Shown piece by piece: positions 1 through 64,000 of a DNA stretch of 64,000 nucleotides (positions are counted from its first letter, which is position 1; each line of letters opens with the position of its first letter). The position numbers were made by a program, and so were the translations under genes. Origin of the DNA: Paraflavitalea pollutisoli (GTDB lineage Bacteria; Bacteroidota; Bacteroidia; Chitinophagales; Chitinophagaceae); assembly GCF_029360705.1 (NCBI RefSeq), contig NZ_JARKMX010000008.1:2472202-2536201 (forward strand), given 5' to 3'. The notes beneath the pieces are model-generated. The model was not told the DNA's origin and made no database searches. It saw only the letters and a list, made by a program, of their open reading frames with translations.

Positions 1-54
1 TATTGTTGGAACGCCGGTACCGCCTGAATTTTACACCCACAAAAACAGTAAGTC

Positions 55-939
55 ATGAAAAAGGAAACATTGGAAAAAGCAGTAACCGTCATAGGCCTCG
101 GACAAATGGGTAAGAAAATTGCGGACATGTATGCAGACAAGGGATACCCGGTAACGGTCTGGAACCGCGACCCCAGCAAGGCACAATCCCTGCGCGGCGT
201 GGAGATTGCCGCCACGCCCGCGGCAGCCTTTGGGAATAGCCACCTCATCATTATCTGTGTGCTCGACAATGCAGCCGTCAACGCGATACTCGACCAGGTA
301 CCAGCGGAACTGTTGGCCAATAAGACCGTCGTGAACCTGACCACGGGCACCCCACAGGAGGCGAAGTTGATCGAAGCAAGACTCGCTACCCACCAGGCAG
401 ACTACCTAAACGGCGCTCTGCAGGTGGCCCCCGAGCAAATGGGACAACCAGACACGACCATCCTGTTAGCAGGCGCCTCACAAGCCTTTGACACGGCGCG
501 GGCAGCGCTGACCATTCTCGGCGGCAACATCAAATACCTTAGTACACAGGCAGCAGCCTCGCCGGCCATGGACCTGGCTACCCTGTCGTGGTTGTATGGT
601 TCTTATATCGGCTTGTTGTATGGTGCAGCCCTGGTACAGGCAGAAGGTATGCAGCTGCAGGACTATAGAGATATCATCGGAGAGATTGCCCCACCCTTTG
701 TAGACTTCTTCAAACACGAGATCAATATGATCGACGCGGACAATTACAACATTACACAGAGTCCCCTCGTGATCAGCATTGCCGCCACGCAGCGCATTGC
801 CGACACCGTGGCGGCTGCCGGACTCGACACCGCCTTTACCGGCACCATGGCGCGCTTGCTGCAGGAAGCTGGCAACCGTGGTTATGCCAACCAGGAAGTG
901 ATGGCGCTTTTGAAAGTGCTGAAAGCACCGGCCAACTAG
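55..939 (+). CDS. NAD(P)-dependent imine-reductase-like dehydrogenase
   Basis: A soluble dehydrogenase of 294 residues from the beta-hydroxyacid dehydrogenase/imine reductase superfamily. The Rossmann fold starts at about residue 11 with the dinucleotide motif GLGQMG, and the NRDPSKA stretch follows beta-strand 2, where NADPH-preferring members carry an Arg. The helical C-terminal half has the IRED-like run LATLSWLYGSYIGLLYGAAL, which in the family forms the dimer and substrate pocket. The lysine typical of true hydroxyacid dehydrogenases is not obvious, so an imine or ketone substrate is more likely than 6-phosphogluconate. It is the only gene on this strand before a strong terminator. The natural substrate cannot be told from sequence. 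Confidence 0.85.
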   Translation: MKKETLEKAVTVIGLGQMGKKIADMYADKGYPVTVWNRDPSKAQSLRGVEIAATPAAAFGNSHLIIICVLDNAAVNAILDQVPAELLANKTVVNLTTGTPQEAKLIEARLATHQADYLNGALQVAPEQMGQPDTTILLAGASQAFDTARAALTILGGNIKYLSTQAAASPAMDLATLSWLYGSYIGLLYGAALVQAEGMQLQDYRDIIGEIAPPFVDFFKHEINMIDADNYNITQSPLVISIAATQRIADTVAAAGLDTAFTGTMARLLQEAGNRGYANQEVMALLKVLKAPAN

Positions 940-940
940 A

Positions 941-990
941 AAAAAGCACGAAGGGCTGTAACCAGATGGCCAGCCCTTCTTGTGCTTTTT
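941..990. terminator. Shared bidirectional terminator
   Basis: A long inverted repeat: AAAAGCAC then GAAGGGCTG, a loop, then CAGCCCTTC and TTGTGCTTTTT. It lies between the convergent dehydrogenase (stop at 939) and EamA gene (stop at 1005), with A and T tracts on the two sides, so it can serve both strands. Confidence 0.8.
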
Positions 991-1004
991 ATACAACAGA
1001 TAAC

Positions 1005-1907
1005 CTATAGGTCGGAAGTCGCTTTTTTAGACGACAGCAGGAATACCGTGCCGATGATGAGCAAGGCACCGAGCCAATCCATGGCCTTAAAAGAAATACC
1101 CAGCCAGGCCACCGCAATAAACGTGGCGGACAGAGGTTCTGCGGAAGTGAGCAGACTGGCTTTTTGTCCACCGATCAGTTGCACCGCCCGCAAATAAGCA
1201 TAGAAGGGGATCAGCGTTCCAAAGATCACGACGAAGAGGGTACTGAGCACGGTGTACAGATCCCATACGCCATCTGTCTGCCAGGGGGCATGAAAAAAGG
1301 AGATCGCGATACCACCGATAAACAATCCCCAGCCAATCACACTCAGCGCACTGTATTTATGCATCAGTTGGCCCGGCAACAAGGTATACACTGCCAGACT
1401 GAGGGCAGAAGCGATACCCAGCGCAAAAGCCAGGGGAGAAATATTGAGGGCATGGATATTACCATGGGTCACCAGCAGAAAGGTACCGAGCAAGGCCAGT
1501 ACGATGGCGGCATATTCGGCCAGCACCAGCTTACGCCCGTAACGAAGGGCAAAATAGATGGCAATAAAGATCGGCGCCGAGAATTGCAGGATGGTAGCTG
1601 TTGCGGCATTGGAATGCTTGATGGCCGCAAAATAAGTGTACTGCACCGTGAGCATACCGAGAATACCAAAGATGAGCAAACGACCGCGATCGACCTGATG
1701 GCGCCAGATAGACCAGACATGCGCGTCCTTTTTAACGAGTGCAGCGATCAGCAACAACGCGCCGGCGCCCAGCATACGCACCGACATCAACCATTCGACA
1801 CTAACGCCTTTCTGTTGAAACAAATACTGACCGCAACTACCCGACACGCCCCATAACACAGCTGCCAGCAGTGCCAATACAAATCCCTTTGAACGATTGC
1901 TCTTCAT
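1005..1907 (-). CDS. EamA-family (DMT superfamily) transporter
   Basis: An inner-membrane protein of 300 residues with about ten hydrophobic segments arranged as two EamA repeats, the normal size for drug/metabolite exporters such as RhaT/YdcZ relatives. The first repeat begins with FVLALLAAVLWGVSGS, and the second starts near residue 150 (SPLAFALGIASALSLAVYTLLP). The family exports amino acids, metabolites or drugs, but the substrate is unknown here. The ATG at 1907 is preceded by a good Bacteroidota -7 box 22 bases upstream, which supports this start and a monocistronic transcript. Confidence 0.85.
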   Translation of the reverse strand: MKSNRSKGFVLALLAAVLWGVSGSCGQYLFQQKGVSVEWLMSVRMLGAGALLLIAALVKKDAHVWSIWRHQVDRGRLLIFGILGMLTVQYTYFAAIKHSNAATATILQFSAPIFIAIYFALRYGRKLVLAEYAAIVLALLGTFLLVTHGNIHALNISPLAFALGIASALSLAVYTLLPGQLMHKYSALSVIGWGLFIGGIAISFFHAPWQTDGVWDLYTVLSTLFVVIFGTLIPFYAYLRAVQLIGGQKASLLTSAEPLSATFIAVAWLGISFKAMDWLGALLIIGTVFLLSSKKATSDL

Positions 1908-1929
1908 GACTTACCCCCCGATTGAAATG

Positions 1930-1937
1930 CAAAAATA
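1930..1937 (-). promoter_or_regulatory. Bacteroidota -7 promoter box for the EamA gene
   Basis: On the reverse strand the sequence reads TATTTTTG, an exact match to the TAnnTTTG box used by the primary sigma factor of Bacteroidota. Transcription would begin about 5-7 bases downstream, giving a leader of roughly 15-20 bases to the ATG at 1907. Confidence 0.55.
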
Positions 1938-1997
1938 AACGCCCTCATTTGCATATTTTAGTTGATTTCATTACCGCTATGGCGTTTTTATTGCTTT

Positions 1998-2162
1998 CTA
2001 TTGCCTGGAAACGCTGAAATTATGCGTAGGGCTCATGAATGCCCTTTGAAGACCAGGGACATGATAAGCCTGCACCAGCATCTTATACACCAGTTGTTCA
2101 CGGGTACCCCTTAACCCTGGCCTACGTGTGGTGCATACATAGTAACGGATTTTAATTTTCAT
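1998..2162 (-). CDS. Possible small protein, 54 residues
   Basis: A short reading frame starting MKIKIRYYVCTTRR and ending at a TAG. It is basic, with no signal peptide and no family I recognise. Its ATG lies 25 bases from the divergent TonB receptor start, behind a TAGGGTTTG sequence that resembles but does not match the -7 consensus (one extra base). It may be a real small gene or only a chance frame in the EamA-receptor intergenic region. Confidence 0.25.
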   Translation of the reverse strand: MKIKIRYYVCTTRRPGLRGTREQLVYKMLVQAYHVPGLQRAFMSPTHNFSVSRQ

Positions 2163-2173
2163 GACGCAAACCC

Positions 2174-2181
2174 TACTTTTG
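2174..2181 (+). promoter_or_regulatory. -7 promoter box of the TonB receptor gene (probably leaderless)
   Basis: TACTTTTG matches TAnnTTTG exactly and is followed by only six bases before the ATG at 2188. This argues that the upstream in-frame ATG at 2161 is not used and that the mRNA starts at or next to the start codon. Confidence 0.6.
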
Positions 2182-2187
2182 CGCGTT

Positions 2188-4107
2188 ATGCAAAAAAAGA
2201 CCCTACTGCTGATGATGAGTGCCTGCCTGGGTGGCCTGCTGGCCAACGCCCAGGAAACAACACTCAACCCGGTCACGGTTGCCGCCTCCCTCAGTCAGCA
2301 ACGTGCTTCTGAAACCGGCCGCAATATTACCATTGTGCCAGGCGACCGCTTCAAAGATCTCCCTGTACATTCGCTCGATGACCTGCTGCGTTATGTACCG
2401 GGTGTAGAGATACAAGCCCGCGGCCCCATGGGCTCTCAAAGTGATATCGTATTGCGGGGAGGCACCTTTCAACAGGTGTTGGTGATCCTGGATGGTATGC
2501 GCCTCAACGATCCCAATACCGGCCACTTCAACAGTTATATCCCCATTGCACCGGCCGAGATCGAGCGCATCGAAGTACTGAAAGGTGCTTCTTCGGCAAT
2601 CTATGGTGCCGATGCCGTAGGTGGTGTGGTATACATCGTCACCAAATCCTTTGCGGCCAAAATGGGCCAGCAAGGCACTAAAATATCCGCAGGCGTCAAT
2701 GCCGGTGAATATGGCCTCTGGGGCGCTGATGCCGGCATCGCGTACAGTAAAGACAAACTACATATTGCCGGTGGCGTACTGCACAACGAAGCCGATGGTG
2801 TACAACAACGCGGTACTACCGGTTATTTCAACAACACCACTGCTTCCGTATCGGCCAACTACTTCCTCAGTCCGAATTGGAATATTGCGTACCGGTTTGC
2901 GTACGATACCCGCGACTTTGCGGCACAGAACTATTACACCACCTTCCTGTCGGATACGGCCGGTGAAAAAGTGACCTCCCGCTGGCACCAATTCCGGATT
3001 GCGTACGAAGGCACGAAGTCCAGCTTTTCTGTCGATGCCGGCTTCAAGAATGTCACCGACCAGTACGCCTTCAATAAACTCTCTGTGGCCAACAGCAGCG
3101 TATCCAAACTGTTTCAGGGCAGGGCCTTATACGAATACCGATTCAACAAGCGCACCGGTCTGGTAGGTGGCGTCAATTTCCTCGAAAAGAAGATCGCCTC
3201 CAACGACCGCGGTCACCATTCTTTATACCAGGTATCGCCCTTTGTATCGTTGTCGCAAAAGCTATGGGAAGGTTTTACCGCCCGCCCTTCGTTGCAATGG
3301 GTTTATTTCGAGAACATCAGTTCCGAGCTGGTGCCGCAACTCGACCTGTCGCAACAACTGGGTAGCTTCCAGCTGCGCGGTAGCGTGGGTAAAACGATCC
3401 GTGATGCCGACTTCACCGAACGCTATAACAATTACAACAAAACGCTCGTGACCAGTGGCCGTGTCGGCAACCCCGACCTGCGCGCCGAACGCTCCATCAG
3501 TTATGAAGCAGGTGGCGACTGGTTCTATAAAGAGCGCCTGAAAGTATCGGCGACTTTCTTCCAGCGCTTTCACCAGCGGCTGATCGATTACAGCACGACG
3601 GCGTACGCCAATATGCCGCGTAAAGACAACCTCTCGCCTACCGGCACTTATGCCCTGGCGAAGAACATAGCAGAAGTGAATACCACCGGCTTTGAAACCG
3701 ATGTACAATACATCCAATCACTGGGCGGTGGTCACAAGCTGACGCTGAGCGCGGGCCTCGTGTGGTTGTCGAGCAACAGCAGCGATACCACGCCATCGTT
3801 CTATATCTCCTCCCATGCGAAATTCCTCACCAACTACTCGGTGATCTATGAGTTCCGCAACCTCACGGTGAGTGTGAACGGACTGTATAAGAAACGGCAG
3901 GCGCAGCAGGCATCGGCCATCAATGCCAGCCTGACGCCCGATTACTTCCTGACCAATGCGCGGGTGCAGTATGCTTTCGTGAAGAAGATGATCGCCGTAT
4001 TTGCCCAGGTCGACAATGCCTTTGACCGCCAGTACAGCGACCTGTTGGGTACCCCCATGCCGGGCCGCTGGTTCATGGGTGGCGTGCAGTTTAGGTTTAA
4101 AAAATAA
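2188..4107 (+). CDS. TonB-dependent outer-membrane receptor
   Basis: A receptor of 639 residues with the signal peptide MQKKTLLLMMSACLGGLLANA. The plug domain runs to about residue 150 (LDDLLRYVPGVEI, VLILDGMRLNDP, IERIEVLKGASSAIYGADAV). The rest is a 22-strand barrel ending with an aromatic C-terminus (GGVQFRFKK). There is no carboxypeptidase-like N-terminal domain as in SusC, and the size and plug resemble BtuB/FhuA-type receptors for small ligands. No riboswitch or Fur-like site is evident upstream, so the ligand is unknown. The ATG at 2188 is preferred over 2161 because a -7 box lies between them and the signal peptide begins here. A terminator follows. Confidence 0.88.
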   Translation: MQKKTLLLMMSACLGGLLANAQETTLNPVTVAASLSQQRASETGRNITIVPGDRFKDLPVHSLDDLLRYVPGVEIQARGPMGSQSDIVLRGGTFQQVLVILDGMRLNDPNTGHFNSYIPIAPAEIERIEVLKGASSAIYGADAVGGVVYIVTKSFAAKMGQQGTKISAGVNAGEYGLWGADAGIAYSKDKLHIAGGVLHNEADGVQQRGTTGYFNNTTASVSANYFLSPNWNIAYRFAYDTRDFAAQNYYTTFLSDTAGEKVTSRWHQFRIAYEGTKSSFSVDAGFKNVTDQYAFNKLSVANSSVSKLFQGRALYEYRFNKRTGLVGGVNFLEKKIASNDRGHHSLYQVSPFVSLSQKLWEGFTARPSLQWVYFENISSELVPQLDLSQQLGSFQLRGSVGKTIRDADFTERYNNYNKTLVTSGRVGNPDLRAERSISYEAGGDWFYKERLKVSATFFQRFHQRLIDYSTTAYANMPRKDNLSPTGTYALAKNIAEVNTTGFETDVQYIQSLGGGHKLTLSAGLVWLSSNSSDTTPSFYISSHAKFLTNYSVIYEFRNLTVSVNGLYKKRQAQQASAINASLTPDYFLTNARVQYAFVKKMIAVFAQVDNAFDRQYSDLLGTPMPGRWFMGGVQFRFKK

Positions 4108-4130
4108 TCATTTTCTTGTTCCAACGATAA

Positions 4131-4163
4131 AAGGGTGCGTCATTAACTGATGCACCCTTTTTT
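4131..4163 (+). terminator. Rho-independent terminator after the TonB receptor
   Basis: Stem AAGGGTGC pairing with GCACCCTT around a 13-base loop, followed by a run of T. It sits 24 bases after the receptor stop codon. Confidence 0.8.
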
Positions 4164-4373
4164 ATGTATGGGTGCAATGGTAAGCCAGTTTTACCACATA
4201 GGCAACCGGTAATGGATCGCCCATTGGTTGATTGTTCTCGGAAACGCTTGCCCACCCATTCGATAGCAGTTGCCGCTCCGACAAGTGGCTGCCGATTTGT
4301 CCACAAAAATGATAGGTTTTAAGAGTACTGTTGCATCTTTCTGTAAATTACACACTGGAAAACCCGGTAACTC

Positions 4374-5684
4374 ATGATGCGTACACTGCTCTATTCCGTA
4401 CTACTGACAGGTCCCCTGCTGGCGCAGGGGCAACAAGATTCGGTGAAAGTCAACAAGCTCGTCAATGGGGTAGAAAGCAAGGTCATCGCCTGGCGGCGCG
4501 ACCTGCACCAGCATCCCGAACTCGGCAACCGCGAAACCCGTACCGCGGAGATCGTTGCCAAACACCTGCGCGCCCTCGGACTGGACGTAACCACCGGTGT
4601 TGGAAAAACCGGTGTGGTAGGCATCCTGAAGGGCGGACAGTCCGGCCCCGTAGTGGCCCTACGGGCCGATATGGATGCCTTGCCGGTAACAGAAAGAACC
4701 AACCTGCCATTCGCATCTACGGCAACAGCCACCTACAATGGTAACCAAACGGGCGTAATGCATGCCTGCGGACACGATGCGCATGTATCGATCCTGATGG
4801 GTGTAGCAGAAGTGCTGACCAGTATGAAGCAACAGGTACGCGGTACCGTCAAATTCATCTTTCAACCGGCAGAAGAAGGTGCCCCGGCGGGCGAAGAAGG
4901 CGGCGCCAAACTCATGATCAAAGAAGGCGTATTGCAATCGCCCCAGGTAGAAGCCATCTTTGGCCTGCACATGGCGGCGCTGACCCCGACCGGGCAGATC
5001 ACTTATCGCCCGGCAGGTACCATGGCCAGCGCCTGCGATCTAAAGATCACCGTCATGGGCAAATCATCACATGGTGCTTTTCCCTGGGGTGGTGTAGATC
5101 CCATCCTGGTGGCGTCGCAGATCGTGGTGAACCTGCAAAGCATCGTGAGCCGCAACCTCAACGTAACCGAAAATGCAGGCGTGGTATCTATCGGCAGCAT
5201 CAACGGCGGCAACCGCTACAATATCATTCCCGAGAAAGTAGAGATGCTGGGCACCGTAAGAGCCTTGAGTCCCGAAGACGAGAAGATGATCTTCGAGAAG
5301 ATCAAACTGATCGCCACCAAAACGGCCGAAGCGGCCGGTGCTACAGCCACGGTAGAGGTTCCTTTCTCAGTTTACAACCCTGTCAACTTCAACAATGTGG
5401 CGCTTACCAATCAAATGCTGCCCAGCCTGCGCCGGTCGGCCGGTGAGAGCAATGTGGTGCTGGTACCAGCACAAACCATTGGGGAAGACTTTGCTTGGTT
5501 TGCCCAGGAAGTACCGGGCCTCTTTATATTTCTCGGCGCGCTGCCGCCCGGCACCGATCCGAAGAAAGCAGCGCCCCACCATACCGCCGAGTTCTTCCTC
5601 GACGAAAGCAGTTTTAAATTGGGCGTGAAAGCGCTGACCAACCTGGTGTTGGATTATCCAAATGCGAAAGCGGGAAAGAAGTAA
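4374..5684 (+). CDS. Secreted M20-family amidohydrolase (IAA-amino acid/hippurate hydrolase type)
   Basis: A metallopeptidase of 436 residues with a signal peptide (MMRTLLYSVLLTGPLLAQGQ), so probably periplasmic. Family members hydrolyse N-acyl amino acids and amidated metabolites. Visible metal-site features are RRDLHQHPEL, ALRADMDALPV, MHACGHDAHVS with the two His and Asp ligands, FQPAEEGAPAGEEGG with the catalytic Glu, and the late HHTAEF motif. The lid/dimerisation domain spans about residues 210-330. Length is normal for M20D enzymes. Two ATGs sit together at 4374 and 4377 and either may start. The DraG gene begins nine bases after the stop. Confidence 0.9.
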   Translation: MMRTLLYSVLLTGPLLAQGQQDSVKVNKLVNGVESKVIAWRRDLHQHPELGNRETRTAEIVAKHLRALGLDVTTGVGKTGVVGILKGGQSGPVVALRADMDALPVTERTNLPFASTATATYNGNQTGVMHACGHDAHVSILMGVAEVLTSMKQQVRGTVKFIFQPAEEGAPAGEEGGAKLMIKEGVLQSPQVEAIFGLHMAALTPTGQITYRPAGTMASACDLKITVMGKSSHGAFPWGGVDPILVASQIVVNLQSIVSRNLNVTENAGVVSIGSINGGNRYNIIPEKVEMLGTVRALSPEDEKMIFEKIKLIATKTAEAAGATATVEVPFSVYNPVNFNNVALTNQMLPSLRRSAGESNVVLVPAQTIGEDFAWFAQEVPGLFIFLGALPPGTDPKKAAPHHTAEFFLDESSFKLGVKALTNLVLDYPNAKAGKK

Positions 5685-5692
5685 TTTGCATC

Positions 5693-7051
5693 ATGAAAAA
5701 AAGGGCTACTGCCACAGACCGGAAACGACATCCCTTGCCTGCAGAGACAGCCACCCTGCCTTTCAGGCGGACATTCACCGCCACTGAAATTGAGCAGATT
5801 GAGCAGGGCTTCATCCCCCAACAAATGGAAGACAAATGGTTTATGTATTACCAGGATGGACAACTCAACCTGTATCGCAGCTGGACAGGCTTTCACATAT
5901 ACCAGGTCACGATCGAGCCAGGTGACGACAACAATTATCAGGTTACGAAAGTGCTGGCCAACAGGAACCCGCAACAATACAACATGCAGGACAACGAGCA
6001 TGATGCGCAGCTACTGCATTTTTATATTGACCTTCATTTGCTGCATAGAAAGATTTCCTTCCCAACACCAAATGACCTCACCAGGGAGCAGCAAGACATT
6101 TATCAACACAGTTTGGTAGGACGCGTTACAACAGCGGCACCAGCTGCAACGATCTCGTCGCCCACCCGCTTCGACCGGATAGCCGGTTGCCTGATCCTGG
6201 GTGCTGTAGGCGATTCCTTGGGTAGTTTTTATGAAGGAAGGGGCACCGTTCAGGAGGTCAACTTCAATAACCTGCACGGTACCACCGACGACACACAACT
6301 CACCCTGGCCACCTGCGAAGCTATTATTAAAGCGGGCCGCGTAACCCCTGACAGCATTGCAGCGCGCATGCTGAGCTGGTACAACAGCGGCCGACTCACT
6401 GGCCTGGGCGCCAGTACACTCAAGGCCCTGCGCGACTTACAGGTAGGCGCCCATTGGGCATTGGCAGGCCGTACCGGCGAATATGCAGCAGGCAATGGCG
6501 CCGCCATGCGCATAGCACCTCTAGGCTTTTTTGTAGACCCCGACGAAGACAGAACATTGATCAAAGACGTCTGCAATATCACCCACAAAAACGATGAAGC
6601 GTTTACCGGTAGCCTCGCCATCCTGTATGCCCTGCACTATATCATCCAGGACAAATGGCCGGCCGATCAATCATTGATAACTTGTATTACGCCACACTTG
6701 CCCGACACGGGTGTACGTGACAACCTGTTACTGCTGGAGGAAAAGCAACCGGCGACTATTGCCGATGCCGCGAAACTTGTTGGCACCGCTGGGCATGTAG
6801 TACAGTCAGTACCCTTCGCCCTCTTTGCCGCCCAACAAATTCGCCACACTTCAATAGAAAATATCTTTACGGCCATCATTCAAAGTGGCGGTGACACGGA
6901 TACCAATGCCTCCATGGCAGGCCAGCTCATGGGCGCCTGGCTGGGTATTGACCAATTGAGAGCAAACTATTACAACCTGCTCGACAGGCTACCAGAAATA
7001 GACCTCATCCTGGAAACGGCGAACAACTTGAGTCAGCTAACCGCCACGTAG
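5693..7051 (+). CDS. ADP-ribosylglycohydrolase (DraG family) with an extra N-terminal domain
   Basis: A protein of 452 residues. The C-terminal two thirds (from about 160) is an ADP-ribosylglycohydrolase, an enzyme that removes ADP-ribose from proteins or small molecules. All metal-site motifs are present: GAVGDSLGSF, TTDDTQLTLA, GNGAAMRIAP and GGDTDTNAS. The first 150 residues form a separate domain with the motif MEDKWFMYYQDGQLNLYRSW and a following IYQVTIEPG, which I know only as an uncharacterised module beside such enzymes. No signal peptide, so cytosolic. It starts nine bases after the amidohydrolase; a shortened -7-like TAATTTG lies four bases before the ATG, so it may also be transcribed alone. 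No ADP-ribosyltransferase gene is visible nearby. Confidence 0.87.
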   Translation: MKKRATATDRKRHPLPAETATLPFRRTFTATEIEQIEQGFIPQQMEDKWFMYYQDGQLNLYRSWTGFHIYQVTIEPGDDNNYQVTKVLANRNPQQYNMQDNEHDAQLLHFYIDLHLLHRKISFPTPNDLTREQQDIYQHSLVGRVTTAAPAATISSPTRFDRIAGCLILGAVGDSLGSFYEGRGTVQEVNFNNLHGTTDDTQLTLATCEAIIKAGRVTPDSIAARMLSWYNSGRLTGLGASTLKALRDLQVGAHWALAGRTGEYAAGNGAAMRIAPLGFFVDPDEDRTLIKDVCNITHKNDEAFTGSLAILYALHYIIQDKWPADQSLITCITPHLPDTGVRDNLLLLEEKQPATIADAAKLVGTAGHVVQSVPFALFAAQQIRHTSIENIFTAIIQSGGDTDTNASMAGQLMGAWLGIDQLRANYYNLLDRLPEIDLILETANNLSQLTAT

Positions 7052-7060
7052 TGCAGCACC

Positions 7061-7262
7061 TTATTCCGTAGCCCGTATCCTGAACTTGCCTGACAAACTC
7101 TTCTTGTCACTACGCTGACACCAGCTGAAGAAGTAGAAGGTGGCCGTAAACTCGCCCTCAAAATACTCTCCTTTCTTGAGCCCTACCTTCTTCAGCACAA
7201 AGCTGCCCGGCGAGTAGGCCATTTCACCTCCTTTATCACAGTCTTTGGGATAATATGTGAAT
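7061..7262 (-). pseudogene. C-terminal remnant of an unidentified protein
   Basis: Read from about 7262 this frame gives FTYYPKDCDKGGEMAYSPGS and continues through VLKKVGLKKGEYFEGEF to the end KFRIRATE and a TAA at 7061. It looks like coding sequence (a compact beta-rich C-terminus) but has no start. It joins directly, in a different frame, to the truncated receiver domain, which suggests a deletion fused two unrelated genes. Confidence 0.5.
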
Positions 7263-7443
7263 CGATATCGAGAATGGCAATATCCAGGTCACGGTTCAGT
7301 GCCCCCTGAATAGCATCCGTACCATTGCTGGCTTTGAACACCACCTGCAATCGTGCCTCATCTTCGATCACTTCCTGCAATCCTTTCAAAAAGATGGGAT
7401 GATCATCGGCTATCAGTATCTTCAGTTTCTCCGGTAACATCAT
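7256..7443 (-). pseudogene. Truncated NarL/LuxR-type response regulator
   Basis: Starting at the ATG pair 7443/7440, the frame encodes a receiver domain beginning EKLKILIADDHPIFLKGLQE, including the acidic pocket (DD), and stops being homologous just after the phosphoacceptor strand (DLDIAILDID). The second half of the receiver and the whole helix-turn-helix are missing. The remaining frame to 7192 is nonsense. The start lies eight bases after the kinase remnant stop, the normal layout of a kinase-regulator operon. Confidence 0.7.
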
Positions 7444-7450
7444 GTTGTAA

Positions 7451-8135
7451 TTATACAATGGGTATGCTGATCAGGAAGCGGCTGCCTGTCGGCAATGCCT
7501 TTTCTACCTGCAAACTCCCGTTTAAAATATGCAGCCGCTCACGGATGCCCTTCAGCCCAAAACCGCCAGCTACCTGCTGTACATCGAACCCCTTTCCATT
7601 ATCGGCAATACAGATGAGCAATTGCCCGGCAACCTGGCGTACAGATACCGTATGGCCTGATCAACGATTTGCTGGTAGCCCGCAAATAACAACTTACCCG
7701 CTCACCCCGCTGCAGATGTACGGGAAACACGAGGTTGCTGGACCGCACCGGCCTGGCGGTGAAATCCTGGTCGCCGTACAGGGCCAGCGAATCGACCCGG
7801 CCATCATCGAATAGCTGGTACAGGGTCTGCTGGTGCATATAGCCGCCTTTGATCTCCAGGAACCAGGCCGTGTCGGTACTGGTATTGGTGGCATCGAAAC
7901 GGTACCAGATGGCTTTGGAAAGATTGCCCAGGAAATTGGGCACCGGTATGGTAGCCGGGGTAAAATGACGTGTGGCCGCCAGCGCCTGCTGAAAAGACAG
8001 GGATCCGGAGCGGTCTTCCAGGTAGGCCGGATAGGTAACGGACCAACTCCGGTACGCATCCTGTAAATGCACTTGCTGGCCCCTGGCAGCGCCAAAAGAC
8101 AGCAAAAACAGGACAAACGGGAAAACAACACGCAT
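7451..8135 (-). pseudogene. Decayed sensor histidine kinase (internal deletion)
   Basis: The N-terminal piece (8135 to about 7665) has a signal peptide and a 7TMR-DISMED2-like extracellular sensor ending QRGERVSCYLRATSKSLI. The C-terminal piece (about 7650 to 7451), in another frame, is the end of a HisKA_3/HATPase module: ICIADNGKGF then GGFGLKGIRERL and GSRFLISIPIV. The seven membrane helices, dimerisation domain and first half of the ATPase are gone. This is best explained by one internal deletion. The promoter box is intact. Assembly error is an alternative. Confidence 0.75.
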
Positions 8136-8140
8136 AGCGC

Positions 8141-8148
8141 CAAAGATA
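8141..8148 (-). promoter_or_regulatory. -7 promoter box of the decayed kinase gene
   Basis: The reverse strand reads TATCTTTG, an exact TAnnTTTG match, with five bases before the ATG at 8135: another probable leaderless start. Confidence 0.55.
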
Positions 8149-8183
8149 AAGGTGCCAGTCTTTCCCGGTATAGGTAGTACAGC

Positions 8184-8426
8184 TTATTTCTGGTCGGTAT
8201 TGTGCAGTACGAGGACGACCGATTCGATCAGCCCGTGGTTCATATTCATCTTGTTACCAGGCCGGTTGACCCATTTGCCCTCCTGCTTGATGAAGCCATA
8301 CAGGGTACCGTACATATCGATCTCGATCTCTTCTGGCGCGCCGGTGGCCCGGTCGGCACTACGACGTTTTAAGAAAGTAAAAAAGTATTCGCGGTTCTCG
8401 AAAAGCGCAGACAGTTTATCAGCCAT
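8184..8426 (-). CDS. Hypothetical small protein, 80 residues
   Basis: A small soluble protein starting MADKLSALFENREYFFTFLK with alternating charged and aromatic residues and no signal peptide or membrane segment. I do not recognise a family. The composition looks like a genuine folded protein rather than a chance frame, and a near-match -7 box (TTAATTTG) lies upstream. Function unknown. Confidence 0.55.
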   Translation of the reverse strand: MADKLSALFENREYFFTFLKRRSADRATGAPEEIEIDMYGTLYGFIKQEGKWVNRPGNKMNMNHGLIESVVLVLHNTDQK

Positions 8427-8588
8427 AGTTCAACATTAAACGGGCGCAAATTAAGGTTTCCGCCTGTTGTGGCAAAACGGACCGATCAATCGCCCGCCAT
8501 TGGTGCCTATGCTGAAAGGGGACTATTGCGTGATCGCCATCCGCCTAATGCCCCTATGACTAGGTGTATTATGACCAATCGGGAATGC

Positions 8589-9143
8589 CTACCAGGCCGC
8601 ATTAACAAGGGGTCCACGATGGGTCCACACCAGCAGTTGGTCGCTATTGCCTTCGATCGACTTGGTCCTCCCTTGCAAAGCATCGGGGTCAAAGCTATTG
8701 TAGTACCTGATGGTCACGTTGCCTACCGACTTCACCTTCCCCTGGGGATCATGGATATCGAAGGTATTGTAGTATTTGACGGCGATATCACCCACCGATT
8801 TGAGGGAACCTTTCACATCGTGAATATCGAACGTATTGTTGTAAGTGATCTTCACGTCACCGACAGACTTCACCCTACCGGGTATATCATGAATATCAAA
8901 CTGGTCGTAGTATTTGATGAGGGTAGCACACTCGGCTGCGGGCAGTGGTTCCCCTTCCAGCGTGGTCACATATTGTAAAGCCCCATGACCGGTGAGGCCC
9001 ACCAGCAGTGCCCCATTCAATTCGAGCTCGATGGTCCGGAAATTATCTGCCCGGGGCGTCAGCACAAACCGGGCGGCGGTAATGGATTGCGCCTGCGAAA
9101 GCAAGGATGCGAGCAAGGCCAACAAGAGTAAGGATCTTTTCAT
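8589..9143 (-). CDS. Secreted protein with four 23-residue tandem repeats
   Basis: A protein of 184 residues with signal peptide MKRSLLLLALLASLLSQAQS. After a beta-rich N-terminal part (to about residue 76) come four consecutive 23-residue repeats with the core YYNTFDIHDxxGxVKSVGD. The fourth is more diverged, and a short tail follows. Each repeat looks like two beta strands with a turn, so a stacked beta structure is likely (inference). No family recognised. It is followed by no clear partner gene and is transcribed divergently from the lipoprotein at 9416. Role unknown; a periplasmic or surface location is expected. Confidence 0.75.
   Translation of the reverse strand: MKRSLLLLALLASLLSQAQSITAARFVLTPRADNFRTIELELNGALLVGLTGHGALQYVTTLEGEPLPAAECATLIKYYDQFDIHDIPGRVKSVGDVKITYNNTFDIHDVKGSLKSVGDIAVKYYNTFDIHDPQGKVKSVGNVTIRYYNSFDPDALQGRTKSIEGNSDQLLVWTHRGPLVNAAW
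8640..8915 (-). repeat. Four tandem 69-base coding repeats
   Basis: Four in-frame copies of a 69-base unit within the secreted repeat protein, visible at DNA level as repeated blocks around the codons for TFDIHD and KSVGD. The unit is a multiple of three, so copy-number change would keep the frame. Confidence 0.75.
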
Positions 9144-9415
9144 GTGGTAAAGGTTTCCGTTATCAGGTAGACGCTAATATCCGGCAAAAGCTTAAACCCT
9201 TCCCTACAGCTTGTCGCATTTAACAATTATTTGAACGCCATGGCCCCGCTGGCATCCCCGCGAAAAGAACCACGGATCACTCATATTACAATTATTCATG
9301 CACCCCAGGCAACCCGGCCTTTTGTGCCCCCGTATACTTCCACAATCACATACCAATCATCTGTAGCGACGCCGGGCCCGGCTACGCTATTACGCAAAGA
9401 CTCAAAAAATCAATC

Positions 9416-10270
9416 ATGAAAACAGGAATCAAACTGATTGCCTTGCTATGGGTAGCATCGATCACCAGCTGTTCGAAAGACAAAGACAAAGAACCGGATC
9501 CCCTCGTTAACCTCCGCGCAGATGCTGCACTCGGGAAAGTACTGACCGACCAATCCGGCAGAACCCTGTATTATTTCGCCAACGACTTCGATGGTAACAA
9601 CTCCTGCACCGGAGGTTGTGCCACCTTATGGCCGGTATTCTATGCCGAGAACCTGACCGCTGCCAATATCTCAAAAGACCTGAGCATAACCGACTTCAAG
9701 ACCATTACCACCGGCGCCGGGGCCAAACAGCTGGCGTACAAAGGGCGGCCTTTGTATTACTATGCCCCCAAAGTTGGTACGGCCAACGTACCAGAAGCAG
9801 CAGGGGCCACGGGCGGTGAAAACTTCAACGGCATCTGGTTCGTTGCCAAACCGGATTATACCGTGTTTGTCGCCAATGCGCAACTGGTGGGCCACGACAC
9901 CAAAAAGTACACGTCGGCCTATGTAGAAGGAGAAGGCAAGACCCTCTACTTCACCGACGCATCCGGCGTAACGCTGTACACCTTCAAGAACGACAAGAAA
10001 GACAAGAACAACTTCACCAAATCCGATTTCTCCAACAATGGCGTATGGCCCATCTATGAGCAAACCGGCGTTGTAGTGCCCTCCTCCCTCGACAAGTCAT
10101 TATTCGGCAACATCGATGTATTTGGTAAAAAGCAATTGACCTACAAGGGCTGGCCCCTTTACAATTTTGGACAGGACAATAAGGTGATGGGATCCAACAA
10201 AGGCATCTCCTTCCCCTCACCCGGTATCTGGCCTGTACCCGTTAAAGATATTCCGGCAGCCACTCCCTAG
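9416..10270 (+). CDS. Lipoprotein with two PF03640-type repeats
   Basis: A predicted lipoprotein of 284 residues (lipobox ITSC at about residues 16-19, followed by SKDKDKEPD). It contains two copies of the secreted repeat domain found in COG4315 lipoproteins. Each copy has a 'VLTDxxGxTLYYF' opening (GKVLTDQSGRTLYYF; GKTLYFTDASGVTLYTF), a Trp-Pro-containing middle (CATLWPVF; GVWPIY) and a closing YKGxPLYxF motif (AYKGRPLYYY; TYKGWPLYNF). The first copy has a Cys pair (CTGGC) that could form a disulfide or bind metal. Function of the family is not established; an electron-transfer or metal role has been suggested. A terminator follows. Confidence 0.85.
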   Translation: MKTGIKLIALLWVASITSCSKDKDKEPDPLVNLRADAALGKVLTDQSGRTLYYFANDFDGNNSCTGGCATLWPVFYAENLTAANISKDLSITDFKTITTGAGAKQLAYKGRPLYYYAPKVGTANVPEAAGATGGENFNGIWFVAKPDYTVFVANAQLVGHDTKKYTSAYVEGEGKTLYFTDASGVTLYTFKNDKKDKNNFTKSDFSNNGVWPIYEQTGVVVPSSLDKSLFGNIDVFGKKQLTYKGWPLYNFGQDNKVMGSNKGISFPSPGIWPVPVKDIPAATP

Positions 10271-10354
10271 AGGCGTGTAAGGCATCCCGCTTATCCGATG
10301 AAGTGCTGGTATAACTAAGCCATGCAGCCGGCCTCACAAGATGTTGTAAACGCA

Positions 10355-10383
10355 GAACAGGCGGCCGGTCGGGCTGCCTGTTC
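10355..10383. terminator. Terminator between convergent genes
   Basis: Inverted repeat GAACAGGC ... GCCTGTTC with an inner GGCC/GGGC stem, followed by TTGTTTC. It lies between the lipoprotein stop (10270) and the phosphatase stop (10404). Confidence 0.7.
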
Positions 10384-10403
10384 TTGTTTCTATGCTTGCG
10401 CGA

Positions 10404-11633
10404 TTATTTCACCACGATCCAACGGTTCAGGAAACCGTCCGGCGTTTCGATCACGATCTTGTAGAACTTAGAAGCATTGTCTGCGACATCGATCGTCGCT
10501 GCTCCCTTGCTAACCGGCACTGTAGCCTTCAGCACATAGGCGTCACGGCCACCCTCTTTAAATTGGTTGGTCGTCGTGAGCCAGATCTTTGCATCTCCTT
10601 TGCGGCCCGTGGCCTTCCAGGTGACGAGGATCTTGCCATCCACCAGTTTGGCGTCGGGATTGGTAGCCGACACCTTACCGGTCAGCGATACACCATCTAC
10701 TTCCATCAGCTGCTCTCTCGGAATGGTTACACCGAGGTGATTGGCGATAGCGGGCATGATATCGACCACGCCGGGGTTGCCCACCCTGAAGTAATCATTG
10801 AGTTGCTTCGCATTGGTGACGATCCAGGTACTGCGCTCGCGGGGCGACTGACCACCATGGTGTTTGCCCGTGGCACTGTCACGACCATGATCGGTAGTAA
10901 TATAGATCACCCAGTCTTCCTTGAAGTTCTTTTCGCGGTATTGGATGGCGTCCCACAGGCGGCCCATCTGCTGGTCCATATAACCGATGGCCTTGAAATA
11001 CTCCGGGCTGTCGCCAAACATATGGCCCATATCATCGGTATACTCCAGGTACACCCACGACAGGTCGGGTGCCTGTTCTTTGATATACCCAGCAGCTTTG
11101 TCTACCACCGCCTCATCGATGCGGTGCATGTATTCCTTCTTCTTATCGTGCTTGTAATTGACGGTATCCAGCTCCAGGCCATCGAAATGATAGTCGAGCT
11201 GCAGGTTGCCGGTAGCGGGCAATCCTTCACCGACCAGCTTGGTACGGTTATCGAGCCAGCTGGAAAAGATCGCCGCTTTCTTCTGCGGATACTGTTGCTT
11301 GAAAAAACGGAAGATGGTCCAGTAATCATAGTCGGGCGCCGCGATATCGTTGTCCCATACATTGTGCTTATTGACCCAGGTACCGGTCAGCAGGCTGTTG
11401 TACCCCACCGCCGAGATGGTCGGTGTCTGCGAATAACCGCCTTTTTCACCTCCTACATGAGCGCGGGTAAAACCGCCCACTTTGGCAATCGCCTTCAGGT
11501 TGGGCGTAGGCTGGCTTTCGATCACGTCGGCAGCAATGCCGTCTACGATCACAAATACCGCCTTCTTTGTTCGTTGGGCCTGCGCCCCCACGATACCGGC
11601 CAGGAGTACCACTGTTAAAAATCCTTTCTTCAT
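10404..11633 (-). CDS. Secreted alkaline phosphatase-superfamily phosphodiesterase/pyrophosphatase
   Basis: An enzyme of 409 residues with signal peptide [20 protein letters not shown]. It belongs to the type I phosphodiesterase/nucleotide pyrophosphatase branch of the alkaline phosphatase superfamily. Metal-site motifs are [13 protein letters not shown], the nucleophile Thr region [16 protein letters not shown], the DDMGHMFG segment and the second site ITTDHGRDS with [10 protein letters not shown]. The start at 11633 is preferred over 11663 because the signal peptide begins there and it falls 14 bases after the SusD stop. It is the last gene of the SusC-SusD operon, so it probably releases phosphate or a small phosphorylated product from the ligand taken up by that pair (inference). 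Confidence 0.85.
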
Positions 11634-11647
11634 GTGCATTATCGTTG

Positions 11648-13126
11648 TTATTGTAAGATCCACATCACGCCGTTGATATTGTCGCCACCGGGGTACTGGA
11701 TTTTTACAGCCCCTTCTACATTCAACCGGTTATTGGTAAACTCGTCTGTCGGGTACATCCAGCGTTTGGGTACCACACCGCCGTTCAGGATACCAGCGCC
11801 GTTTACATCAAATGCCGGGAAACCCGTGCGGCGTTGCTCATAGAATGGCTGCCAGCCGGTATTCATGAACATACTGATGTATTTCTGCGTGATGATCTGT
11901 TTGATCTCTGTACCCGTTTTCAGGGCCACATCGGCCTGGGCAAGGTAATCATTGATCTCGGTAGTGGAATAAGTATTGTTGAAATTCGAGAACTCCAGCG
12001 AAGCCTTGATACCATTCTGGTAGTAGGTTGCAGCCGTACCGGTGATCCAGCCACGCACCACCGCTTCGGCCAGGATGAACTGCAATTCTGCATAGCTCAT
12101 CAGTACGCTGGGCTCGTTGATCGCTTGGTACGAATACCGGTCGTTGATCTGCGACGCATTACCCGCTCCTCTTTTAGCCGTATTGTACGACAGCGCAGCA
12201 CTGCCTTTCAACCCGTCATACGCATTGAAGTCCCGGGCAGGCAGGCCACCGGATGGCTTGGGTTTACCAAATCCAAACAGGCGGGGATCCTTCAACCCTT
12301 TCAGGATATCGACAAAAGTACTGTCCAGGTAATAGTCGGTCTTCATGCCGTTGTTGTTGAAATAAGGATACTGGTTGCCCGTGATATCGTAGTAAGGCAA
12401 ACGGCCATTGTCGGCATTGGAAGCCAGCAACGGGTATTTGGCTGGGTTCGATACGATCTCATTGAAGCGCTGCTTGATATTGAGCGAAGCATCTGCTTCT
12501 TTCTTCGACAGGCTCATCAATACACGCAGGGTAAAAGAGTTGATCAGCTTTTTCCAGCGCTCTATATTACCCCCATACACCAGGTCGCCGGTTACCGCTA
12601 CTTCAGCTGCCGACAGGGAATCACTGGCGATCTTGAGCTCATTCAATACGCCCAGGTACACCTGCTGTTGCTTGTCGTACACAGGGCGGGTAGCCGCCGA
12701 ATCCGTAAAATTGTTGTTCCGGATGGACTGCATCATCTGCGAGTAAGGAATATCGCCGAAGGTCTGCGTCATCCCCACCACGAAATAAGAGGTCAGGAAC
12801 TTACCGATATAGCGGTAGTTCTTTTTACCCGTGCGGGCCGCTTCCTGCTCCATCTTCACCACCTGGGTGATATTACCATAACTCATACCGCTACGTTGCC
12901 AGCCATAATATTGACTGTTGCTCACGCTCTGTGTGTACACGAGGTAGCGCGAGGCCAGGGCAGCATCGGCCGAGATGGTACCAAACGCGGTACGCTCGAT
13001 AGCAGGCAACAGCAACGAAGGATCGGCTACCGTCGGGTTGTTGGGATTGATCTGGAATTCCTCGAACTTCTTGCAGGACCCGAAAGCCGCCAGCGTGAGC
13101 AGGAATAATAATTTATGACGTTTCAT
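11648..13126 (-). CDS. SusD/RagB-type surface lipoprotein (SusD-like_2)
   Basis: A lipoprotein of 492 residues (lipobox FGSC, then [14 protein letters not shown], the usual start of SusD homologues). TPR-like helices carry motifs typical of the SusD-like_2 group: [49 protein letters not shown] and a late [20 protein letters not shown]. SusD proteins cap the SusC barrel and bind the ligand at the cell surface. It follows susC by 33 bases and precedes the phosphatase by 14, clearly one operon. Absence of glycoside hydrolases and presence of a phosphatase suggest a ligand other than a polysaccharide. Confidence 0.92.
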
Positions 13127-13159
13127 CTTGTTGTCGTTTAATAAAGTGATTACAGCTGG

Positions 13160-16100
13160 TTAGAACTTCAGGTTGATGTTGAATCCCATAGAACGCATGG
13201 AAGGCGTTTGCAGGTTATCACTCTCGGCATCCGGATCCACATTGGGGATCTTGGACAAAATGAACAGGTTGTTGCCGATCAGCGATACAGAAGCGCCGCT
13301 GAAGATATTCTTGACCCATTTGGTAGGCACATTGTAGGTCAGCACCAACTCGCGCATCTTGAGGTAAGTACCGCTGTAATAATGGTAATTGTTCAACATA
13401 TCACCGCTGGTGGTTTGCATGAAGCTGATATAGTTCACCGCCGTGGTATTGGGCGCATACTTGCGGGTATCGGACGTGATATTACCGTAGGCATCGTAGG
13501 TAACCGTACCGTCAGTCACCACGACACCAGGTCCTACATACGTGCTCTTGCCGGAGTTGGCATCATCGCGCCATTGGGTTACCGTACCCTTTGCGCTTCC
13601 GCCCCACCACATTTTCTGGTTGGTCGTAGAGTAGATCAAACCACCCAGGCGGCCGTCGAACGAAAAGCTCAGGCTGATGTTCTTGTAGCTGAAGGTATTT
13701 TGTACACCATAGATCCAGTCGGCATCCCGTTGACCAAAATACTGGCCATAAGGCGTAGTTGCCTGCATACCGTTGGTATTGTAGATAGCCTGACCATCGG
13801 GCGTGCGGCTCTGGCTGATATAGATCCGGTCGGTACGTTGTCCTTCCTTGATCTGACCGAGATAGCCATCCACATTATCCGTAGCATCTTTCAGCCAACG
13901 GTGCACACTGCTCAGGTTGACACTGGCTTCCCAACGGAAATCTTTTGTCTTGACGGGTGTACCACTCAACATGAACTCCCAACCTTTGCGCTGGTAGACA
14001 TTCGCATTCTTCAGGATGCTCGTATTACCACTCGCCTGCGACTGCGTTACGTTTGCGAAGTTGTTGTAGTCTTTGGTTTGAAAATAAGCTACATCCACAT
14101 TCAGCCTGTTCTTGAAGAAACCGGCCACCAATCCAAACTCAGTCGACTCAACCGTTTCCGGCACCAGGTTGGGAGAAATAAAGGTAGTAGGCCAGGTCAG
14201 TGAAGGCACATTGTTCCACTTGGGTCCCAGTCCATAGGTGGTGATGTGTGCATACGGATTGCCACCATCGATAAAGCCGGTATTTACTTTCGCCCAGGAG
14301 CTGCGCACTTTCAGGAAAGAGATCGTCTTGGGAAGTGTCAACACATCCGACAGTACGGCAGACGCACCGGCAGAAGGATAGAAATAACCGTTGTTCTTTA
14401 CGGGTAGTGTGGACGTCTTATCGTAGCGGCCGGTAAAATTGAGGTAGAGGAAACCAAGTGTTTCGAGATCTACGGCACCGTACAGGCTCGCTGTTCTGCG
14501 CTCACGCAAGGCGCTGGAAGCCTTGAGCGGATTGATCGAGTTGCCCAGGGAATAGAATCCGGGAATGGTAAGACCATCTGTCGTCGTACTGACCGACTCC
14601 CACCTTCTGTACGCATTGGAACCACCCGCCGTAACATTCACTTTGAAATTGTCGCTGATCTCCTGATTGTAGGTCACGATCAGGTCCGAGTTGATATCGA
14701 AATAGTTGACGGGGTTGGTCGCATAGTTACCACGGGATATATAATCATACGCCACATAGCTGTAAGGCTCCTTCGTATCGGCCACGCTGTTGTATTGGTT
14801 AAAACCATTGCGGAACTTGATGGAGAGATTGTCCAGGAGTTTGTAGTCGAAAGACAACTGGCCAAAGCTGTTGTTGCGCTTATAACCATTGAGCAATTCA
14901 TTGGCCACAAAATGCGGGTTGTTGTACCAAGACAGGTTGTAGTTACGTTGTTGCAACCCTTCACGGCCGGGCAACCAATAGTTCTCCAGGTCACGGATAT
15001 CTACATCGGGACCAATCCAGAGTATCAGGTTGTAGAGGTAGTTGGGCGGACCATACCCTACCGTAGGATAGTTATCGGAGTACTCACGGTTGTAGGTCAG
15101 CTTACCATCCATCGACAGTTTGGAACTCAGCTTATAATTACCACCGATAGAGAAAGAAGAGTTGTTGAGTCCGGTATTAGGTACCACGCCTTTCTGGAAA
15201 ACATGGTTGGCAGACACACGGAAAGATCCCTTCTCCGTACCGACAGAAGCAGATACGCTGTTGGTAGACAGCAAACCGGTGCGGAAGAAGTTCTTGATAT
15301 TGTTGGCACCTTTAGAGATCCAGGGCGTCTTGGTACGTTGACCAGTCACGGGATCGATGGGGCTGTCATACTGGGTCGTTTCATAGAAGCCACTGGGCGT
15401 GGAGGGATCGCGTTGGTCCAGCTTGGGACCCCAGATCCAGCCACCACCTTCGGTGCCACCGCCGGAGCCGTTGACATAGGCATATTTACCCTGATCACCA
15501 CCGCCATATACGGTTTGCACTTCCGGGATCACGGTATAGCCGGGCTGAAACATGGTAGAGGAATTGAACTCTACGGTCAGCTTGCCTTTGTTGCCTTTTT
15601 TAGTGGTATACATAATGGCACCGTTCACCCCTACGGCACCATAGAGTGCAGCAGCGGCGGGACCTTTCAAAACGCTGATGCTTTCGATATCATCGGCGTT
15701 GATCTTGTAAGGGTCGGCATCTGCATCGGGAATACCATCGATCACGATCAGGGGCGATCTGCCACGCAGGGAGATACCGGGATTGCGGAAGAGGTCGGTG
15801 GTGTTGCTGATGTTCAAACCGGCCACTTTGCCAGCTAAAGCACCCAGGGCAGTTGGCGCCTTGGTCTTTGCCATGGTTTCGCCATTCACTTCCTGTACGG
15901 CATAGCCGAGTGTTTTTTGTTGTTTCTTGAGACCGAGTGCCGTGGTCACCACCACCTCACTCAGCTCGCTGCCCGTACCGGGCTGCAAGAGGATATTGAT
16001 CTCAGTTTTGCCATTCAATGGCACCTGCTGACTGATAAAGCCTAGAAAAGAAAAAGACAGGACCGCGTCTTTAGACACGACCAGGGAATACTTACCCTCA

Positions 16101-16264
16101 GCATTGGTAGTGGTTCCCAGGTTCGTACCATTGGCCGAAATGGAAACCCCGCTCAGCGGCGACTGGTCGCTGGCCGAACGTACGGAGCCTGTTACGGTAA
16201 CACTTTGCGCAAATGTCACTACCTGCAACAGCAATGATAAAATGATTAAAGCAGTTGTTTTCAT
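13160..16264 (-). CDS. SusC/RagA-family TonB-linked outer-membrane transporter
   Basis: A protein of 1034 residues. Signal peptide MKTTALIILSLLLQVVTFAQ, then a carboxypeptidase-like domain (VTVTGSVRSASDQSPLSGVS, to about 95), a TonB box-like VVVTTALG segment, a plug (LAGKVAGLNISNTTD, LIVIDGIPD, ESISVLKGPAAAALYGAVGV) and a large barrel ending SMGFNINLKF. It imports a ligand bound by the SusD partner, powered by TonB. It is the first gene of the three-gene operon. A -33/-7 promoter and a TetR-type operator lie upstream, shared with the divergent regulator. Length is normal for the family. Confidence 0.95.
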   Translation of the reverse strand: MKTTALIILSLLLQVVTFAQSVTVTGSVRSASDQSPLSGVSISANGTNLGTTTNAEGKYSLVVSKDAVLSFSFLGFISQQVPLNGKTEINILLQPGTGSELSEVVVTTALGLKKQQKTLGYAVQEVNGETMAKTKAPTALGALAGKVAGLNISNTTDLFRNPGISLRGRSPLIVIDGIPDADADPYKINADDIESISVLKGPAAAALYGAVGVNGAIMYTTKKGNKGKLTVEFNSSTMFQPGYTVIPEVQTVYGGGDQGKYAYVNGSGGGTEGGGWIWGPKLDQRDPSTPSGFYETTQYDSPIDPVTGQRTKTPWISKGANNIKNFFRTGLLSTNSVSASVGTEKGSFRVSANHVFQKGVVPNTGLNNSSFSIGGNYKLSSKLSMDGKLTYNREYSDNYPTVGYGPPNYLYNLILWIGPDVDIRDLENYWLPGREGLQQRNYNLSWYNNPHFVANELLNGYKRNNSFGQLSFDYKLLDNLSIKFRNGFNQYNSVADTKEPYSYVAYDYISRGNYATNPVNYFDINSDLIVTYNQEISDNFKVNVTAGGSNAYRRWESVSTTTDGLTIPGFYSLGNSINPLKASSALRERRTASLYGAVDLETLGFLYLNFTGRYDKTSTLPVKNNGYFYPSAGASAVLSDVLTLPKTISFLKVRSSWAKVNTGFIDGGNPYAHITTYGLGPKWNNVPSLTWPTTFISPNLVPETVESTEFGLVAGFFKNRLNVDVAYFQTKDYNNFANVTQSQASGNTSILKNANVYQRKGWEFMLSGTPVKTKDFRWEASVNLSSVHRWLKDATDNVDGYLGQIKEGQRTDRIYISQSRTPDGQAIYNTNGMQATTPYGQYFGQRDADWIYGVQNTFSYKNISLSFSFDGRLGGLIYSTTNQKMWWGGSAKGTVTQWRDDANSGKSTYVGPGVVVTDGTVTYDAYGNITSDTRKYAPNTTAVNYISFMQTTSGDMLNNYHYYSGTYLKMRELVLTYNVPTKWVKNIFSGASVSLIGNNLFILSKIPNVDPDAESDNLQTPSMRSMGFNINLKF

Positions 16265-16331
16265 AAAACTGAACCTGATTATTTAATAATGAAAGACCTC
16301 GCCGGAGATGGGAGCTTGGTAAAAGCCGGCG

Positions 16332-16361
16332 CAAAAATGGGCATTTAGAGCAAGCTACAAA
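16332..16361 (-). promoter_or_regulatory. Promoter of the susC operon
   Basis: On the reverse strand TTTG (16358-16361) is followed after 18 bases by CATTTTTG (16332-16339), a one-mismatch match to the Bacteroidota TTTG/TAnnTTTG promoter. This predicts a leader of about 60 bases before the susC ATG. Confidence 0.5.
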
Positions 16362-16366
16362 AATTA

Positions 16367-16384
16367 ATTGAACGTTCATTCAAT
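16367..16384. promoter_or_regulatory. Probable TetR operator upstream of susC
   Basis: A perfect inverted repeat ATTGAA-N6-TTCAAT containing a nested palindrome TGAACGTTCA. The shape and sequence resemble known TetR-family operators with TGAACG and TTCA halves. It lies five bases upstream of the susC -33 box, in the intergenic region shared with the divergent tetR gene, so that regulator is the obvious candidate to bind it. Confidence 0.6.
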
Positions 16385-16555
16385 AAATTCTCACAAGCAT
16401 AATACAATGTTCATAATTAGTTAACACAAGCGTTTGCGTAAATGACCTATGTGTAACCAATACACTACCGTCAACGACGGAAGCAGGTAGGGCCACACGT
16501 TGGCGATAGTTCCATACGCATTATAAAAACCATGTCAACAGTGGAACACGAATAT

Positions 16556-16563
16556 TATATTTG
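16556..16563 (+). promoter_or_regulatory. -7 promoter box of the TetR gene
   Basis: TATATTTG, an exact TAnnTTTG match, 27 bases before the ATG at 16591. No convincing -33 TTTG is seen. Confidence 0.5.
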
Positions 16564-16590
16564 CCCTGAAATCAGCAGCACCAACTACTT

Positions 16591-17229
16591 ATGGGAAGAA
16601 GAAGCATCAAAGAATCCAGGCAGAAAGAAATTATTGAAGCTTTTTATACGATCGCCAAACAGGAAGGACTGGAGAATGCCTCCATCGCCAAGACGGCGGC
16701 ACTCATCAATATCAACCCCAGCCTGGTCATTCACTACTTCAAAACGAAGGAATACCTCGTATATGGATTGATCGAATATATCCTCGACCAATGGCTATTG
16801 ATCTATAAAACCCCTGCGTCTATCAGCCACGACCCGCAACAACGGCTGCTCAAAGTGATCGACAACATCTTCTCACAGAAGTGGAATACCTTATTCGACG
16901 ACAGTGTTTCTTACAGTTGTTATTCGCTGGCCTTTCGCGATCAGAAGGTGAAGGAGAACTACAAGGTGTTGCTGGATAGCCTGCGCGGCAACCTGCGGCA
17001 ACTTATCGAGGAATGCAACCAGCAAGGGGTACTGGCGGTGAAGGACCCGGCCGTAGTGGCCGACACCATATTTGTGGTGGTCGATGGCGCGTATTATTAT
17101 TTAAGTCTCGTCAGCAATAAACAGGAGTACAAAAGAAAGCTGGCCCAATACAAGGCGCTGGCCTTGCAGCAACTCAATTTTGTTTCTTCCGCTTCCGGGC
17201 AATCACAACCAAAGCGGTCACGGCGATAA
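16591..17229 (+). CDS. TetR/AcrR-family transcriptional regulator (divergent to susC)
   Basis: A regulator of 212 residues. The N-terminal helix-turn-helix is clear (IIEAFYTIAKQEGLENASIA, then TAALININPSLVIHYFKTKE). The remainder is an all-helical ligand/dimerisation domain without a recognisable effector signature. The C-terminus is basic (QPKRSRR) and its last 56 bases overlap the convergent membrane-protein gene. Divergence from the SusC-SusD-phosphatase operon, with an inverted-repeat operator in between, makes local control of that operon the most likely role. Whether it also controls itself cannot be told. Confidence 0.88.
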   Translation: MGRRSIKESRQKEIIEAFYTIAKQEGLENASIAKTAALININPSLVIHYFKTKEYLVYGLIEYILDQWLLIYKTPASISHDPQQRLLKVIDNIFSQKWNTLFDDSVSYSCYSLAFRDQKVKENYKVLLDSLRGNLRQLIEECNQQGVLAVKDPAVVADTIFVVVDGAYYYLSLVSNKQEYKRKLAQYKALALQQLNFVSSASGQSQPKRSRR

Positions 17230-17428
17230 GCCCCCATACAAAGTTGACCACCACATTGGGCAGATCGGCATAGTACAGGGCATTGGCGGTAAGACCGATG
17301 GCGCCGACCACATTCAGGGTATGGTAAACCGATTGCTGCGCATTGATCTTATTTACGCTCAACAGGAAATAAGCCAGCAGGTAAGCGAGGGTACCTACCC
17401 AGCCCAGTACCGGATAAACACCAGACAT
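17174..17428 (-). CDS. CBU_0592-type small membrane protein
   Basis: A protein of 84 residues with three hydrophobic segments, starting MSGVYPVLGWVGTLAYLLAY. The pattern LGWVGTLAYLLAYFLLSVNK followed by NVVGAIGLTANALYY matches the CBU_0592 family of small bacterial membrane proteins of unknown function. Earlier in-frame starts exist at 17443 and 17509; I prefer 17428 or 17443 because family members begin just before the first helix. The gene converges on tetR and overlaps its 3' end by 56 bases. The C-terminus is basic (ARKRKKQN), consistent with a cytoplasmic end. Confidence 0.7.
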   Translation of the reverse strand: MSGVYPVLGWVGTLAYLLAYFLLSVNKINAQQSVYHTLNVVGAIGLTANALYYADLPNVVVNFVWGLIAVTALVVIARKRKKQN

Positions 17429-17539
17429 CAACAACAGATACATACGGCAGAGTATTTTAGTGGCCGGTTGCCCGGCCAACTTTTGCCCAATATACGCAAC
17501 GTACAGCATTCAGGGCCATATTGGACTTTGTGCAATTAT

Positions 17540-17697
17540 TGTCGTTTACGTTCCAATTTTCCCACTGCCGCCTTCCCGCCTTTCGTGCCTTCCCTCGATG
17601 ACCCGACGAATGTCGGGGTTGTCTGGTTGCAATACTGCCTCTGTGCCTTCTCCCATTTTCAAATTCTCCAATTATCCCATTACCCCTATCTTGCCAC
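17540..17697 (+). other. Pyrimidine-rich intergenic segment with a hairpin
   Basis: Upstream of the sulfatase gene the + strand is strongly C/T-rich, with related blocks such as TTCCAATTTTCCCA and CCCATTTTCAAATTCTCC, interrupted by a perfect hairpin CCCGAC-GAAT-GTCGGG at 17602-17617. It has the look of a dispersed intergenic repeat, but only one copy lies in the window. A shortened -7-like TATCTTG (17687-17693) sits five bases before the sulfatase ATG. Confidence 0.35.
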
Positions 17698-17698
17698 T

Positions 17699-19114
17699 AT
17701 GAAATGCATCCTGCTCGCAGCCATGCTGTTTACCGTACCTGCCCTGGCACAGCAAGCACCGAAGAAGAACGTGCTGTTCATCATCGTCGACGATATGAAG
17801 CCGCTACTGGGCTGCTATGGTGATACCAACGCCCGCACCCCATTCATAGACCGACTGGCCGCCAGGAGCCGGGTATTCGACCGGGCCTATGCCCAGCAGG
17901 CCGTATGCGCCCCTTCCCGCTCTTCTTTCCTAACGGGCAGGCGTCCCGATCAATTGAAAATATGGGGACTTTCGCAACCCTTCCGGCCCTTGCATCCCCA
18001 TATCGTCACCCTGCCCCAGCACTTTAAGAATAACGGCTATACCACCGCCGCTACTGGTAAGATCTACCACGACCCGGCCACACATCATGATCCCGCCTCC
18101 TGGTCGCTGCCCGGCGTACTGGAAGTGACGGGCAATGGCATCGGCGCCAAATATGCCCTGGCTACCAATGCCGGCCAATCAAAAGCCGCTTCCGTGGAGC
18201 GCGTCGACATCGCCGACTCGGGCTACATCGATGGCAAGGTTGCCGACGCCGCCATCCAGCTGCTCGATCAGCTCAAAGACCAACCCTTCTTCCTCGCGGT
18301 AGGTTTTCGCAGGCCCCACCTGCCCTTTACCGCACCCGAAAAGTATTGGAAGCCCTTTGATGGCAAGCAGTTCGCCCTGCCAGATACCTCCCGACCGCAA
18401 GACGCACCGGCCATCGCCTTCCACAACTCGGAAGAACTGCGTGGCTATACCGATATCCCCGATAAAGGGCCCATCCCCGACAGCAAAGTGAAAGAGTTGC
18501 TGCAGGGTTACTATGCAGCAGTGAGCTATACCGATGCACAGATCGGCAAAGTGCTGAACGAGCTCGACCGCCTGCAGCTCACGCAAAACACCATTGTGGT
18601 ATTGATATCCGATCATGGCTTCCACCTCGGCGATCACAGTATGTGGGGCAAGTCGACCAATTTTGAAAATGCAGCGCGCGTACCTCTCCTCATCAGTGCG
18701 CCCGGTATCATCAGGCAACCGGGGCATACCCAAGCGCTGGCCGAACTGGTAGACCTCTATCCTACCCTCGCGCAACTCTGCGGCCTTCACCTGCCCGATT
18801 CGCTCGCCGGCACCAGCCTGCTGCCCATAGTACAAAACGCCAAAGCCAACGTGAAGCAACAGGCATTGAGCCAGTTCATACGCCCCTATGGTGCATTATC
18901 CAACGAATCACGCACCACCCATATGGGCTACTCGCTGCGCACGGCACAATACCGGCTTACCGAATGGTACGATACAAAAACACAGGAACTCGTGGCCACC
19001 GAATTATACGATCACGAAAAAGATCCCCACGAAATGAAGAACCTGGCAGCGCAAGCTGCCTACGCTAACCGGGTCAAAGCATTACACCAACAACTGCAAC
19101 GATCGCGGCAGTAA
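17699..19114 (+). CDS. Secreted sulfatase (formylglycine-dependent, iduronate-sulfatase-like)
   Basis: A protein of 471 residues with signal peptide MKCILLAAMLFTVPALAQQ. The metal-site opening NVLFIIVDDMKPLLGCYGD and the maturation motif CAPSRSSFLTGRRP are intact; the Cys is the residue converted to formylglycine. Further family marks are ATGKIYHDP, GFRRPHLPFTAP, DAQIGKVL and VLISDHGFHLGDHSMWGK. The closest well-known relatives are iduronate-2-sulfatase-like enzymes that desulfate glycans. Start 17699 is preferred over the open frame reaching back to 17180 because only here does a signal peptide begin. No sulfatase-maturing enzyme gene is in the window. Confidence 0.9.
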   Translation: MKCILLAAMLFTVPALAQQAPKKNVLFIIVDDMKPLLGCYGDTNARTPFIDRLAARSRVFDRAYAQQAVCAPSRSSFLTGRRPDQLKIWGLSQPFRPLHPHIVTLPQHFKNNGYTTAATGKIYHDPATHHDPASWSLPGVLEVTGNGIGAKYALATNAGQSKAASVERVDIADSGYIDGKVADAAIQLLDQLKDQPFFLAVGFRRPHLPFTAPEKYWKPFDGKQFALPDTSRPQDAPAIAFHNSEELRGYTDIPDKGPIPDSKVKELLQGYYAAVSYTDAQIGKVLNELDRLQLTQNTIVVLISDHGFHLGDHSMWGKSTNFENAARVPLLISAPGIIRQPGHTQALAELVDLYPTLAQLCGLHLPDSLAGTSLLPIVQNAKANVKQQALSQFIRPYGALSNESRTTHMGYSLRTAQYRLTEWYDTKTQELVATELYDHEKDPHEMKNLAAQAAYANRVKALHQQLQRSRQ

Positions 19115-19131
19115 TCGGCCCAACAACAGCC

Positions 19132-19287
19132 ATGGCGAAGGTTACGGCCATCATCATTGCCTTCCTCTTTTTTAATGAAGGCAAGGAAGTCAACTTTTCG
19201 TTTTATGTGGGTCTGCTGCTCATCATGACATCGGTGGTACGACAATCCCTGATCTCCATCCGGTCACACAAACAAGTCACCGCCTGA
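19132..19287 (+). CDS. Possible small membrane protein, 51 residues
   Basis: A short frame starting MAKVTAIIIAFLFFNEGKEV with a second hydrophobic stretch (FSFYVGLLLIMTSVV) and a polar tail (SIRSHKQVTA). Two transmembrane segments separated by a charged loop look protein-like. It begins 18 bases after the sulfatase stop and ends right before the terminator, so it could be the last cistron of the sulfatase transcript. The same frame stays open upstream of the ATG, so it could also be the remnant of a longer gene. No family recognised. Confidence 0.4.
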   Translation: MAKVTAIIIAFLFFNEGKEVNFSFYVGLLLIMTSVVRQSLISIRSHKQVTA

Positions 19288-19290
19288 CAT

Positions 19291-19325
19291 AAAAAAAGAT
19301 CCTGCCGCGGGGCAGGATCTTTTTT
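19291..19325. terminator. Strong bidirectional terminator
   Basis: A perfect stem: A tract, GATCCTGCC, loop GCGG, GGCAGGATC, T tract. It separates the sulfatase transcript from the giant-protein operon, which ends at 19348 on the other strand, and can stop both. Confidence 0.92.
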
Positions 19326-19347
19326 ATAACTAACCTTATTACAACAA

Positions 19348-22300
19348 TTACCCACAGGTAGTACAGCACACAAACGGCACCTCCGTGAGTGGAGACGTAC
19401 GCAGGATGCGGTAATTACCCAATTGGTTCGATAGCGCCTGCTGTTGCATAGCCTGGCGTTGCTTGATCGCATTCACGACCTCGGGCCGTTTCTGCATCAG
19501 CACTTCTACCTGGTCCATCGGCATACCCAGCTGTTCGAAGACACTGGATATATTGCCAAATACTTCCACGACTACCACACTCAACGAAGCATCCTGGGGC
19601 AAACCCAGTTGGTACAGCAACAGGGAAATCTCCTTATTGGTCCAGTACACGGTAGCCGTCTTCGGCGCATCTTTCAGGATCGCCAGTTTGGCACCCGCTA
19701 CAAGGCTCGCCGCCGTAAACTTATTACCAGCCGTGATGGCCGCCGCGGCAGGCACCATGGTTTCCTTCCAGTTGATCTTTTCGTAAGCACTGATCAATTG
19801 CGCCGCAGCCGTAGCATCCAGCCGCTCTACCTTACCGGCCCGGCGGGCCGTTATTGCCGACACCAGTTTTTTATTGATCGCCGTATCGAGTCGCAGCACA
19901 TTCAGTTCCTTATCTTCCAGCAACGACAAGTGACTGACCAACACATTCGCCTTTTCACTCACCGCCACCTGGTCGGCCGTCCAGCGGGCGACCTGCAATT
20001 GCGCCGCCTGGAAGGTCGGCGTAAAGATGCCGGGATGTATGACGATCGGCTTGTCGAGCACCATCAGGCGCTCATCCAGCAGGATATTGCGATAGCCCTT
20101 GCCATCCGCCTGCCTTACCTGTGCATAGAGCAGGCCATGCAGCTGTGTGCGCGGCGGCGTACAGGTCACATTACGTCCCTGCCATACTGCTTTCGCATAA
20201 GGCGCCGTTACATATACGCGGTCCTTATCGCGGTTCACATTGCAAAGCAGGTTCGGTGCAGGATGCTGCATACCCGTTACCCGCAGGGGGCGGCCAAACC
20301 GGCCCTGTGCCGTACTCCACAGGTCACCTTTGGGATCACGCACCGTCATATGACCATGTGCATGCCCTACCCGGAACTCATACGTGAAGAAACCAAACAA
20401 CTCCGGACTCTCGGGATTTAACCCCGGAGGCAACGGCAACAGGTAATGCACCTTGCTACCACTCGCCTTCTCCATCGGCTGCATAGCCCCCATGCCGGCC
20501 ATATCATCGGTTTGTCCCGGCGTAATAGCGCGAATGTATTCCGGATCGATCGGCAGTGCCGGCTCTTCGGGCACCTCTGTCATGATACCGCCGCGGCTAT
20601 GGCTGAGCAACTGGTCTGGCGCATAGGCCAGCACACGGCAGAACAAGGTATCGTGCGGATCTTTGATCGCCTCTTTCAGCTCCACCCACAGGTAACGCTG
20701 CCGGGGCTCTGTAGCGCTGTAGCGTTCATTCGCCAGGTAGGGCGAGAAAGCAATACCCACACTCGCGATCTCCGGCACCTGTGCTGGTATAATAGTAGTT
20801 GGCAGATGCAATACATCCGACTTGATCGTCACCGGTGCGCCATGGTTCGGACGGAAGCGGGGCGTTAGTTCATACTCCGCATTCAGCTCATCCGGAAAGC
20901 GCAAGCCACCACCCAGCTTTTCCAGCACCGACTTCGGCTCTATCGCATCGATAAAGATCAGCGTGGTATACTCCCGGTTCGTTTCGCCAAACTCATCGTC
21001 TTGCAAACATTCGAACGAAGCAGAACGCTTCAGTTCGATATCGCCCAGCACATTGATCAGTTCTGCTTCTTCTTCCTTATCACGCTCAAACTTGCGTTTA
21101 CGTTTGATCTGAAAACTCACATCCTCCAATCCGTTCCAGGTCCAGTCACGGTTGAGCCGGTAAGCAATACAGCCCAGCCAGTGATTGCACAGGTCGCCTT
21201 TGGAAGAAAAAGTAATACTGGAATGGTCAGGTGCCAGGTGATGGCGGATGCGGTTGCTGCAACCGAATACCACCCGCTCGCCTTTGCGGCCCATGATTGT
21301 AAGCCCGTTGTTGCGCAAACCCAGTTTCTGGGCAAAACGCTGTACAATGTCCGGCATATTGTTGGGCGCCTCCCGGGTCAGGAACCAGGTAGCGAGCACC
21401 CCACTGTTGAGCAAAGGCGGATCGGGTTGCAGGTAAATACCCTGCAAGGCCGGCACATTCACTACCGGCAACAACAGGTCCGCTTCATCGGTAGAAGGCT
21501 CGTGAAACCAGAACTGGCTGGTCTTGCCATATCGCGTATCCTTATTCTTATCAGCGGGATCGCTGAATCCAAAATAACCGGGTTGCTCGGCACACACGGC
21601 CCGCACCGTCATACGGATGCGGCGCGCCGTCGGCAAGGGGATATCACTCATCGCATCGATCGCCGCTTTGTTGAGGTCGGCCCGGTTAAAGGGCTCATCC
21701 GAATTACCGGCCAGCAACACCGGCACGTCATAAAAGACGACTGGCAACGACAGCGTATCTTCAAAACCGGCGGGAAACGCCCGATTGGTCGTATACAAGG
21801 TGATATAGTTCTCCTGTCCCGATTCGCTCAACAGGTTATCCAGTTTCAGGGTTTCGATCTCTACTTTGATCTCTACATGCGTTACATCCGGATCGGCAAT
21901 GCCGGGTACTTTGCTGGGCGCAGCACCACCAGTAGAGGCGATCAACAGATCCACCGGGTTTTGCCCGATCTTCTGGTATTTGTCGGTAAACACCACAGCC
22001 GGGTAGTTCAGCAATGGCCGGGTGATCTCCAGGGTGGGATTGGGAATGGAAACACCATCCTCATTCATGTCGGGTTTGTTGAAATAATACGAAGCGCCCT
22101 GGCGCAGCGCTTCGGGCAATATCACCCGGCACAGATCCGGCGCTACATAGCGCTTGAAGGTATGCTTAGCCAAAGGCGAAGGCGCGTTGTTCACCATGGG
22201 ATCACCGATCACGGGTCCGCCGCCGCTGATGTCCATCATGCGTACCTGAAACTCGTAGGTATTGCCATAGGTGAGGTCAACACCCGAGGGCACTTCATTA

Positions 22301-23730
22301 TAAGGAGAACTGGCATCGACTGCCTTGTTGGGCAAGGGATCGTCATGCTTTATGCGACCGTCGGCATGCCGGTTGATGCGAATGGCATCGGTATCTTTCA
22401 GCACGAGACTTCTGCCGATCCAGTTGGTGAAGTACATGGGCAGCCAGTAAGGCGCATTGGTATTGTTATCGAGCTGCGACGGGAATACCTGGAAGGGCAA
22501 CTCGATGCCACCATCCGGTGTACCGCCCAGGTTGGCATCGCCCAGCATCAACGTTTGTTGACTTTCCACCCGGTTCAGACTTCTCCAATCACCGCCCGCT
22601 TCTGTGTTGCGTACATCGATGCGGTAACCATATACACCCATGGGTACATCCAGCCGTTTGCCCGGCTCCATGGGGTTGGCACTCAACTGCCGCAGGTACC
22701 AGATCATGATCTGCTCATCATCCCAGGCCAGGCGGATACCAGTATCCGTTTGCGGTGCTGGCCCATCCTGCCGTTCACTCAGTATATTGTTGCTTACCTG
22801 CTGACCGGCGTGAATGATCTTCGCATAACCGTCGTTGTATTCGTTCAGCTCGGCAAAGATCTTATCCCATTCTGCCTGTTGCGGTATGGGATCCGTAGCA
22901 GCGTTTTTCTGTTTGTGCAGCACGGGGAACAGCATCGGCGCAAATACCGGGCGTTTGGTACCCATCGTCAAGGCAGGGATGCGCGCCGCATAGCGTTTTA
23001 CGAAAGGCCCCTGTGTGCCTTCCAGCATATCTTCCTGCACCGCTGCTGTTTGTGTATCGACCATATTGACGAAAATGAACCCGCCCTTGACCAGCACATC
23101 GGCATGTGCCGTGAGGTCGATCGAGGCGGTGTAGATCATGCCGCAAGCCCGGGCCAGCATCGGCTGCCGCAGGATATGCGCAAAGACCTGGCCCCAGCTG
23201 AGGTCATCATTGGTCTTCCAGTTCTTATCCTTCGGCGTATCTTTCTTTACCGCACAATGGTAGCTATCGTCCAGCTTGGCATTGGGGTGGCGTGGGTTCG
23301 TGAAATTGAAAGCCGTCCGGTAACTCTCGGGCAGGTATTTCTGCACGCTCTGATTTTCCGGCAACGGCGTATCAGGCGCTTTATCCGTCTTGGTGGCGGA
23401 AGATCCATCCATATTGATCTTAGCACCCAGTTGCTTGGCAATGCCTTCCAGCGCTGCTTTTTTATTGACAGCCACATCGACGGTTACCGGTAGGGCGGTA
23501 TTGGCTCCGATATTACCAATGGGCCATTCTTCCAGTCCCTTGCGCAACACCACTTCAAATTGTGGTACCAGGTCGGCAAAAGGGGTGGAATTCTCGTGAC
23601 CAGCAACGCCCGTTGGCCATATCTTGAACGGGTCCTGGTTACGCGGAATTAAAACGATGTGTACCTGAAGATGGGTCCCGTCAAATCCCTGCGGGAACAC
23701 CATCGTCGTATATTTTCTGTTAGCTTCCAT
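19348..23730 (-). CDS. Very large protein of unknown function (1460 residues)
   Basis: I do not recognise this protein. It has no signal peptide (start MEANRKYTTMVFPQGFDGTH), no membrane helix and no nucleotide-binding or protease motif that I can see. It is rich in Pro, Asn and short beta strands, in the manner of multi-domain beta-sandwich proteins. About residues 1250-1400 are more helical and Ala/Lys-rich (AAAAITAGNKFTAASLVAGA). The C-terminus is Cys-rich, ending EVPFVCCTTCG. It is the second gene of an operon, 29 bases after the 1888-residue protein, and ends 23 bases before a strong terminator. The pair probably works together. It could be a cytosolic structural assembly, a toxin or an effector exported by an unseen system; nothing here decides. 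Confidence 0.8.
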   Translation of the reverse strand: MEANRKYTTMVFPQGFDGTHLQVHIVLIPRNQDPFKIWPTGVAGHENSTPFADLVPQFEVVLRKGLEEWPIGNIGANTALPVTVDVAVNKKAALEGIAKQLGAKINMDGSSATKTDKAPDTPLPENQSVQKYLPESYRTAFNFTNPRHPNAKLDDSYHCAVKKDTPKDKNWKTNDDLSWGQVFAHILRQPMLARACGMIYTASIDLTAHADVLVKGGFIFVNMVDTQTAAVQEDMLEGTQGPFVKRYAARIPALTMGTKRPVFAPMLFPVLHKQKNAATDPIPQQAEWDKIFAELNEYNDGYAKIIHAGQQVSNNILSERQDGPAPQTDTGIRLAWDDEQIMIWYLRQLSANPMEPGKRLDVPMGVYGYRIDVRNTEAGGDWRSLNRVESQQTLMLGDANLGGTPDGGIELPFQVFPSQLDNNTNAPYWLPMYFTNWIGRSLVLKDTDAIRINRHADGRIKHDDPLPNKAVDASSPYNEVPSGVDLTYGNTYEFQVRMMDISGGGPVIGDPMVNNAPSPLAKHTFKRYVAPDLCRVILPEALRQGASYYFNKPDMNEDGVSIPNPTLEITRPLLNYPAVVFTDKYQKIGQNPVDLLIASTGGAAPSKVPGIADPDVTHVEIKVEIETLKLDNLLSESGQENYITLYTTNRAFPAGFEDTLSLPVVFYDVPVLLAGNSDEPFNRADLNKAAIDAMSDIPLPTARRIRMTVRAVCAEQPGYFGFSDPADKNKDTRYGKTSQFWFHEPSTDEADLLLPVVNVPALQGIYLQPDPPLLNSGVLATWFLTREAPNNMPDIVQRFAQKLGLRNNGLTIMGRKGERVVFGCSNRIRHHLAPDHSSITFSSKGDLCNHWLGCIAYRLNRDWTWNGLEDVSFQIKRKRKFERDKEEEAELINVLGDIELKRSASFECLQDDEFGETNREYTTLIFIDAIEPKSVLEKLGGGLRFPDELNAEYELTPRFRPNHGAPVTIKSDVLHLPTTIIPAQVPEIASVGIAFSPYLANERYSATEPRQRYLWVELKEAIKDPHDTLFCRVLAYAPDQLLSHSRGGIMTEVPEEPALPIDPEYIRAITPGQTDDMAGMGAMQPMEKASGSKVHYLLPLPPGLNPESPELFGFFTYEFRVGHAHGHMTVRDPKGDLWSTAQGRFGRPLRVTGMQHPAPNLLCNVNRDKDRVYVTAPYAKAVWQGRNVTCTPPRTQLHGLLYAQVRQADGKGYRNILLDERLMVLDKPIVIHPGIFTPTFQAAQLQVARWTADQVAVSEKANVLVSHLSLLEDKELNVLRLDTAINKKLVSAITARRAGKVERLDATAAAQLISAYEKINWKETMVPAAAAITAGNKFTAASLVAGAKLAILKDAPKTATVYWTNKEISLLLYQLGLPQDASLSVVVVEVFGNISSVFEQLGMPMDQVEVLMQKRPEVVNAIKQRQAMQQQALSNQLGNYRILRTSPLTEVPFVCCTTCG

Positions 23731-23759
23731 GTCGAAATTTTAAAGTTGAAGGAACTCGG

Positions 23760-26700
23760 TTACGCGATCTGGCGGTCTTCGCCCCAGGTCTTCGAGAAAC
23801 TGATGTCGATGATCAGGAAGATGCTGATATCGATGGCGAACGTTACCTGTGCAGAACAATCCGTTTGGTTGTTTTCCCGCACGATGATGCCCTTGGCTTC
23901 GATGGTTATAGTTACCGCCACCAGACCACCAAGTAACTCGGCATGACCGCGGAAACGCATCAGCGCCGCTACCACCACCTTGTTCTTATCGGCATACATC
24001 TGCACTCCGACCAGGTAGCTCACACTGGCAGACCCTACCACCGGCAGGCTCACCACGATCTCCACCCCAAATCCGAAGTCCAGCGTCAGGCTCGGACCTA
24101 CCTTGGTATCGCAGGCGATCTTCACATCGACCGTACCAATCGCGAAGATGCTGCCCACGCCTACCGACATGCACATCACCTTCAGGCCGCCATGGAATTT
24201 CAGGAAGGCACCTGCCGTCGGTAACAGTTGCTTGGGATCGGTCGTTACCTTCAGCGCAGCGTTGAAATACACGCCCACACCGAGCGAGGCTTCCAGCTTC
24301 AACGGTGTTTGTGCACTGTTGTACAACTCATCCGTTGGCGGGAACCGCACGAGGGGGATCTCTTTGCCCGCTTCGAACTTATACTCCCAGATCTCACCGC
24401 TGTTGCTCATCGCTATCTTCAATCCCTTCTTCATCGCTTCTGCATAATTGCCGCTGCTTAAAGAAGCCAGCACCTGCAGGATATCGATCACCGGTTGCAG
24501 GGCATCACTGAACTCGATCTCCGGTGTGGGGAATCCATCACCTCCCTGATCGCCCTCATAGCCCGTTTCCTTTCCTTTCTTACTATCGAAATTGCCTTTG
24601 ATGATCATCAGGCGCTTCATATCGCCCAGGTCAACGACCATCGCCAGGTTGTTCAGGCGGCTCTTCCACTGGTCGCCCAGTTCAGCAGCCCGCGAAGTAA
24701 GATCGAAGTTCAACCGGCCCGTATCCCCTTTCGGGTCCTTGTCCTTCTTCTTGGTAGCATACTCGATATAAATACGCAAGGCCTCGGTGTCTACCAACGG
24801 CACTTCAAAATTGGGCACATCAAACTTCATCGCTTTATCCAGCAAGCCGTTGGCCCCTTTCTGCAATAGACTCATACCCTGCTCTACGATCGCTTCGCCT
24901 GCTTTTACGGGGGTGATCTCCATCAGCTCCAGCACATTCGTCACACCATCTTTCAGCGAGCTGGCATTAAAGGCTTCAAACAGGGAGTCATCCGGCCGCT
25001 TGCCATGAAACAGCGGCATCGCTTTACCGAAATTATCGATGGCATTGCCCACATTGGGGAAGATCCCATTGCCGGTCATCAACCGATAAGCATCGGCAAA
25101 AATGGGTGGCGTTTTACTGAGCAATTGTTTCTTGTTGAAACCAAAGGCCGGCGTCAGGAACAACGCCTTTTGCGTGGCCGTACTTTGCAGGAAACCAAAG
25201 TTGATGGTATCGTTGACTGCTTCACGAATGATCTCTTTGGGATGGGCAATCCGCAGCAATTGCTGCTCGACATCCGCCTGGCTCACCACCACGTTTTTCT
25301 TCCACAGCCCTTTGCGGATCAGCGGCACGCTGGTACCAGCCGGCAGCGGTGCCACATCACCGGTACCAACCTCATGCTGCACCATCGTCCAGCTACCATC
25401 CTTGGGCAATATCACCTGGCCACGGCCCGCCAATACGAATACTGGCTTGGTACCATCCAGCGATACGTTGCAGTCGAAACGCGTCAGCTTCATCTGCTGG
25501 TTGCTTTGCGCAATATCCACCACACAATCCAGGTCGCCACCGATACTGCCGCCATGCAATTCCAGCAGCCCTTTCAATTGCAGTGGCGTCAACGGTATGC
25601 CCGCCGGCGCCACCTGCACATAGCCCAGTATTTTCTTCGATACCACTTTCTTATTCGTATGCCCCTGCACCACGTTTTCAATCTCTACATCGGCATCGAA
25701 ATACACGGCGCCGCATTTTACCGGTTCGGTAATGCCGCCGGCATCGGCGATCATCTCCTGCCCTTTCACCCCATTCACATAGGGCAAGCCGCCAGGATAA
25801 TTGTTCACGTCGATGTATTCCGCTACAGAAGGCGCGTCTTTGATATTGCGGATATTGAAGAGCCCCCGTACCACACCCGGGTGAAAATCGTACGGCGATG
25901 CCACGGTGTTGAAATCACTGTCCTTCAGGTCGTCAGCAAAGGGATCTTTGCCTTGCAGCAGGTAGCGGTACGAAAAGTCAAACAAGCCATCGCTTTCTGC
26001 CTTCCAACCGCTATCCACCCGGTACACATAGCCGGTACTCGTACGGAATACCGTGATGGTACGCACCACCCGGATGCCCCAGGGATACAGGATACTTTTC
26101 ACCTGTATCACTTCATGACCGGTACGGCCCAGCATCACATCGAATTTGGCCTGGCTCGTTTGCGCCATCGCGGCCGTAGGGCTCAGCCATTTGCTGAAGA
26201 TATTGGCGCCATACCCCGTCACATCCATCCGTGACAAAGGCACCCCGCGCGACTTCTCCAGTCCCGGTGTACCCAGCGGCTGCACCAGGAATTCATTGTT
26301 GAAGATCTCCGTTACCCGGTGCCCCAGGTTACTTTCCCCTTTGGCCAGGCCCGACATATCGAGCAGGTTGTTGAGCTGCACCGTATAACCCGGGAACATG
26401 GGCGAATCCCGTTCTTCCGGCGTAGGCACCGGCTTACCGAATTGGCCGGCACTGAACTGGATCTGTATACCGCCCCGCAACTTGTGGCTGCCATCTTCCT
26501 GCTTGCGAAACTGGGGCCGCAGGTTATTGATATCCGGCTTTACCGGCTCTACAAAGTTTTTAGATACATAACTGATGGCCTTCAATCCAAACGGAAGCGT
26601 GAAGGAAGCCACCGTAAAATTCTTCGGGTTGTCTTTGAAGTCTTTGATCAACGCATCGATCACAGGGATCGGAGCCAACGCCACTAACTCCGTACTGTTG

Positions 26701-29426
26701 TTCCAGAGACGCGTAGCACCGCCGTCGTTGGCGTAGTAGATAAAGCCTGCTTCCGGGTCCATTGGCAGTTTGGGATCACCTGGTTTCTCCCGGTCGGGTG
26801 CCGTCAGGTTGATCACCGGCTCCCACGCAATTTGCGGCAGGGTGAAGCTCTTGACCAGGTTCGAGGGCGACTTCACCTGCATGCCCTCCACCACAAAGGG
26901 GAAGGCGTTGTTGGCAGCTGAACGCATGCCCGTCAACTGTACCGTTTGTTCGCCCACAATACCAGGCACTACCGTACCCGTTTGCACAAACAACATGGTC
27001 GGGTTGATACTGATGCCCATCTGGTTGGCATTGCTGCTCACATCGAGCAACGCGAATACATCATTGTCGATACCACTACCGATCACATCGTTTTCCCAGA
27101 AACCGGTATAGCCATTGGTCTTCAGTAACGCCTGCCGTTTGTTCTTGAGGTCTTGCCCGGTAGCCACCGTATCCAACACCGGTTTGCTAACAGGTGCATT
27201 GGGTGTAGCAGGCGTTTGCGTAATGCCCCCTTTCGGAATGAACAGTTCGCTGACCGGCGACTTGATCACACGCTCCTGCACCAGGTCGGTCACTTTGATG
27301 CGCGTAACATTTTTGAATTGGGTCAGCCGCACCCCTTCATTGAGTTTTACAGATTTCAGCTTCACGTCTACCAGTACGGGCCGGCGGATCTCGCTGGGTA
27401 TCTTTTTGCCAGGGGTAATGATACCACCCGGACGGGTAGGCGTAGCTGGTTGGGCTGGTTGTGCAGGCTGTGCGGGTTGCGCTGGTTGTACAGGAGTGGC
27501 AGGTTGCTCTTCCGGCAACTCCGTCCAGGAGGGCGGCGTGGTACCGAAATAAAAATCGGTCGACACATCATCGCCTGCACTTCCCTTAGCATAACGCACC
27601 AAACATACCAGCATCGTCTTCAATTGATCCAGCGTACCAGTAGTAGGCACACCAGCAGCAGCACCCATCAGCCTGCCACCGTTGAAGCGACGCATCCACG
27701 GCGCTACATTCCCCACATAAGGATCGGGCAAGGTAGGCAGGTAGGTCGACAGACCCAACACCAGGAAGAAATTGGCCCGCGTTACCTTGCGCCAGTTCTC
27801 GCTCAATTCGCCAAACAACATCAAACCAGCCACCGGCGATACCGTAAACAAGGCATTCTCCAGGGCAATCGCTTCCCAATCGAAAATGGGTTGCTTGTCA
27901 TTGGGCTTTTTATTATCCCATAATAAGTTATCATCCACCAGCATCAGCAATCGGCGTTGCTTGTTGGCAAACAACGTGAGCGCCGAAGCGCGGGAGCGCA
28001 TGGCAAAGGGACTACTGTCTACTTTCAGTGGTCGGTCGGCCTGTATATCACCATCCACGAAGATCGTCACCATCTCCTGGTTTTGCTCCGCAGAAATGGC
28101 CAGCCCAAAAGGAGCTGCCTGTAAATAAGTAATGGCCGCCGTAGAAGCGGGCCGCTGGTCTTCCTGCCACAGGTCAAAGTCTTGCCGGGCGCCGAGACCT
28201 TGGGCGGCAATATCGATGAGGGTGATCATCGAAGGCTCGGCATTGATGACGGTGGCCTGCAGGCGCAGGTCTTCATGCTGCAGTCCGGGCCAGGTAACAC
28301 GCAAGCCCTTGTCGGCCACCAGCACGACCGAACCGCCGCTATCCGCTTGTACCGGGTTGGCCACATCGAGCGTCGCCACCGGCAATCCCCAGTAGGCCTT
28401 GGTCAGCTTGGCCTGTCCCGATAGTCTAAAGGCCGGGCTGGACGAATCACTGACCACAAAGTCTGCCGGCGACACATTCCACGGGATCAGTACTTTACTG
28501 ATCAGCGCATTGTACTCGAGCGCGATCGCCGCCTGGCCGGTATTGCTGAAGCTCATGGCCTGTCCGAATACCGTGGCCGTTGCCTGACCGATACCGGTAA
28601 TATCTACCTTATTGTTTTGCCATACCAGTTGTAAAGAGGCAGGCAGGCTGTAGGTCGCTTTACGCGCATCGTCGCCATAACCACTGCCATCACCCGGATA
28701 CGTTTCGGTAGGTTGTTCAATGTCGAGGGAAAGCGTGATGATGGTAGCGGGGTTGAGGGTAGCCTGGTTGTTTTGCAGTACGGGGGCGATACTCGTTTTG
28801 AGTGTTCCGCCTTTGATCTTCAGGCCTACATATTTGTCATTGGGTGCTACGGGCGATAACAAATGTGCATTGATCCAAATACTGCCGGCATTCAAGGTGT
28901 ACTGTTGTAACAAGGGCGGTGGCGGGGTGGGACCCACGATGACGGGATTGCCACGCACAGTGGTCTTGAACAGCAAAGCCGGCACGCCATTCATGTAGAG
29001 CGTGACGAGCTTCACGATGCGGTAAATGTCGATCCAGATCTCGAGTCCCTGTTCATTGAGGAAGGGCCCCAGTATTTCAATGGGTTTACTACCGACCGCC
29101 CAGTCGGGCACACTGCCCGCCACTTCATACTGGCGTACGGGTACCTGGCGGATAAAGAACCGGGTTTCCGGATCCTTGTTGTCTTTGATGGTCTGCGCAG
29201 CGACCGACTTGATCTGGTCGAGCGACACCTTGCTCACTTCGGGAGCGGAAAAAAGCTGCGCGGAATTGAAGACGACTTGCTCGCCTGCATACGGAATATC
29301 TCCTTTTACTACCGAGGAAGCGATGAGCTCCTGGGCCCGCTTCAATTGCTGCTCCTGTCCGGGAGCGGCCGGTTGAAGCCGGGCAGTAAGGTTTTCCAGC
29401 AGGCGCGAGAGTTGGTCCTGTGTCAT
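23760..29426 (-). CDS. Very large protein of unknown function (1888 residues)
   Basis: I do not recognise this protein. Start MTQDQLSRLLENLTARLQPA at 29426 is chosen over frames opening at 29453-29465 because it begins a good amphipathic helix; there is no signal peptide. The protein is mostly beta-rich. A low-complexity Pro/Ala/Gln linker sits at about residues 640-665, splitting an N-terminal block (1-640) from a central block (670-1530). The last 300 residues have many strands with alternating hydrophobic residues (LTLDFGFGVEIVVSLPVVGS, VAVTITIEAKGIIV) and end SFSKTWGEDRQIA. Such strands suggest an elongated sheet, hydrophobic groove or membrane-active surface (inference). First gene of the two-gene operon. 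Confidence 0.82.
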   Translation of the reverse strand: MTQDQLSRLLENLTARLQPAAPGQEQQLKRAQELIASSVVKGDIPYAGEQVVFNSAQLFSAPEVSKVSLDQIKSVAAQTIKDNKDPETRFFIRQVPVRQYEVAGSVPDWAVGSKPIEILGPFLNEQGLEIWIDIYRIVKLVTLYMNGVPALLFKTTVRGNPVIVGPTPPPPLLQQYTLNAGSIWINAHLLSPVAPNDKYVGLKIKGGTLKTSIAPVLQNNQATLNPATIITLSLDIEQPTETYPGDGSGYGDDARKATYSLPASLQLVWQNNKVDITGIGQATATVFGQAMSFSNTGQAAIALEYNALISKVLIPWNVSPADFVVSDSSSPAFRLSGQAKLTKAYWGLPVATLDVANPVQADSGGSVVLVADKGLRVTWPGLQHEDLRLQATVINAEPSMITLIDIAAQGLGARQDFDLWQEDQRPASTAAITYLQAAPFGLAISAEQNQEMVTIFVDGDIQADRPLKVDSSPFAMRSRASALTLFANKQRRLLMLVDDNLLWDNKKPNDKQPIFDWEAIALENALFTVSPVAGLMLFGELSENWRKVTRANFFLVLGLSTYLPTLPDPYVGNVAPWMRRFNGGRLMGAAAGVPTTGTLDQLKTMLVCLVRYAKGSAGDDVSTDFYFGTTPPSWTELPEEQPATPVQPAQPAQPAQPAQPATPTRPGGIITPGKKIPSEIRRPVLVDVKLKSVKLNEGVRLTQFKNVTRIKVTDLVQERVIKSPVSELFIPKGGITQTPATPNAPVSKPVLDTVATGQDLKNKRQALLKTNGYTGFWENDVIGSGIDNDVFALLDVSSNANQMGISINPTMLFVQTGTVVPGIVGEQTVQLTGMRSAANNAFPFVVEGMQVKSPSNLVKSFTLPQIAWEPVINLTAPDREKPGDPKLPMDPEAGFIYYANDGGATRLWNNSTELVALAPIPVIDALIKDFKDNPKNFTVASFTLPFGLKAISYVSKNFVEPVKPDINNLRPQFRKQEDGSHKLRGGIQIQFSAGQFGKPVPTPEERDSPMFPGYTVQLNNLLDMSGLAKGESNLGHRVTEIFNNEFLVQPLGTPGLEKSRGVPLSRMDVTGYGANIFSKWLSPTAAMAQTSQAKFDVMLGRTGHEVIQVKSILYPWGIRVVRTITVFRTSTGYVYRVDSGWKAESDGLFDFSYRYLLQGKDPFADDLKDSDFNTVASPYDFHPGVVRGLFNIRNIKDAPSVAEYIDVNNYPGGLPYVNGVKGQEMIADAGGITEPVKCGAVYFDADVEIENVVQGHTNKKVVSKKILGYVQVAPAGIPLTPLQLKGLLELHGGSIGGDLDCVVDIAQSNQQMKLTRFDCNVSLDGTKPVFVLAGRGQVILPKDGSWTMVQHEVGTGDVAPLPAGTSVPLIRKGLWKKNVVVSQADVEQQLLRIAHPKEIIREAVNDTINFGFLQSTATQKALFLTPAFGFNKKQLLSKTPPIFADAYRLMTGNGIFPNVGNAIDNFGKAMPLFHGKRPDDSLFEAFNASSLKDGVTNVLELMEITPVKAGEAIVEQGMSLLQKGANGLLDKAMKFDVPNFEVPLVDTEALRIYIEYATKKKDKDPKGDTGRLNFDLTSRAAELGDQWKSRLNNLAMVVDLGDMKRLMIIKGNFDSKKGKETGYEGDQGGDGFPTPEIEFSDALQPVIDILQVLASLSSGNYAEAMKKGLKIAMSNSGEIWEYKFEAGKEIPLVRFPPTDELYNSAQTPLKLEASLGVGVYFNAALKVTTDPKQLLPTAGAFLKFHGGLKVMCMSVGVGSIFAIGTVDVKIACDTKVGPSLTLDFGFGVEIVVSLPVVGSASVSYLVGVQMYADKNKVVVAALMRFRGHAELLGGLVAVTITIEAKGIIVRENNQTDCSAQVTFAIDISIFLIIDISFSKTWGEDRQIA
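27436..27505 (-). repeat. Pro/Ala/Gln low-complexity linker repeat
   Basis: Within the 1888-residue protein the reverse strand encodes four to five copies of the tripeptide QPA flanked by PATP (PVQPAQPAQPAQPAQPATP). The short repeated codon triplets form a near-tandem nine-base repeat. It probably marks a flexible interdomain linker. Confidence 0.7.
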
Positions 29427-29714
29427 GTTGGGTGTTTTAATGAGCAATAACATAGATGGCCGCAAACCTGTAAGGCTTACAGCAAAGACTGGCTTGGGTA
29501 TAGCATTATACCCGGGTGGAAATACAAATTGGATGGAGGCGAAATAGTCTTGCCTTAGGTACGCTGCAGCCTGAACTGCATGGATCGCACGGCAAGGGAA
29601 TGGAGGTAAAAGAAAATGAGGACGTGAAGATAAGGGAATTAAATATGCAGAAAGTTACCGTAAAGTGGTATTTTTTGGCTTCGAACGCAACTTATCATCA
29701 TCCGGGCAATCAAC

Positions 29715-30989
29715 ATGGAACACTATACCATTATACTGGTGCTGCTGGGCATCATGATCATCATCAGCACGATCGCCGAAAACAAAAAGATATCCGTACC
29801 CATCGTACTCATCCTGTCGGGGATCGGTCTGGGATTTGTGCCCGGTATGCCACCCATGGAGATCGATACCGAAGTGATCTTCCTGCTGTTCTTACCACCG
29901 CTGTTATACGATGCCTCTTTTAAGATACACCTGAAGGAGTTCCGTGCCAATTTCGGCACCATCTCCTCACTGGCCTTTACGCTGGTCTTCGTCACGACGG
30001 CCGGCCTGGCCGCCATCGCCTATTACCTCATTCCCGAAATAACCTGGCCACTCGCGTTTGTACTGGGCGCTATCCTCGCGCCCACCGATGCCGTAGCCGC
30101 CCTCAGCATTACCAAGGGATTGAAGTTATCTTCCCTGAGCACGACCATCCTGGAAGGTGAGAGTTTGTTGAACGATGCATCAGCCCTGGTCGCCTACCGA
30201 TTTGCCATATTAGCCGTAACGGGTACAGCTTTCGTGATCTGGAATGCCGGCCTCACCTTCCTCATCCTCCTGGCGGGTGGCTTCCTCATAGGCATCGGCA
30301 TTGCGCGCGCACTCTCGTGGCTGTTACGCCTGTTCAGCCACAATACGGTGACCATCCTCAGCCTGCTGCTCCTTGCCCCCTTTGTGACCTACCTGGTAGC
30401 AGAAAGGTTCCACAGCTCAGGCGTGATCGCGGTGGTCACGCTGGGCTTCAGCATGTCGCGCTGGAGCGACATGAAATTTCCGGATCATGTAAAGCAGCAA
30501 TCGGCCACCATCTGGGAGATGATCACCTTTATGTTGAATGGATTGATCTTTATTCTCATCGGGCTCGAGTTTCCCGTGATCGTGGAAGAACTCTCATCCA
30601 AGCAATTACTCACCTATGCGGGTGTAGGCTTGCTGCTCACCGTGGCGGCCCTCATTATCCGTACCTGGAATGTATTTTTGAACAGGAGAAAACTACATCA
30701 CGCCTTCAATCACCCCAAACTGAAAGGCACCCGCCGCGCCGTCACCCAAGACGTACTGCTCAGTTTCCAGGACAGCCTCATCATCAGTTGGTCGGGCATG
30801 CGGGGCATCATCTCCCTGGCCATCGCCATTGGTTTACCGCAAGTAAGTGGTAAAGATGGCGCTCCCATGAAAAATGTGATCATTTACATCACCACAGTCG
30901 TAGTATTGCTGACCATCGTGGGCCAGGGATTGCTGCTACCCGGTATAGTAAAGAGAAATGCTGTTGCCGAAGCGAATCCTGTTGCATAA
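29715..30989 (+). CDS. CPA1-family Na+(K+)/H+ antiporter (NhaP type)
   Basis: An inner-membrane antiporter of 424 residues with about 12-13 helices. It carries the family marks LAPTDAVAALSITKGL (helix 5) and ILEGESLLNDASALV, with the Asn-Asp pair that binds the cation, and the late SWSGMRGIISLAIAIGLP. It exchanges monovalent cations for protons and supports pH and salt homeostasis. It is shorter than E. coli YjcE-type proteins because it lacks a long C-terminal cytosolic domain; many CPA1 members of this length exist. It is divergent from the giant-protein operon with about 290 bases between starts, in which I see no strong operator. Confidence 0.9.
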   Translation: MEHYTIILVLLGIMIIISTIAENKKISVPIVLILSGIGLGFVPGMPPMEIDTEVIFLLFLPPLLYDASFKIHLKEFRANFGTISSLAFTLVFVTTAGLAAIAYYLIPEITWPLAFVLGAILAPTDAVAALSITKGLKLSSLSTTILEGESLLNDASALVAYRFAILAVTGTAFVIWNAGLTFLILLAGGFLIGIGIARALSWLLRLFSHNTVTILSLLLLAPFVTYLVAERFHSSGVIAVVTLGFSMSRWSDMKFPDHVKQQSATIWEMITFMLNGLIFILIGLEFPVIVEELSSKQLLTYAGVGLLLTVAALIIRTWNVFLNRRKLHHAFNHPKLKGTRRAVTQDVLLSFQDSLIISWSGMRGIISLAIAIGLPQVSGKDGAPMKNVIIYITTVVVLLTIVGQGLLLPGIVKRNAVAEANPVA

Positions 30990-31068
30990 AAGCGATCCCG
31001 CGGAGCACGTCGCTGAACAGTCGACCTACCCACGGCATCGCTTCCGCCTAATGGCTCCGGGAAAATTA

Positions 31069-31302
31069 CTAGGACTTGTGTGCGTCCATCTTTTTAGGGG
31101 TCTCCGGCTCCTCTTCATCGTCGGTGATCCGATCCTGCGCATGGTCTTCGCCCCGCAATACGGCATCGTTACGCACCTGCCCATCGATGGGGATATCGGT
31201 ATCGGCTTTGGGCGCGATGAATTCATCCGGCGCGGTATCAGGCGCTTTCAGCGCCTCCTTAACCTCCTCATCCACTGGCTGTTTTTTCTTATTGGTTGGC
31301 AT
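31069..31302 (-). CDS. Small acidic hydrophilic protein, 77 residues
   Basis: Starts MPTNKKKQPVDEEVKEALKA. The protein is almost entirely charged and Pro-rich (TDDEEEPETPKK), probably disordered. It resembles in style the small acidic protein at 33163 (Lys-rich start, acidic Pro-rich middle), though I see no real alignment. The ATG at 31302 is preferred over 31329. Function unknown. Confidence 0.5.
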   Translation of the reverse strand: MPTNKKKQPVDEEVKEALKAPDTAPDEFIAPKADTDIPIDGQVRNDAVLRGEDHAQDRITDDEEEPETPKKMDAHKS

Positions 31303-31500
31303 ATGGCTGGTTTTTACAGGCCCACGCAATCGCTGGCCTTCCAGGGTAAGGATTCAAAACCCGTACCAGGCGGTCATTACAGGGCAGCCCCCCTGCCCGA
31401 TCGCATGCCATGCGGCCGACTGCCAAGGCCATCCCAACGGGGAAAGCAAGGCCGCTTCCAGCTAACTACCACAGTGATAGGAAATAAGAATGGCTACCCC

Positions 31501-31794
31501 TCAGATCTTCCGCAACAACTTGCGGTCGATATAGAAAGTACCAAAAGGAATAAAGCAGGCCAGGATCACCTTCCAGGTGGTTTGCCTGAACTTCCATTGC
31601 TGCTCTACGCCCACACTCAGCGCATTGAAGAGAAACAACAGGAACAAGGCTCCGTGTATGGGTCCCAGCAACCGGGTCAGACTGGGATCCTGTTGTACAT
31701 ACTTCATTGGTACGGCTACGAACAGCAACACGAGCAACGAGATACCTTCCAGGTATCCGATCAGGCGAAGTCGCCCCACAGAGGATCTAAACAT
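31501..31794 (-). CDS. DUF3817 membrane protein
   Basis: A protein of 97 residues with three transmembrane segments: LRLIGYLEGISLLVLLFVAV, then GPIHGALFLLFLFNAL, then a last helix ending FGTFYIDRKLLRK. The 'EGxSxLxL ... GxxHGxLFxxF ... PFGTF' pattern is typical of DUF3817, which occurs alone or beside transporters; its role is unknown. The ATG at 31794 follows the preceding gene's stop by 11 bases, so the two are one operon, apparently under the TetR-type operator at 32366-32389. Confidence 0.82.
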   Translation of the reverse strand: MFRSSVGRLRLIGYLEGISLLVLLFVAVPMKYVQQDPSLTRLLGPIHGALFLLFLFNALSVGVEQQWKFRQTTWKVILACFIPFGTFYIDRKLLRKI

Positions 31795-31805
31795 GGTGTA
31801 TTGAT

Positions 31806-32264
31806 TTATCTGAAATAAGGTCGGGCTGCAAATGGAGAGAAAGGCCAGGGTATGGCGATCAGGATCACGATGGCAGCCACCGTATACCAAACAAGCATAG
31901 TCTTAAACTTAAGCCGGTCCGTTGGCTTTCTTTTGGCCAAGGCCGATCCAATGGTCACCAGCACGATCGCCGCCAGCATCAGCGTGCTATGGATCATACC
32001 AAAGAACAACAACGCGAATGACTCCCGGCTACTGCCAACATCCTGCAGAAAAGCTTTAATCAGCGGGCTTTGAAAGTACAATACCATCCCGATCATCAAT
32101 TGCACATGAGCGATCGTAGCCGTCCAGTGGCGGATGCGGTCCTCGGTCCGGGTAAAAGGCCTGTTGCCCCAATAACCGCGGTAAGACCGGTACAGCGATA
32201 GCAATAAACTGAACACCACCAGCCAGCGAAAGGCTGAATGCAACACCAAAAGCATTGTATACAT
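31806..32264 (-). CDS. Four-helix membrane protein of unknown function
   Basis: A protein of 152 residues starting MYTMLLVLHSAFRWLVVFSL with four hydrophobic segments; a His sits in the first (LHSAFRW) and others in HWTATIAHVQLMIGMVLYF and GMIHSTLML. The spaced His residues in helices recall heme- or metal-binding small cytochrome-like membrane proteins, but this is only a resemblance. ATG 32264 is preferred over a GTG at 32324. It is the first gene of the operon with DUF3817, and its promoter overlaps a TetR-type operator. Confidence 0.7.
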   Translation of the reverse strand: MYTMLLVLHSAFRWLVVFSLLLSLYRSYRGYWGNRPFTRTEDRIRHWTATIAHVQLMIGMVLYFQSPLIKAFLQDVGSSRESFALLFFGMIHSTLMLAAIVLVTIGSALAKRKPTDRLKFKTMLVWYTVAAIVILIAIPWPFSPFAARPYFR

Positions 32265-32355
32265 ACGATATGATTGGCGCGCACACAGCAGCCACTGCTT
32301 AGTTGGAAAAGCAGCTTTACGCACGAGGCTCCGTTGCGCGCATGACGAATGACCA

Positions 32356-32363
32356 CAAAGCTA
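32356..32363 (-). promoter_or_regulatory. -7 promoter box of the membrane-protein/DUF3817 operon
   Basis: The reverse strand reads TAGCTTTG, an exact TAnnTTTG match, directly downstream of the operator at 32366-32389. Predicted leader is about 85 bases to the ATG at 32264. Confidence 0.6.
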
Positions 32364-32365
32364 AT

Positions 32366-32389
32366 AAAACATACCGACTAGTATGTTTT
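32366..32389. promoter_or_regulatory. TetR-type operator
   Basis: A perfect inverted repeat AAAACATAC-N6-GTATGTTTT (spacer CGACTA). It lies between the stop of the tetR gene and the start of the membrane-protein operon, only two bases upstream of that operon's -7 box, so a bound repressor would occlude the promoter. ACATAC...GTATGT half-sites are well known for TetR-family repressors. Confidence 0.75.
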
Positions 32390-32403
32390 TAACCTGAAAT
32401 AAA

Positions 32404-32994
32404 TTATTGCAGCGTAGCAAGGTAGTCTTTCAGCTGCTTGAGATAGACCAGGTATACCGAAGAACTGTTGGCCAGCTTACCCATATTGCGGATGCCCCAA
32501 TAGCCCGACATCATGAACAGCGCCACCTGTTCAGGCTTCACATCAGCGCGGATGCTGCCGTTCTTTTTGCCGTTTTTTACGCATTGCACGATCGCCTTCT
32601 TCCAGGCTTCCGATAGCTCGTTCAAAACCCGGGTAAATTCACTGTGCCAGGGAGCCATCTCCTGCGAAAGGTTGGCAGCGGGGCAGCCATATTCCACCCG
32701 CATGAAATCGTTTTTCATCAACACCGTGTACATCATATCGTACAACAGCTTCACGGCATCACCCTCCCCCTGTAGCTGTCGCATGAACGTAGTCTCAAAG
32801 GTGGGCTTAAGCAACTCTTCGATGATCGCTATGCCCATCTCATCCTTGTTCTTGAAATGGTAGTAAAAGGCTCCTTTCGTCATACCCGTGGTTGCAAGAA
32901 TATCATCCAGGCTGGTGGTTTGATAACCTTTGGTGTAGATGAGTTCGAATGATTTCTGCAAAATGGTCAACCGGGTAGCTTCAGCCTTTTTCAT
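32404..32994 (-). CDS. TetR/AcrR-family repressor
   Basis: A regulator of 196 residues. The helix-turn-helix is textbook: ILQKSFELIYTKGYQTTSLD, then DILATTGMTKGAFYYHFKNK. The C-terminal part (YGCPAANLSQEMAPWHSEFT) resembles the TetR_C domain of YxaF/LmrA-type repressors that sense small hydrophobic or electrophilic compounds, with a Cys in a common sensing position. ATG 32994 is preferred because it begins the usual short N-terminal arm. It sits just upstream, on the same strand, of the DUF3817 operon, whose promoter carries a palindromic operator, so it very likely represses that operon. Confidence 0.9.
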   Translation of the reverse strand: MKKAEATRLTILQKSFELIYTKGYQTTSLDDILATTGMTKGAFYYHFKNKDEMGIAIIEELLKPTFETTFMRQLQGEGDAVKLLYDMMYTVLMKNDFMRVEYGCPAANLSQEMAPWHSEFTRVLNELSEAWKKAIVQCVKNGKKNGSIRADVKPEQVALFMMSGYWGIRNMGKLANSSSVYLVYLKQLKDYLATLQ

Positions 32995-33162
32995 ATTTAT
33001 AACAGAGCGAGATTTATACAAAGGAACAAAAAAAGTCGCAGTGGCTGCAGGATGTTAGGAAGGACCAAACTGATCGTCACAACAAGCTGTTAAAATACCT
33101 GGTGGCGGATGGGGCCGTGGCACAGTTTTATTATAAATACCATTGAACCAAAAACATGCGCT

Positions 33163-33360
33163 ATGGCACTAACAGATGATAAAAAGAAAGACCTCCCCAA
33201 GGAGCCCGAAAATGAGGATATGGTGCTACCACCCGACCCGGAGACCTTGCACAAAACCGACCCCCAGGAAAATATGAAGGGTCCGGTATCCTCCATCATG
33301 CACAGTATCGAAGACAAGGTGGAAGAAAACGACAAAGAGCAACCAGAAGATAAAAAATAG
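33163..33360 (+). CDS. Small acidic hydrophilic protein, 65 residues
   Basis: Starts MALTDDKKKDLPKEPENEDM, rich in Lys, Glu, Asp and Pro, and ends NDKEQPEDKK. No signal peptide or fold evident; probably disordered. A strong terminator follows 21 bases after the stop, which supports its being a genuine transcription unit. An upstream in-frame ATG at 33109 is less likely. Function unknown. Confidence 0.6.
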   Translation: MALTDDKKKDLPKEPENEDMVLPPDPETLHKTDPQENMKGPVSSIMHSIEDKVEENDKEQPEDKK

Positions 33361-33381
33361 GGGTATATCTACCACTATCCG

Positions 33382-33413
33382 GGGCTGACCTCATGAAGGT
33401 CAGCCCTTTTTTT
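33382..33413 (+). terminator. Rho-independent terminator
   Basis: Stem GGGCTGACC / GGTCAGCCC with a seven-base loop, then seven T. It follows the small acidic protein gene. Confidence 0.9.
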
Positions 33414-33802
33414 ATGGCACGCTGCTGCACTCCCACTACTCGGCTTATTGTCTGCAATAGTACTACACATGGCACTGATTCTCTGTACACATAGCATTGC
33501 ATCCCCCTGTTCAGTGCTATGATTATATGAGGTTACTGGCAGTCGGAGTGGTATAGCAGACTAATACTCAAGCATATACCCTACTATTTCCATCCAAAAC
33601 TATCGAAAGCCAGTGCAATAGCATTTCCCCAAAACGCCGTAACCAATTGAATAGCTGTCCATTACGCCACACTAAATAATCCATCTACACGCCCAAAACG
33701 GCCTTATACGACCTTTTAAGCGATTTTGACCCGGTAAGCGCCGCTACTTGATGAGAGGTCACCCACCTTGTCGGGCGCTTGCGTAACCTGCCGTTGGTTA
33801 TC
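33414..33802. other. Non-coding stretch, more A/T-rich than its surroundings
   Basis: About 390 bases without a convincing reading frame on either strand. Base composition is visibly lower in G+C than the flanking genes. I see no tRNA-like fold, repeat array or known riboswitch core. A degraded gene or an unannotated small RNA cannot be excluded. Confidence 0.4.
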
Positions 33803-33810
33803 TATATTTG
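33803..33810 (+). promoter_or_regulatory. -7 promoter box of the sugar dehydrogenase gene
   Basis: TATATTTG, an exact TAnnTTTG match, with TTG 21 bases upstream (33779-33781). The predicted leader is about 110 bases to the ATG at 33925. Confidence 0.5.
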
Positions 33811-33924
33811 CGCAGCTTCCACCGATTCCGGTACATTCACCGGATCAGCAGGAGCCGCAGGCAACATCGGTTCCTGCACGTCTAATCAGCCAATCGACAA
33901 TCATTCAAGTAACATTAGCACAAA

Positions 33925-35145
33925 ATGAAAATGACCTGTCTCAATCGCTTCACCATCAGCACAGCCCTGCTTGTCTGCGCTGCGACCATTGCACAAGCAC
34001 AAAACGGATCTGGTGCCTCCTTGCCGCCCGTGGAAACCAAAGACCCCAACAGCAAGTATAAACCCGCCTTTGCCGGACAAACACGCATTGCTGGTATCAA
34101 GACCACCACAGTATACAAAACCGATAAGCTGGCCGACCAACTCAAGAGCCCCTGGGCCGTAGTACCCATGCCTGATGGACGCCTGCTCATCACCCTCAAG
34201 GGTGGCTCTATGGAGATCAGAAATGCCGACGGCAGCCTCGCGAAGGCCATTGGCGGTTTTCCTGCAGTAGAATCACGTGGACAAGGCGGCTTGCTCGATG
34301 TAGCCCTCGATCCCGAATTCAATAAGAACAAGACCATCTACTGGTCTTTCTCTGAAAAACAAGGAGAAGGTAACCTGACATCTGTCGCCAAGGCAACCCT
34401 CAACGAAGCCAGTGGTGCCGTAGAAAATACCGTCGTCATCTTCCGCGCAACACCTGCCCTGAAAAGCAGCCTGCACTTTGGTAGCCGTCTCGCCTTTGGC
34501 AAAGACGGATTCCTGTATGTATCGACCGGCGAACGCTCCAACCTCGATGGCCGTGTACAAACCCAACGCCTCGATGCAGGACTTGGTAAGATATTCCGCA
34601 TCACCAAAGACGGCAAGCCCGCACCCGGCAATCCTTTCATAGGCAAGCAAGGCGCAATGCCCGAGATCTATGCGTACGGCTTCCGTAACCCGCAGGGCCT
34701 CGCCTTCGATCCATATACCGGAGAACTTTGGGAAGCAGAGTTTGGCCCCCGTGGCGGTGACGAGATCAACCTGGTAAAAGCCGGCAAGAACTATGGCTGG
34801 CCCGACATTACCTACGGTATCGAATACAGCGGAGAAAAAGTAGGTGAAGGCATCCAGCAAAAAGAAGGTATGGAGCAACCCGTATACTATTGGGACCCCG
34901 TATTGTCGCCCAGCGGTATCGTGTTTTACGAAGGTGACGCGATCCCCGAGTGGAAAGGCAATCTCTTCGTATCTGGTCTTAGCAGCACCCACCTCGCCCG
35001 CCTGGTGATCAAAAACAATAAGGTAGTGGGAGAAGAAAGACTGCTGGAAGACAAAAAAGAACGCATCCGCGATGTAGCTTGTTTCAACCAGATGCTGTAC
35101 GTGGTAACCGACTCCGGCAACCTCTACCGCATCAGCAAACAGTAA
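33925..35145 (+). CDS. PQQ-dependent sugar dehydrogenase (GSDH/YliI family)
   Basis: A periplasmic protein of 406 residues with signal peptide ending ATIAQAQ. It is a six-bladed propeller of the soluble glucose/aldose dehydrogenase family, which oxidises sugars using pyrroloquinoline quinone. Conserved marks are SPWAVVPMPDGRLLIT, GQGGLLDVALDP, LHFGSRLAFGKDGFLYVSTG, YGFRNPQGLAFDPYTGELWE and GGDEINLVKAGKNYGWP. The catalytic-type His sits in LHFGSR. Whether PQQ is made or scavenged is unknown, as no pqq gene is in the window. Two close ATGs (33925 and 33931) are possible. It is monocistronic, with a terminator following. Confidence 0.9.
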   Translation: MKMTCLNRFTISTALLVCAATIAQAQNGSGASLPPVETKDPNSKYKPAFAGQTRIAGIKTTTVYKTDKLADQLKSPWAVVPMPDGRLLITLKGGSMEIRNADGSLAKAIGGFPAVESRGQGGLLDVALDPEFNKNKTIYWSFSEKQGEGNLTSVAKATLNEASGAVENTVVIFRATPALKSSLHFGSRLAFGKDGFLYVSTGERSNLDGRVQTQRLDAGLGKIFRITKDGKPAPGNPFIGKQGAMPEIYAYGFRNPQGLAFDPYTGELWEAEFGPRGGDEINLVKAGKNYGWPDITYGIEYSGEKVGEGIQQKEGMEQPVYYWDPVLSPSGIVFYEGDAIPEWKGNLFVSGLSSTHLARLVIKNNKVVGEERLLEDKKERIRDVACFNQMLYVVTDSGNLYRISKQ

Positions 35146-35169
35146 CCTATAACGTAAGTATATTCGCAA

Positions 35170-35194
35170 CAGGCTGGTCCATAGGGCCAGCCTG
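35170..35194 (+). terminator. Terminator after the sugar dehydrogenase gene
   Basis: Stem CAGGCTGG / CCAGCCTG with a nine-base loop, then CTTTAT. The T tract is weak but the stem is perfect. Confidence 0.65.
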
Positions 35195-35211
35195 CTTTAT
35201 GTGGGATCATT

Positions 35212-35412
35212 TCAGGGAATAAAGGACAAGGCCAGCAGCTGGCAACCGACCATCGCAGTACGCCGCAGTCCAACCACCGAAAAAGTTCGTTGCAGTCGTG
35301 CCGCTGTTCCGGCCACGAGCGGATAGAGACCGATCAGGTTGATCGAATAATCACTCCACAGCAATACCATGCAGGCGCAGGTACAAAAACATCGGTAAAG
35401 GAACTTTTCCAT
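35212..35412 (-). CDS. Possible small membrane protein, 66 residues
   Basis: Starts MEKFLYRCFCTCACMVLLWS, with one or two hydrophobic segments and a central NLIGLYPLVAGTAARLQRTF. The PLVAGTAAR stretch faintly recalls DUF2892 proteins, but the other hallmarks are lacking. Several Cys residues cluster near the N-terminus. It could be genuine or a chance frame between two real genes. Confidence 0.3.
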   Translation of the reverse strand: MEKFLYRCFCTCACMVLLWSDYSINLIGLYPLVAGTAARLQRTFSVVGLRRTAMVGCQLLALSFIP

Positions 35413-35536
35413 ACCGTAGCAGTAAAAAAATAAATGCCTGCCGACCCTACGATCAGTACAGGCATTTATCCTTTATACTTGCGTAAATAATTCCTCAAAT
35501 GGGTGCCAGCCAAAGGCTGTTCTACCATGATATTGG

Positions 35537-36184
35537 TTAATTACTTGCAGGCTTGGTTGCCGCGACGCGGTGTGAAACATTCGTCATATTCATTTCCCAG
35601 CTTTTGCCATTATCCGGCGAAAAAGCCTGCGCCCATACCGGGTGATCGGGATTGGTCTTATCCCATTGAAACATCATGATGATCGGCTTACCCTGAAACA
35701 CATCCCGGGCATAGAACGTTCCTACATTTCCTTCAAAGGAACCTACCACCGGCACATCCAGTATACCCAAGTTACTATCGGCCCAATAAAGGCTCCACAG
35801 TTTGGTCGCCGGATTGAAAAGCCGCACGGTCAACCCCTCATAGGGTTTACCATTCACCTGGTTGTAATTCGTCCGGTAGAAGTCGATGTTGCCGAGGCCA
35901 TTCAGAATAGTGCCCATATTGTCGGAGGTGGAGGGGTACTCGATCCACTCGTGGCTATTGTTCAACCGGGTCTTTAGTCGACGGTTGTCCATTGTCCACC
36001 GACCGGCCAAAAAATCAAAATCGTGTTGGGAGGAAGTGGCCGATGGTTTTATTACCAATGCCCCCTGGCTATCGACGGTCGCGTTGACCATCTTGAAATC
36101 GGCAGGGATCTGGGCACGTATATCCGAACAAAGCAGTGTCATCAGCACCGTGACCAGCAAAGTAGCACGAACAGAAAGCAACAT
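35537..36184 (-). CDS. Secreted DUF1579-like protein
   Basis: A protein of 215 residues with a signal peptide (MLLSVRATLLVTVLMTLLCS, then DIRAQ). The core starts with HDFDFLAGRWTMDNRRLKTR, the typical entry of a lipocalin-like DUF1579-related fold, followed by EWIEYPSTSD and WSLYWADSNLGILDVPVVG. It ends WEMNMTNVSHRV. Such proteins occur widely in Bacteroidota; no activity is established. ATG 36184 is preferred over 36220 because it opens the signal peptide. A near -7 box (TATCTTTA, one mismatch) lies at 36222-36229. Monocistronic. Confidence 0.75.
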   Translation of the reverse strand: MLLSVRATLLVTVLMTLLCSDIRAQIPADFKMVNATVDSQGALVIKPSATSSQHDFDFLAGRWTMDNRRLKTRLNNSHEWIEYPSTSDNMGTILNGLGNIDFYRTNYNQVNGKPYEGLTVRLFNPATKLWSLYWADSNLGILDVPVVGSFEGNVGTFYARDVFQGKPIIMMFQWDKTNPDHPVWAQAFSPDNGKSWEMNMTNVSHRVAATKPASN

Positions 36185-36229
36185 ACAGATAGGTTTAATG
36201 ATGAGCAGTGTAAAATACACTTAAAGATA

Positions 36230-36654
36230 GGCAACATCGATGATCCGCGCCCTTTAACAATGCACTCTCCATATCAGGTTCGTAGCGTTTACCATCCACA
36301 GTGATATCATGTTGCACCATCAATTGATGAGCATCCCTACTGAATACACCGGTCTATCTAACGGACTCACCTATCCACCTCCACCTATTCGCCTGAAGGA
36401 TAAGGGGATCGATATTCAAACTAACATCGGGGGTTGAAATAATAACACCGAAATGACTTGTATCCGAAACGTAACCAATCATTTCCATGGCACCAAAGTC
36501 GGTGGTATCGCGAACAGCATCAGCCGTATACCAATAGCCATCAAGGCATTTGTGGCCGTGGGAATGCCCGCACGTAGTCAATTTAAACAAACGATTTTTT
36601 ACAATATACTGTTGTCGATGTGCACGAGCTTTGTGATCAATAAAAACGAAAACC
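36230..36654. other. Intergenic stretch without a convincing gene
   Basis: About 425 bases between divergent genes. Frames of 70-100 codons exist on both strands but overlap each other and have no family resemblance or signal sequence. No terminator, tRNA or riboswitch is evident. Confidence 0.4.
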
Positions 36655-37044
36655 ATGTTTACGATTGAACAAATTCAACAAGCGCATGCACAAGTGAAGA
36701 GCGGAGCCGATTTTCCCGCCTATATCCGCGACCTCAAAACGCTCGGGGTAACTGGTTATGAAACCTGGGTAGCAGATGGTCATACCAACTACTTTGGCGC
36801 CAACGCTTACAGCGTTATATCAAAGGGGAAATATGATGCGCTGACAATATCCGGTCAATCAGACAAGGCTGGTTTCCAAACAAGACTCAAATCCCACCAG
36901 GATGGACAAACAGACTACATGACCTTTTGCCGGGATTGCGCAGCAACTGGGATCGAGAAATGGATAGTCGACCTGGCCCGGATGACCTGCACGTATTATG
37001 ACCGAAATGAACAGGAGATACTCACAGAAGCCATACCAGGATAA
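36655..37044 (+). CDS. DUF1398 family protein (YbcV-like)
   Basis: A cytosolic protein of 129 residues, full length for DUF1398. The start MFTIEQIQQAHAQVKSGADF and the motifs LKTLGVTGYETWVADGHTNY, FCRDCAATGIEKWIVDL and MTCTYYDRNEQEIL match the family closely. Members are small soluble proteins of unknown role, sometimes labelled phage envelope protein from an old annotation. It is followed 80 bases later by an AraC-type regulator on the same strand, which may or may not be co-transcribed. Confidence 0.85.
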   Translation: MFTIEQIQQAHAQVKSGADFPAYIRDLKTLGVTGYETWVADGHTNYFGANAYSVISKGKYDALTISGQSDKAGFQTRLKSHQDGQTDYMTFCRDCAATGIEKWIVDLARMTCTYYDRNEQEILTEAIPG

Positions 37045-37123
37045 CCAATACCGCCGGGTTATTCGTTATTTTTACGCCAGACCGGCCTGCACCGTGCTTA
37101 AACACCGCCAGGCCATTACCTGC

Positions 37124-37888
37124 ATGAAATTTGCCCCATACATACCAACAGCGCTACTGAAGCCCTTTATCCGGCAATACGTGGTGGCAGAAAACGACAA
37201 CGCCAACGAGTACAAAGTACTCCCCGCTCCCGGCCTCGTGATCGGCTTCCAGTATAAAGGGCAATTGAGCAGGATTGACAACAACCAGGCGAGCAAGCTT
37301 GCTACGGCTGGTATCACAGGCATTTCAGACACCTTTAAAATCTTCCGTAATTCAGCCAATACCGGCACGGTCCTCGTCTATTTTACCGAGACGGGGTTCA
37401 CCCGGTTTGCAACCCACCTTGCGCACGAGATCTTCGGACTCAGTGTATCACTGGACCATATTTTTGACCGACAAGACGTACAGGAAGTAGAAGAAAAACT
37501 CAGCCATGCTACCGGGGACGGGCAGCGAATCAAGATCGTGGAAACCTTTTTATTATCGCGGTTGAAAGATATACAAACCGATCAACTCATTGTAGAAGCC
37601 GTTAACCTGATCTACGCCTCCAAAGGCGCCATCCGCATCTCCGCCATCTGCGAGAAACTATACATCAGCCAGAGCCCGCTCGAAAAACGCTTCCGGAAGA
37701 TCGTGGGCACCACACCTAAGAAGTTTGCTTCCATTGTCCGCTTCAATACCGTACTCGACCAACTCGTACAGGCCAAATCACTCACGGATATCTGCTTCGA
37801 ACATAACTTCTTCGACCAGGCACATTTTATCAAAGACTTTAAACAGTTTACCGGTGAAACGCCGGAGCATTTCAAGCGCTTTCTGTAG
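37124..37888 (+). CDS. AraC-family transcriptional regulator
   Basis: A regulator of 254 residues. The N-terminal 150 residues (MKFAPYIPTALLKPFIRQYV and onward, DUF6597-type) are the ligand/dimer domain. The C-terminal 100 residues form a double helix-turn-helix: IRISAICEKLYISQSPLEKR, FRKIVGTTPKKFASIVRF, and a second one around LTDICFEHNFFDQAHFIKDF, ending FTGETPEHFKRFL. ATG 37124 is preferred over the open frame back to 36998, which would overlap DUF1398. A one-mismatch -7 box (TATTTTTA) lies at 37067-37074. Its target is not evident. Confidence 0.88.
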   Translation: MKFAPYIPTALLKPFIRQYVVAENDNANEYKVLPAPGLVIGFQYKGQLSRIDNNQASKLATAGITGISDTFKIFRNSANTGTVLVYFTETGFTRFATHLAHEIFGLSVSLDHIFDRQDVQEVEEKLSHATGDGQRIKIVETFLLSRLKDIQTDQLIVEAVNLIYASKGAIRISAICEKLYISQSPLEKRFRKIVGTTPKKFASIVRFNTVLDQLVQAKSLTDICFEHNFFDQAHFIKDFKQFTGETPEHFKRFL

Positions 37889-37990
37889 CTGCCCGCATCC
37901 AGCTTACCTTCACCGTACAGATGCCGTCAGGCGGTTGGTGGTAAATGACAGTTGCTGGCGAGCCCCGATACCTGACCAGCCAATAACTGA

Positions 37991-38182
37991 TTACAGATCA
38001 TCGTCCGACAGCTCATGGTCTTCATATCCATGCTCATAGAAACCATGATCTTCCTCAGCAAATCGTTCATCGTCCTGTCGGCCGGAGGCTGCAGCCGGTA
38101 AAGCAACCCGCCATCCGTTTTCATCCCGCACCAACCCTGCCAGGGGTGCCCCTTGCCGTCCGCCGTAATTATCCATTTGCAT
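37991..38182 (-). CDS. Possible small acidic protein, 63 residues
   Basis: Starts MQMDNYGGRQGAPLAGLVRD and ends with an acidic, His/Tyr-rich tail (YEHGYEDHELSDDDL). Another reverse-strand frame overlaps it, but this one has the more protein-like composition. No family recognised. Confidence 0.35.
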   Translation of the reverse strand: MQMDNYGGRQGAPLAGLVRDENGWRVALPAAASGRQDDERFAEEDHGFYEHGYEDHELSDDDL

Positions 38183-38280
38183 ACACAGCTATTTTCAGGC
38201 AAAATTACAATCAACAGGCCATTGCCAGCACAAACACTCATTCCCCGCATTGGGTACGATCGGCCACAACAGCGCCCTTG

Positions 38281-39008
38281 CTATTGCAACCAGGCCCAGC
38301 GTGTCGCCCAGTCCAGGAGTACCGCAGTTCGCCATTTCGATACGGTACGGGCGCCTTGCTGCCTGCCATAAAAGAGCGATGCATCCGGCCGGTCGGTATA
38401 CCGTTTTTACCCAGCCTGAAATCACCGGCAGCTGATTTGCCTGGCCATCCATTCACTACCACCAGCTGGCCACTTTGCGGCGTGAAGCCGGGAATCGCGG
38501 AATGCGTCTGGTAGACCACCGTCTCGGCTTGCTTGGGGCGCATAGCGCACCGTGTAATAGCCATTACCCAGGTAATCACCTGGCCATTGCTGTTCACCGA
38601 TCTTCGCTTGCACTGCCAGGGTAAAACAGGCCCAATCGGCAGGTATCGTCAACACAGGCCCTTTGAAATGCCATTCAAGCACGGTGTAAACGGAGACGGT
38701 ATCGGCCAATGTAGTATTACGCTGAAACACCCGATGCGGACTATGCCGGATGGGAACAAAACTGCCACCCCAGCTTTCTTTCGTGGGATTGGCCGGGTCA
38801 CCATCCATCATGTAAGGCATTGAAGGCGTGTCCCCCATCTTAACATTACCGCCGTAGTACTTAATGAAGTCGCTACCAAGATGGCCTGCACCACGGTTGT
38901 ATTCCGCATAATAAGCTTTGTTCTTTAGTGTGTCGGCAGGATCAGTATCGGAAAACAAACCATAATAAGAAGAAAGAAGAACAACGGAAGAAGCAATCGC
39001 TTTTTCAT
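38281..39008 (-). pseudogene. DUF1593-like secreted protein, decayed by deletion and frameshifts
   Basis: From ATG 39008 a signal peptide is encoded (MKKRLLLPLFFFLLIMV), but the frame ends soon after. From about 38960 a second frame gives a sequence like the middle of DUF1593 nucleoside-hydrolase-like proteins: GHLGSDFIKYYGGNVKMGDT, then YMMDGDPANPTKESWGGSFV. After YYTVRYAPQ the reading must shift (AETVVYQTHSAIPGF, QSGQLVVVNGWPGK) and shift again for the end (YTDRPDASLFYG, RTVSKWRTAVLLDWA) to a stop at 38281. About 200 codons are kept of a family usually above 450. The promoter box is intact. Confidence 0.7.
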
Positions 39009-39038
39009 ACAGGCATGCAGCTTGGGTGATCAGTATTT

Positions 39039-39046
39039 CAAATATA
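39039..39046 (-). promoter_or_regulatory. -7 promoter box of the DUF1593-like pseudogene
   Basis: The reverse strand reads TATATTTG, an exact TAnnTTTG match, about 30 bases before the ATG at 39008. Confidence 0.5.
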
Positions 39047-39090
39047 CTCCCTCCCCCTGTACAGCCGTCCTGTACGATCCCGTTAAGCCC

Positions 39091-41133
39091 CTATTTTCCC
39101 TGGTAAGCCAGCAACCGCAACGCATTGAATACAACGATCAGCGTCGAGCCCTCGTGGGCCACCACCGCCGGACCAATGGTCGCAATACCGAGTATGGTCA
39201 ACGGAATCAGGATCGCCACCATACCGAGGCTGACGATCAGGTTTTGTTGGATGATCTTTTTTGCATGGCGGCTAAGCCCGATCGCAAAAGGCAAGAGCGA
39301 CAGCTTATCACCCATCAGGGCGATATCGGCGGTTTCCAGCGCCACATCGCTACCCGCGGCCCCCATAGCAATACCTACCGTACTCCTGGCCATGGCCGGT
39401 GCATCATTGACGCCATCGCCCACCATCGCCACTTTGCCTTCCTGCTGCGCGAGCTGCGTCACCGCCTCCACTTTTTGCTCGGGCAACAAACCGCCACGCG
39501 CTTCTGTAATACCCGTTTGCGCAGCAATGGCTTCGGCTACCGCCTGGTTATCGCCCGTCAGCATGATCATTTTACGGATGCCTTCCCGCTGCAACGCTTC
39601 CAGCGCTCCTTTGGCTTCCGCCCGTGGGGTATCCATCACGGCGATCATCCCAATATATTCCTGGTTGCGTCGAATGAGCATTGTGGTATGTCCCTCCTGC
39701 TCCGCCTTGCGCACAACCGCAACGATCTCGGCCGAGGGTTTCGATTCATCCAGCGATTCAAACAAGGCCAGGTTACCAGCAAAGATGGCATCGTTGCCCA
39801 ACGCCGCCTTGATGCCTTTACCCAGCACCGCTTCCATATCGTGCGCAGCCGGCAGATCTTCTCCGCCCAGCTTTTCTTTCCCATCCCGTACAATCGCTTT
39901 GGCAATCGGATGATCACTCAGCGTTTCCACCGCCACCACGATCTTCAACAGTTGCACTTCCGTTACATCCGTCTTCAGCGGCATGATCTTCGTCAGCTTG
40001 GGTTTCCCCTCCGTCAGCGTACCCGTCTTGTCGAAAGCAATGGCTGTTAAGGAACCCAGATCTTCCAGCGGTCGCCCGCCTTTGATCAATACCCCTGCCC
40101 GCGCAGCCCGGGCCACACCACTTAGCACCGCACTGGGCGTCGAAATAGCCAGCGCACAAGGGCTGGCCGCCACCAGCACGGACATGGCCCGGTAAAAGCT
40201 GGTACTAAACGTTTCATCGACCACCAAAAAAGCAAAACAAAGCAGCACCACCAGGATCAGTACGGCGGGCACGAAGAACCGCTCAAACCGATCGGTAAAC
40301 TGTTGCGTGGGTGATTTTTGCGTTTGCGCTTCATTGACCAGTTGCACCAGCCGGCTCAACGTACTGTCACTGGCTTCCTTGCTTACCTGTATTTCCAGCA
40401 GGTCATTGCCATTGATCGTTCCGGCAAATACACGGTACTTGTCATCGAGTTTACCAGTCTCTTCGATCTTGAAACTCCCCTCCGGTGCAGGCTCTTTATC
40501 AACAGGTATACTTTCACCGGTAATGGGTGCCTGGTTCACGCTGCTACTCCCCTTCACCACGACACCATCAGCAGCTATTTTTGTATTGGGGCGCACCACG
40601 ATCACATCACCTTTGCGCAAGGCTTCGATGGGCACCTCGTTAGTGCCGTTACCGTCCTTACGCAAGGCAGTCTTGGGCGCCAGTTCCGTCAGTGCAGCGA
40701 TCGACTTACGCGCCTTCTCCATCGCAAAATGTTCCAGTGCATGTCCCAGGCTGAAGAGGAACAACAACAAAGCCCCTTCCACCCAACTACCCAGAATCGC
40801 CGCACCGATAGCCGCCACGAACATCAGGAAATCGATCTCGAAGCCACCGCGTGCGATGGTCTGCGCCGCCTCTTTGGCGGTAAAATAACCGCCAAAGAAA
40901 TAAGCTGTGATGTAAAAGATCATGGACACCAACGGAGGGATACCGTCGATAAAAGACAAGCCGAAGCCAATACCGATCAATCCACCACAGATCAGGCTAA
41001 AGATCAATTCGGTGTTCTTGCCGAAAATACCTCCGTGCGTATGGTTGTGCCCATCACCTGCCGCATGTGCATGTTTATCGCCGGGTTGATGAACGTGTTG
41101 ACCAGCTGCCTTATGACTTGAATTCCATTTCAT
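39091..41133 (-). CDS. P1B-4-type heavy-metal ATPase (Co/Zn/Cd/Fe exporter)
   Basis: An inner-membrane metal pump of 680 residues. The N-terminus is His-rich (HVHQPGDKHAHAAGDGHNHT) instead of a CxxC metal domain. Motifs in order: TGES (about 203), the membrane SPC motif in LVAASPCALAISTPS (about 323), DKTGTLTEGKP with the phosphorylated Asp (about 367), SDHPIAKAI, GDGVNDAPAMA (about 571), and HEGST (about 660) in the last helix. SPC together with HEGST defines the P1B-4 group, which exports Co2+, Zn2+, Cd2+ or Fe2+, rather than the CPC copper or zinc groups. It is the last gene of the metal operon, 23 bases after CzcB. Confidence 0.92.
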   Translation of the reverse strand: MKWNSSHKAAGQHVHQPGDKHAHAAGDGHNHTHGGIFGKNTELIFSLICGGLIGIGFGLSFIDGIPPLVSMIFYITAYFFGGYFTAKEAAQTIARGGFEIDFLMFVAAIGAAILGSWVEGALLLFLFSLGHALEHFAMEKARKSIAALTELAPKTALRKDGNGTNEVPIEALRKGDVIVVRPNTKIAADGVVVKGSSSVNQAPITGESIPVDKEPAPEGSFKIEETGKLDDKYRVFAGTINGNDLLEIQVSKEASDSTLSRLVQLVNEAQTQKSPTQQFTDRFERFFVPAVLILVVLLCFAFLVVDETFSTSFYRAMSVLVAASPCALAISTPSAVLSGVARAARAGVLIKGGRPLEDLGSLTAIAFDKTGTLTEGKPKLTKIMPLKTDVTEVQLLKIVVAVETLSDHPIAKAIVRDGKEKLGGEDLPAAHDMEAVLGKGIKAALGNDAIFAGNLALFESLDESKPSAEIVAVVRKAEQEGHTTMLIRRNQEYIGMIAVMDTPRAEAKGALEALQREGIRKMIMLTGDNQAVAEAIAAQTGITEARGGLLPEQKVEAVTQLAQQEGKVAMVGDGVNDAPAMARSTVGIAMGAAGSDVALETADIALMGDKLSLLPFAIGLSRHAKKIIQQNLIVSLGMVAILIPLTILGIATIGPAVVAHEGSTLIVVFNALRLLAYQGK

Positions 41134-41156
41134 GCAATGGTTGCTTTAAACGTAAT

Positions 41157-42434
41157 TTAATGTCCATGTTCTCCTTCACCCGCATTGTTGATCTTGGCCA
41201 GCACAAAGAAGGCCCCTCGCGTCACGATCTTTGCATTCCCGGGTATCGGCTTCAATAAAGTAATCTGTGTGTATCCGACCTCGCTGGTCCCTTTGGCGAT
41301 CGCCACCTTTTCGAAGGTAACACCCTTCTTTCCTTCCTCCCCCTTATGAGTATGCTGTTCCTGTTGTTGAGGAGTTGAATTCCGCTCCCCCTTTTCATGA
41401 TGTTCCTTTCCGCCGGGCGAATCGGTGACCATGAAAATATAATCCTGCCCCTTATCCGTTACGATGGCTTCATTGGGCACAGCCGGTGTAGTGACCTTAT
41501 CGAGACTGATCAAGGCCGTGATGGTCATCCCGTCTATCAGGCCCGTTTTATCACCATTCACCCGCGCGTGTACACTCACCGCCTTGCTTTCATCTTCAAA
41601 AGAAGAGCCCAGCGAGTAGATCTGCGCATCGTATTCCTTACCGGGATTATTCGTCAGGGTAAAATGGATCTGCTGGTTATTCTTCAGCTTCGACAAATCC
41701 TTTTCGTATACAAAGAGATCAAGATGCAGTTGACTGTTATCGACAATCTCGGCAATGGCCGTCGACACATTCACAAAACTCCCCATTTGCACCGTCACGC
41801 TGCTCACAATGCCACCGATCGGGGTACGAATAGACACCACCGATACCAGGCTGCCATTCGACAGCGAAGCCGGGTTGATGCCCATCAGCTGTATCTGCTG
41901 TTGCAAGGCCGACGCACGTGTTTGTAAGCTGCGCAGGTTCGACTCTGCCGCCTGTAAGTTCTTTAAGGCGCCCGCATTACCCTGGTTCAACTCCTGCTGG
42001 CGTTGTAATTCCTGCTGCGCCAGGACGATCCTGGGATGAATGGACAGGTACTCTTCCTGTACAACGATAAATTCAGGATTCGAGAGCGTGGCAATCACCT
42101 GCCCTTTCTTCACCACATCGCCAGGCTGTATCAGCAAGCGCTGAACCACCCCACTGTACAGCGAATTGATCTGGGCCTTGTTTTGATTCGGCACCCGCAA
42201 CACGCCATTGGCACGTACGGAAGCCGTTAACTGCTTCTCCTCGATATGACCGATCTCGATACCGATACTTTTTATTTGCGCTCCCGTCAGGGTGGCGGTA
42301 TGGCTGTTTTCGTGCGCTTCGTCTTCCTGGGCAGCCGCACCGGCTTCCTTTTCCGCGGCAGCATTGTTCCCGCCACAGGAGACCTGCAACAGAACGATAG
42401 AAACTACCCATAAGATCGCGACAACTTTTTTCAT
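41157..42434 (-). CDS. czcB: RND efflux periplasmic adaptor (CzcB type), lipoprotein
   Basis: A membrane-fusion protein of 425 residues that links the RND pump to the outer-membrane channel. It has a lipobox (LLQVSCGG). The lipoyl-like halves are NSLYSGVVQRLLIQPGDVVK and IRTPIGGIVSSVTVQMGSFV, separated by a coiled-coil hairpin (about 140-190, many Gln and Leu). A His-rich insertion near residue 350-375 (EHHEKGERN, EQHTHKGEEG) and a C-terminal HGH may bind metal. It starts 19 bases after the CzcA-CzcC gene. CzcB is preferred over CusB from the pump it accompanies. Confidence 0.9.
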   Translation of the reverse strand: MKKVVAILWVVSIVLLQVSCGGNNAAAEKEAGAAAQEDEAHENSHTATLTGAQIKSIGIEIGHIEEKQLTASVRANGVLRVPNQNKAQINSLYSGVVQRLLIQPGDVVKKGQVIATLSNPEFIVVQEEYLSIHPRIVLAQQELQRQQELNQGNAGALKNLQAAESNLRSLQTRASALQQQIQLMGINPASLSNGSLVSVVSIRTPIGGIVSSVTVQMGSFVNVSTAIAEIVDNSQLHLDLFVYEKDLSKLKNNQQIHFTLTNNPGKEYDAQIYSLGSSFEDESKAVSVHARVNGDKTGLIDGMTITALISLDKVTTPAVPNEAIVTDKGQDYIFMVTDSPGGKEHHEKGERNSTPQQQEQHTHKGEEGKKGVTFEKVAIAKGTSEVGYTQITLLKPIPGNAKIVTRGAFFVLAKINNAGEGEHGH

Positions 42435-42453
42435 GGTCTGTATATTTTAGACA

Positions 42454-45400
42454 CTATTGGTTAAGGTAATAATTGAGTTGGATCACAGATTGATTATAAG
42501 CGTTCAGGCTCTCCAGGTAATTACGCTGGATATCGATCGCCTGTGACAGGTATTGCGACAGTTCCGCAAAACTGATCTCACCGGCCCGGTAGGCGAGCGA
42601 AGATGCCTTGATAATTTCGTTGGCCTGCCTCAACCCGGTCGTTTCATAAAAGGTAACCATGCTATGGTTCTTCTGCACTTCTTTTTCTGCCTGGTTCTTC
42701 TCCGTACCAAACACCTGCAGCTCATAGCTGTATTGCTGCTCTTGCAACGCAGCTTCCGCTTCGGCAGCCCGTACCCGGTTGCGGGTAGCGCCCAGCCCAA
42801 ACAACGGGAAGCTGGCCATCACCGAAAAACCGGTAAAAGGATCACTCAGGCCATACAGCCGTTGGCTGAAGAAACGGCCGCTGAACTCGGGCCGGTTCTC
42901 GTTCTTCACAACAGGTATGCCTGCCCGGGCGATATTGACTTGTTGCACCTGCAATGCAATCTGCGGATGTATGGAATCGGCGGCCAGCAAAGGGAACGGC
43001 AGTTTTTCCAGAACGCCGGCCACCGGGAGGTAACTGGTATCGGTATTGAGCAGCTGCATCAGCGATCGTTGTTGCACGTCTACATCATTCCCGATCTGCC
43101 GCACCTGCGCTTCCAGCTCCCGCAACCGCACGGTGGCAGCGATACTGTCCAACCCCGGGCTATCGCCCGTTTTCACTTTCAGGATGGCAGCTGCTTGCAA
43201 GGAGCGATAGATACTGTCCAGCCGGGCATACAATCCCTGTTTTTCCTGCAGGTACCATAACTGGTAATAAACACGCCGCACATCACGCTTCAAGGCGGCA
43301 TCGATCACCTGGGCATTGGCCTGGTAATAACGCACCTGTTCTGTATACAGGTTCTTCTGCGCTTTGTACAATCCCGGCCATGCCACTGCCTGCGACACAC
43401 CGATCTTCAAAATGCCCTTTTTATCGCTGGGGCGCAAGTCTTCATTTTCTGCAAACACCCCTGTTTTCGGCAACAGCGTAGCCGTCTTTACCTGGGCTTG
43501 CCCTTTCAAAACCTGCTGCTGGTTGATGCTATACTGCAGGTTATTGCCAGCCGCCCGGATCGCGTCTTGAATAGCAATGCGCCGGCTGGTTGTTGGCTGC
43601 GCCTGCGCCACACCGGCAACAAGCATGAATCCACCTGCTAGTACAGCGTCGATCATCGGTTTCAAGGAACCTCCTTTTTTTCGGGAGAACATAATGTATA
43701 ATAAAGGCAATACAAACAACGTCAGGAAGGTAGCAGTCACCAGTCCGCCGATCACCACCGTAGCCAGCGGCTTCTGCACTTCGGCCCCTGCACCACTCGA
43801 CAAAGCCATGGGAAAAAATCCCAATGATGCCACCATCGCCGTCATCAACACCGGTCGCAAACGCGTCTTGGTTCCTTCATACACCCGTTGGAACACATCG
43901 CTCACGCCCTCCTTTTCGAGGTGATTGAACGTACTGATCAACACGATACCATTCAGCACCGCTACGCCAAACAAGGCAATGAAGCCCACCCCGGCCGATA
44001 TACTAAAGGGCATACCCCGCAGCATCAGCGCAAATACCCCACCGATGGCACTCATCGGTATCGCGGTATAGATCAGCAACGCCTCTTTGAAGGAACTGAA
44101 CGTGAAATACAACAGCATAAAGATGAGTGCGAGTGCTATGGGTACCGCAATGCGCAACCGCGCAGAGGCTTCCTGCAGGTTCTCAAACGTTCCCCCATAG
44201 GTATAGTAATAACCGGAAGGCAACAATTTCGCGGCATCCAGTTTTTGTTGGATATCCCTGACCACCCCTTCCACATCGCGCCCCGAAATATTGAACCCGA
44301 TCACGATCCGGCGTTTACCATCTTCCCGGCTGATCTGTGCCGGCCCTTCCTTGAAACTGACCTGCGCCACCTGTGATAACGGTATCTGGTTGCCATCGGG
44401 CGTGGTCACAAACAAATTGCTTACATCATCGATAGAAGTGCGGTTGGCACTGTCGAGCCGCACCACGAGATCAAACTTGCGTTCATTCTCGAAGACCACA
44501 CCAGCCGATTCGCCCGCAAAGGCCGTGCTGATCGTCCGGTTGATATCGGCTACATTCATCCCATAGGCAGCGATACGCGCCCGGTCATACTGCACGGTGA
44601 TCTGCGGCAGTCCGGTCGTGCGCTCAATTTGTGGCGCCGTAGCACCGGGAACAGACTGCACCACTTTTGCCACCCTGGTAGCCAGACTCGCCAATGTGTC
44701 GATATGCTCTCCGAAGATCTTGATTGCTACATCCTGGCGTACACCGGTCATCAGTTCATTAAAGCGCATTTGAATGGGCTGGTTGGATTCGAAGAAAACA
44801 CCTGGGATCACCTCTAGTTGCTCCAGCATCATTGCAGCCAGTTCATTGTAGTCTTTCGTATTCGTCCATTCGCTTTTCGGCTTCAACACCACGATCAGGT
44901 CGCTGGCCTCGGGTGGCATCGGGTCGGTAGGCACCTCCGCCGAACCGGTCTTACCCACCACCAGTTTCACCTCGGGAAAACTACGGATGATCCGGCTGGC
45001 CTGCATCGAGGTCTCGATACTTTGGGACAGCGAAGTGCCTTGCGGCAGGATGCAGTGAAAAGCATAATCCCCTTCCTGCAATTGGGGAATGAACTCTCCG
45101 CCCATGCGGGTGAAGCAGAAAACGGCTGTAGCAAAAATCGCTACGGTAATGGCCACTACCGCTATCCGCAGCTTCACCGCCTTCCGCAACAACGGGGTAT
45201 ATAGCCGCTGGAAGAACGCCATCATACGGTCGGATAAAGTCCGCTTATGCTGCGCATGCTTCGGCAATATCAGCGCCGACATCATCGGTATATAGGTCAG
45301 TGACAGGATCAGGGCACCCAGGATGGCAAAGCTGACCGTTTGCGCCATCGGGCGAAACATCTTGCCTTCAATGCCCACCAATGTCAGAATAGGAATGTAG

Positions 45401-46773
45401 ACGATCAGGATAATGATCTCTCCAAAAGCCGCGCTACTTCGTATGCGGGAAGCTGATACAAACACCTCCTGGTCCATTTCAGCCTGCGTTAGCTTATGCG
45501 TTGACTTTCGCAAACCCAGGTGGTGCAGCGTCGCTTCTACAATAATCACGGCACCATCTACGATCAGGCCAAAATCGATCGCACCAAGGCTCATCAGGTT
45601 GGCACTGACGCCAAAGGCATGCATCATACCCAGTGCAAACAACATCGACAGCGGTATCGCCGAAGCCACGATGAGGCCCGCCCGCAGGTTGCCCAGGAAC
45701 AACACCAGCACAAACACCACGATCAAGGCACCCTCGATCAGGTTCTTCTTCACGGTGCCCACCGCCCGATCGACGAGATCGGTCCTGTCGAGAAATGCCT
45801 CTACCACGACATCATCCGGCAATGACCGCTGGATGGTTGCCATCTTTTCCTTCACCCGGTTTACCACAGCAGCACTATTGGCCCCCTTCAACATCATCAC
45901 AATACCGCCTACTACTTCTTTTTCGCCATTATAGGTGACCGATCCATACCGCACCGCACTGCCCAATTGTACATTGGCCACATCCCGTACCAGTACCGGG
46001 ATCCCATTCACCCTTTTGATCACGATGTTGCGGATGTCTTCCAGTGAACTCACCAGTCCGATACCGCGAATAAAATAGGCATTGGGCTTTTTGTCGATAT
46101 AAGCACCGCCCGTATTGGCATTGTTGTTTTCCAGGGCGGTAAAGATCTCCGACATGGTAACGTTCATGCCCTTCAACCGGTCGGGACTTACCCCTACTTC
46201 GTATTGTTTGAGCATACCACCGAAACTATTCACTTCGGCCACCCCCGGCGTACCATACAATTGACGGGCAACGATCCAGTCCTGCAGGGTACGCAGGTCC
46301 ATCGCCGTGTACTTGTCTTCGGCCCCCTTCTTAGGGTGAAGGATGTATTGATAGATCTCCCCCAGCCCCGTGCTCACGGGCGCCAGTTGAGGCGTACCGA
46401 TTCCCGCCGGTATATGCGCTTCGGCTTGCTTGAGTTTTTCGGAGATGAGTTGACGGGCAAAATAGATATCGACCTCATCTTTGAAAACCACGGTGATCAC
46501 CGACAGGCCAAAACGGGAGATTGAGCGCATTTCCTCCAGGTCGGGCAGGTTGGCCAGGCTTTGTTCGATCGGGTAAGTGACCAACTGCTCGGTTTCCTGG
46601 GCAGCCAGTGTAGGGGTATTGGTAATGATCTGCACCTGGTTGTTCGTGATATCCGGCACTGCATCGACCGGCAACTGGAAGGCACTCCAAACACCCCAGA
46701 CAATGAGCCCCCCCGTCAACAAACCAATGATCAGCTTATTTTGAATTGAAAAACGAATAATCTTGTCCAGCAT
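42454..46773 (-). CDS. czcA: CzcA-type RND metal pump fused to a TolC-like outer-membrane channel
   Basis: A protein of 1439 residues. Residues 1 to about 1030 are a complete heavy-metal RND pump (start MLDKIIRFSIQNKLIIGLLT; helix 4 DFGLIVDGAVIIVE with the Asp, Asp and Glu of divalent-cation CzcA proteins). After MFSRKKGGSLKP comes a signal-peptide-like segment (MIDAVLAGGFMLVAGVAQAQ), then about 380 residues of a TolC/CzcC protein with coiled-coil repeats. So inner-membrane pump and outer-membrane channel are encoded as one chain, probably cut after AQAQ by signal peptidase (inference). Similar fusions exist in other Bacteroidota. The acidic triad points to Co, Zn, Cd or Ni rather than copper. 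Confidence 0.93.
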   Translation of the reverse strand: MLDKIIRFSIQNKLIIGLLTGGLIVWGVWSAFQLPVDAVPDITNNQVQIITNTPTLAAQETEQLVTYPIEQSLANLPDLEEMRSISRFGLSVITVVFKDEVDIYFARQLISEKLKQAEAHIPAGIGTPQLAPVSTGLGEIYQYILHPKKGAEDKYTAMDLRTLQDWIVARQLYGTPGVAEVNSFGGMLKQYEVGVSPDRLKGMNVTMSEIFTALENNNANTGGAYIDKKPNAYFIRGIGLVSSLEDIRNIVIKRVNGIPVLVRDVANVQLGSAVRYGSVTYNGEKEVVGGIVMMLKGANSAAVVNRVKEKMATIQRSLPDDVVVEAFLDRTDLVDRAVGTVKKNLIEGALIVVFVLVLFLGNLRAGLIVASAIPLSMLFALGMMHAFGVSANLMSLGAIDFGLIVDGAVIIVEATLHHLGLRKSTHKLTQAEMDQEVFVSASRIRSSAAFGEIIILIVYIPILTLVGIEGKMFRPMAQTVSFAILGALILSLTYIPMMSALILPKHAQHKRTLSDRMMAFFQRLYTPLLRKAVKLRIAVVAITVAIFATAVFCFTRMGGEFIPQLQEGDYAFHCILPQGTSLSQSIETSMQASRIIRSFPEVKLVVGKTGSAEVPTDPMPPEASDLIVVLKPKSEWTNTKDYNELAAMMLEQLEVIPGVFFESNQPIQMRFNELMTGVRQDVAIKIFGEHIDTLASLATRVAKVVQSVPGATAPQIERTTGLPQITVQYDRARIAAYGMNVADINRTISTAFAGESAGVVFENERKFDLVVRLDSANRTSIDDVSNLFVTTPDGNQIPLSQVAQVSFKEGPAQISREDGKRRIVIGFNISGRDVEGVVRDIQQKLDAAKLLPSGYYYTYGGTFENLQEASARLRIAVPIALALIFMLLYFTFSSFKEALLIYTAIPMSAIGGVFALMLRGMPFSISAGVGFIALFGVAVLNGIVLISTFNHLEKEGVSDVFQRVYEGTKTRLRPVLMTAMVASLGFFPMALSSGAGAEVQKPLATVVIGGLVTATFLTLFVLPLLYIMFSRKKGGSLKPMIDAVLAGGFMLVAGVAQAQPTTSRRIAIQDAIRAAGNNLQYSINQQQVLKGQAQVKTATLLPKTGVFAENEDLRPSDKKGILKIGVSQAVAWPGLYKAQKNLYTEQVRYYQANAQVIDAALKRDVRRVYYQLWYLQEKQGLYARLDSIYRSLQAAAILKVKTGDSPGLDSIAATVRLRELEAQVRQIGNDVDVQQRSLMQLLNTDTSYLPVAGVLEKLPFPLLAADSIHPQIALQVQQVNIARAGIPVVKNENRPEFSGRFFSQRLYGLSDPFTGFSVMASFPLFGLGATRNRVRAAEAEAALQEQQYSYELQVFGTEKNQAEKEVQKNHSMVTFYETTGLRQANEIIKASSLAYRAGEISFAELSQYLSQAIDIQRNYLESLNAYNQSVIQLNYYLNQ

Positions 46774-46911
46774 ACATTCATGGATATTTAGGTTACGGGC
46801 AGCTGTAAAGCATACCCGCGATGGACGGCATGACGTTTACGCCACACCCACAGCATTCACATGCAAATAGGGGAAATTACTCCGTGCAGTACGCACGGCA
46901 CAACAGCAAGA

Positions 46912-47229
46912 TTAAGCCAGTAACTGAGGCGGTTGCCATACAGGAAGAGAAATGCTGATCACAGCACCCAGGTAAGCGTCGGAGTAACGAAGCGCGGGGG
47001 CTTCCGGACGGGCAGCTTCGATAGCTGCCGGATGGAATACTGAAGCCACGGAGCAGCAGGAGCAGGTACAAAACGGCGGACACAGGTCCTGGTGCGCCCC
47101 TTTACCATGCTCATCGTTGACGGCCAGGTGAATATTCGCGCCTTCTGCCATGGCCATGTCATTGTCCCTGCAGGGCAGGCAGCTCAGAATGAGCACCATG
47201 ACAGCCAGTAAAAAGGTCATGAATTTCAT
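46912..47229 (-). CDS. DUF6660 small Cys-rich secreted protein
   Basis: A protein of 105 residues with signal sequence MKFMTFLLAVMVLILSCLPC. The lipobox-like LSC may make it a lipoprotein. A Cys cluster follows (CPPFCTCSCCSV), and the chain ends LPVWQPPQLLA. This layout matches DUF6660, found in Bacteroidota mostly directly upstream of RND metal-efflux genes. A metal-sensing or metal-buffering role is likely but unproven. It is the first gene of the metal operon, with 138 bases to the pump gene and an exact -7 box four bases before its ATG. Confidence 0.82.
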   Translation of the reverse strand: MKFMTFLLAVMVLILSCLPCRDNDMAMAEGANIHLAVNDEHGKGAHQDLCPPFCTCSCCSVASVFHPAAIEAARPEAPALRYSDAYLGAVISISLPVWQPPQLLA

Positions 47230-47233
47230 GCAG

Positions 47234-47241
47234 CAAAATTA
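47234..47241 (-). promoter_or_regulatory. -7 promoter box of the metal-efflux operon (probably leaderless)
   Basis: The reverse strand reads TAATTTTG, an exact TAnnTTTG match, four bases before the ATG at 47229. Confidence 0.6.
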
Positions 47242-47317
47242 ATCAAAATAATAAAAACCAGGTACATTTTAACTATACGTGGTTGCAATTCAGGCAGAAC
47301 TAGCATGCCACAAAACC

Positions 47318-47848
47318 TTACCGAATCGCAGCGATCAACGATTCCACAACCGCGTTTACCTGCCCGTTGGTCGTTTCATCCACAATCACACCATCCCGTA
47401 CTTTCGCCTTCACGAAAGGGATCAGTAAACGCGAACTTTCCGGCATACTGGCCTCGATCACCAGCAAGGTACGGACCAGCGACTGATGTGCCTGCTCGCC
47501 CATCGAGGCTGCGGTGATCAGCGCCACCGGTTTGCCCGAAAACTCCATCGAGCCCACCACCCAGTCGATGGCGTTCTTCAACGTACCCGGTACACCCATC
47601 GCGTACTCCGGCGTACAGATCAGTACGCCATCCGCAGCGTGCACCCTATCCCGGAAATCGACCACAGCCGCCGGTGGCGCATCACCATCCAGGTCGGGAT
47701 TGAAATGCGGCAGCTGCGCCAACCCTTCATAGTGCACTACCTGAACGGCATCGGCAAAACGATCTGCAATGATATCGATCAACACCTGGTTGGTAGATTG
47801 TTGCCGCGTACTGCCGGAGATCGCAAGAATGTGCACTGGTTTGGTCAT
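47318..47848 (-). CDS. NADPH-dependent FMN reductase-family protein
   Basis: A flavodoxin-fold protein of 176 residues. The FMN phosphate loop is ILAISGSTRQQSTNQVL and the second flavin motif is CTPEYAMGVPGTLKNAIDWV, as in chromate/azo/quinone reductases such as ChrR and ArsH relatives. It reduces FMN or quinones with NAD(P)H. ATG 47848 is preferred over the open frame to 48019, which would overlap the divergent gene's promoter region. An exact -7 box lies upstream. It sits beside the metal-efflux operon but is a separate unit. Confidence 0.9.
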   Translation of the reverse strand: MTKPVHILAISGSTRQQSTNQVLIDIIADRFADAVQVVHYEGLAQLPHFNPDLDGDAPPAAVVDFRDRVHAADGVLICTPEYAMGVPGTLKNAIDWVVGSMEFSGKPVALITAASMGEQAHQSLVRTLLVIEASMPESSRLLIPFVKAKVRDGVIVDETTNGQVNAVVESLIAAIR

Positions 47849-47877
47849 GAGTGTGGCGGATTGTGTTACCCAAAAGA

Positions 47878-47885
47878 CAAATGTA
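47878..47885 (-). promoter_or_regulatory. -7 promoter box of the FMN reductase gene
   Basis: The reverse strand reads TACATTTG, an exact TAnnTTTG match, about 30 bases before the ATG at 47848. Confidence 0.55.
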
Positions 47886-48017
47886 TCGCAAATCCCGGCA
47901 ATAGTTTTAGACAACCCTACCGGTAAACCAGTACAAAAAATACCTGCTAATACGGTATTGGTACAAACAGGTACAACAGGTTGCTTTGTAGTGCAGGTCA
48001 ACCGCCTTCTAATAGTC

Positions 48018-48623
48018 ATGAAACAAACCTACCCACGAGCACTCCTGTGCAGTCTGTTATTGTTAAGCGCCATAACCGGCGCCCGGGCACAAAAAACGCC
48101 CACCTATATATTTCCGGCTACCACCTTCCAGGAAGATGAAACAGCCCAACAAATGGAGGAAGGCACCGCCACCATTACCGGCACCGCCAAAATAAAGAAG
48201 AAAGGCCGCATCTATTTTCCCGGGCGGCAAGACCAGATCAACCTCTACCCCGCCACGTCCTACATCCTCGAGTTTGCCGACCTGAAGAAGAAATACAACA
48301 AGGGAAAAAAGATAGCCACCATGAGCAATGAGGCTTTCACCTACCGCATCGAAGGCAGGACCACCGACAACCAGGGCAGCTTCGAATTCAGGAACCTGAA
48401 ACCAGGCAAATACTATATCGTCACCTGGATCGATTACGATAAACAGGATAGCTATTCGGTACAAACCGGCACCTCGACCACCTACAATATGTATGGCGCG
48501 GCACTCAGCTCCTCTCCCATTTATACAACCTATACCTACAACTACTCGGTAGAAATGGAAGTGTCGGGCATCGTAGAAGTAAAAAGTGAAGGTGAAAAAG
48601 TCAACGTAGTAATTACCAACTAA
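48018..48623 (+). CDS. Secreted protein with a Cna-B/carboxypeptidase-like beta domain
   Basis: A protein of 201 residues with signal peptide MKQTYPRALLCSLLLLSAIT (then GARAQ). The part around GSFEFRNLKPGKYYIVTWID looks like the conserved turn of Cna-B/carboxypeptidase-regulatory-like beta-sandwich domains; the stretch from about 45 to 110 (Lys-rich, IKKKGRIYFPGR) is unassigned. Tyr- and Thr-rich tail. It precedes the leucine-rich repeat protein by eight bases, so the two are probably co-transcribed and both exported. ATG 48018 is preferred because the signal peptide starts there. Function unknown. Confidence 0.7.
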   Translation: MKQTYPRALLCSLLLLSAITGARAQKTPTYIFPATTFQEDETAQQMEEGTATITGTAKIKKKGRIYFPGRQDQINLYPATSYILEFADLKKKYNKGKKIATMSNEAFTYRIEGRTTDNQGSFEFRNLKPGKYYIVTWIDYDKQDSYSVQTGTSTTYNMYGAALSSSPIYTTYTYNYSVEMEVSGIVEVKSEGEKVNVVITN

Positions 48624-48631
48624 CAAACACG

Positions 48632-49384
48632 ATGAAAGCAAACTTTATACTGCTCGCCCTGGGCCTGATCACCAATAGTCTATTGGCCCAAAACGTTAAG
48701 TTCCTCGATCCCAATTTTAAGAAGGCCTGTATTTATGCCCATATAGACCTCAATGGTGATGGCGAGATACAGCTCAGCGAAGCACAAAAGGTCACGAAAC
48801 TGTATGTCGACAAACGCAACATCGACAACCTCACCGGCATCAAGAGTTTTACCAACCTGGAAGAATTTGGCTTCTATTACAACGATATCCGGGAAGCAGA
48901 CCTATCGGGACTGAAAAAGCTGAGAGCTGTATACGGTTTCTCCACCAAACTGGAAAGCATCAACCTCAAAGGATGCACGAATATCGAAGGTATCTTCCTC
49001 GCCTACAATGCCCTTCGCGAGATCGACCTCACCGGCCTCACCAAACTAAAAGAACTGGAGCTCAACAACAACCAGCTTTTCACACTGAATATCGGCAACA
49101 TGCCCTTACTGGAGATGTGCAAGATACACGACAACATGATCAATACGTTTACTTTTGCAGGTTCTTCCAACATCAAAGAGCTGCAACTACAAAGAAACAA
49201 CCTGCAGGCGCTCGATGCCCGGCCACTCAAAAACCTCGAATTGCTCTGGCTATGGGATAACCACCAACTCACCTCCCTGAAAGTAACGCAGCTGAGAAAA
49301 CTGGTCGATCTCAACGCCTGGGATTGCGCCCTCACCAATATCAACATGAGTGGATTGGTAAGCCTGCGGAAATTCAATTGGTAG
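48632..49384 (+). CDS. Secreted leucine-rich-repeat-like protein
   Basis: A protein of 250 residues with signal peptide MKANFILLALGLITNSLLAQ. Residues 20-55 hold an EF-hand-like loop (DLNGDGEIQLSEA), a calcium-binding pattern. From about 60 on, irregular 20-22-residue leucine-rich repeats follow, e.g. LKELELNNNQLFTLNIGN, IKELQLQRNNLQALDARP, LELLWLWDNHQLTSLKVTQL. Such proteins bind other proteins at the cell surface. No C-terminal sorting domain is seen. Eight bases after the preceding secreted protein, and followed by a terminator shared with the convergent gene. Confidence 0.82.
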   Translation: MKANFILLALGLITNSLLAQNVKFLDPNFKKACIYAHIDLNGDGEIQLSEAQKVTKLYVDKRNIDNLTGIKSFTNLEEFGFYYNDIREADLSGLKKLRAVYGFSTKLESINLKGCTNIEGIFLAYNALREIDLTGLTKLKELELNNNQLFTLNIGNMPLLEMCKIHDNMINTFTFAGSSNIKELQLQRNNLQALDARPLKNLELLWLWDNHQLTSLKVTQLRKLVDLNAWDCALTNINMSGLVSLRKFNW

Positions 49385-49412
49385 CAGAAGGATTGAGATA
49401 GCGTATCCCGCA

Positions 49413-49441
49413 AAAGCCCCCTGATTGCCAGGGGGGGGCTT
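49413..49441. terminator. Shared terminator between convergent genes
   Basis: Stem AAGCCCCC / GGGGGGGCTT around CTGATTGCCA-type sequence, between the stops at 49384 and 49443. The run of eight G could also cause read errors. Confidence 0.7.
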
Positions 49442-49442
49442 A

Positions 49443-50723
49443 TCATGGCACGATCTTTCCGTCTTTGATTACAGTCTGCACCTCAAACAACACCTGCTTA
49501 AAGGCCTTTTCCAGGTCGCCATTAAAAACTACGATATCAGCAATGACGCCGGGCTTGATAACACCCAGCTGACCGCCACGGCCCAGTGCCTGTGCGGCAT
49601 TCCAGGTCGCTGTGCGTAATACATCGGCAGGAGATAAGCCTTCGTCGAAATAAGCCGCCAGCATATCTTTCGCCTGATCGCCGCGCGACTTTTTCAGCTC
49701 GAAGTAAGCATCAGAACCCGCAACGACCAGCACGCCTTTCTTTACAGCGCGCTGCAACCGGTCTGTCAGCGGAGCCAGCATACCGCGAATGGCAGCCGTA
49801 TCGGAATTGGGTTTGTGTTGTATCTTCTCTATATCGATCACCCCCTGAATAGAAGGATCGGTGGGTACCAGGTAAACACCCCGCTTTGCCATCCGCTCCA
49901 GCGAACTATCTGCCAGCGAATAGCCATGCTCGATGCCATCGACCCCGGCTTCCAGCGCCAGTACTACATCACGTTCGCTTACAGCGTGCGCCGTCACGGT
50001 GAGCCGATGGGCATGTGCCGTGGTCACGATCGCTTTCAGTTCCTCTCCACTTAATCCCATACGTTCGCCAAACACTACCACCTTGATCACATCCACCATA
50101 TTATTGGCATGCTCCTTCACCGCCAGGGCTGCATCGGCAGGCCCGTTGACCACCCGGTATTCCAGGCGCGTGATCCGCTCCTGCTCTTGCAGTGGCAATT
50201 GGTAAAACTGACCATCCATCGCACTGATGATTGGTCCGGACACCAACATGCGGGGACCTTCGATATAACCGCGGCGGATCGCTTTCGCCACTTCCACATC
50301 GAGGTACTGGCCGGCATTGCCCAGGTCACGGATCGTCGTAAAACCCGATGCCAGGTAAGCTTTCGCAAACCCCGCAGCTCGCAACACACGCGTCTCCGTC
50401 GAGTTCAACAATACATCGGTAGCCAGGTTGTCTTCCAGCTTTTGCACCATCAGCAAATGCGTATGCGCATCAATCAAACCTGGGGTCATGGTGGCTTTAG
50501 GATAGTCCAGCACGCGCGTCCCCTTGGGCACGGTCAGTTTCGGCCCCACGGCCTTAATACGGCCATTGTCGATCAAGACTTCCTGGTTGGTGAGAAAAAC
50601 GCCTTTTTCAGCGTCATACAATTTACCGGCTTTGATCAGCAACAGGCCTTCAGTAACAGGCTGGGCATGTAGCGCAAAAAAAGACAAACAACAAAAGAAT
50701 ACGAAGAGAAGGTTTCGCAGCAT
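49443..50723 (-). CDS. Secreted amidohydrolase (imidazolonepropionase/prolidase-like)
   Basis: A metal-dependent hydrolase of 426 residues with signal peptide MLRNLLFVFFCCLSFFALHA. Metal ligands are visible: DAHTHL, the Lys of NMVDVIKVVVFGER, TAHAVSERD, DGIEHGYSL and AGSDAYFELKK. This arrangement is typical of the Xaa-Pro dipeptidase/imidazolonepropionase-related clade of periplasmic amidohydrolases acting on peptides or cyclic amides. ATG 50723 is preferred over 50762 because it opens the signal peptide. The ankyrin lipoprotein gene lies upstream on the same strand with 71 bases between, a plausible operon. Confidence 0.9.
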   Translation of the reverse strand: MLRNLLFVFFCCLSFFALHAQPVTEGLLLIKAGKLYDAEKGVFLTNQEVLIDNGRIKAVGPKLTVPKGTRVLDYPKATMTPGLIDAHTHLLMVQKLEDNLATDVLLNSTETRVLRAAGFAKAYLASGFTTIRDLGNAGQYLDVEVAKAIRRGYIEGPRMLVSGPIISAMDGQFYQLPLQEQERITRLEYRVVNGPADAALAVKEHANNMVDVIKVVVFGERMGLSGEELKAIVTTAHAHRLTVTAHAVSERDVVLALEAGVDGIEHGYSLADSSLERMAKRGVYLVPTDPSIQGVIDIEKIQHKPNSDTAAIRGMLAPLTDRLQRAVKKGVLVVAGSDAYFELKKSRGDQAKDMLAAYFDEGLSPADVLRTATWNAAQALGRGGQLGVIKPGVIADIVVFNGDLEKAFKQVLFEVQTVIKDGKIVP

Positions 50724-50794
50724 CGGAATCGTTTTAATGGGATACTGCACTAAAATAAGCAAATTCAGTCACCGCCCCTGTTATGGCAATAAGA

Positions 50795-51349
50795 TCATTT
50801 CAGCATCGCCGCAATAACAGGCCGCGTTTTTTCAAGTTGATCGTAGTCGAGCTTCAGTCCCATAGGGCCCAGCGCCTGCTCCAGCATATCATATACTTCC
50901 TTCACATCTACAAAAGGACCGGCTACCGATTCATAGGCCGTTTGCCCATACCTGTTTTTGACTTTCTTGTCGGCACCCTTTTTCAACAGCAGGGCTACCA
51001 GGTCGGGCCGGCCGAAGAAAGCAGCCGTATGCAAGGCCGTAGAGCCGTCATTGTTGCGCAAATTGATGTCGGCCCCCGCATCGATCAGCAACTGCGCAAT
51101 GGCAGACTTCCCAAACAAACAGGCGCTGATCAACGGGCTCGATCCGCCGTACACGTCACGCGTATTGATGTCCGTACCCGCCGCCAGGTGTTGCCGGATA
51201 GCACTGGTATCGCCACGTAACACCGCCGTATGAATATCCATGGCAGGTGGTTTCACCTTCACCGAATCGTTTTTTTGCGCCACAGCCCGGTTGAGCTGAC
51301 AACTGCCCAGCAATACCAACAACAGGACGAAGATCCTTTGAATAGACAT
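50795..51349 (-). CDS. Ankyrin-repeat lipoprotein
   Basis: A protein of 184 residues with lipobox LLGSCQ. Three ankyrin repeats follow: DIHTAVLRGDTSAIRQHLAA, SPLISACLFGKSAIAQLLID and TALHTAAFFGRPDLVALLLK, then a partial one (YGQTAYESVAGPFVD). Ankyrin repeats mediate protein binding; a periplasmic or surface location is expected from the lipid anchor. Likely in one transcript with the amidohydrolase downstream, which may be its partner. The tail (DMLEQALGPMGLKLDYDQLE) is common in such proteins. Confidence 0.87.
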   Translation of the reverse strand: MSIQRIFVLLLVLLGSCQLNRAVAQKNDSVKVKPPAMDIHTAVLRGDTSAIRQHLAAGTDINTRDVYGGSSPLISACLFGKSAIAQLLIDAGADINLRNNDGSTALHTAAFFGRPDLVALLLKKGADKKVKNRYGQTAYESVAGPFVDVKEVYDMLEQALGPMGLKLDYDQLEKTRPVIAAMLK

Positions 51350-51437
51350 GGTTCCATTTTTTATTAGTTAATGACATAGCCATACCCCCTGCTCATTATT
51401 CGCAGCAGGTATACCCAAAAGCACAGTAATTGAAAAA

Positions 51438-51644
51438 TTAATCTTCCCGATACTCGAGGATATCAGCAGGCTGGCATTCCAGTACCTTACAAATAGCTTC
51501 CAGGGTACTGAAACGAATGGCCTTGGCCTTCCCCGTTTTCAGGATAGAGAGGTTGGAGAGCGTGAGGCCCACCTTGTCCGACAGCTCGTTCAGCGATAAT
51601 TTACGCTTGGCCATCATCACGTCCAGGTTCACAATGATCGGCAT
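51438..51644 (-). CDS. XRE-family (YozG-like) small transcriptional regulator
   Basis: A helix-turn-helix protein of 68 residues: VNLDVMMAKRKLSLNELSDK, then VGLTLSNLSILKTGKAKAIR, ending CQPADILEYRED. This is the whole of the HTH_26 type. It follows the DUF2975 gene by three bases, the standard arrangement in which the small regulator probably controls its own operon. Candidate operators are the repeats at 52225-52256. Confidence 0.92.
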   Translation of the reverse strand: MPIIVNLDVMMAKRKLSLNELSDKVGLTLSNLSILKTGKAKAIRFSTLEAICKVLECQPADILEYRED

Positions 51645-51647
51645 GGA

Positions 51648-52190
51648 CTATACGGTTAGTTCGTTTTCAGACTGTAATTCAATGCCTCTTTTGAAGATAT
51701 GCGCAATCACAAAAAGTATAACACCCATGAACAGCCACACATCGGCGCCCTCCAGGTGTAGTACCTCATTGCTGGGCATCGTGACGCCCTGCTGTACCAG
51801 CCATTTGGCATACTTGGCACCCCAGTGGGAGAAACACCCCGTAGCCAGGGCGAGATAAGACACGACAAATAAAAAGCGGCCTACCGCAGCACTGAAGGGC
51901 TTCGCCATATCCAGCTTCTTCTCCATCAGCAATCGTACGATTTGGTAAAACAGTGTAGCCTTCAGTACGCCAGGTATCGTCATCAGCAACAGCTGCACCA
52001 GGAAATGTCCCTTGTCAAAGGCAAATAAATGCTGTAGCTGGAAGTAATCCGCCGCCCGCGCGTTAAAGCCAACGGAGTAGATGGCGTTGAAAATAAAACT
52101 CCCGGCTTCAATACTGACGCCGACAAAAATGATCCAGGAAAGGATGTGTAGTACCTGAAGCACCTGTTTGCTGGAAATGGTAAAGCCCAT
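51648..52190 (-). CDS. DUF2975 membrane protein
   Basis: A protein of 180 residues with four transmembrane segments (VLQVLHILSWIIFVGVSIEA; GHFLVQLLLMTIPGVLKATL; FLFVVSYLALATGCFSHWGA; DVWLFMGVILFVIAHIFKRG). The pattern matches DUF2975, a family nearly always encoded with a YozG-type XRE regulator, as here. Its activity is unknown; a role in envelope stress or differentiation has been suggested by context only. It is the first gene of the pair, transcribed from an A/T-rich region with repeated sequences. Confidence 0.88.
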   Translation of the reverse strand: MGFTISSKQVLQVLHILSWIIFVGVSIEAGSFIFNAIYSVGFNARAADYFQLQHLFAFDKGHFLVQLLLMTIPGVLKATLFYQIVRLLMEKKLDMAKPFSAAVGRFLFVVSYLALATGCFSHWGAKYAKWLVQQGVTMPSNEVLHLEGADVWLFMGVILFVIAHIFKRGIELQSENELTV

Positions 52191-52224
52191 AGTTGTCTTT
52201 TTGTGGTTGACGATGTGAAATTAG

Positions 52225-52256
52225 ATAAATATTTATCGATAAACAATAAATATTTT
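52225..52256. promoter_or_regulatory. Possible operator: two A/T-rich repeats 21 bases apart
   Basis: ATAAATATTTAT (52225-52236, perfect palindrome) and ATAAATATTTT (52246-52256) are direct repeats starting 21 bases apart, two helical turns, with the palindrome ATCGAT between them. They lie 35-66 bases upstream of DUF2975 and probably overlap its promoter, so the XRE protein is the candidate ligand. The rest of the gap to 52515 shows nothing I can name. Confidence 0.45.
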
Positions 52257-52515
52257 GCGAATTAGGGCAAATAGTGCAGAATTGGCTGATGACCAATTAC
52301 TAACCTGCACCCAACTACAAACGAACATTCTAACAGAAAAACCAGCTCCTATTTTTGATCGCCGGGGGCACAGAATGATATATAAAGAGCAAATAGCCAG
52401 CACAGCAATCCCCACAATGGGGAAGCTTATCATCACATCCAGGTAGAATCATTTGTTCAGGGCGCGCCCGGCAATTGCATAAATTACAGCCATTGCTAAT
52501 ACTTGCAGACCACGA

Positions 52516-55353
52516 ATGCTCGACAACATACCATCCCATTTTTTCCCGGGTAGCGGAGAAATGGTTACCCTGACCCGCCAATTCGATTGGACCACTACCC
52601 CACTTGGCCACTATAAAACCTGGCCGGCTGCCTTGCGTATTACCGTCAATAACCTGCTCAATTCCAGGTTTCCCATGTTCCTGTTGTGGGGTCCGCAGTA
52701 CATCCAGTTTTACAATGATGCCTACCGACCCAGTTTCGGAGAAAGCGGCAAACACCCACAGGCGCTGGGCCAACCCGGACAGGCTTGTTGGGCAGAAGCC
52801 TGGGAGATCCTGGAGCCCCTGCTGGAACAGGTAAGACTGAAAGGTGAAGCGCTGTGGCGCGAAGATCAACCCGTTCCCATTCACCGCAATGGCCGCACAG
52901 AAACCACCTATTGGACTTTTTCCTACAGCCCGGTATACGACGACCAGGGCGAAGTAGTCGGCGTACTATCAACCTGCTTCGAAACCACCGATAAAGTAAA
53001 AGGACTGGAGCACCTGAAAGAGAAAGCCGATGAACTCGCCTTTGCCATCGAAGCTACCGAACTCGGCACCTGGGACCTCAACCCGGCCACCGGTCGCTTC
53101 ACGGCCAATGACCGCCTCAAAGATTGGTTTGGCATCAAACCAGGAGAAGAGATCCCGTTGTATGTAGCCACCAATGCCATCGCTGCCGAAGACCGGCAGC
53201 GCGTACAACAGGCCATTGAACAGGCCATGCAGATCAGTTCCGGCGGACGGTACGAAGAAACCTATACCATCATCCATCCACAAATGGGTATGCCGAAGAT
53301 CGTACTGGCCAAAGGAAAAGCACAGTTCGATGACGGCCACCATGCCACCCGGCTCAACGGTACCTTACAAGACATCACCGAAAGAGCCCTGGCAGAATGG
53401 GAGATCAAAAAAGCCAACCAGGAGTTGCTGCAATCCTTTAACGACGCACCGGTGGCCATCGCCACCATCGATCGCGATCGGCTCACCTTCACCATGGCCA
53501 ACCGCTTTTATGGCGAACTGGTAGGTCGGGATCCTGCCACCATACTCGACAAACCGTTGCTGGAAGCCTTGCCGGAACTCACCGGCCAGGGATTCGACAA
53601 ACTACTGGAAGGCGTATTGACCACTGGCATACAGTATGAAGCCAAAGAAGTACCGGTCGATATCATCCGGCAGGGACGGCTCGAAACCATCTATGTCGAC
53701 CTCGTATACCAGGCCCAATACGGCGGCAGCGAACAACCCACAGGGGTACTCGTCGTGGCCACCGATGTCACCGGTCAGGTACAATCGCGCAAAAAAGTAG
53801 AAGAGAGTGAGGCCCGTTTCAGAACACTGATCGAGGAAGCACCCGTAGCCACCTGCCTGTTTGTGGGTCGCGATATGAAAGTAGAGTTGGCTAATGATGT
53901 CATGTTGTCTTACTGGGGTAAAGATGACAGTATCCTCGGCCTGCCCTTGAGCCAGGGCGTTCCCGAGCTGGTAGGCCAGAATTTTCTGGATATTCTCGAC
54001 GAGGTATACACATCTGGTATCACGTTTGGCGAGCAGGGGGCACCAGCCCAACTACTCGTCAACGGAAAACTGGATACCTATTACTTCGACTATACGTATA
54101 AGCCACTCAGGAATATACATGGCCAGGTCTATGCTATCATGGACATGGCTGTCGATGTAACCGCTCAGGCCGCTGCCCGTCAACAATTGGAAGCAACTGA
54201 AGCGGAGTTGCGCAATGCCATCGAGCTGGCCGAACTGGCCACCTGGGAGATAGACGTTCCCACCCAGCACATCCGGTATTCAGAAAGGTTGCAAAGCTGG
54301 TTGGGCATCAAACAAGCTACCCTGCAAATCACCGATTCGCCGCGCATACACCTCAAAGACCGGGAACGGGTTGGCCTGGCGATGAAGAGAGCCATGGAAC
54401 CCGGCGGCGCTGACACCTTTGATGAAGTATACACCATCATCAATGAGGTCACGGGACAGCAACGCATCATACACACCCGCGGCACCGTCAGGTTTGGCCC
54501 CGATGGGCGTGCCCAAACGGTAGTAGGAACCTCCCGCGATGTTACGCTGCAGCAGGAACTGGAAACCACTTTAAAACAGGAAGTACAATTGCGCACGGAA
54601 GAACTGGCTGCCTTGAATGAAAACCTCACCCGATCCAATGAAGAGCTCTCGCAATATGCTTATGTAGCCAGCCACGACCTGCAGGAACCATTGCGCAAGA
54701 TCCGGGTGTTTTCCGAAATGCTGGCCAAACTGGACGAAGGCACCGGCCGTGGTAAAATGTACCTGTCCAGGATCAGTCAGTCTGCCGAAAGAATGACGAT
54801 GCTGATCACCGACCTGCTGGAGTTTTCCAGCCTGTCCAACAACAGCCCCGAAAAAGGATCGGTCGACCTCAATGCCGTGATCCGCGAAGTAGAGAAAGAC
54901 TTTGAATTACTGATTGAAGAGAAGCGGGCAACCATCACCATTGGCCAACTACCATCTGTACGTGCCATTAAGATACAGATGAACCAGTTGTTCTACAACA
55001 TCGTCGGCAACGCCCTTAAATTCTCGCGCCAAGACCCAACACCTCATATTGAAGTACTTTGTACCATGGCAACAGCAGCAGAGCTGGAAAGCTATATCAA
55101 GAAACCAATACCCGGTGTCATCTATTACAAGATCAGCATTGCCGACAATGGTATCGGCTTTGAGCGGGAATATGCCGATCAGATATTTGAAGTATTCAAG
55201 CGCTTACACCGCAAAGAAGTATATGCAGGGTCAGGTGTCGGACTCGCCTTGTGCCGCCGCATCGTCATCAACCATGGAGGTTATATGTATGCTACATCGG
55301 CGCCCGGCAAGGGCACGACCTTCTACATCCTGCTGCCCAGCTCCGCCCCGTAA
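52516..55353 (+). CDS. Soluble multi-PAS sensor histidine kinase
   Basis: A kinase of 945 residues with no membrane helix or signal peptide, so a cytosolic sensor. About five PAS units come first: residues 15-165 (TTPLGHYKTWPAALRITVNN), 170-290, 295-420, 425-555, 560-680. The second and fifth resemble each other (ATELGTWDLNP / LAELATWEIDV), as do the third and fourth, so part of the array arose by duplication. Then HisKA with the phosphoacceptor His (YAYVASHDLQEPLRKIR, about 718) and HATPase_c with NQLFYNIVGNALKFSR, ADNGIGFEREYADQIF and GSGVGLALCRRIV. No receiver domain and no regulator gene adjoin, so its partner is elsewhere. Confidence 0.92.
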   Translation: MLDNIPSHFFPGSGEMVTLTRQFDWTTTPLGHYKTWPAALRITVNNLLNSRFPMFLLWGPQYIQFYNDAYRPSFGESGKHPQALGQPGQACWAEAWEILEPLLEQVRLKGEALWREDQPVPIHRNGRTETTYWTFSYSPVYDDQGEVVGVLSTCFETTDKVKGLEHLKEKADELAFAIEATELGTWDLNPATGRFTANDRLKDWFGIKPGEEIPLYVATNAIAAEDRQRVQQAIEQAMQISSGGRYEETYTIIHPQMGMPKIVLAKGKAQFDDGHHATRLNGTLQDITERALAEWEIKKANQELLQSFNDAPVAIATIDRDRLTFTMANRFYGELVGRDPATILDKPLLEALPELTGQGFDKLLEGVLTTGIQYEAKEVPVDIIRQGRLETIYVDLVYQAQYGGSEQPTGVLVVATDVTGQVQSRKKVEESEARFRTLIEEAPVATCLFVGRDMKVELANDVMLSYWGKDDSILGLPLSQGVPELVGQNFLDILDEVYTSGITFGEQGAPAQLLVNGKLDTYYFDYTYKPLRNIHGQVYAIMDMAVDVTAQAAARQQLEATEAELRNAIELAELATWEIDVPTQHIRYSERLQSWLGIKQATLQITDSPRIHLKDRERVGLAMKRAMEPGGADTFDEVYTIINEVTGQQRIIHTRGTVRFGPDGRAQTVVGTSRDVTLQQELETTLKQEVQLRTEELAALNENLTRSNEELSQYAYVASHDLQEPLRKIRVFSEMLAKLDEGTGRGKMYLSRISQSAERMTMLITDLLEFSSLSNNSPEKGSVDLNAVIREVEKDFELLIEEKRATITIGQLPSVRAIKIQMNQLFYNIVGNALKFSRQDPTPHIEVLCTMATAAELESYIKKPIPGVIYYKISIADNGIGFEREYADQIFEVFKRLHRKEVYAGSGVGLALCRRIVINHGGYMYATSAPGKGTTFYILLPSSAP

Positions 55354-55423
55354 ACAGAACATCGTAATGACACAAAAATGGGCATACCTATACTATATAC
55401 CCGGAAACGTCACCAAGCAAAAA

Positions 55424-55445
55424 GCCCGCCTTCGAAAAAGCGGGC
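55424..55445. terminator. Hairpin after the histidine kinase gene
   Basis: Stem GCCCGC / GCGGGC with loop CTTCGAAAAA. On the + strand no T tract follows, so termination here would be weak; read on the - strand it is followed by five T. Between it and 55676 I see no gene, only A/T-rich sequence. Confidence 0.4.
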
Positions 55446-55676
55446 GCTCCCATTCATATGCGTTAACCATTAAACCTTATCCTATGCAATCATATACGGA
55501 ACACAAGTTTGTCTGGATTTAATAATTTATTAAATATTATTTATTAGTATTCTTATCGCAGCATGACCCATTAAAGACATTCCGTGACCGGATACGCTAA
55601 CAATCGCGCCGCGCTATCACCTTTCGGCTTCCCAACATCCCCCATACATGGTTCCGGACAAGTCAATAATTTATAC

Positions 55677-55684
55677 TACTTTCG
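55677..55684 (+). promoter_or_regulatory. Probable -7 box of the B12 operon
   Basis: TACTTTCG, one mismatch from TAnnTTTG, ten bases before the first conserved riboswitch base. Transcription would start at about 55690, exactly where the aptamer begins. Confidence 0.45.
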
Positions 55685-55693
55685 CCACGCATT

Positions 55694-55866
55694 AGGTTCC
55701 TGACATGATTTCACCATGCCAGGATTAATAGGGAATCAGGTGCAAATCCTGAGCAGACCCGCTACTGTAAGTTCTATACCAACTGGTTGATCACTACATG
55801 CCACTGTTTTTAGTGAGTAAAAATGGGAAGGCCATCAACCGGAGAACAAGCCAGGAGACCTGCCAA
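55694..55866 (+). ncRNA. Cobalamin (B12) riboswitch
   Basis: The conserved core is clear: the 5' GGTTCC stem, AATAGGGAA, AGGTGCAAATCCTGAGC, AGACCCGCTACTGTAA, a variable arm, and the B12 box GCCAGGAGACCTGCC at 55850-55864. Such riboswitches shut off B12 uptake genes when adenosylcobalamin or another cobalamin is abundant. A following hairpin (CTTTC-GAG-GAAAG at 55885-55897, with GAGCTTTGAA beyond) may belong to the expression platform. The leader runs about 120 bases more to the btuB start. Confidence 0.92.
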
Positions 55867-55987
55867 TGCACATAACATTTTAAGCTTTCGAGGAAAGGAG
55901 CTTTGAATACAACACGAACTGACGCAAGTCAGTATCTATTTGTTCACGTGTGTCATCCTGTAAGCTGTCAGCGCAAATCAATGATTG

Positions 55988-58063
55988 ATGTGTAGGTCAA
56001 ACGCATTAAAAACGTTGGTCATAACGTTTTTTGCATTCGTTGGCACCCATGGCTATGGTCAGCAAAGCAACAGGGATACGATCCGGGTAGATACCGGTCG
56101 TATACGGTCGTTGCCCACTGTGATCGTCGCCACTGCCGTGTCGAAAGAAATCATCCCTGGTCAAAGACTATCCGGTAGTCAATTAAAAAGCCTCAACAGC
56201 TTCTCTGTCGCCGATGCCGTACGTTACTTCGCCGGCGTACAGATGAAAGACTATGGTGGTATCGGCGGCTTGAAGACCGTCGACATGCGCAGCATGGGCA
56301 CTAACCATGTAGGCGTGTTTTACGATGGTATCCAATTGGGCAATGCACAGAACGGCATCATCGACCTCGGCAAGTTCTCGATGGACAATATCGAATCCAT
56401 CACCGTCTATAACGGACAGAAAAGCGATATCTTTCAACCGGCACGCGACTTCGGTTCTTCCGGCTCCATCTACCTCCGCAGCCGGCGTCCCGTTTTCGAC
56501 TCTACCAAACACACTAATGCCAAAGCCGTCTTCAGAACAGGCTCCTTCAACCTGGTCAACCCTTCCCTATTGCTGGAGCAAAAGCTGACCGACAAGCTCA
56601 ACGCTTCCATCAGCAGCGAGATCGTCAACGCCTCTGGCCGTTATCCCTTCCGGTATAAACGCGTATTTCATGAAACCGGCAACACCGCCTGGGACACGAC
56701 GGCCATCCGGCAAAACGGTGACATCGAAGCACAGCGATTGGAAGCAGGACTGTATGGCAATATGAACCGTGGCACCTGGAACCTCAAAGCCTATTTCTAC
56801 AATTCCGAAAGAGGCATTCCCGGCGCCATCGTCAACAATGTCTGGAAACGTTCGCAACGGCAGTGGGATAGAAACTTCTTCCTGCAAGGATCATTCAAGA
56901 AAACCATTACACCGAAATACGATCTGCAGATCAATGCCAAGTATGCCAATGACTACCTGCGCTACCTCAATCCCGATACAACCCTGCTGTACATTGACAA
57001 CAATTTCCTGCAACAGGAATGGTATGCCTCCGTCGCCAACAAATACAGCCTGACGGAGAAGATAGACATCAACCTCTCCACCGACATTCAATACAATACC
57101 TTAACCTCGAACCTCGACGGTTTTGTATTTCCCAAACGGCTCACTTCACTGGTAGCGCTTGCCGCGGCAGCTGACTATGGGTGGCTGAAAATGCAGGCCA
57201 GTGTATTGGGCACTTTCATCGACGAACGCATCCAGCGAGGTAATACTTTGGTAGGTGACTCCGCCATCGCCGCCCCCGCCAAACAAGAAATAACACCAGC
57301 CTTCTTCCTCTCCTACAAACCCTTCCGCCAGGCCGACTTCAATTTCCGGGCATTCTACAAAAACATCTTTCGGATGCCTACCCTCAATGACCTGTATTAT
57401 ACAGACATTGGCAATATCAGCCTGGAACCGGAATACACCCATCAATACAATATAGGCGTAGCCTATCACAAACGACGCACGGGCAAACTACTCAACGACT
57501 GGCAGGTCCAGGCCGATGTCTATTATAACCGCGTCAGCAATAAGATCGTCGCCGTGCCCAAAGGAAGTGGTATGTACCGCTGGATGATGATGAACATCGG
57601 TAGCGTAGACATCAAAGGCCTCGAGGTAGTATCCGACCAGGCATTCACCCTGCCGGCCAACATCCTGTTAAACCTCCGCCTCACCTACACCTACCAAAAA
57701 GCACAGGACTTTACCGAGCGAAAAAGCCCGGAATTGCAAAAGATCACCTACGGTGGACAGATACCTTATATACCCTGGCACAGTGGCTCGGCCATTTCCA
57801 GTATACAATACAAAACCTGGCGCCTCAACTACAGCTTCATCTATGTAGGCGAACGGTACCACAACTCCGCCAACATTCCCGAAAACTATGAGCAGCCCTG
57901 GTACACGCACGATATGTCGGCATCCAAAGACATCACCTGGAAGCAATACCGCTTCAAACTGTCGGGAGAGCTCAACAACGTGTTCAGCCAGGACTATGAG
58001 GTCGTCGTCAACTACCCCATGCCCAAAAGAAATTTCAAGATCATCTTATCCGTTGAGTTATGA
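55988..58063 (+). CDS. btuB: BtuB-like TonB-dependent cobalamin receptor
   Basis: An outer-membrane receptor of 691 residues with signal peptide MCRSNALKTLVITFFAFVGT (cut near GYGQ). The plug has AVRYFAGVQMKDYGGIGGLK, VGVFYDGIQLGN and IESITVYNGQKSDIF; the barrel ends KRNFKIILSVEL. Assignment as a B12 receptor comes from the cobalamin riboswitch immediately upstream and the lipoprotein genes downstream, not from the sequence alone. The ATG at 55988 is used; a TTG three bases earlier is in frame. The stop overlaps the next ATG by four bases (ATGA), so translation is coupled to the propeller lipoprotein. Confidence 0.9.
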   Translation: MCRSNALKTLVITFFAFVGTHGYGQQSNRDTIRVDTGRIRSLPTVIVATAVSKEIIPGQRLSGSQLKSLNSFSVADAVRYFAGVQMKDYGGIGGLKTVDMRSMGTNHVGVFYDGIQLGNAQNGIIDLGKFSMDNIESITVYNGQKSDIFQPARDFGSSGSIYLRSRRPVFDSTKHTNAKAVFRTGSFNLVNPSLLLEQKLTDKLNASISSEIVNASGRYPFRYKRVFHETGNTAWDTTAIRQNGDIEAQRLEAGLYGNMNRGTWNLKAYFYNSERGIPGAIVNNVWKRSQRQWDRNFFLQGSFKKTITPKYDLQINAKYANDYLRYLNPDTTLLYIDNNFLQQEWYASVANKYSLTEKIDINLSTDIQYNTLTSNLDGFVFPKRLTSLVALAAAADYGWLKMQASVLGTFIDERIQRGNTLVGDSAIAAPAKQEITPAFFLSYKPFRQADFNFRAFYKNIFRMPTLNDLYYTDIGNISLEPEYTHQYNIGVAYHKRRTGKLLNDWQVQADVYYNRVSNKIVAVPKGSGMYRWMMMNIGSVDIKGLEVVSDQAFTLPANILLNLRLTYTYQKAQDFTERKSPELQKITYGGQIPYIPWHSGSAISSIQYKTWRLNYSFIYVGERYHNSANIPENYEQPWYTHDMSASKDITWKQYRFKLSGELNNVFSQDYEVVVNYPMPKRNFKIILSVEL

Positions 58064-59214
58064 GAAAACATACCACAACTGCCTGCTTATTCTTGATGCT
58101 GCTCGCTACCGCCTGCCGCAAAGACGTCGCCGTATTCATGAACGAGGATACCGACCTGGGCGATCCATCGCAAAACGGGTTTAGTGGCTTCTACCTCCTC
58201 AATGAAGGCAATATGGGCAGCAACAAAAGCACCCTCGACTACTTCGACTTTTCCACCGGCAAATACCAGCGCAATATCTATGCAGCCATCAACCCCACCG
58301 TCCCCAAAGAAATGGGTGATGTCGGCAATGACATCGCCATCTATGGCAGCCGGTTGTACGCAGTGATCAATGCTTCCAACAAAATAGAGGTCATGGACGC
58401 GAAGACAGCCAAAAGGATCGGACAGATCGAGATTCCCAACTGCCGGTACATCAAATTCCATAAAGACTTTGCCTACATCACTTCTTATGCGGGCCCCATC
58501 GAGATCAACCCCAACTACGCACAGAAAGGCTATGTAGCCAAAGTGGATACCGCCAAGCTGCAGATCGTCGATAAATGCATCGTAGGCTTTCAGCCCGACA
58601 ACCTCGACATCACCAACGGCAAGATCTATGTAGCCAATTCAGGCGGCTATATGGGCGCGGGCAGTACCGAGAAATACGAACGCACCGTATCCGTCATCGA
58701 CCTGCAATCCTTCAAAGAAGAAAAACGCATCGACGTAGCCTACAACCTTCACCACGTCAAGGCCGATAAACGCGGCAACCTCTGGGTCACCTCCCGGGGC
58801 GATTATAAGAAACTGCCTTCCAGGCTCTACTTCATCGACAATCAACAGCAAAAGGTAACCGACACCATTCCCATCGCGGCGAGCAACTATTTCCTCGATG
58901 GCGACTCGCTGTATATCTATAGCACCGAGTGGAGCTATATCACCTATTCCAATGTCATTTCGTATGCCATCGTCGATACGCGTACACGACAGGTAATCTC
59001 GACAGCATTCATCACCGATGGTACCGAGCAGGAGATCGAAGTACCCTACGGCATCATGATACATCCCGTTACCAAAGACATCTATGTAACCGATGCCGGC
59101 AACTACGTATCACCAGGCATCCTGTACTGCTTCACAGCAGCGGGCAAAAGGAAATGGAGTGTACGCACCGGCGATATTCCGGCGCACTTTGCCCTGCTGC
59201 CCAAACAAAAATAA
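58060..59214 (+). CDS. YncE-type beta-propeller lipoprotein (BtuG-like)
   Basis: A surface lipoprotein of 384 residues (lipobox LLATAC then RKDVAV). The body has repeated propeller strands, e.g. DIAIYGSRLYAVINASNKIE, DNLDITNGKIYVANSG, GIMIHPVTKDIYVTDAGNY, the pattern of DUF5074/YncE-like seven-bladed propellers. In Bacteroides, BtuG is such a propeller that binds B12 very tightly at the cell surface and hands it to BtuB. The position directly after and overlapping btuB, under a B12 riboswitch, makes the same role likely here. Sequence identity to known BtuG proteins could not be checked. Confidence 0.85.
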   Translation: MRKHTTTACLFLMLLATACRKDVAVFMNEDTDLGDPSQNGFSGFYLLNEGNMGSNKSTLDYFDFSTGKYQRNIYAAINPTVPKEMGDVGNDIAIYGSRLYAVINASNKIEVMDAKTAKRIGQIEIPNCRYIKFHKDFAYITSYAGPIEINPNYAQKGYVAKVDTAKLQIVDKCIVGFQPDNLDITNGKIYVANSGGYMGAGSTEKYERTVSVIDLQSFKEEKRIDVAYNLHHVKADKRGNLWVTSRGDYKKLPSRLYFIDNQQQKVTDTIPIAASNYFLDGDSLYIYSTEWSYITYSNVISYAIVDTRTRQVISTAFITDGTEQEIEVPYGIMIHPVTKDIYVTDAGNYVSPGILYCFTAAGKRKWSVRTGDIPAHFALLPKQK

Positions 59215-59233
59215 ACTGCAATAAAACAGATAC

Positions 59234-60700
59234 ATGAAAACAAACAGGCTATTACAACTGCTGACGGTAGTCCTCTTCCTCACTTTCGCATGCAAAAAGG
59301 AGCAATACATCGCTCCCACCATCACCGGAGCAGGAACCGACACGACCGTCCTGAACATCGGCGACAAGATTATACTCGCGCCCACCATCACCAACACCAG
59401 GGGCAATAGCTATACCTGGCTGGTCAATGGTAAAGAAGTACTCACCGGCGAACTCAGCTATACCTTCGTAGCCACCGAACCCGGCCACTTCGAGGTAAAG
59501 CTCAAAGTCAACAACGAAGGTGGCCTGGCCGAACAAGCCTTCAAACTATTCGTAGAAAAACCGATTACCCTGTCCATTCCCGAAGGACTCTCCATCAACC
59601 TCTCTGCAGTAACGGAGATCACCCCAGGTGTAGACGGCCCCGATCGCGACGACTATACCTATGTGTGGTCGATCGGCGATTCCATCATCAGCAAAAAACG
59701 CAACCTGTCCTTCATCTCTCCCGAAGCAGGCACCTTTGCCTTGACCCTGAAAGCGACCGCAGGCAAACAATCGGCCAGCTTTACCCGCCAGGTAACCGTG
59801 AAGACCGGCACCCTGGTAAAAAATGCCTACACCGTACTGGAGTTTGCCCCGGCGCCCGGCAAATGGCACAACTGGTCCATCATCGGTTCCAGGGACCTCT
59901 GGGATCTTGGCTTTGAACAACCACTTCCTTACAATGATTTCCTGGCCAAAGCCAGCGAACAAAGAAAGACCAACAATTCCGCGTCCCTGTTTGTAGGCGC
60001 CTGGGGCGGCTATGCCACCTTCCAGTTTGACCATACGGTCGCCAACGTGGCCGGCAAAACCGACCTCGAGCTGACGGCCTTCTACTCCAACCGTGATCTG
60101 CCGGCAGTATATGTAGCCTACGACCGCAATAAGAATGGCAAACCCGAAGAAGACGAATGGTATGAGATCAAAACAGCCGATTACGGTCTGGAAGATTCCT
60201 CCGACTACGCCATGACCTTTACCTACGACAGCGTCGTCAAAGACGATAAAAAAGCAGCCGTATACTATAGCTGGAAAGACAACCGGTCTACGCCGCTCCA
60301 GGGACAGATCGTCAACACAGTCATCTACTCCAGCGCCATGACCTATGCCGGGTACGTATCCATCAGAGGTTTCTTTCCCGGCCTCAATTTCATCGACTTC
60401 AATACCAAACAGATCGGCATGCTCGCAGGCTGGCCCACCACCTTCACCCGCCGCGGTAAACGCTTGACCAAAAACGTGACAGGCGCAGCCGCCTTCTGGC
60501 AGAAAATGAACATCGATATCGACCTCGCAGTGAACAGCAAAGGAGAAAGTGTGGAACTGCCAGGCATTGACTTCGTGAAGGTGCGCAAGGTCGTTTACCC
60601 GCTACAGAAGCTGGCCGCCTATCCAGAACTGCAAGACTACAATATGGAAGAAGGACGCATGCTGCAGGTAGGTTCTATCCTCGACAGAAACCTCAAATAA
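59234..60700 (+). CDS. Surface lipoprotein with Ig/PKD-like domains (B12 operon)
   Basis: A lipoprotein of 488 residues (lipobox FLTFAC, then KKEQYIAPTI). Two Ig/PKD-type beta domains occupy about 25-195 (SYTWLVNGKEVLTGELSYTF; YTYVWSIGDSIISKKRNLSF). The C-terminal half is a second domain shared with the gene at 61726: GGYATFQFDHTVANV, YDRNKNGKPEEDEWYEIK and a late ELPGIDFVKVRKVV. The Asn/Asp-rich NKNGKPEEDE loop looks like a calcium-binding site. Position in the riboswitch operon suggests a part in cobalamin capture. Exact function unknown. Confidence 0.82.
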   Translation: MKTNRLLQLLTVVLFLTFACKKEQYIAPTITGAGTDTTVLNIGDKIILAPTITNTRGNSYTWLVNGKEVLTGELSYTFVATEPGHFEVKLKVNNEGGLAEQAFKLFVEKPITLSIPEGLSINLSAVTEITPGVDGPDRDDYTYVWSIGDSIISKKRNLSFISPEAGTFALTLKATAGKQSASFTRQVTVKTGTLVKNAYTVLEFAPAPGKWHNWSIIGSRDLWDLGFEQPLPYNDFLAKASEQRKTNNSASLFVGAWGGYATFQFDHTVANVAGKTDLELTAFYSNRDLPAVYVAYDRNKNGKPEEDEWYEIKTADYGLEDSSDYAMTFTYDSVVKDDKKAAVYYSWKDNRSTPLQGQIVNTVIYSSAMTYAGYVSIRGFFPGLNFIDFNTKQIGMLAGWPTTFTRRGKRLTKNVTGAAAFWQKMNIDIDLAVNSKGESVELPGIDFVKVRKVVYPLQKLAAYPELQDYNMEEGRMLQVGSILDRNLK

Positions 60701-60752
60701 CCAATGAAAGCCGGGCAACCTGTATTCATACTTAACCAAAAACTTTATTTCA

Positions 60753-61673
60753 ATGAAAAAATCCATTATTAACAACACCCTGATAGCAGCCTGCACCCTC
60801 GTGCTGGCAGCTTCCTGTTCCAAACAACATGACGGACTACCCAGTCAGGCCGCAACACTGAACACAGAAGAGCAACAGACCTTGACGACCATTACCTATA
60901 CGATCGATTTCGAAAGTATCGGCAGTAGCTATATGGCAGGACCGACTTCTTATGCAGACAATGCCTATTCAGCCTATGGCACGCCACAGATCAGTCCTTA
61001 TGTGCATTCCGGCAGTAACCTGCGGTTTGCTATCAAAGGAGCCGGCAGTGGCCCCTTCGAATATTGGGATGGCGGGTTTATCATTTCCAATTGGAACTAC
61101 AAATCCAATATCACCGGCAAAACCGGTGACTGGTGGTATTCCTACGAAAACCAGGCGAGTGTCTATTCCGGTACCCATGGATCCAACAACGGCGGTTTTG
61201 GCGGCAGCAGCAATTTTGCCGTTATGTTTGGTTATGTAGATGACTACAATGAATTCTACGCCACCAGACCCGTTCTCAATTTCACGACTGGCAGCGGTGT
61301 GATCGACAGTATGAAGATCTGTCTGTCGTCCTACACCTACGGCGTGATCATGACTGGCAATTCGTTTGGCAGCATTGGTACCGCTACCCCACTTTCCAGT
61401 GTAGCTGGCGGCAACGGATACCTGCGGTTACGGGCGTATGGCTTCAACGGCAATACACCCACCAACAGCGGCAATCCGGTATCCATTTACCTGGCCCGGT
61501 ACAGCAGCGGCACGGCCATTGCCGGACCACTCACCACCTGGACCAACTTCAACCTGTCGGCCCTCGGTACCGTAACCCGTGTTGAATTCAACATCGACGG
61601 CAACGACTCCGGCGACTACGGGTTGAATACACCGGCTTATGTGTGTATGGACAATGTCGTCGTGACCTTGTAA
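60753..61673 (+). CDS. DUF4465-type surface lipoprotein (B12 operon)
   Basis: A lipoprotein of 306 residues (lipobox LAASCS, then KQHDGLPSQ). The family marks of DUF4465 are visible: FEYWDGGFIISNWNY, the Gly-rich HGSNNGGFGGSSNFAVMFGY, and the end DYGLNTPAYVCMDNVVVTL. It is a beta-sandwich, carbohydrate-binding-like fold. DUF4465 lipoproteins recur in cobalamin-uptake loci of Bacteroidota, and surface B12-binding proteins beyond BtuG (the BtuH class) are known there; I cannot tell whether this is one. 52 bases follow the preceding stop, still in the same direction and without a terminator. Confidence 0.82.
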   Translation: MKKSIINNTLIAACTLVLAASCSKQHDGLPSQAATLNTEEQQTLTTITYTIDFESIGSSYMAGPTSYADNAYSAYGTPQISPYVHSGSNLRFAIKGAGSGPFEYWDGGFIISNWNYKSNITGKTGDWWYSYENQASVYSGTHGSNNGGFGGSSNFAVMFGYVDDYNEFYATRPVLNFTTGSGVIDSMKICLSSYTYGVIMTGNSFGSIGTATPLSSVAGGNGYLRLRAYGFNGNTPTNSGNPVSIYLARYSSGTAIAGPLTTWTNFNLSALGTVTRVEFNIDGNDSGDYGLNTPAYVCMDNVVVTL

Positions 61674-61725
61674 CCAAATTGTACAACAGGATGCCTGGCT
61701 TTCTTTCAACTAATTAAATGACAAC

Positions 61726-63249
61726 ATGAATAATCGTAAGAAACTACTCGCTTATTTTACCTGCATCACACTGGTATTGGCCAGCTGCGGAAAAAAAGAT
61801 GCAGAACTACCCGAACCTACACCGGCTATTACCGGCATTGAAGCAGACTACTACGTCGTCGTCAATGAAGCCATTCAGCTGACACCTGCCGTAGAGAACA
61901 GGGTCGACTCCCTCGTATGGTTGCTCAATGGCCAGCGTGTAGCTAATGCCCTGCAGTATAATTTCCAGGCGCCTGCCACACCAGGCACCCACAACCTGAT
62001 CATCCGTGCCTACAATGGCGGCAACATAGTACAGAAAGTGATACATATCACCACCGGCCGTTACCTCAATTGGGCGGTCAACACCAACCAGATCCTGAGC
62101 ATCCAGGCATCGGCAAAGTTTAACGGGAAAACCGACCTCAAGTGGGAAGTAGTATCTGCTCCTTCCGACTTATACAGACTGGCCGCAGGCAGCACCAATA
62201 CTGCGCTCTTTGCAACCGCTGCCAAAGGCACCTATCAACTGAAGATATCGTCCGGCGAGTTGATCGATACGTTATTGATTACCGTGCGACCTACAGACCG
62301 TGCACCATCCCCTTATATAGCCAAAGTATTCGATTACCTGCCTGCCCCGGGACAGTTCGTGAACGAGCTACCCAAATACAATGCAGGCGACACGTATGAA
62401 ACTATGGTAACCAAAGCAGGCAATGAGTTGATCGGGGAAGACGCCAATACCGTCACCCTCGGTGGCTGGGGTGGCTATGTCGTACTGGGCTTCGACCACA
62501 CCATCGTCAACGTACCCGGCCGGCGCGACTTCCGCGTCCATGGCAATGCCTTTGGTGCCGCCGCCAACCCACGCGCCAACGCCCCCTTCGGCGGCAGCTG
62601 CGAACCAGGCATCGTGATGGTAGCTTATGACAAGAACAAAAATGGAAAACCCGATGAAGACGAGTGGTATGAAATAAAAGGCAGCGGCAATTTCACCGCC
62701 GAGAAAGAACCCTGGTACAGCATCGCCGTCAGCAAGAAATTAGACGTGCGCACGTTCCGGGGTTATGAAATGACCTATCATCGTCCAACTACCGAAACAC
62801 CCGACCCGGTACCAGCGCCCAATGTCAGTATCGGCAATTATATCCGCTGGACCGATAACCAATCGCAGGAAGGTTATAAGATCAAGAACACTTTCCACAA
62901 CCAAACATATTATCCGTCCTGGGTGAAGGACGACAAGATCACGTACAAAGGTATCCGCCTGGCCCGCAACGGCATTGAAGAAAGCGGCAGTGGCACTTAC
63001 TTCGTGTTGTATGCCTTCCAATATGGGTATGTAGACAATTACCCCAACCCGCACGACAACTCCGGCATCGACATCGACTGGGCCATCGATAAAGACGGCA
63101 ACAAGGTAACCCTGCCGGGCATCGACTTCGTGAAGGTGTACAACGGCATCGACCAGGAAAATGGTTGGCTGGGAGAAGCCTCTACCGAGATCAGCCGTGG
63201 GGAGGACCTTCACCTGCTGGGACAAAAGATCGCCACCATCAATCCATAG
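61726..63249 (+). CDS. Surface lipoprotein, paralogue of the gene at 59234
   Basis: A lipoprotein of 507 residues (lipobox LVLASC, then GKKDAELPEP). An N-terminal Ig/PKD-like part (VDSLVWLLNGQRVANALQYN) is followed by the C-terminal domain shared with the 59234 product: GGYVVLGFDHTIVNV, YDKNKNGKPDEDEWYEIK, a central RWTDNQ segment, and GIDIDWAIDKDG before LPGIDFVKVYNG. The ending ENGWLGEASTEI is frequent in lipoproteins of B12 loci. The two paralogues flank the DUF4465 gene, which suggests a duplication within the operon. Probably involved in surface cobalamin handling. Confidence 0.82.
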   Translation: MNNRKKLLAYFTCITLVLASCGKKDAELPEPTPAITGIEADYYVVVNEAIQLTPAVENRVDSLVWLLNGQRVANALQYNFQAPATPGTHNLIIRAYNGGNIVQKVIHITTGRYLNWAVNTNQILSIQASAKFNGKTDLKWEVVSAPSDLYRLAAGSTNTALFATAAKGTYQLKISSGELIDTLLITVRPTDRAPSPYIAKVFDYLPAPGQFVNELPKYNAGDTYETMVTKAGNELIGEDANTVTLGGWGGYVVLGFDHTIVNVPGRRDFRVHGNAFGAAANPRANAPFGGSCEPGIVMVAYDKNKNGKPDEDEWYEIKGSGNFTAEKEPWYSIAVSKKLDVRTFRGYEMTYHRPTTETPDPVPAPNVSIGNYIRWTDNQSQEGYKIKNTFHNQTYYPSWVKDDKITYKGIRLARNGIEESGSGTYFVLYAFQYGYVDNYPNPHDNSGIDIDWAIDKDGNKVTLPGIDFVKVYNGIDQENGWLGEASTEISRGEDLHLLGQKIATINP

Positions 63250-63273
63250 AAAGGCGTCCCATAAAAAACCAGT

Positions 63274-63301
63274 AAGGGGCCGATCAATAGATCAGCCCCT
63301 T
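63274..63301. terminator. Terminator at the end of the B12 operon
   Basis: Stem AAGGGGC-CGATC / GATCA-GCCCCTT with one bulged pair, between the convergent stops at 63249 and 63336. The T tract is short. Confidence 0.6.
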
Positions 63302-63335
63302 CACATTGCTGGTGGAGAGTTGCTTGCCAGCTCGT

Positions 63336-64000
63336 TTATGCTTCGCAGCTTTTGCAGGTCACCAGGTTGGCGACCATCTCTTTCGAGACACTTTGGCTGC
63401 GTTGATAGTACAGTGTTTTAATACCCAGTTTCCAGGCCTCGATCAGGAGTTTATTGACATCCTTCACCGGTACATCGGCCGGGATATTCAGGTTCAGGCT
63501 CTGCGATTGATCCACAAAAGCCTGGCGGATAGAAGCCTGCTGAATGATCTCCAGCTGACTGATCTCCTTGAAGGTCTTGAATACCTCTCTCTCCAGCGGC
63601 GACAACTCCGTCAAATGCTGCACACTACCATGGTTCAGCATGATACCACGCCATACTTCTTCATTGTCGATCCCTTTCTTGATCATGATCTGCTTCAGGT
63701 ACTTGTTCTTCCGGATGAAGTTCCCCTTGGCCAGACCAGCTTTGAAATAATTGCTGCTGAAGGGCTCGATGCCGGGAGAGGTTTGACCCAGGATAGCGCT
63801 GGAAGAAGTGGTGGGGGCAATCGCCATCACCGTCGTATTGCGGCGGCCATAACCTTTCAATACTTCCGGTTCACCATATATCCAGGCCAGGTCTTTGCTC
63901 GCCTTGATCGCTTTGTCCTGGATATCCTTAAAGATGGAGGCAGTCAGCTGCTTCGCCCGTAGCCCCTCGAAGGGGATCATATTCTTTTGCAGGTACGAGT
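63336..64000 (-). CDS. nrdA: Ribonucleoside-diphosphate reductase, large subunit (3' part)
   Basis: The gene runs off the window at 64000; about 220 C-terminal residues are seen, in frame to the last base (SYLQKNMIPFEGLRAKQL). Class I marks are VMAIAPTTSSSAILGQTSPG with the active-site loop, GIEPFSSNYF, the Tyr pair in LGIKTLYYQRSQS used for radical transfer, and the C-terminal redox tail TCKSCEA with the CxxC that reduces the active site. It makes deoxyribonucleotides. The small-subunit gene is not in the window. Confidence 0.93.
   Translation of the reverse strand, partial: SYLQKNMIPFEGLRAKQLTASIFKDIQDKAIKASKDLAWIYGEPEVLKGYGRRNTTVMAIAPTTSSSAILGQTSPGIEPFSSNYFKAGLAKGNFIRKNKYLKQIMIKKGIDNEEVWRGIMLNHGSVQHLTELSPLEREVFKTFKEISQLEIIQQASIRQAFVDQSQSLNLNIPADVPVKDVNKLLIEAWKLGIKTLYYQRSQSVSKEMVANLVTCKSCEA

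Follow-up and report, generated by a model that had tools for sequence, protein, structure and literature searches.

A conserved gene pair encoding two giant proteins, with a possible role at membranes or lipids

Two adjacent genes in a 64,000-nucleotide stretch of the Paraflavitalea pollutisoli genome (hereafter, the window) raise the question of what two giant proteins, nameless in the libraries that we searched, do for the cell. The original prediction took them for an undescribed system, for example a cytosolic assembly, a surface structure or a toxin. We found that they represent more than 10 kb of strongly conserved coding sequence that is kept as a strict pair across phyla. The explanation that we favour, tentatively and with less than even confidence, is that the two proteins, A and B, are subunits of one large, horizontally spread complex, in which a sheet of A would engage a membrane or lipid and B would serve as the scaffold.

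Gene organization, selection and searches for known families

Gene A, the first of the pair, lies on the minus strand at 23760-29426 and encodes 1888 aa counted from an ATG, and a TTG 13 codons upstream likewise opens the frame. Gene B (19348-23730, minus strand) encodes 1460 aa. The two are separated by 29 bases (23731-23759, minus strand), so that the predicted lengths, adjacency, common strand and spacing were all recovered. Across 45 related pairs the gap ranged from 19 to 230 nt with a median of 28, and it was 60 nt or shorter in 36 of the 45. The terminator proposed behind the pair was also found: a Rho-independent hairpin of 14 pairs, followed by a U run, is located 3' of B (19293-19324, minus strand), with a z of -3.63 and an equally good structure in 1 of 200 shuffles. 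This hairpin, which was absent from the list of a consensus terminator scanner, perhaps works in both directions, with an A run before the stem and the U run after it.

Compared with a single relative, Paraflavitalea sp. CAU 1676 (locus L009), dN/dS was 0.077 for A and 0.056 for B, at dS values of 1.26 and 1.77, respectively, where synonymous sites are near saturation; both therefore look like genuine selected genes. The sequences argue strongly for purifying selection on A and B, and the earlier argument from long intact frames gains support from the low ratios and from the retention of the pair in nearly all related loci (see below).

Neither protein matched Pfam, NCBIfam or PADLOC at E 1. 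The best values in PHROGs, 0.092 for A and 0.02 for B (a protease family), were not significant. A sequence search of the PDB with A gave five weak matches, the best of which (0.00097) was to a large tegument protein over a low-complexity linker, and the A profile (A1, built from 30 of 49 A rows) matched nothing there. B matched no PDB sequence directly and one at 2.7 with its profile (A2, built from 29 of 46 B rows). A full-length match to a characterised family, which would have spoken against an undescribed system, was thus found neither in Pfam, NCBIfam, PADLOC and PHROGs nor in the PDB profile searches. The PADLOC-DB scan, which covered window A and B and described defence systems only, gave 0 families for both. 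A had no match among 50,697 phage records, no B relative was present among the 45 matches to two short patterns in IMG/VR, and a viral fold library returned weak, mainly generic matches, phage tail and fibre proteins among them. No description of the pair was found in the titles and abstract openings covered by a literature search. The newness of A and B lies in having no known family or system to which they can be assigned, rather than in a proven new mechanism, and the pair is probably a real cell machine that is undescribed so far.

Pairing, neighbours and spread

Relatives were collected by searching 84,980 species, each represented by one genome, with six short peptide patterns, a pattern-limited scan that is no census. 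It returned 48 A-encoding loci. In 45 of these, B is the next gene downstream and has the same orientation; the other three (L018, L019, and L049) stop at contig edges. A homologous pair, the lack of which in relatives would have weakened the case, is therefore conserved in many genomes. The distances among A proteins and among B proteins ran in step over 55 rows (Mantel r 0.963; none of 2000 shuffles as high). Tistrella was excluded from this test because its A is short. L079 (G175), where a long opposite-strand frame is present, was left out of both the test and the tree, and both of its proteins were found by profiles. In a direct comparison, A and B were not relatives of each other.

To describe the neighbourhood, 663 predicted proteins from up to 10 kb on either side of the A loci were clustered, and no third family consistently adjoined A-B. 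The clusters present in many loci trace to a synteny block of Algoriphagus and its near kin; a few common families with names assigned by eye, among them a sigma factor, a universal stress protein and a membrane protein, occurred at scattered loci and in other positions, and some close species pairs had flanks in common around A-B. PF14065, which we take to be an eCIS marker, was detected in 36 of 80 genomes in all, that is, in 16 of 31 carriers of the pair (15 lacked it) compared with 20 of 49 non-carriers (p = 0.37). The marker was not clearly commoner in carriers and no eCIS gene was a consistent neighbour; a link between A-B and eCIS was therefore not found. A and B as cargo or accessory of contractile injection systems is a very improbable reading on these counts, even though carriers overlap with groups rich in such systems and the window genome itself has PF14065 (G000:C15:3515305-3515832). 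Thus, the original view that the two genes form an undescribed system of large proteins under selection was supported, whereas the suggested association with genes for secretion or injection found no support in the data.

Named taxa with the pair were Chitinophagaceae, Cyclobacteriaceae, Flavobacteriaceae (Gelidibacter and Kriegella), Lewinella, one Brocadia MAG and one Nodosilinea assembly, and some loosely named MAGs were also among the carriers. Plasmid records added Chlorohelix (Chloroflexota), Microvirga terrae and Tistrella, and a plasmid record of Microvirga sp. VF16 matched 19% of the length of B. Among 395 genomes of the window's phylum, 14 were matched by the B profile and 11 by the A profile, with strong matches to both in 10. 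Strong A and B matches were split over contigs in G080 and G357; weak B matches lay beside another giant frame in G159, G286, G328 and G431, the frame in the last being cut by a contig end. With the centre genome included in each count, carriers of B numbered 1 among 292 genomes of the cyanobacterial phylum, 2 among 246 of Brocadia's phylum, 9 among 148 in the family of G130 and 8 among 98 in the class of G263. The last count includes the weak G328, and the class was taken by eye, from neighbouring genes, to be green sulfur bacteria. A-B is a scattered accessory trait.

A B tree of 56 rows was built with a quick method, which flagged several long branches. Gelidibacter and Kriegella, whose pairs lie on contigs of 202 kb and 1.24 Mb, were nested in a fully supported set of 13 rows whose other members are Chitinophagaceae and two MAGs with loose names. 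Brocadia fell just outside this set, within a wider Chitinophagaceae group, and Nodosilinea grouped with Lewinella; the contigs of these two (37 kb and 9.4 kb, respectively) are both short and could be contamination. A second genome of Brocadia's phylum, G864, has a partial B match (model 938-1380) within a 972-aa frame, located 3.25 Mb along a long contig. Paraflavitalea sp. CAU 1676 and Gelidibacter algens each carry a second, divergent pair, and these second pairs group together. In four sibling genomes, the flanking antiporter reaches no more than 59% identity, so that no clean empty insertion site was readable. Judged from the sequences, pairing, parallel divergence, purifying selection and sporadic cross-phylum spread are established for A-B; that the proteins form a complex, where it resides and what it does, we infer.

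Several incomplete copies were also observed. A 307-aa A fragment with one internal TAA (L117, contig C185 of G267), in a genome without a B match, is probably a decaying copy. On contig C84 of the Brocadia MAG, a lone 93-aa frame (L101 9251-9532, minus strand) contains only the conserved C-terminal end of B and adjoins frames that look transposase-like by eye; it is probably what is left of a second pair that has broken down. Two unrelated plasmids have a catalase gene close to the pair, katG upstream in Chlorohelix (L098 4170-6344) and a catalase downstream in Tistrella (L100 17107-19227), a proximity that is probably due to chance.

A distant branch, A'B'

Inspection of the genomes with weak B matches uncovered a second group, A'B', in which the gene order is the same. 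It was present in Streptomyces (2 records), Cupriavidus metallidurans CH34, Rhizobium (2), Diaphorobacter, genomes of family f44 and G328. B' matched 13 plasmid records, five of them over 27% of B' or less, and six records were examined. Profile comparison indicated that B and B' are homologous (98.0%, E 2.8e-13) and that A and A' share a homologous C-terminus (95.4%), the match being confined to the last ~280 residues. The first, thin profiles of A and A' gave no match, and the link emerged only with wider alignments. When A and A' were compared by segment in nine pairings, the C-terminal segments matched each other at 96.0% and all other pairings stayed at or below 0.3%; reversed profiles, shuffles and two SusC-like barrels, used as controls, gave 5.7% or less. 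A similarity of the middles of A and A' seen by eye was not upheld by this comparison. The ancient core of the system therefore consists of the C-terminal part of A together with a large region of B. The two groups together occur in up to six named phyla, Cyanobacteriota being represented by a single short contig.

When 21 diverse members of A, B, A' and B' were searched against Pfam, the matches were weak; the best, to Apolipoprotein (5.2e-6), occurred in 2 members, and in the one member examined the weak matches fell mostly within a single helical stretch. The A' profile matched ten PDB sequences at E 1 or better, including apolipoprotein A-IV (0.0017), other helical chains and glutamate-receptor chains. 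Positions 1120-1220 of the A' profile (alignment A6) also matched the anti-phage protein Ec2ApeA weakly among PDB chains (E 0.01), which is probably a chance match. The B' profile matched nothing in the PDB, and B'' of Streptomyces matched a phage tail-tube model at 0.0091, far below the model cut-off. For the end shared by A and A', a PDB search at E 10 gave no match, and Pfam and PHROGs returned only stray rows. None of the Pfam or NCBIfam matches among the A'/B' and other members scanned was convincing.

Some members of both groups are possibly broken copies: the A of Tistrella, annotated short and about 1 kb before B (L100 6964-10656), the A' of Rhizobium ruizarguesonis plasmid pRlX2, annotated in two pieces of 837 and 519 aa (L130 9742-13984), and the A' of G328, whose match to its kin is split between two frames near the end (L082 11347-15750). 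In two f44 genomes, a divergently placed gene with a similar start encodes 830 aa (cut; L083 17012-19501) and 948 aa (L084 1307-4153). The complete copy has RCC1-like repeats by eye, and the gene is a possible local partner of A'B'.

Predicted folds, location and candidate roles

AlphaFold2 models spanning residues 775-1888 of A and 1-1200 of B, of low to moderate confidence, agree with the original description of beta-rich, multi-domain proteins. The C-terminal domain of A (residues 1678-1888; 23763-24395, minus strand) was modelled as ten long antiparallel strands in a porin-like arrangement, from an alignment that excluded L018. The last ~210 residues of A are accordingly predicted to form a ten-strand sheet or open barrel. 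Eight of the ten strands were strongly two-faced in the model, and most are predicted to have one mainly aliphatic and one polar face. A Pro/Ala/Gln-rich, variable linker of A (about residues 650-770; 27117-27479, minus strand) consisted mainly of gaps in relatives in the 49-row alignment. B is predicted to be largely a string of fibronectin-III-like beta sandwiches (about residues 299-1156; 20263-22836, minus strand), of the general kind seen in C5a peptidase ScpA, contactins and the insulin receptor. The B model matched ScpA in Foldseek at 3.7e-7 (VIA 7.7, 197 aligned, rmsd 4.6). B differs from these proteins in that it had no Pfam match at E 1 and no protease or receptor part was seen, and its fold matches are generic.

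Among the listed structural matches of the A end, the best were outer-membrane barrels, including autotransporter translocators, which would suit a surface-exposed outer-membrane protein, in which A would terminate in a true barrel and its remainder, together with B, would lie at the surface. The likeness to CymA, OmpG and the translocators is limited to the last ninth of A. In contrast to such barrels, A had no sequence match to them and no signal peptide was seen. Outer-membrane barrels carry a beta-signal, a C-terminal end in an aromatic residue, which is missing from A: 45 of 49 rows end in W-x-E-x-R(Q/R)(I/V)A, two extend beyond this motif and two are cut by contig ends. Moreover, the homologous domain is present in A' of two Streptomyces plasmids, and Streptomyces has no outer membrane. 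The A-end domain is therefore not tied to an outer membrane, and we consider this reading improbable and disfavour it along with injection cargo.

In a crude hydropathy scan, window A and B showed no signal peptide or clear membrane helix, as had been noted before. A crude signal scan flagged 6 of 59 A N-termini, namely two stretches upstream of the conserved start and four RR motifs without a hydrophobic stretch; no signal peptide was thus seen in the A proteins proper. Tat-like signals were judged by eye to be present in 3 of 9 A' N-termini (Streptomyces NBC_01334, L083, and L084). Type IX secretion substrates, which have a Sec signal and a conserved C-terminal sorting domain, offer no closer parallel: A and B had no visible signal, and at E 1 NCBIfam gave no family for either.

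A soluble cytosolic scaffold or particle, in which the A end would be an ordinary beta domain whose greasy face forms the core and contacts no membrane, is a serious rival, although a rather doubtful one. It is consistent with the lack of a visible signal peptide in the A proteins proper, the many beta sandwiches predicted in B, the strong purifying selection on both genes and the low confidence at which the barrel was modelled. Because the first part of the A-end sheet is the weaker part of the prediction, the membrane reading deserves slightly less trust and the soluble rival slightly more. A soluble scaffold, too, would put a name to what is a large blank in many environmental genomes.

The other serious rival, which we regard as unlikely, is a released two-part pore-forming toxin or weapon, with B carrying or targeting and the A end inserting into the membrane of a rival or host. 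A two-gene accessory cassette with scattered distribution and signs of transfer, the two-faced sheet and the Tat-like signals in some A' all fit this proposal. However, no consistent third gene was found as a possible immunity or export gene, there was no clear tie to the eCIS marker, and both proteins evolve slowly. Their extreme C-termini are conserved rather than polymorphic: the end of B (19351-19422, minus strand), LGxxRILRTSPLTxVPxVCC, was exact in 40 of 46 rows and present in relaxed form in 46 of 46. A and B differ from polymorphic toxins in the same two respects, conserved C-termini and no consistent third (immunity) gene. Large multi-subunit insecticidal-type toxin complexes are likewise large, beta-rich, multi-gene and scattered, but neither A/B nor A'/B' matched such components in Pfam or NCBIfam, and here again a consistent third gene was lacking.

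In the complex that we favour, A and B would be made from one transcript of a cassette passed between bacteria. The aliphatic face of the A-end sheet would bind or enter a membrane or lipid surface, and B, as scaffold, would keep the sheet soluble until the target is met. The lack of a visible export signal in A proper suggests that the complex would start, and in most hosts perhaps stay, in the cytosol; the minority of A' with Tat-like signals suggests that some lineages probably export it folded. The predicted two-faced sheet suggests that the A subunit touches membrane or lipid, a role that was absent from the original proposals. Apolipoprotein B, with its amphipathic beta-belt, offers a functional likeness as an idea only: the A end also has long two-faced strands and ApoB100 was among its weak fold matches (rows 24 and 27 of one listing and row 40 of another), but the superposition was poor (rmsd 25.6) and A has no sequence relation to it.

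A broader proposal, which is doubtful, is that A/B and A'/B' are one undescribed two-protein membrane or lipid machine across cells with one and two membranes. It would comprise a porin-like sheet made without Sec export and a fibronectin-like partner that keeps hold of the sheet until insertion or lipid wrapping, with folded export where a Tat-like signal is present. If the A end does enter membranes or wrap lipid, a porin-like domain made in the cytosol would be common to one- and two-membrane bacteria, raising the question of how such sheets stay soluble and are delivered.

Elsewhere in the window, a 1439-aa frame (42454-46773, minus strand) resembles, by eye, a metal-efflux RND pump fused to a TolC-like outer-membrane channel, and it adjoins a periplasmic adaptor and a P-type ATPase.
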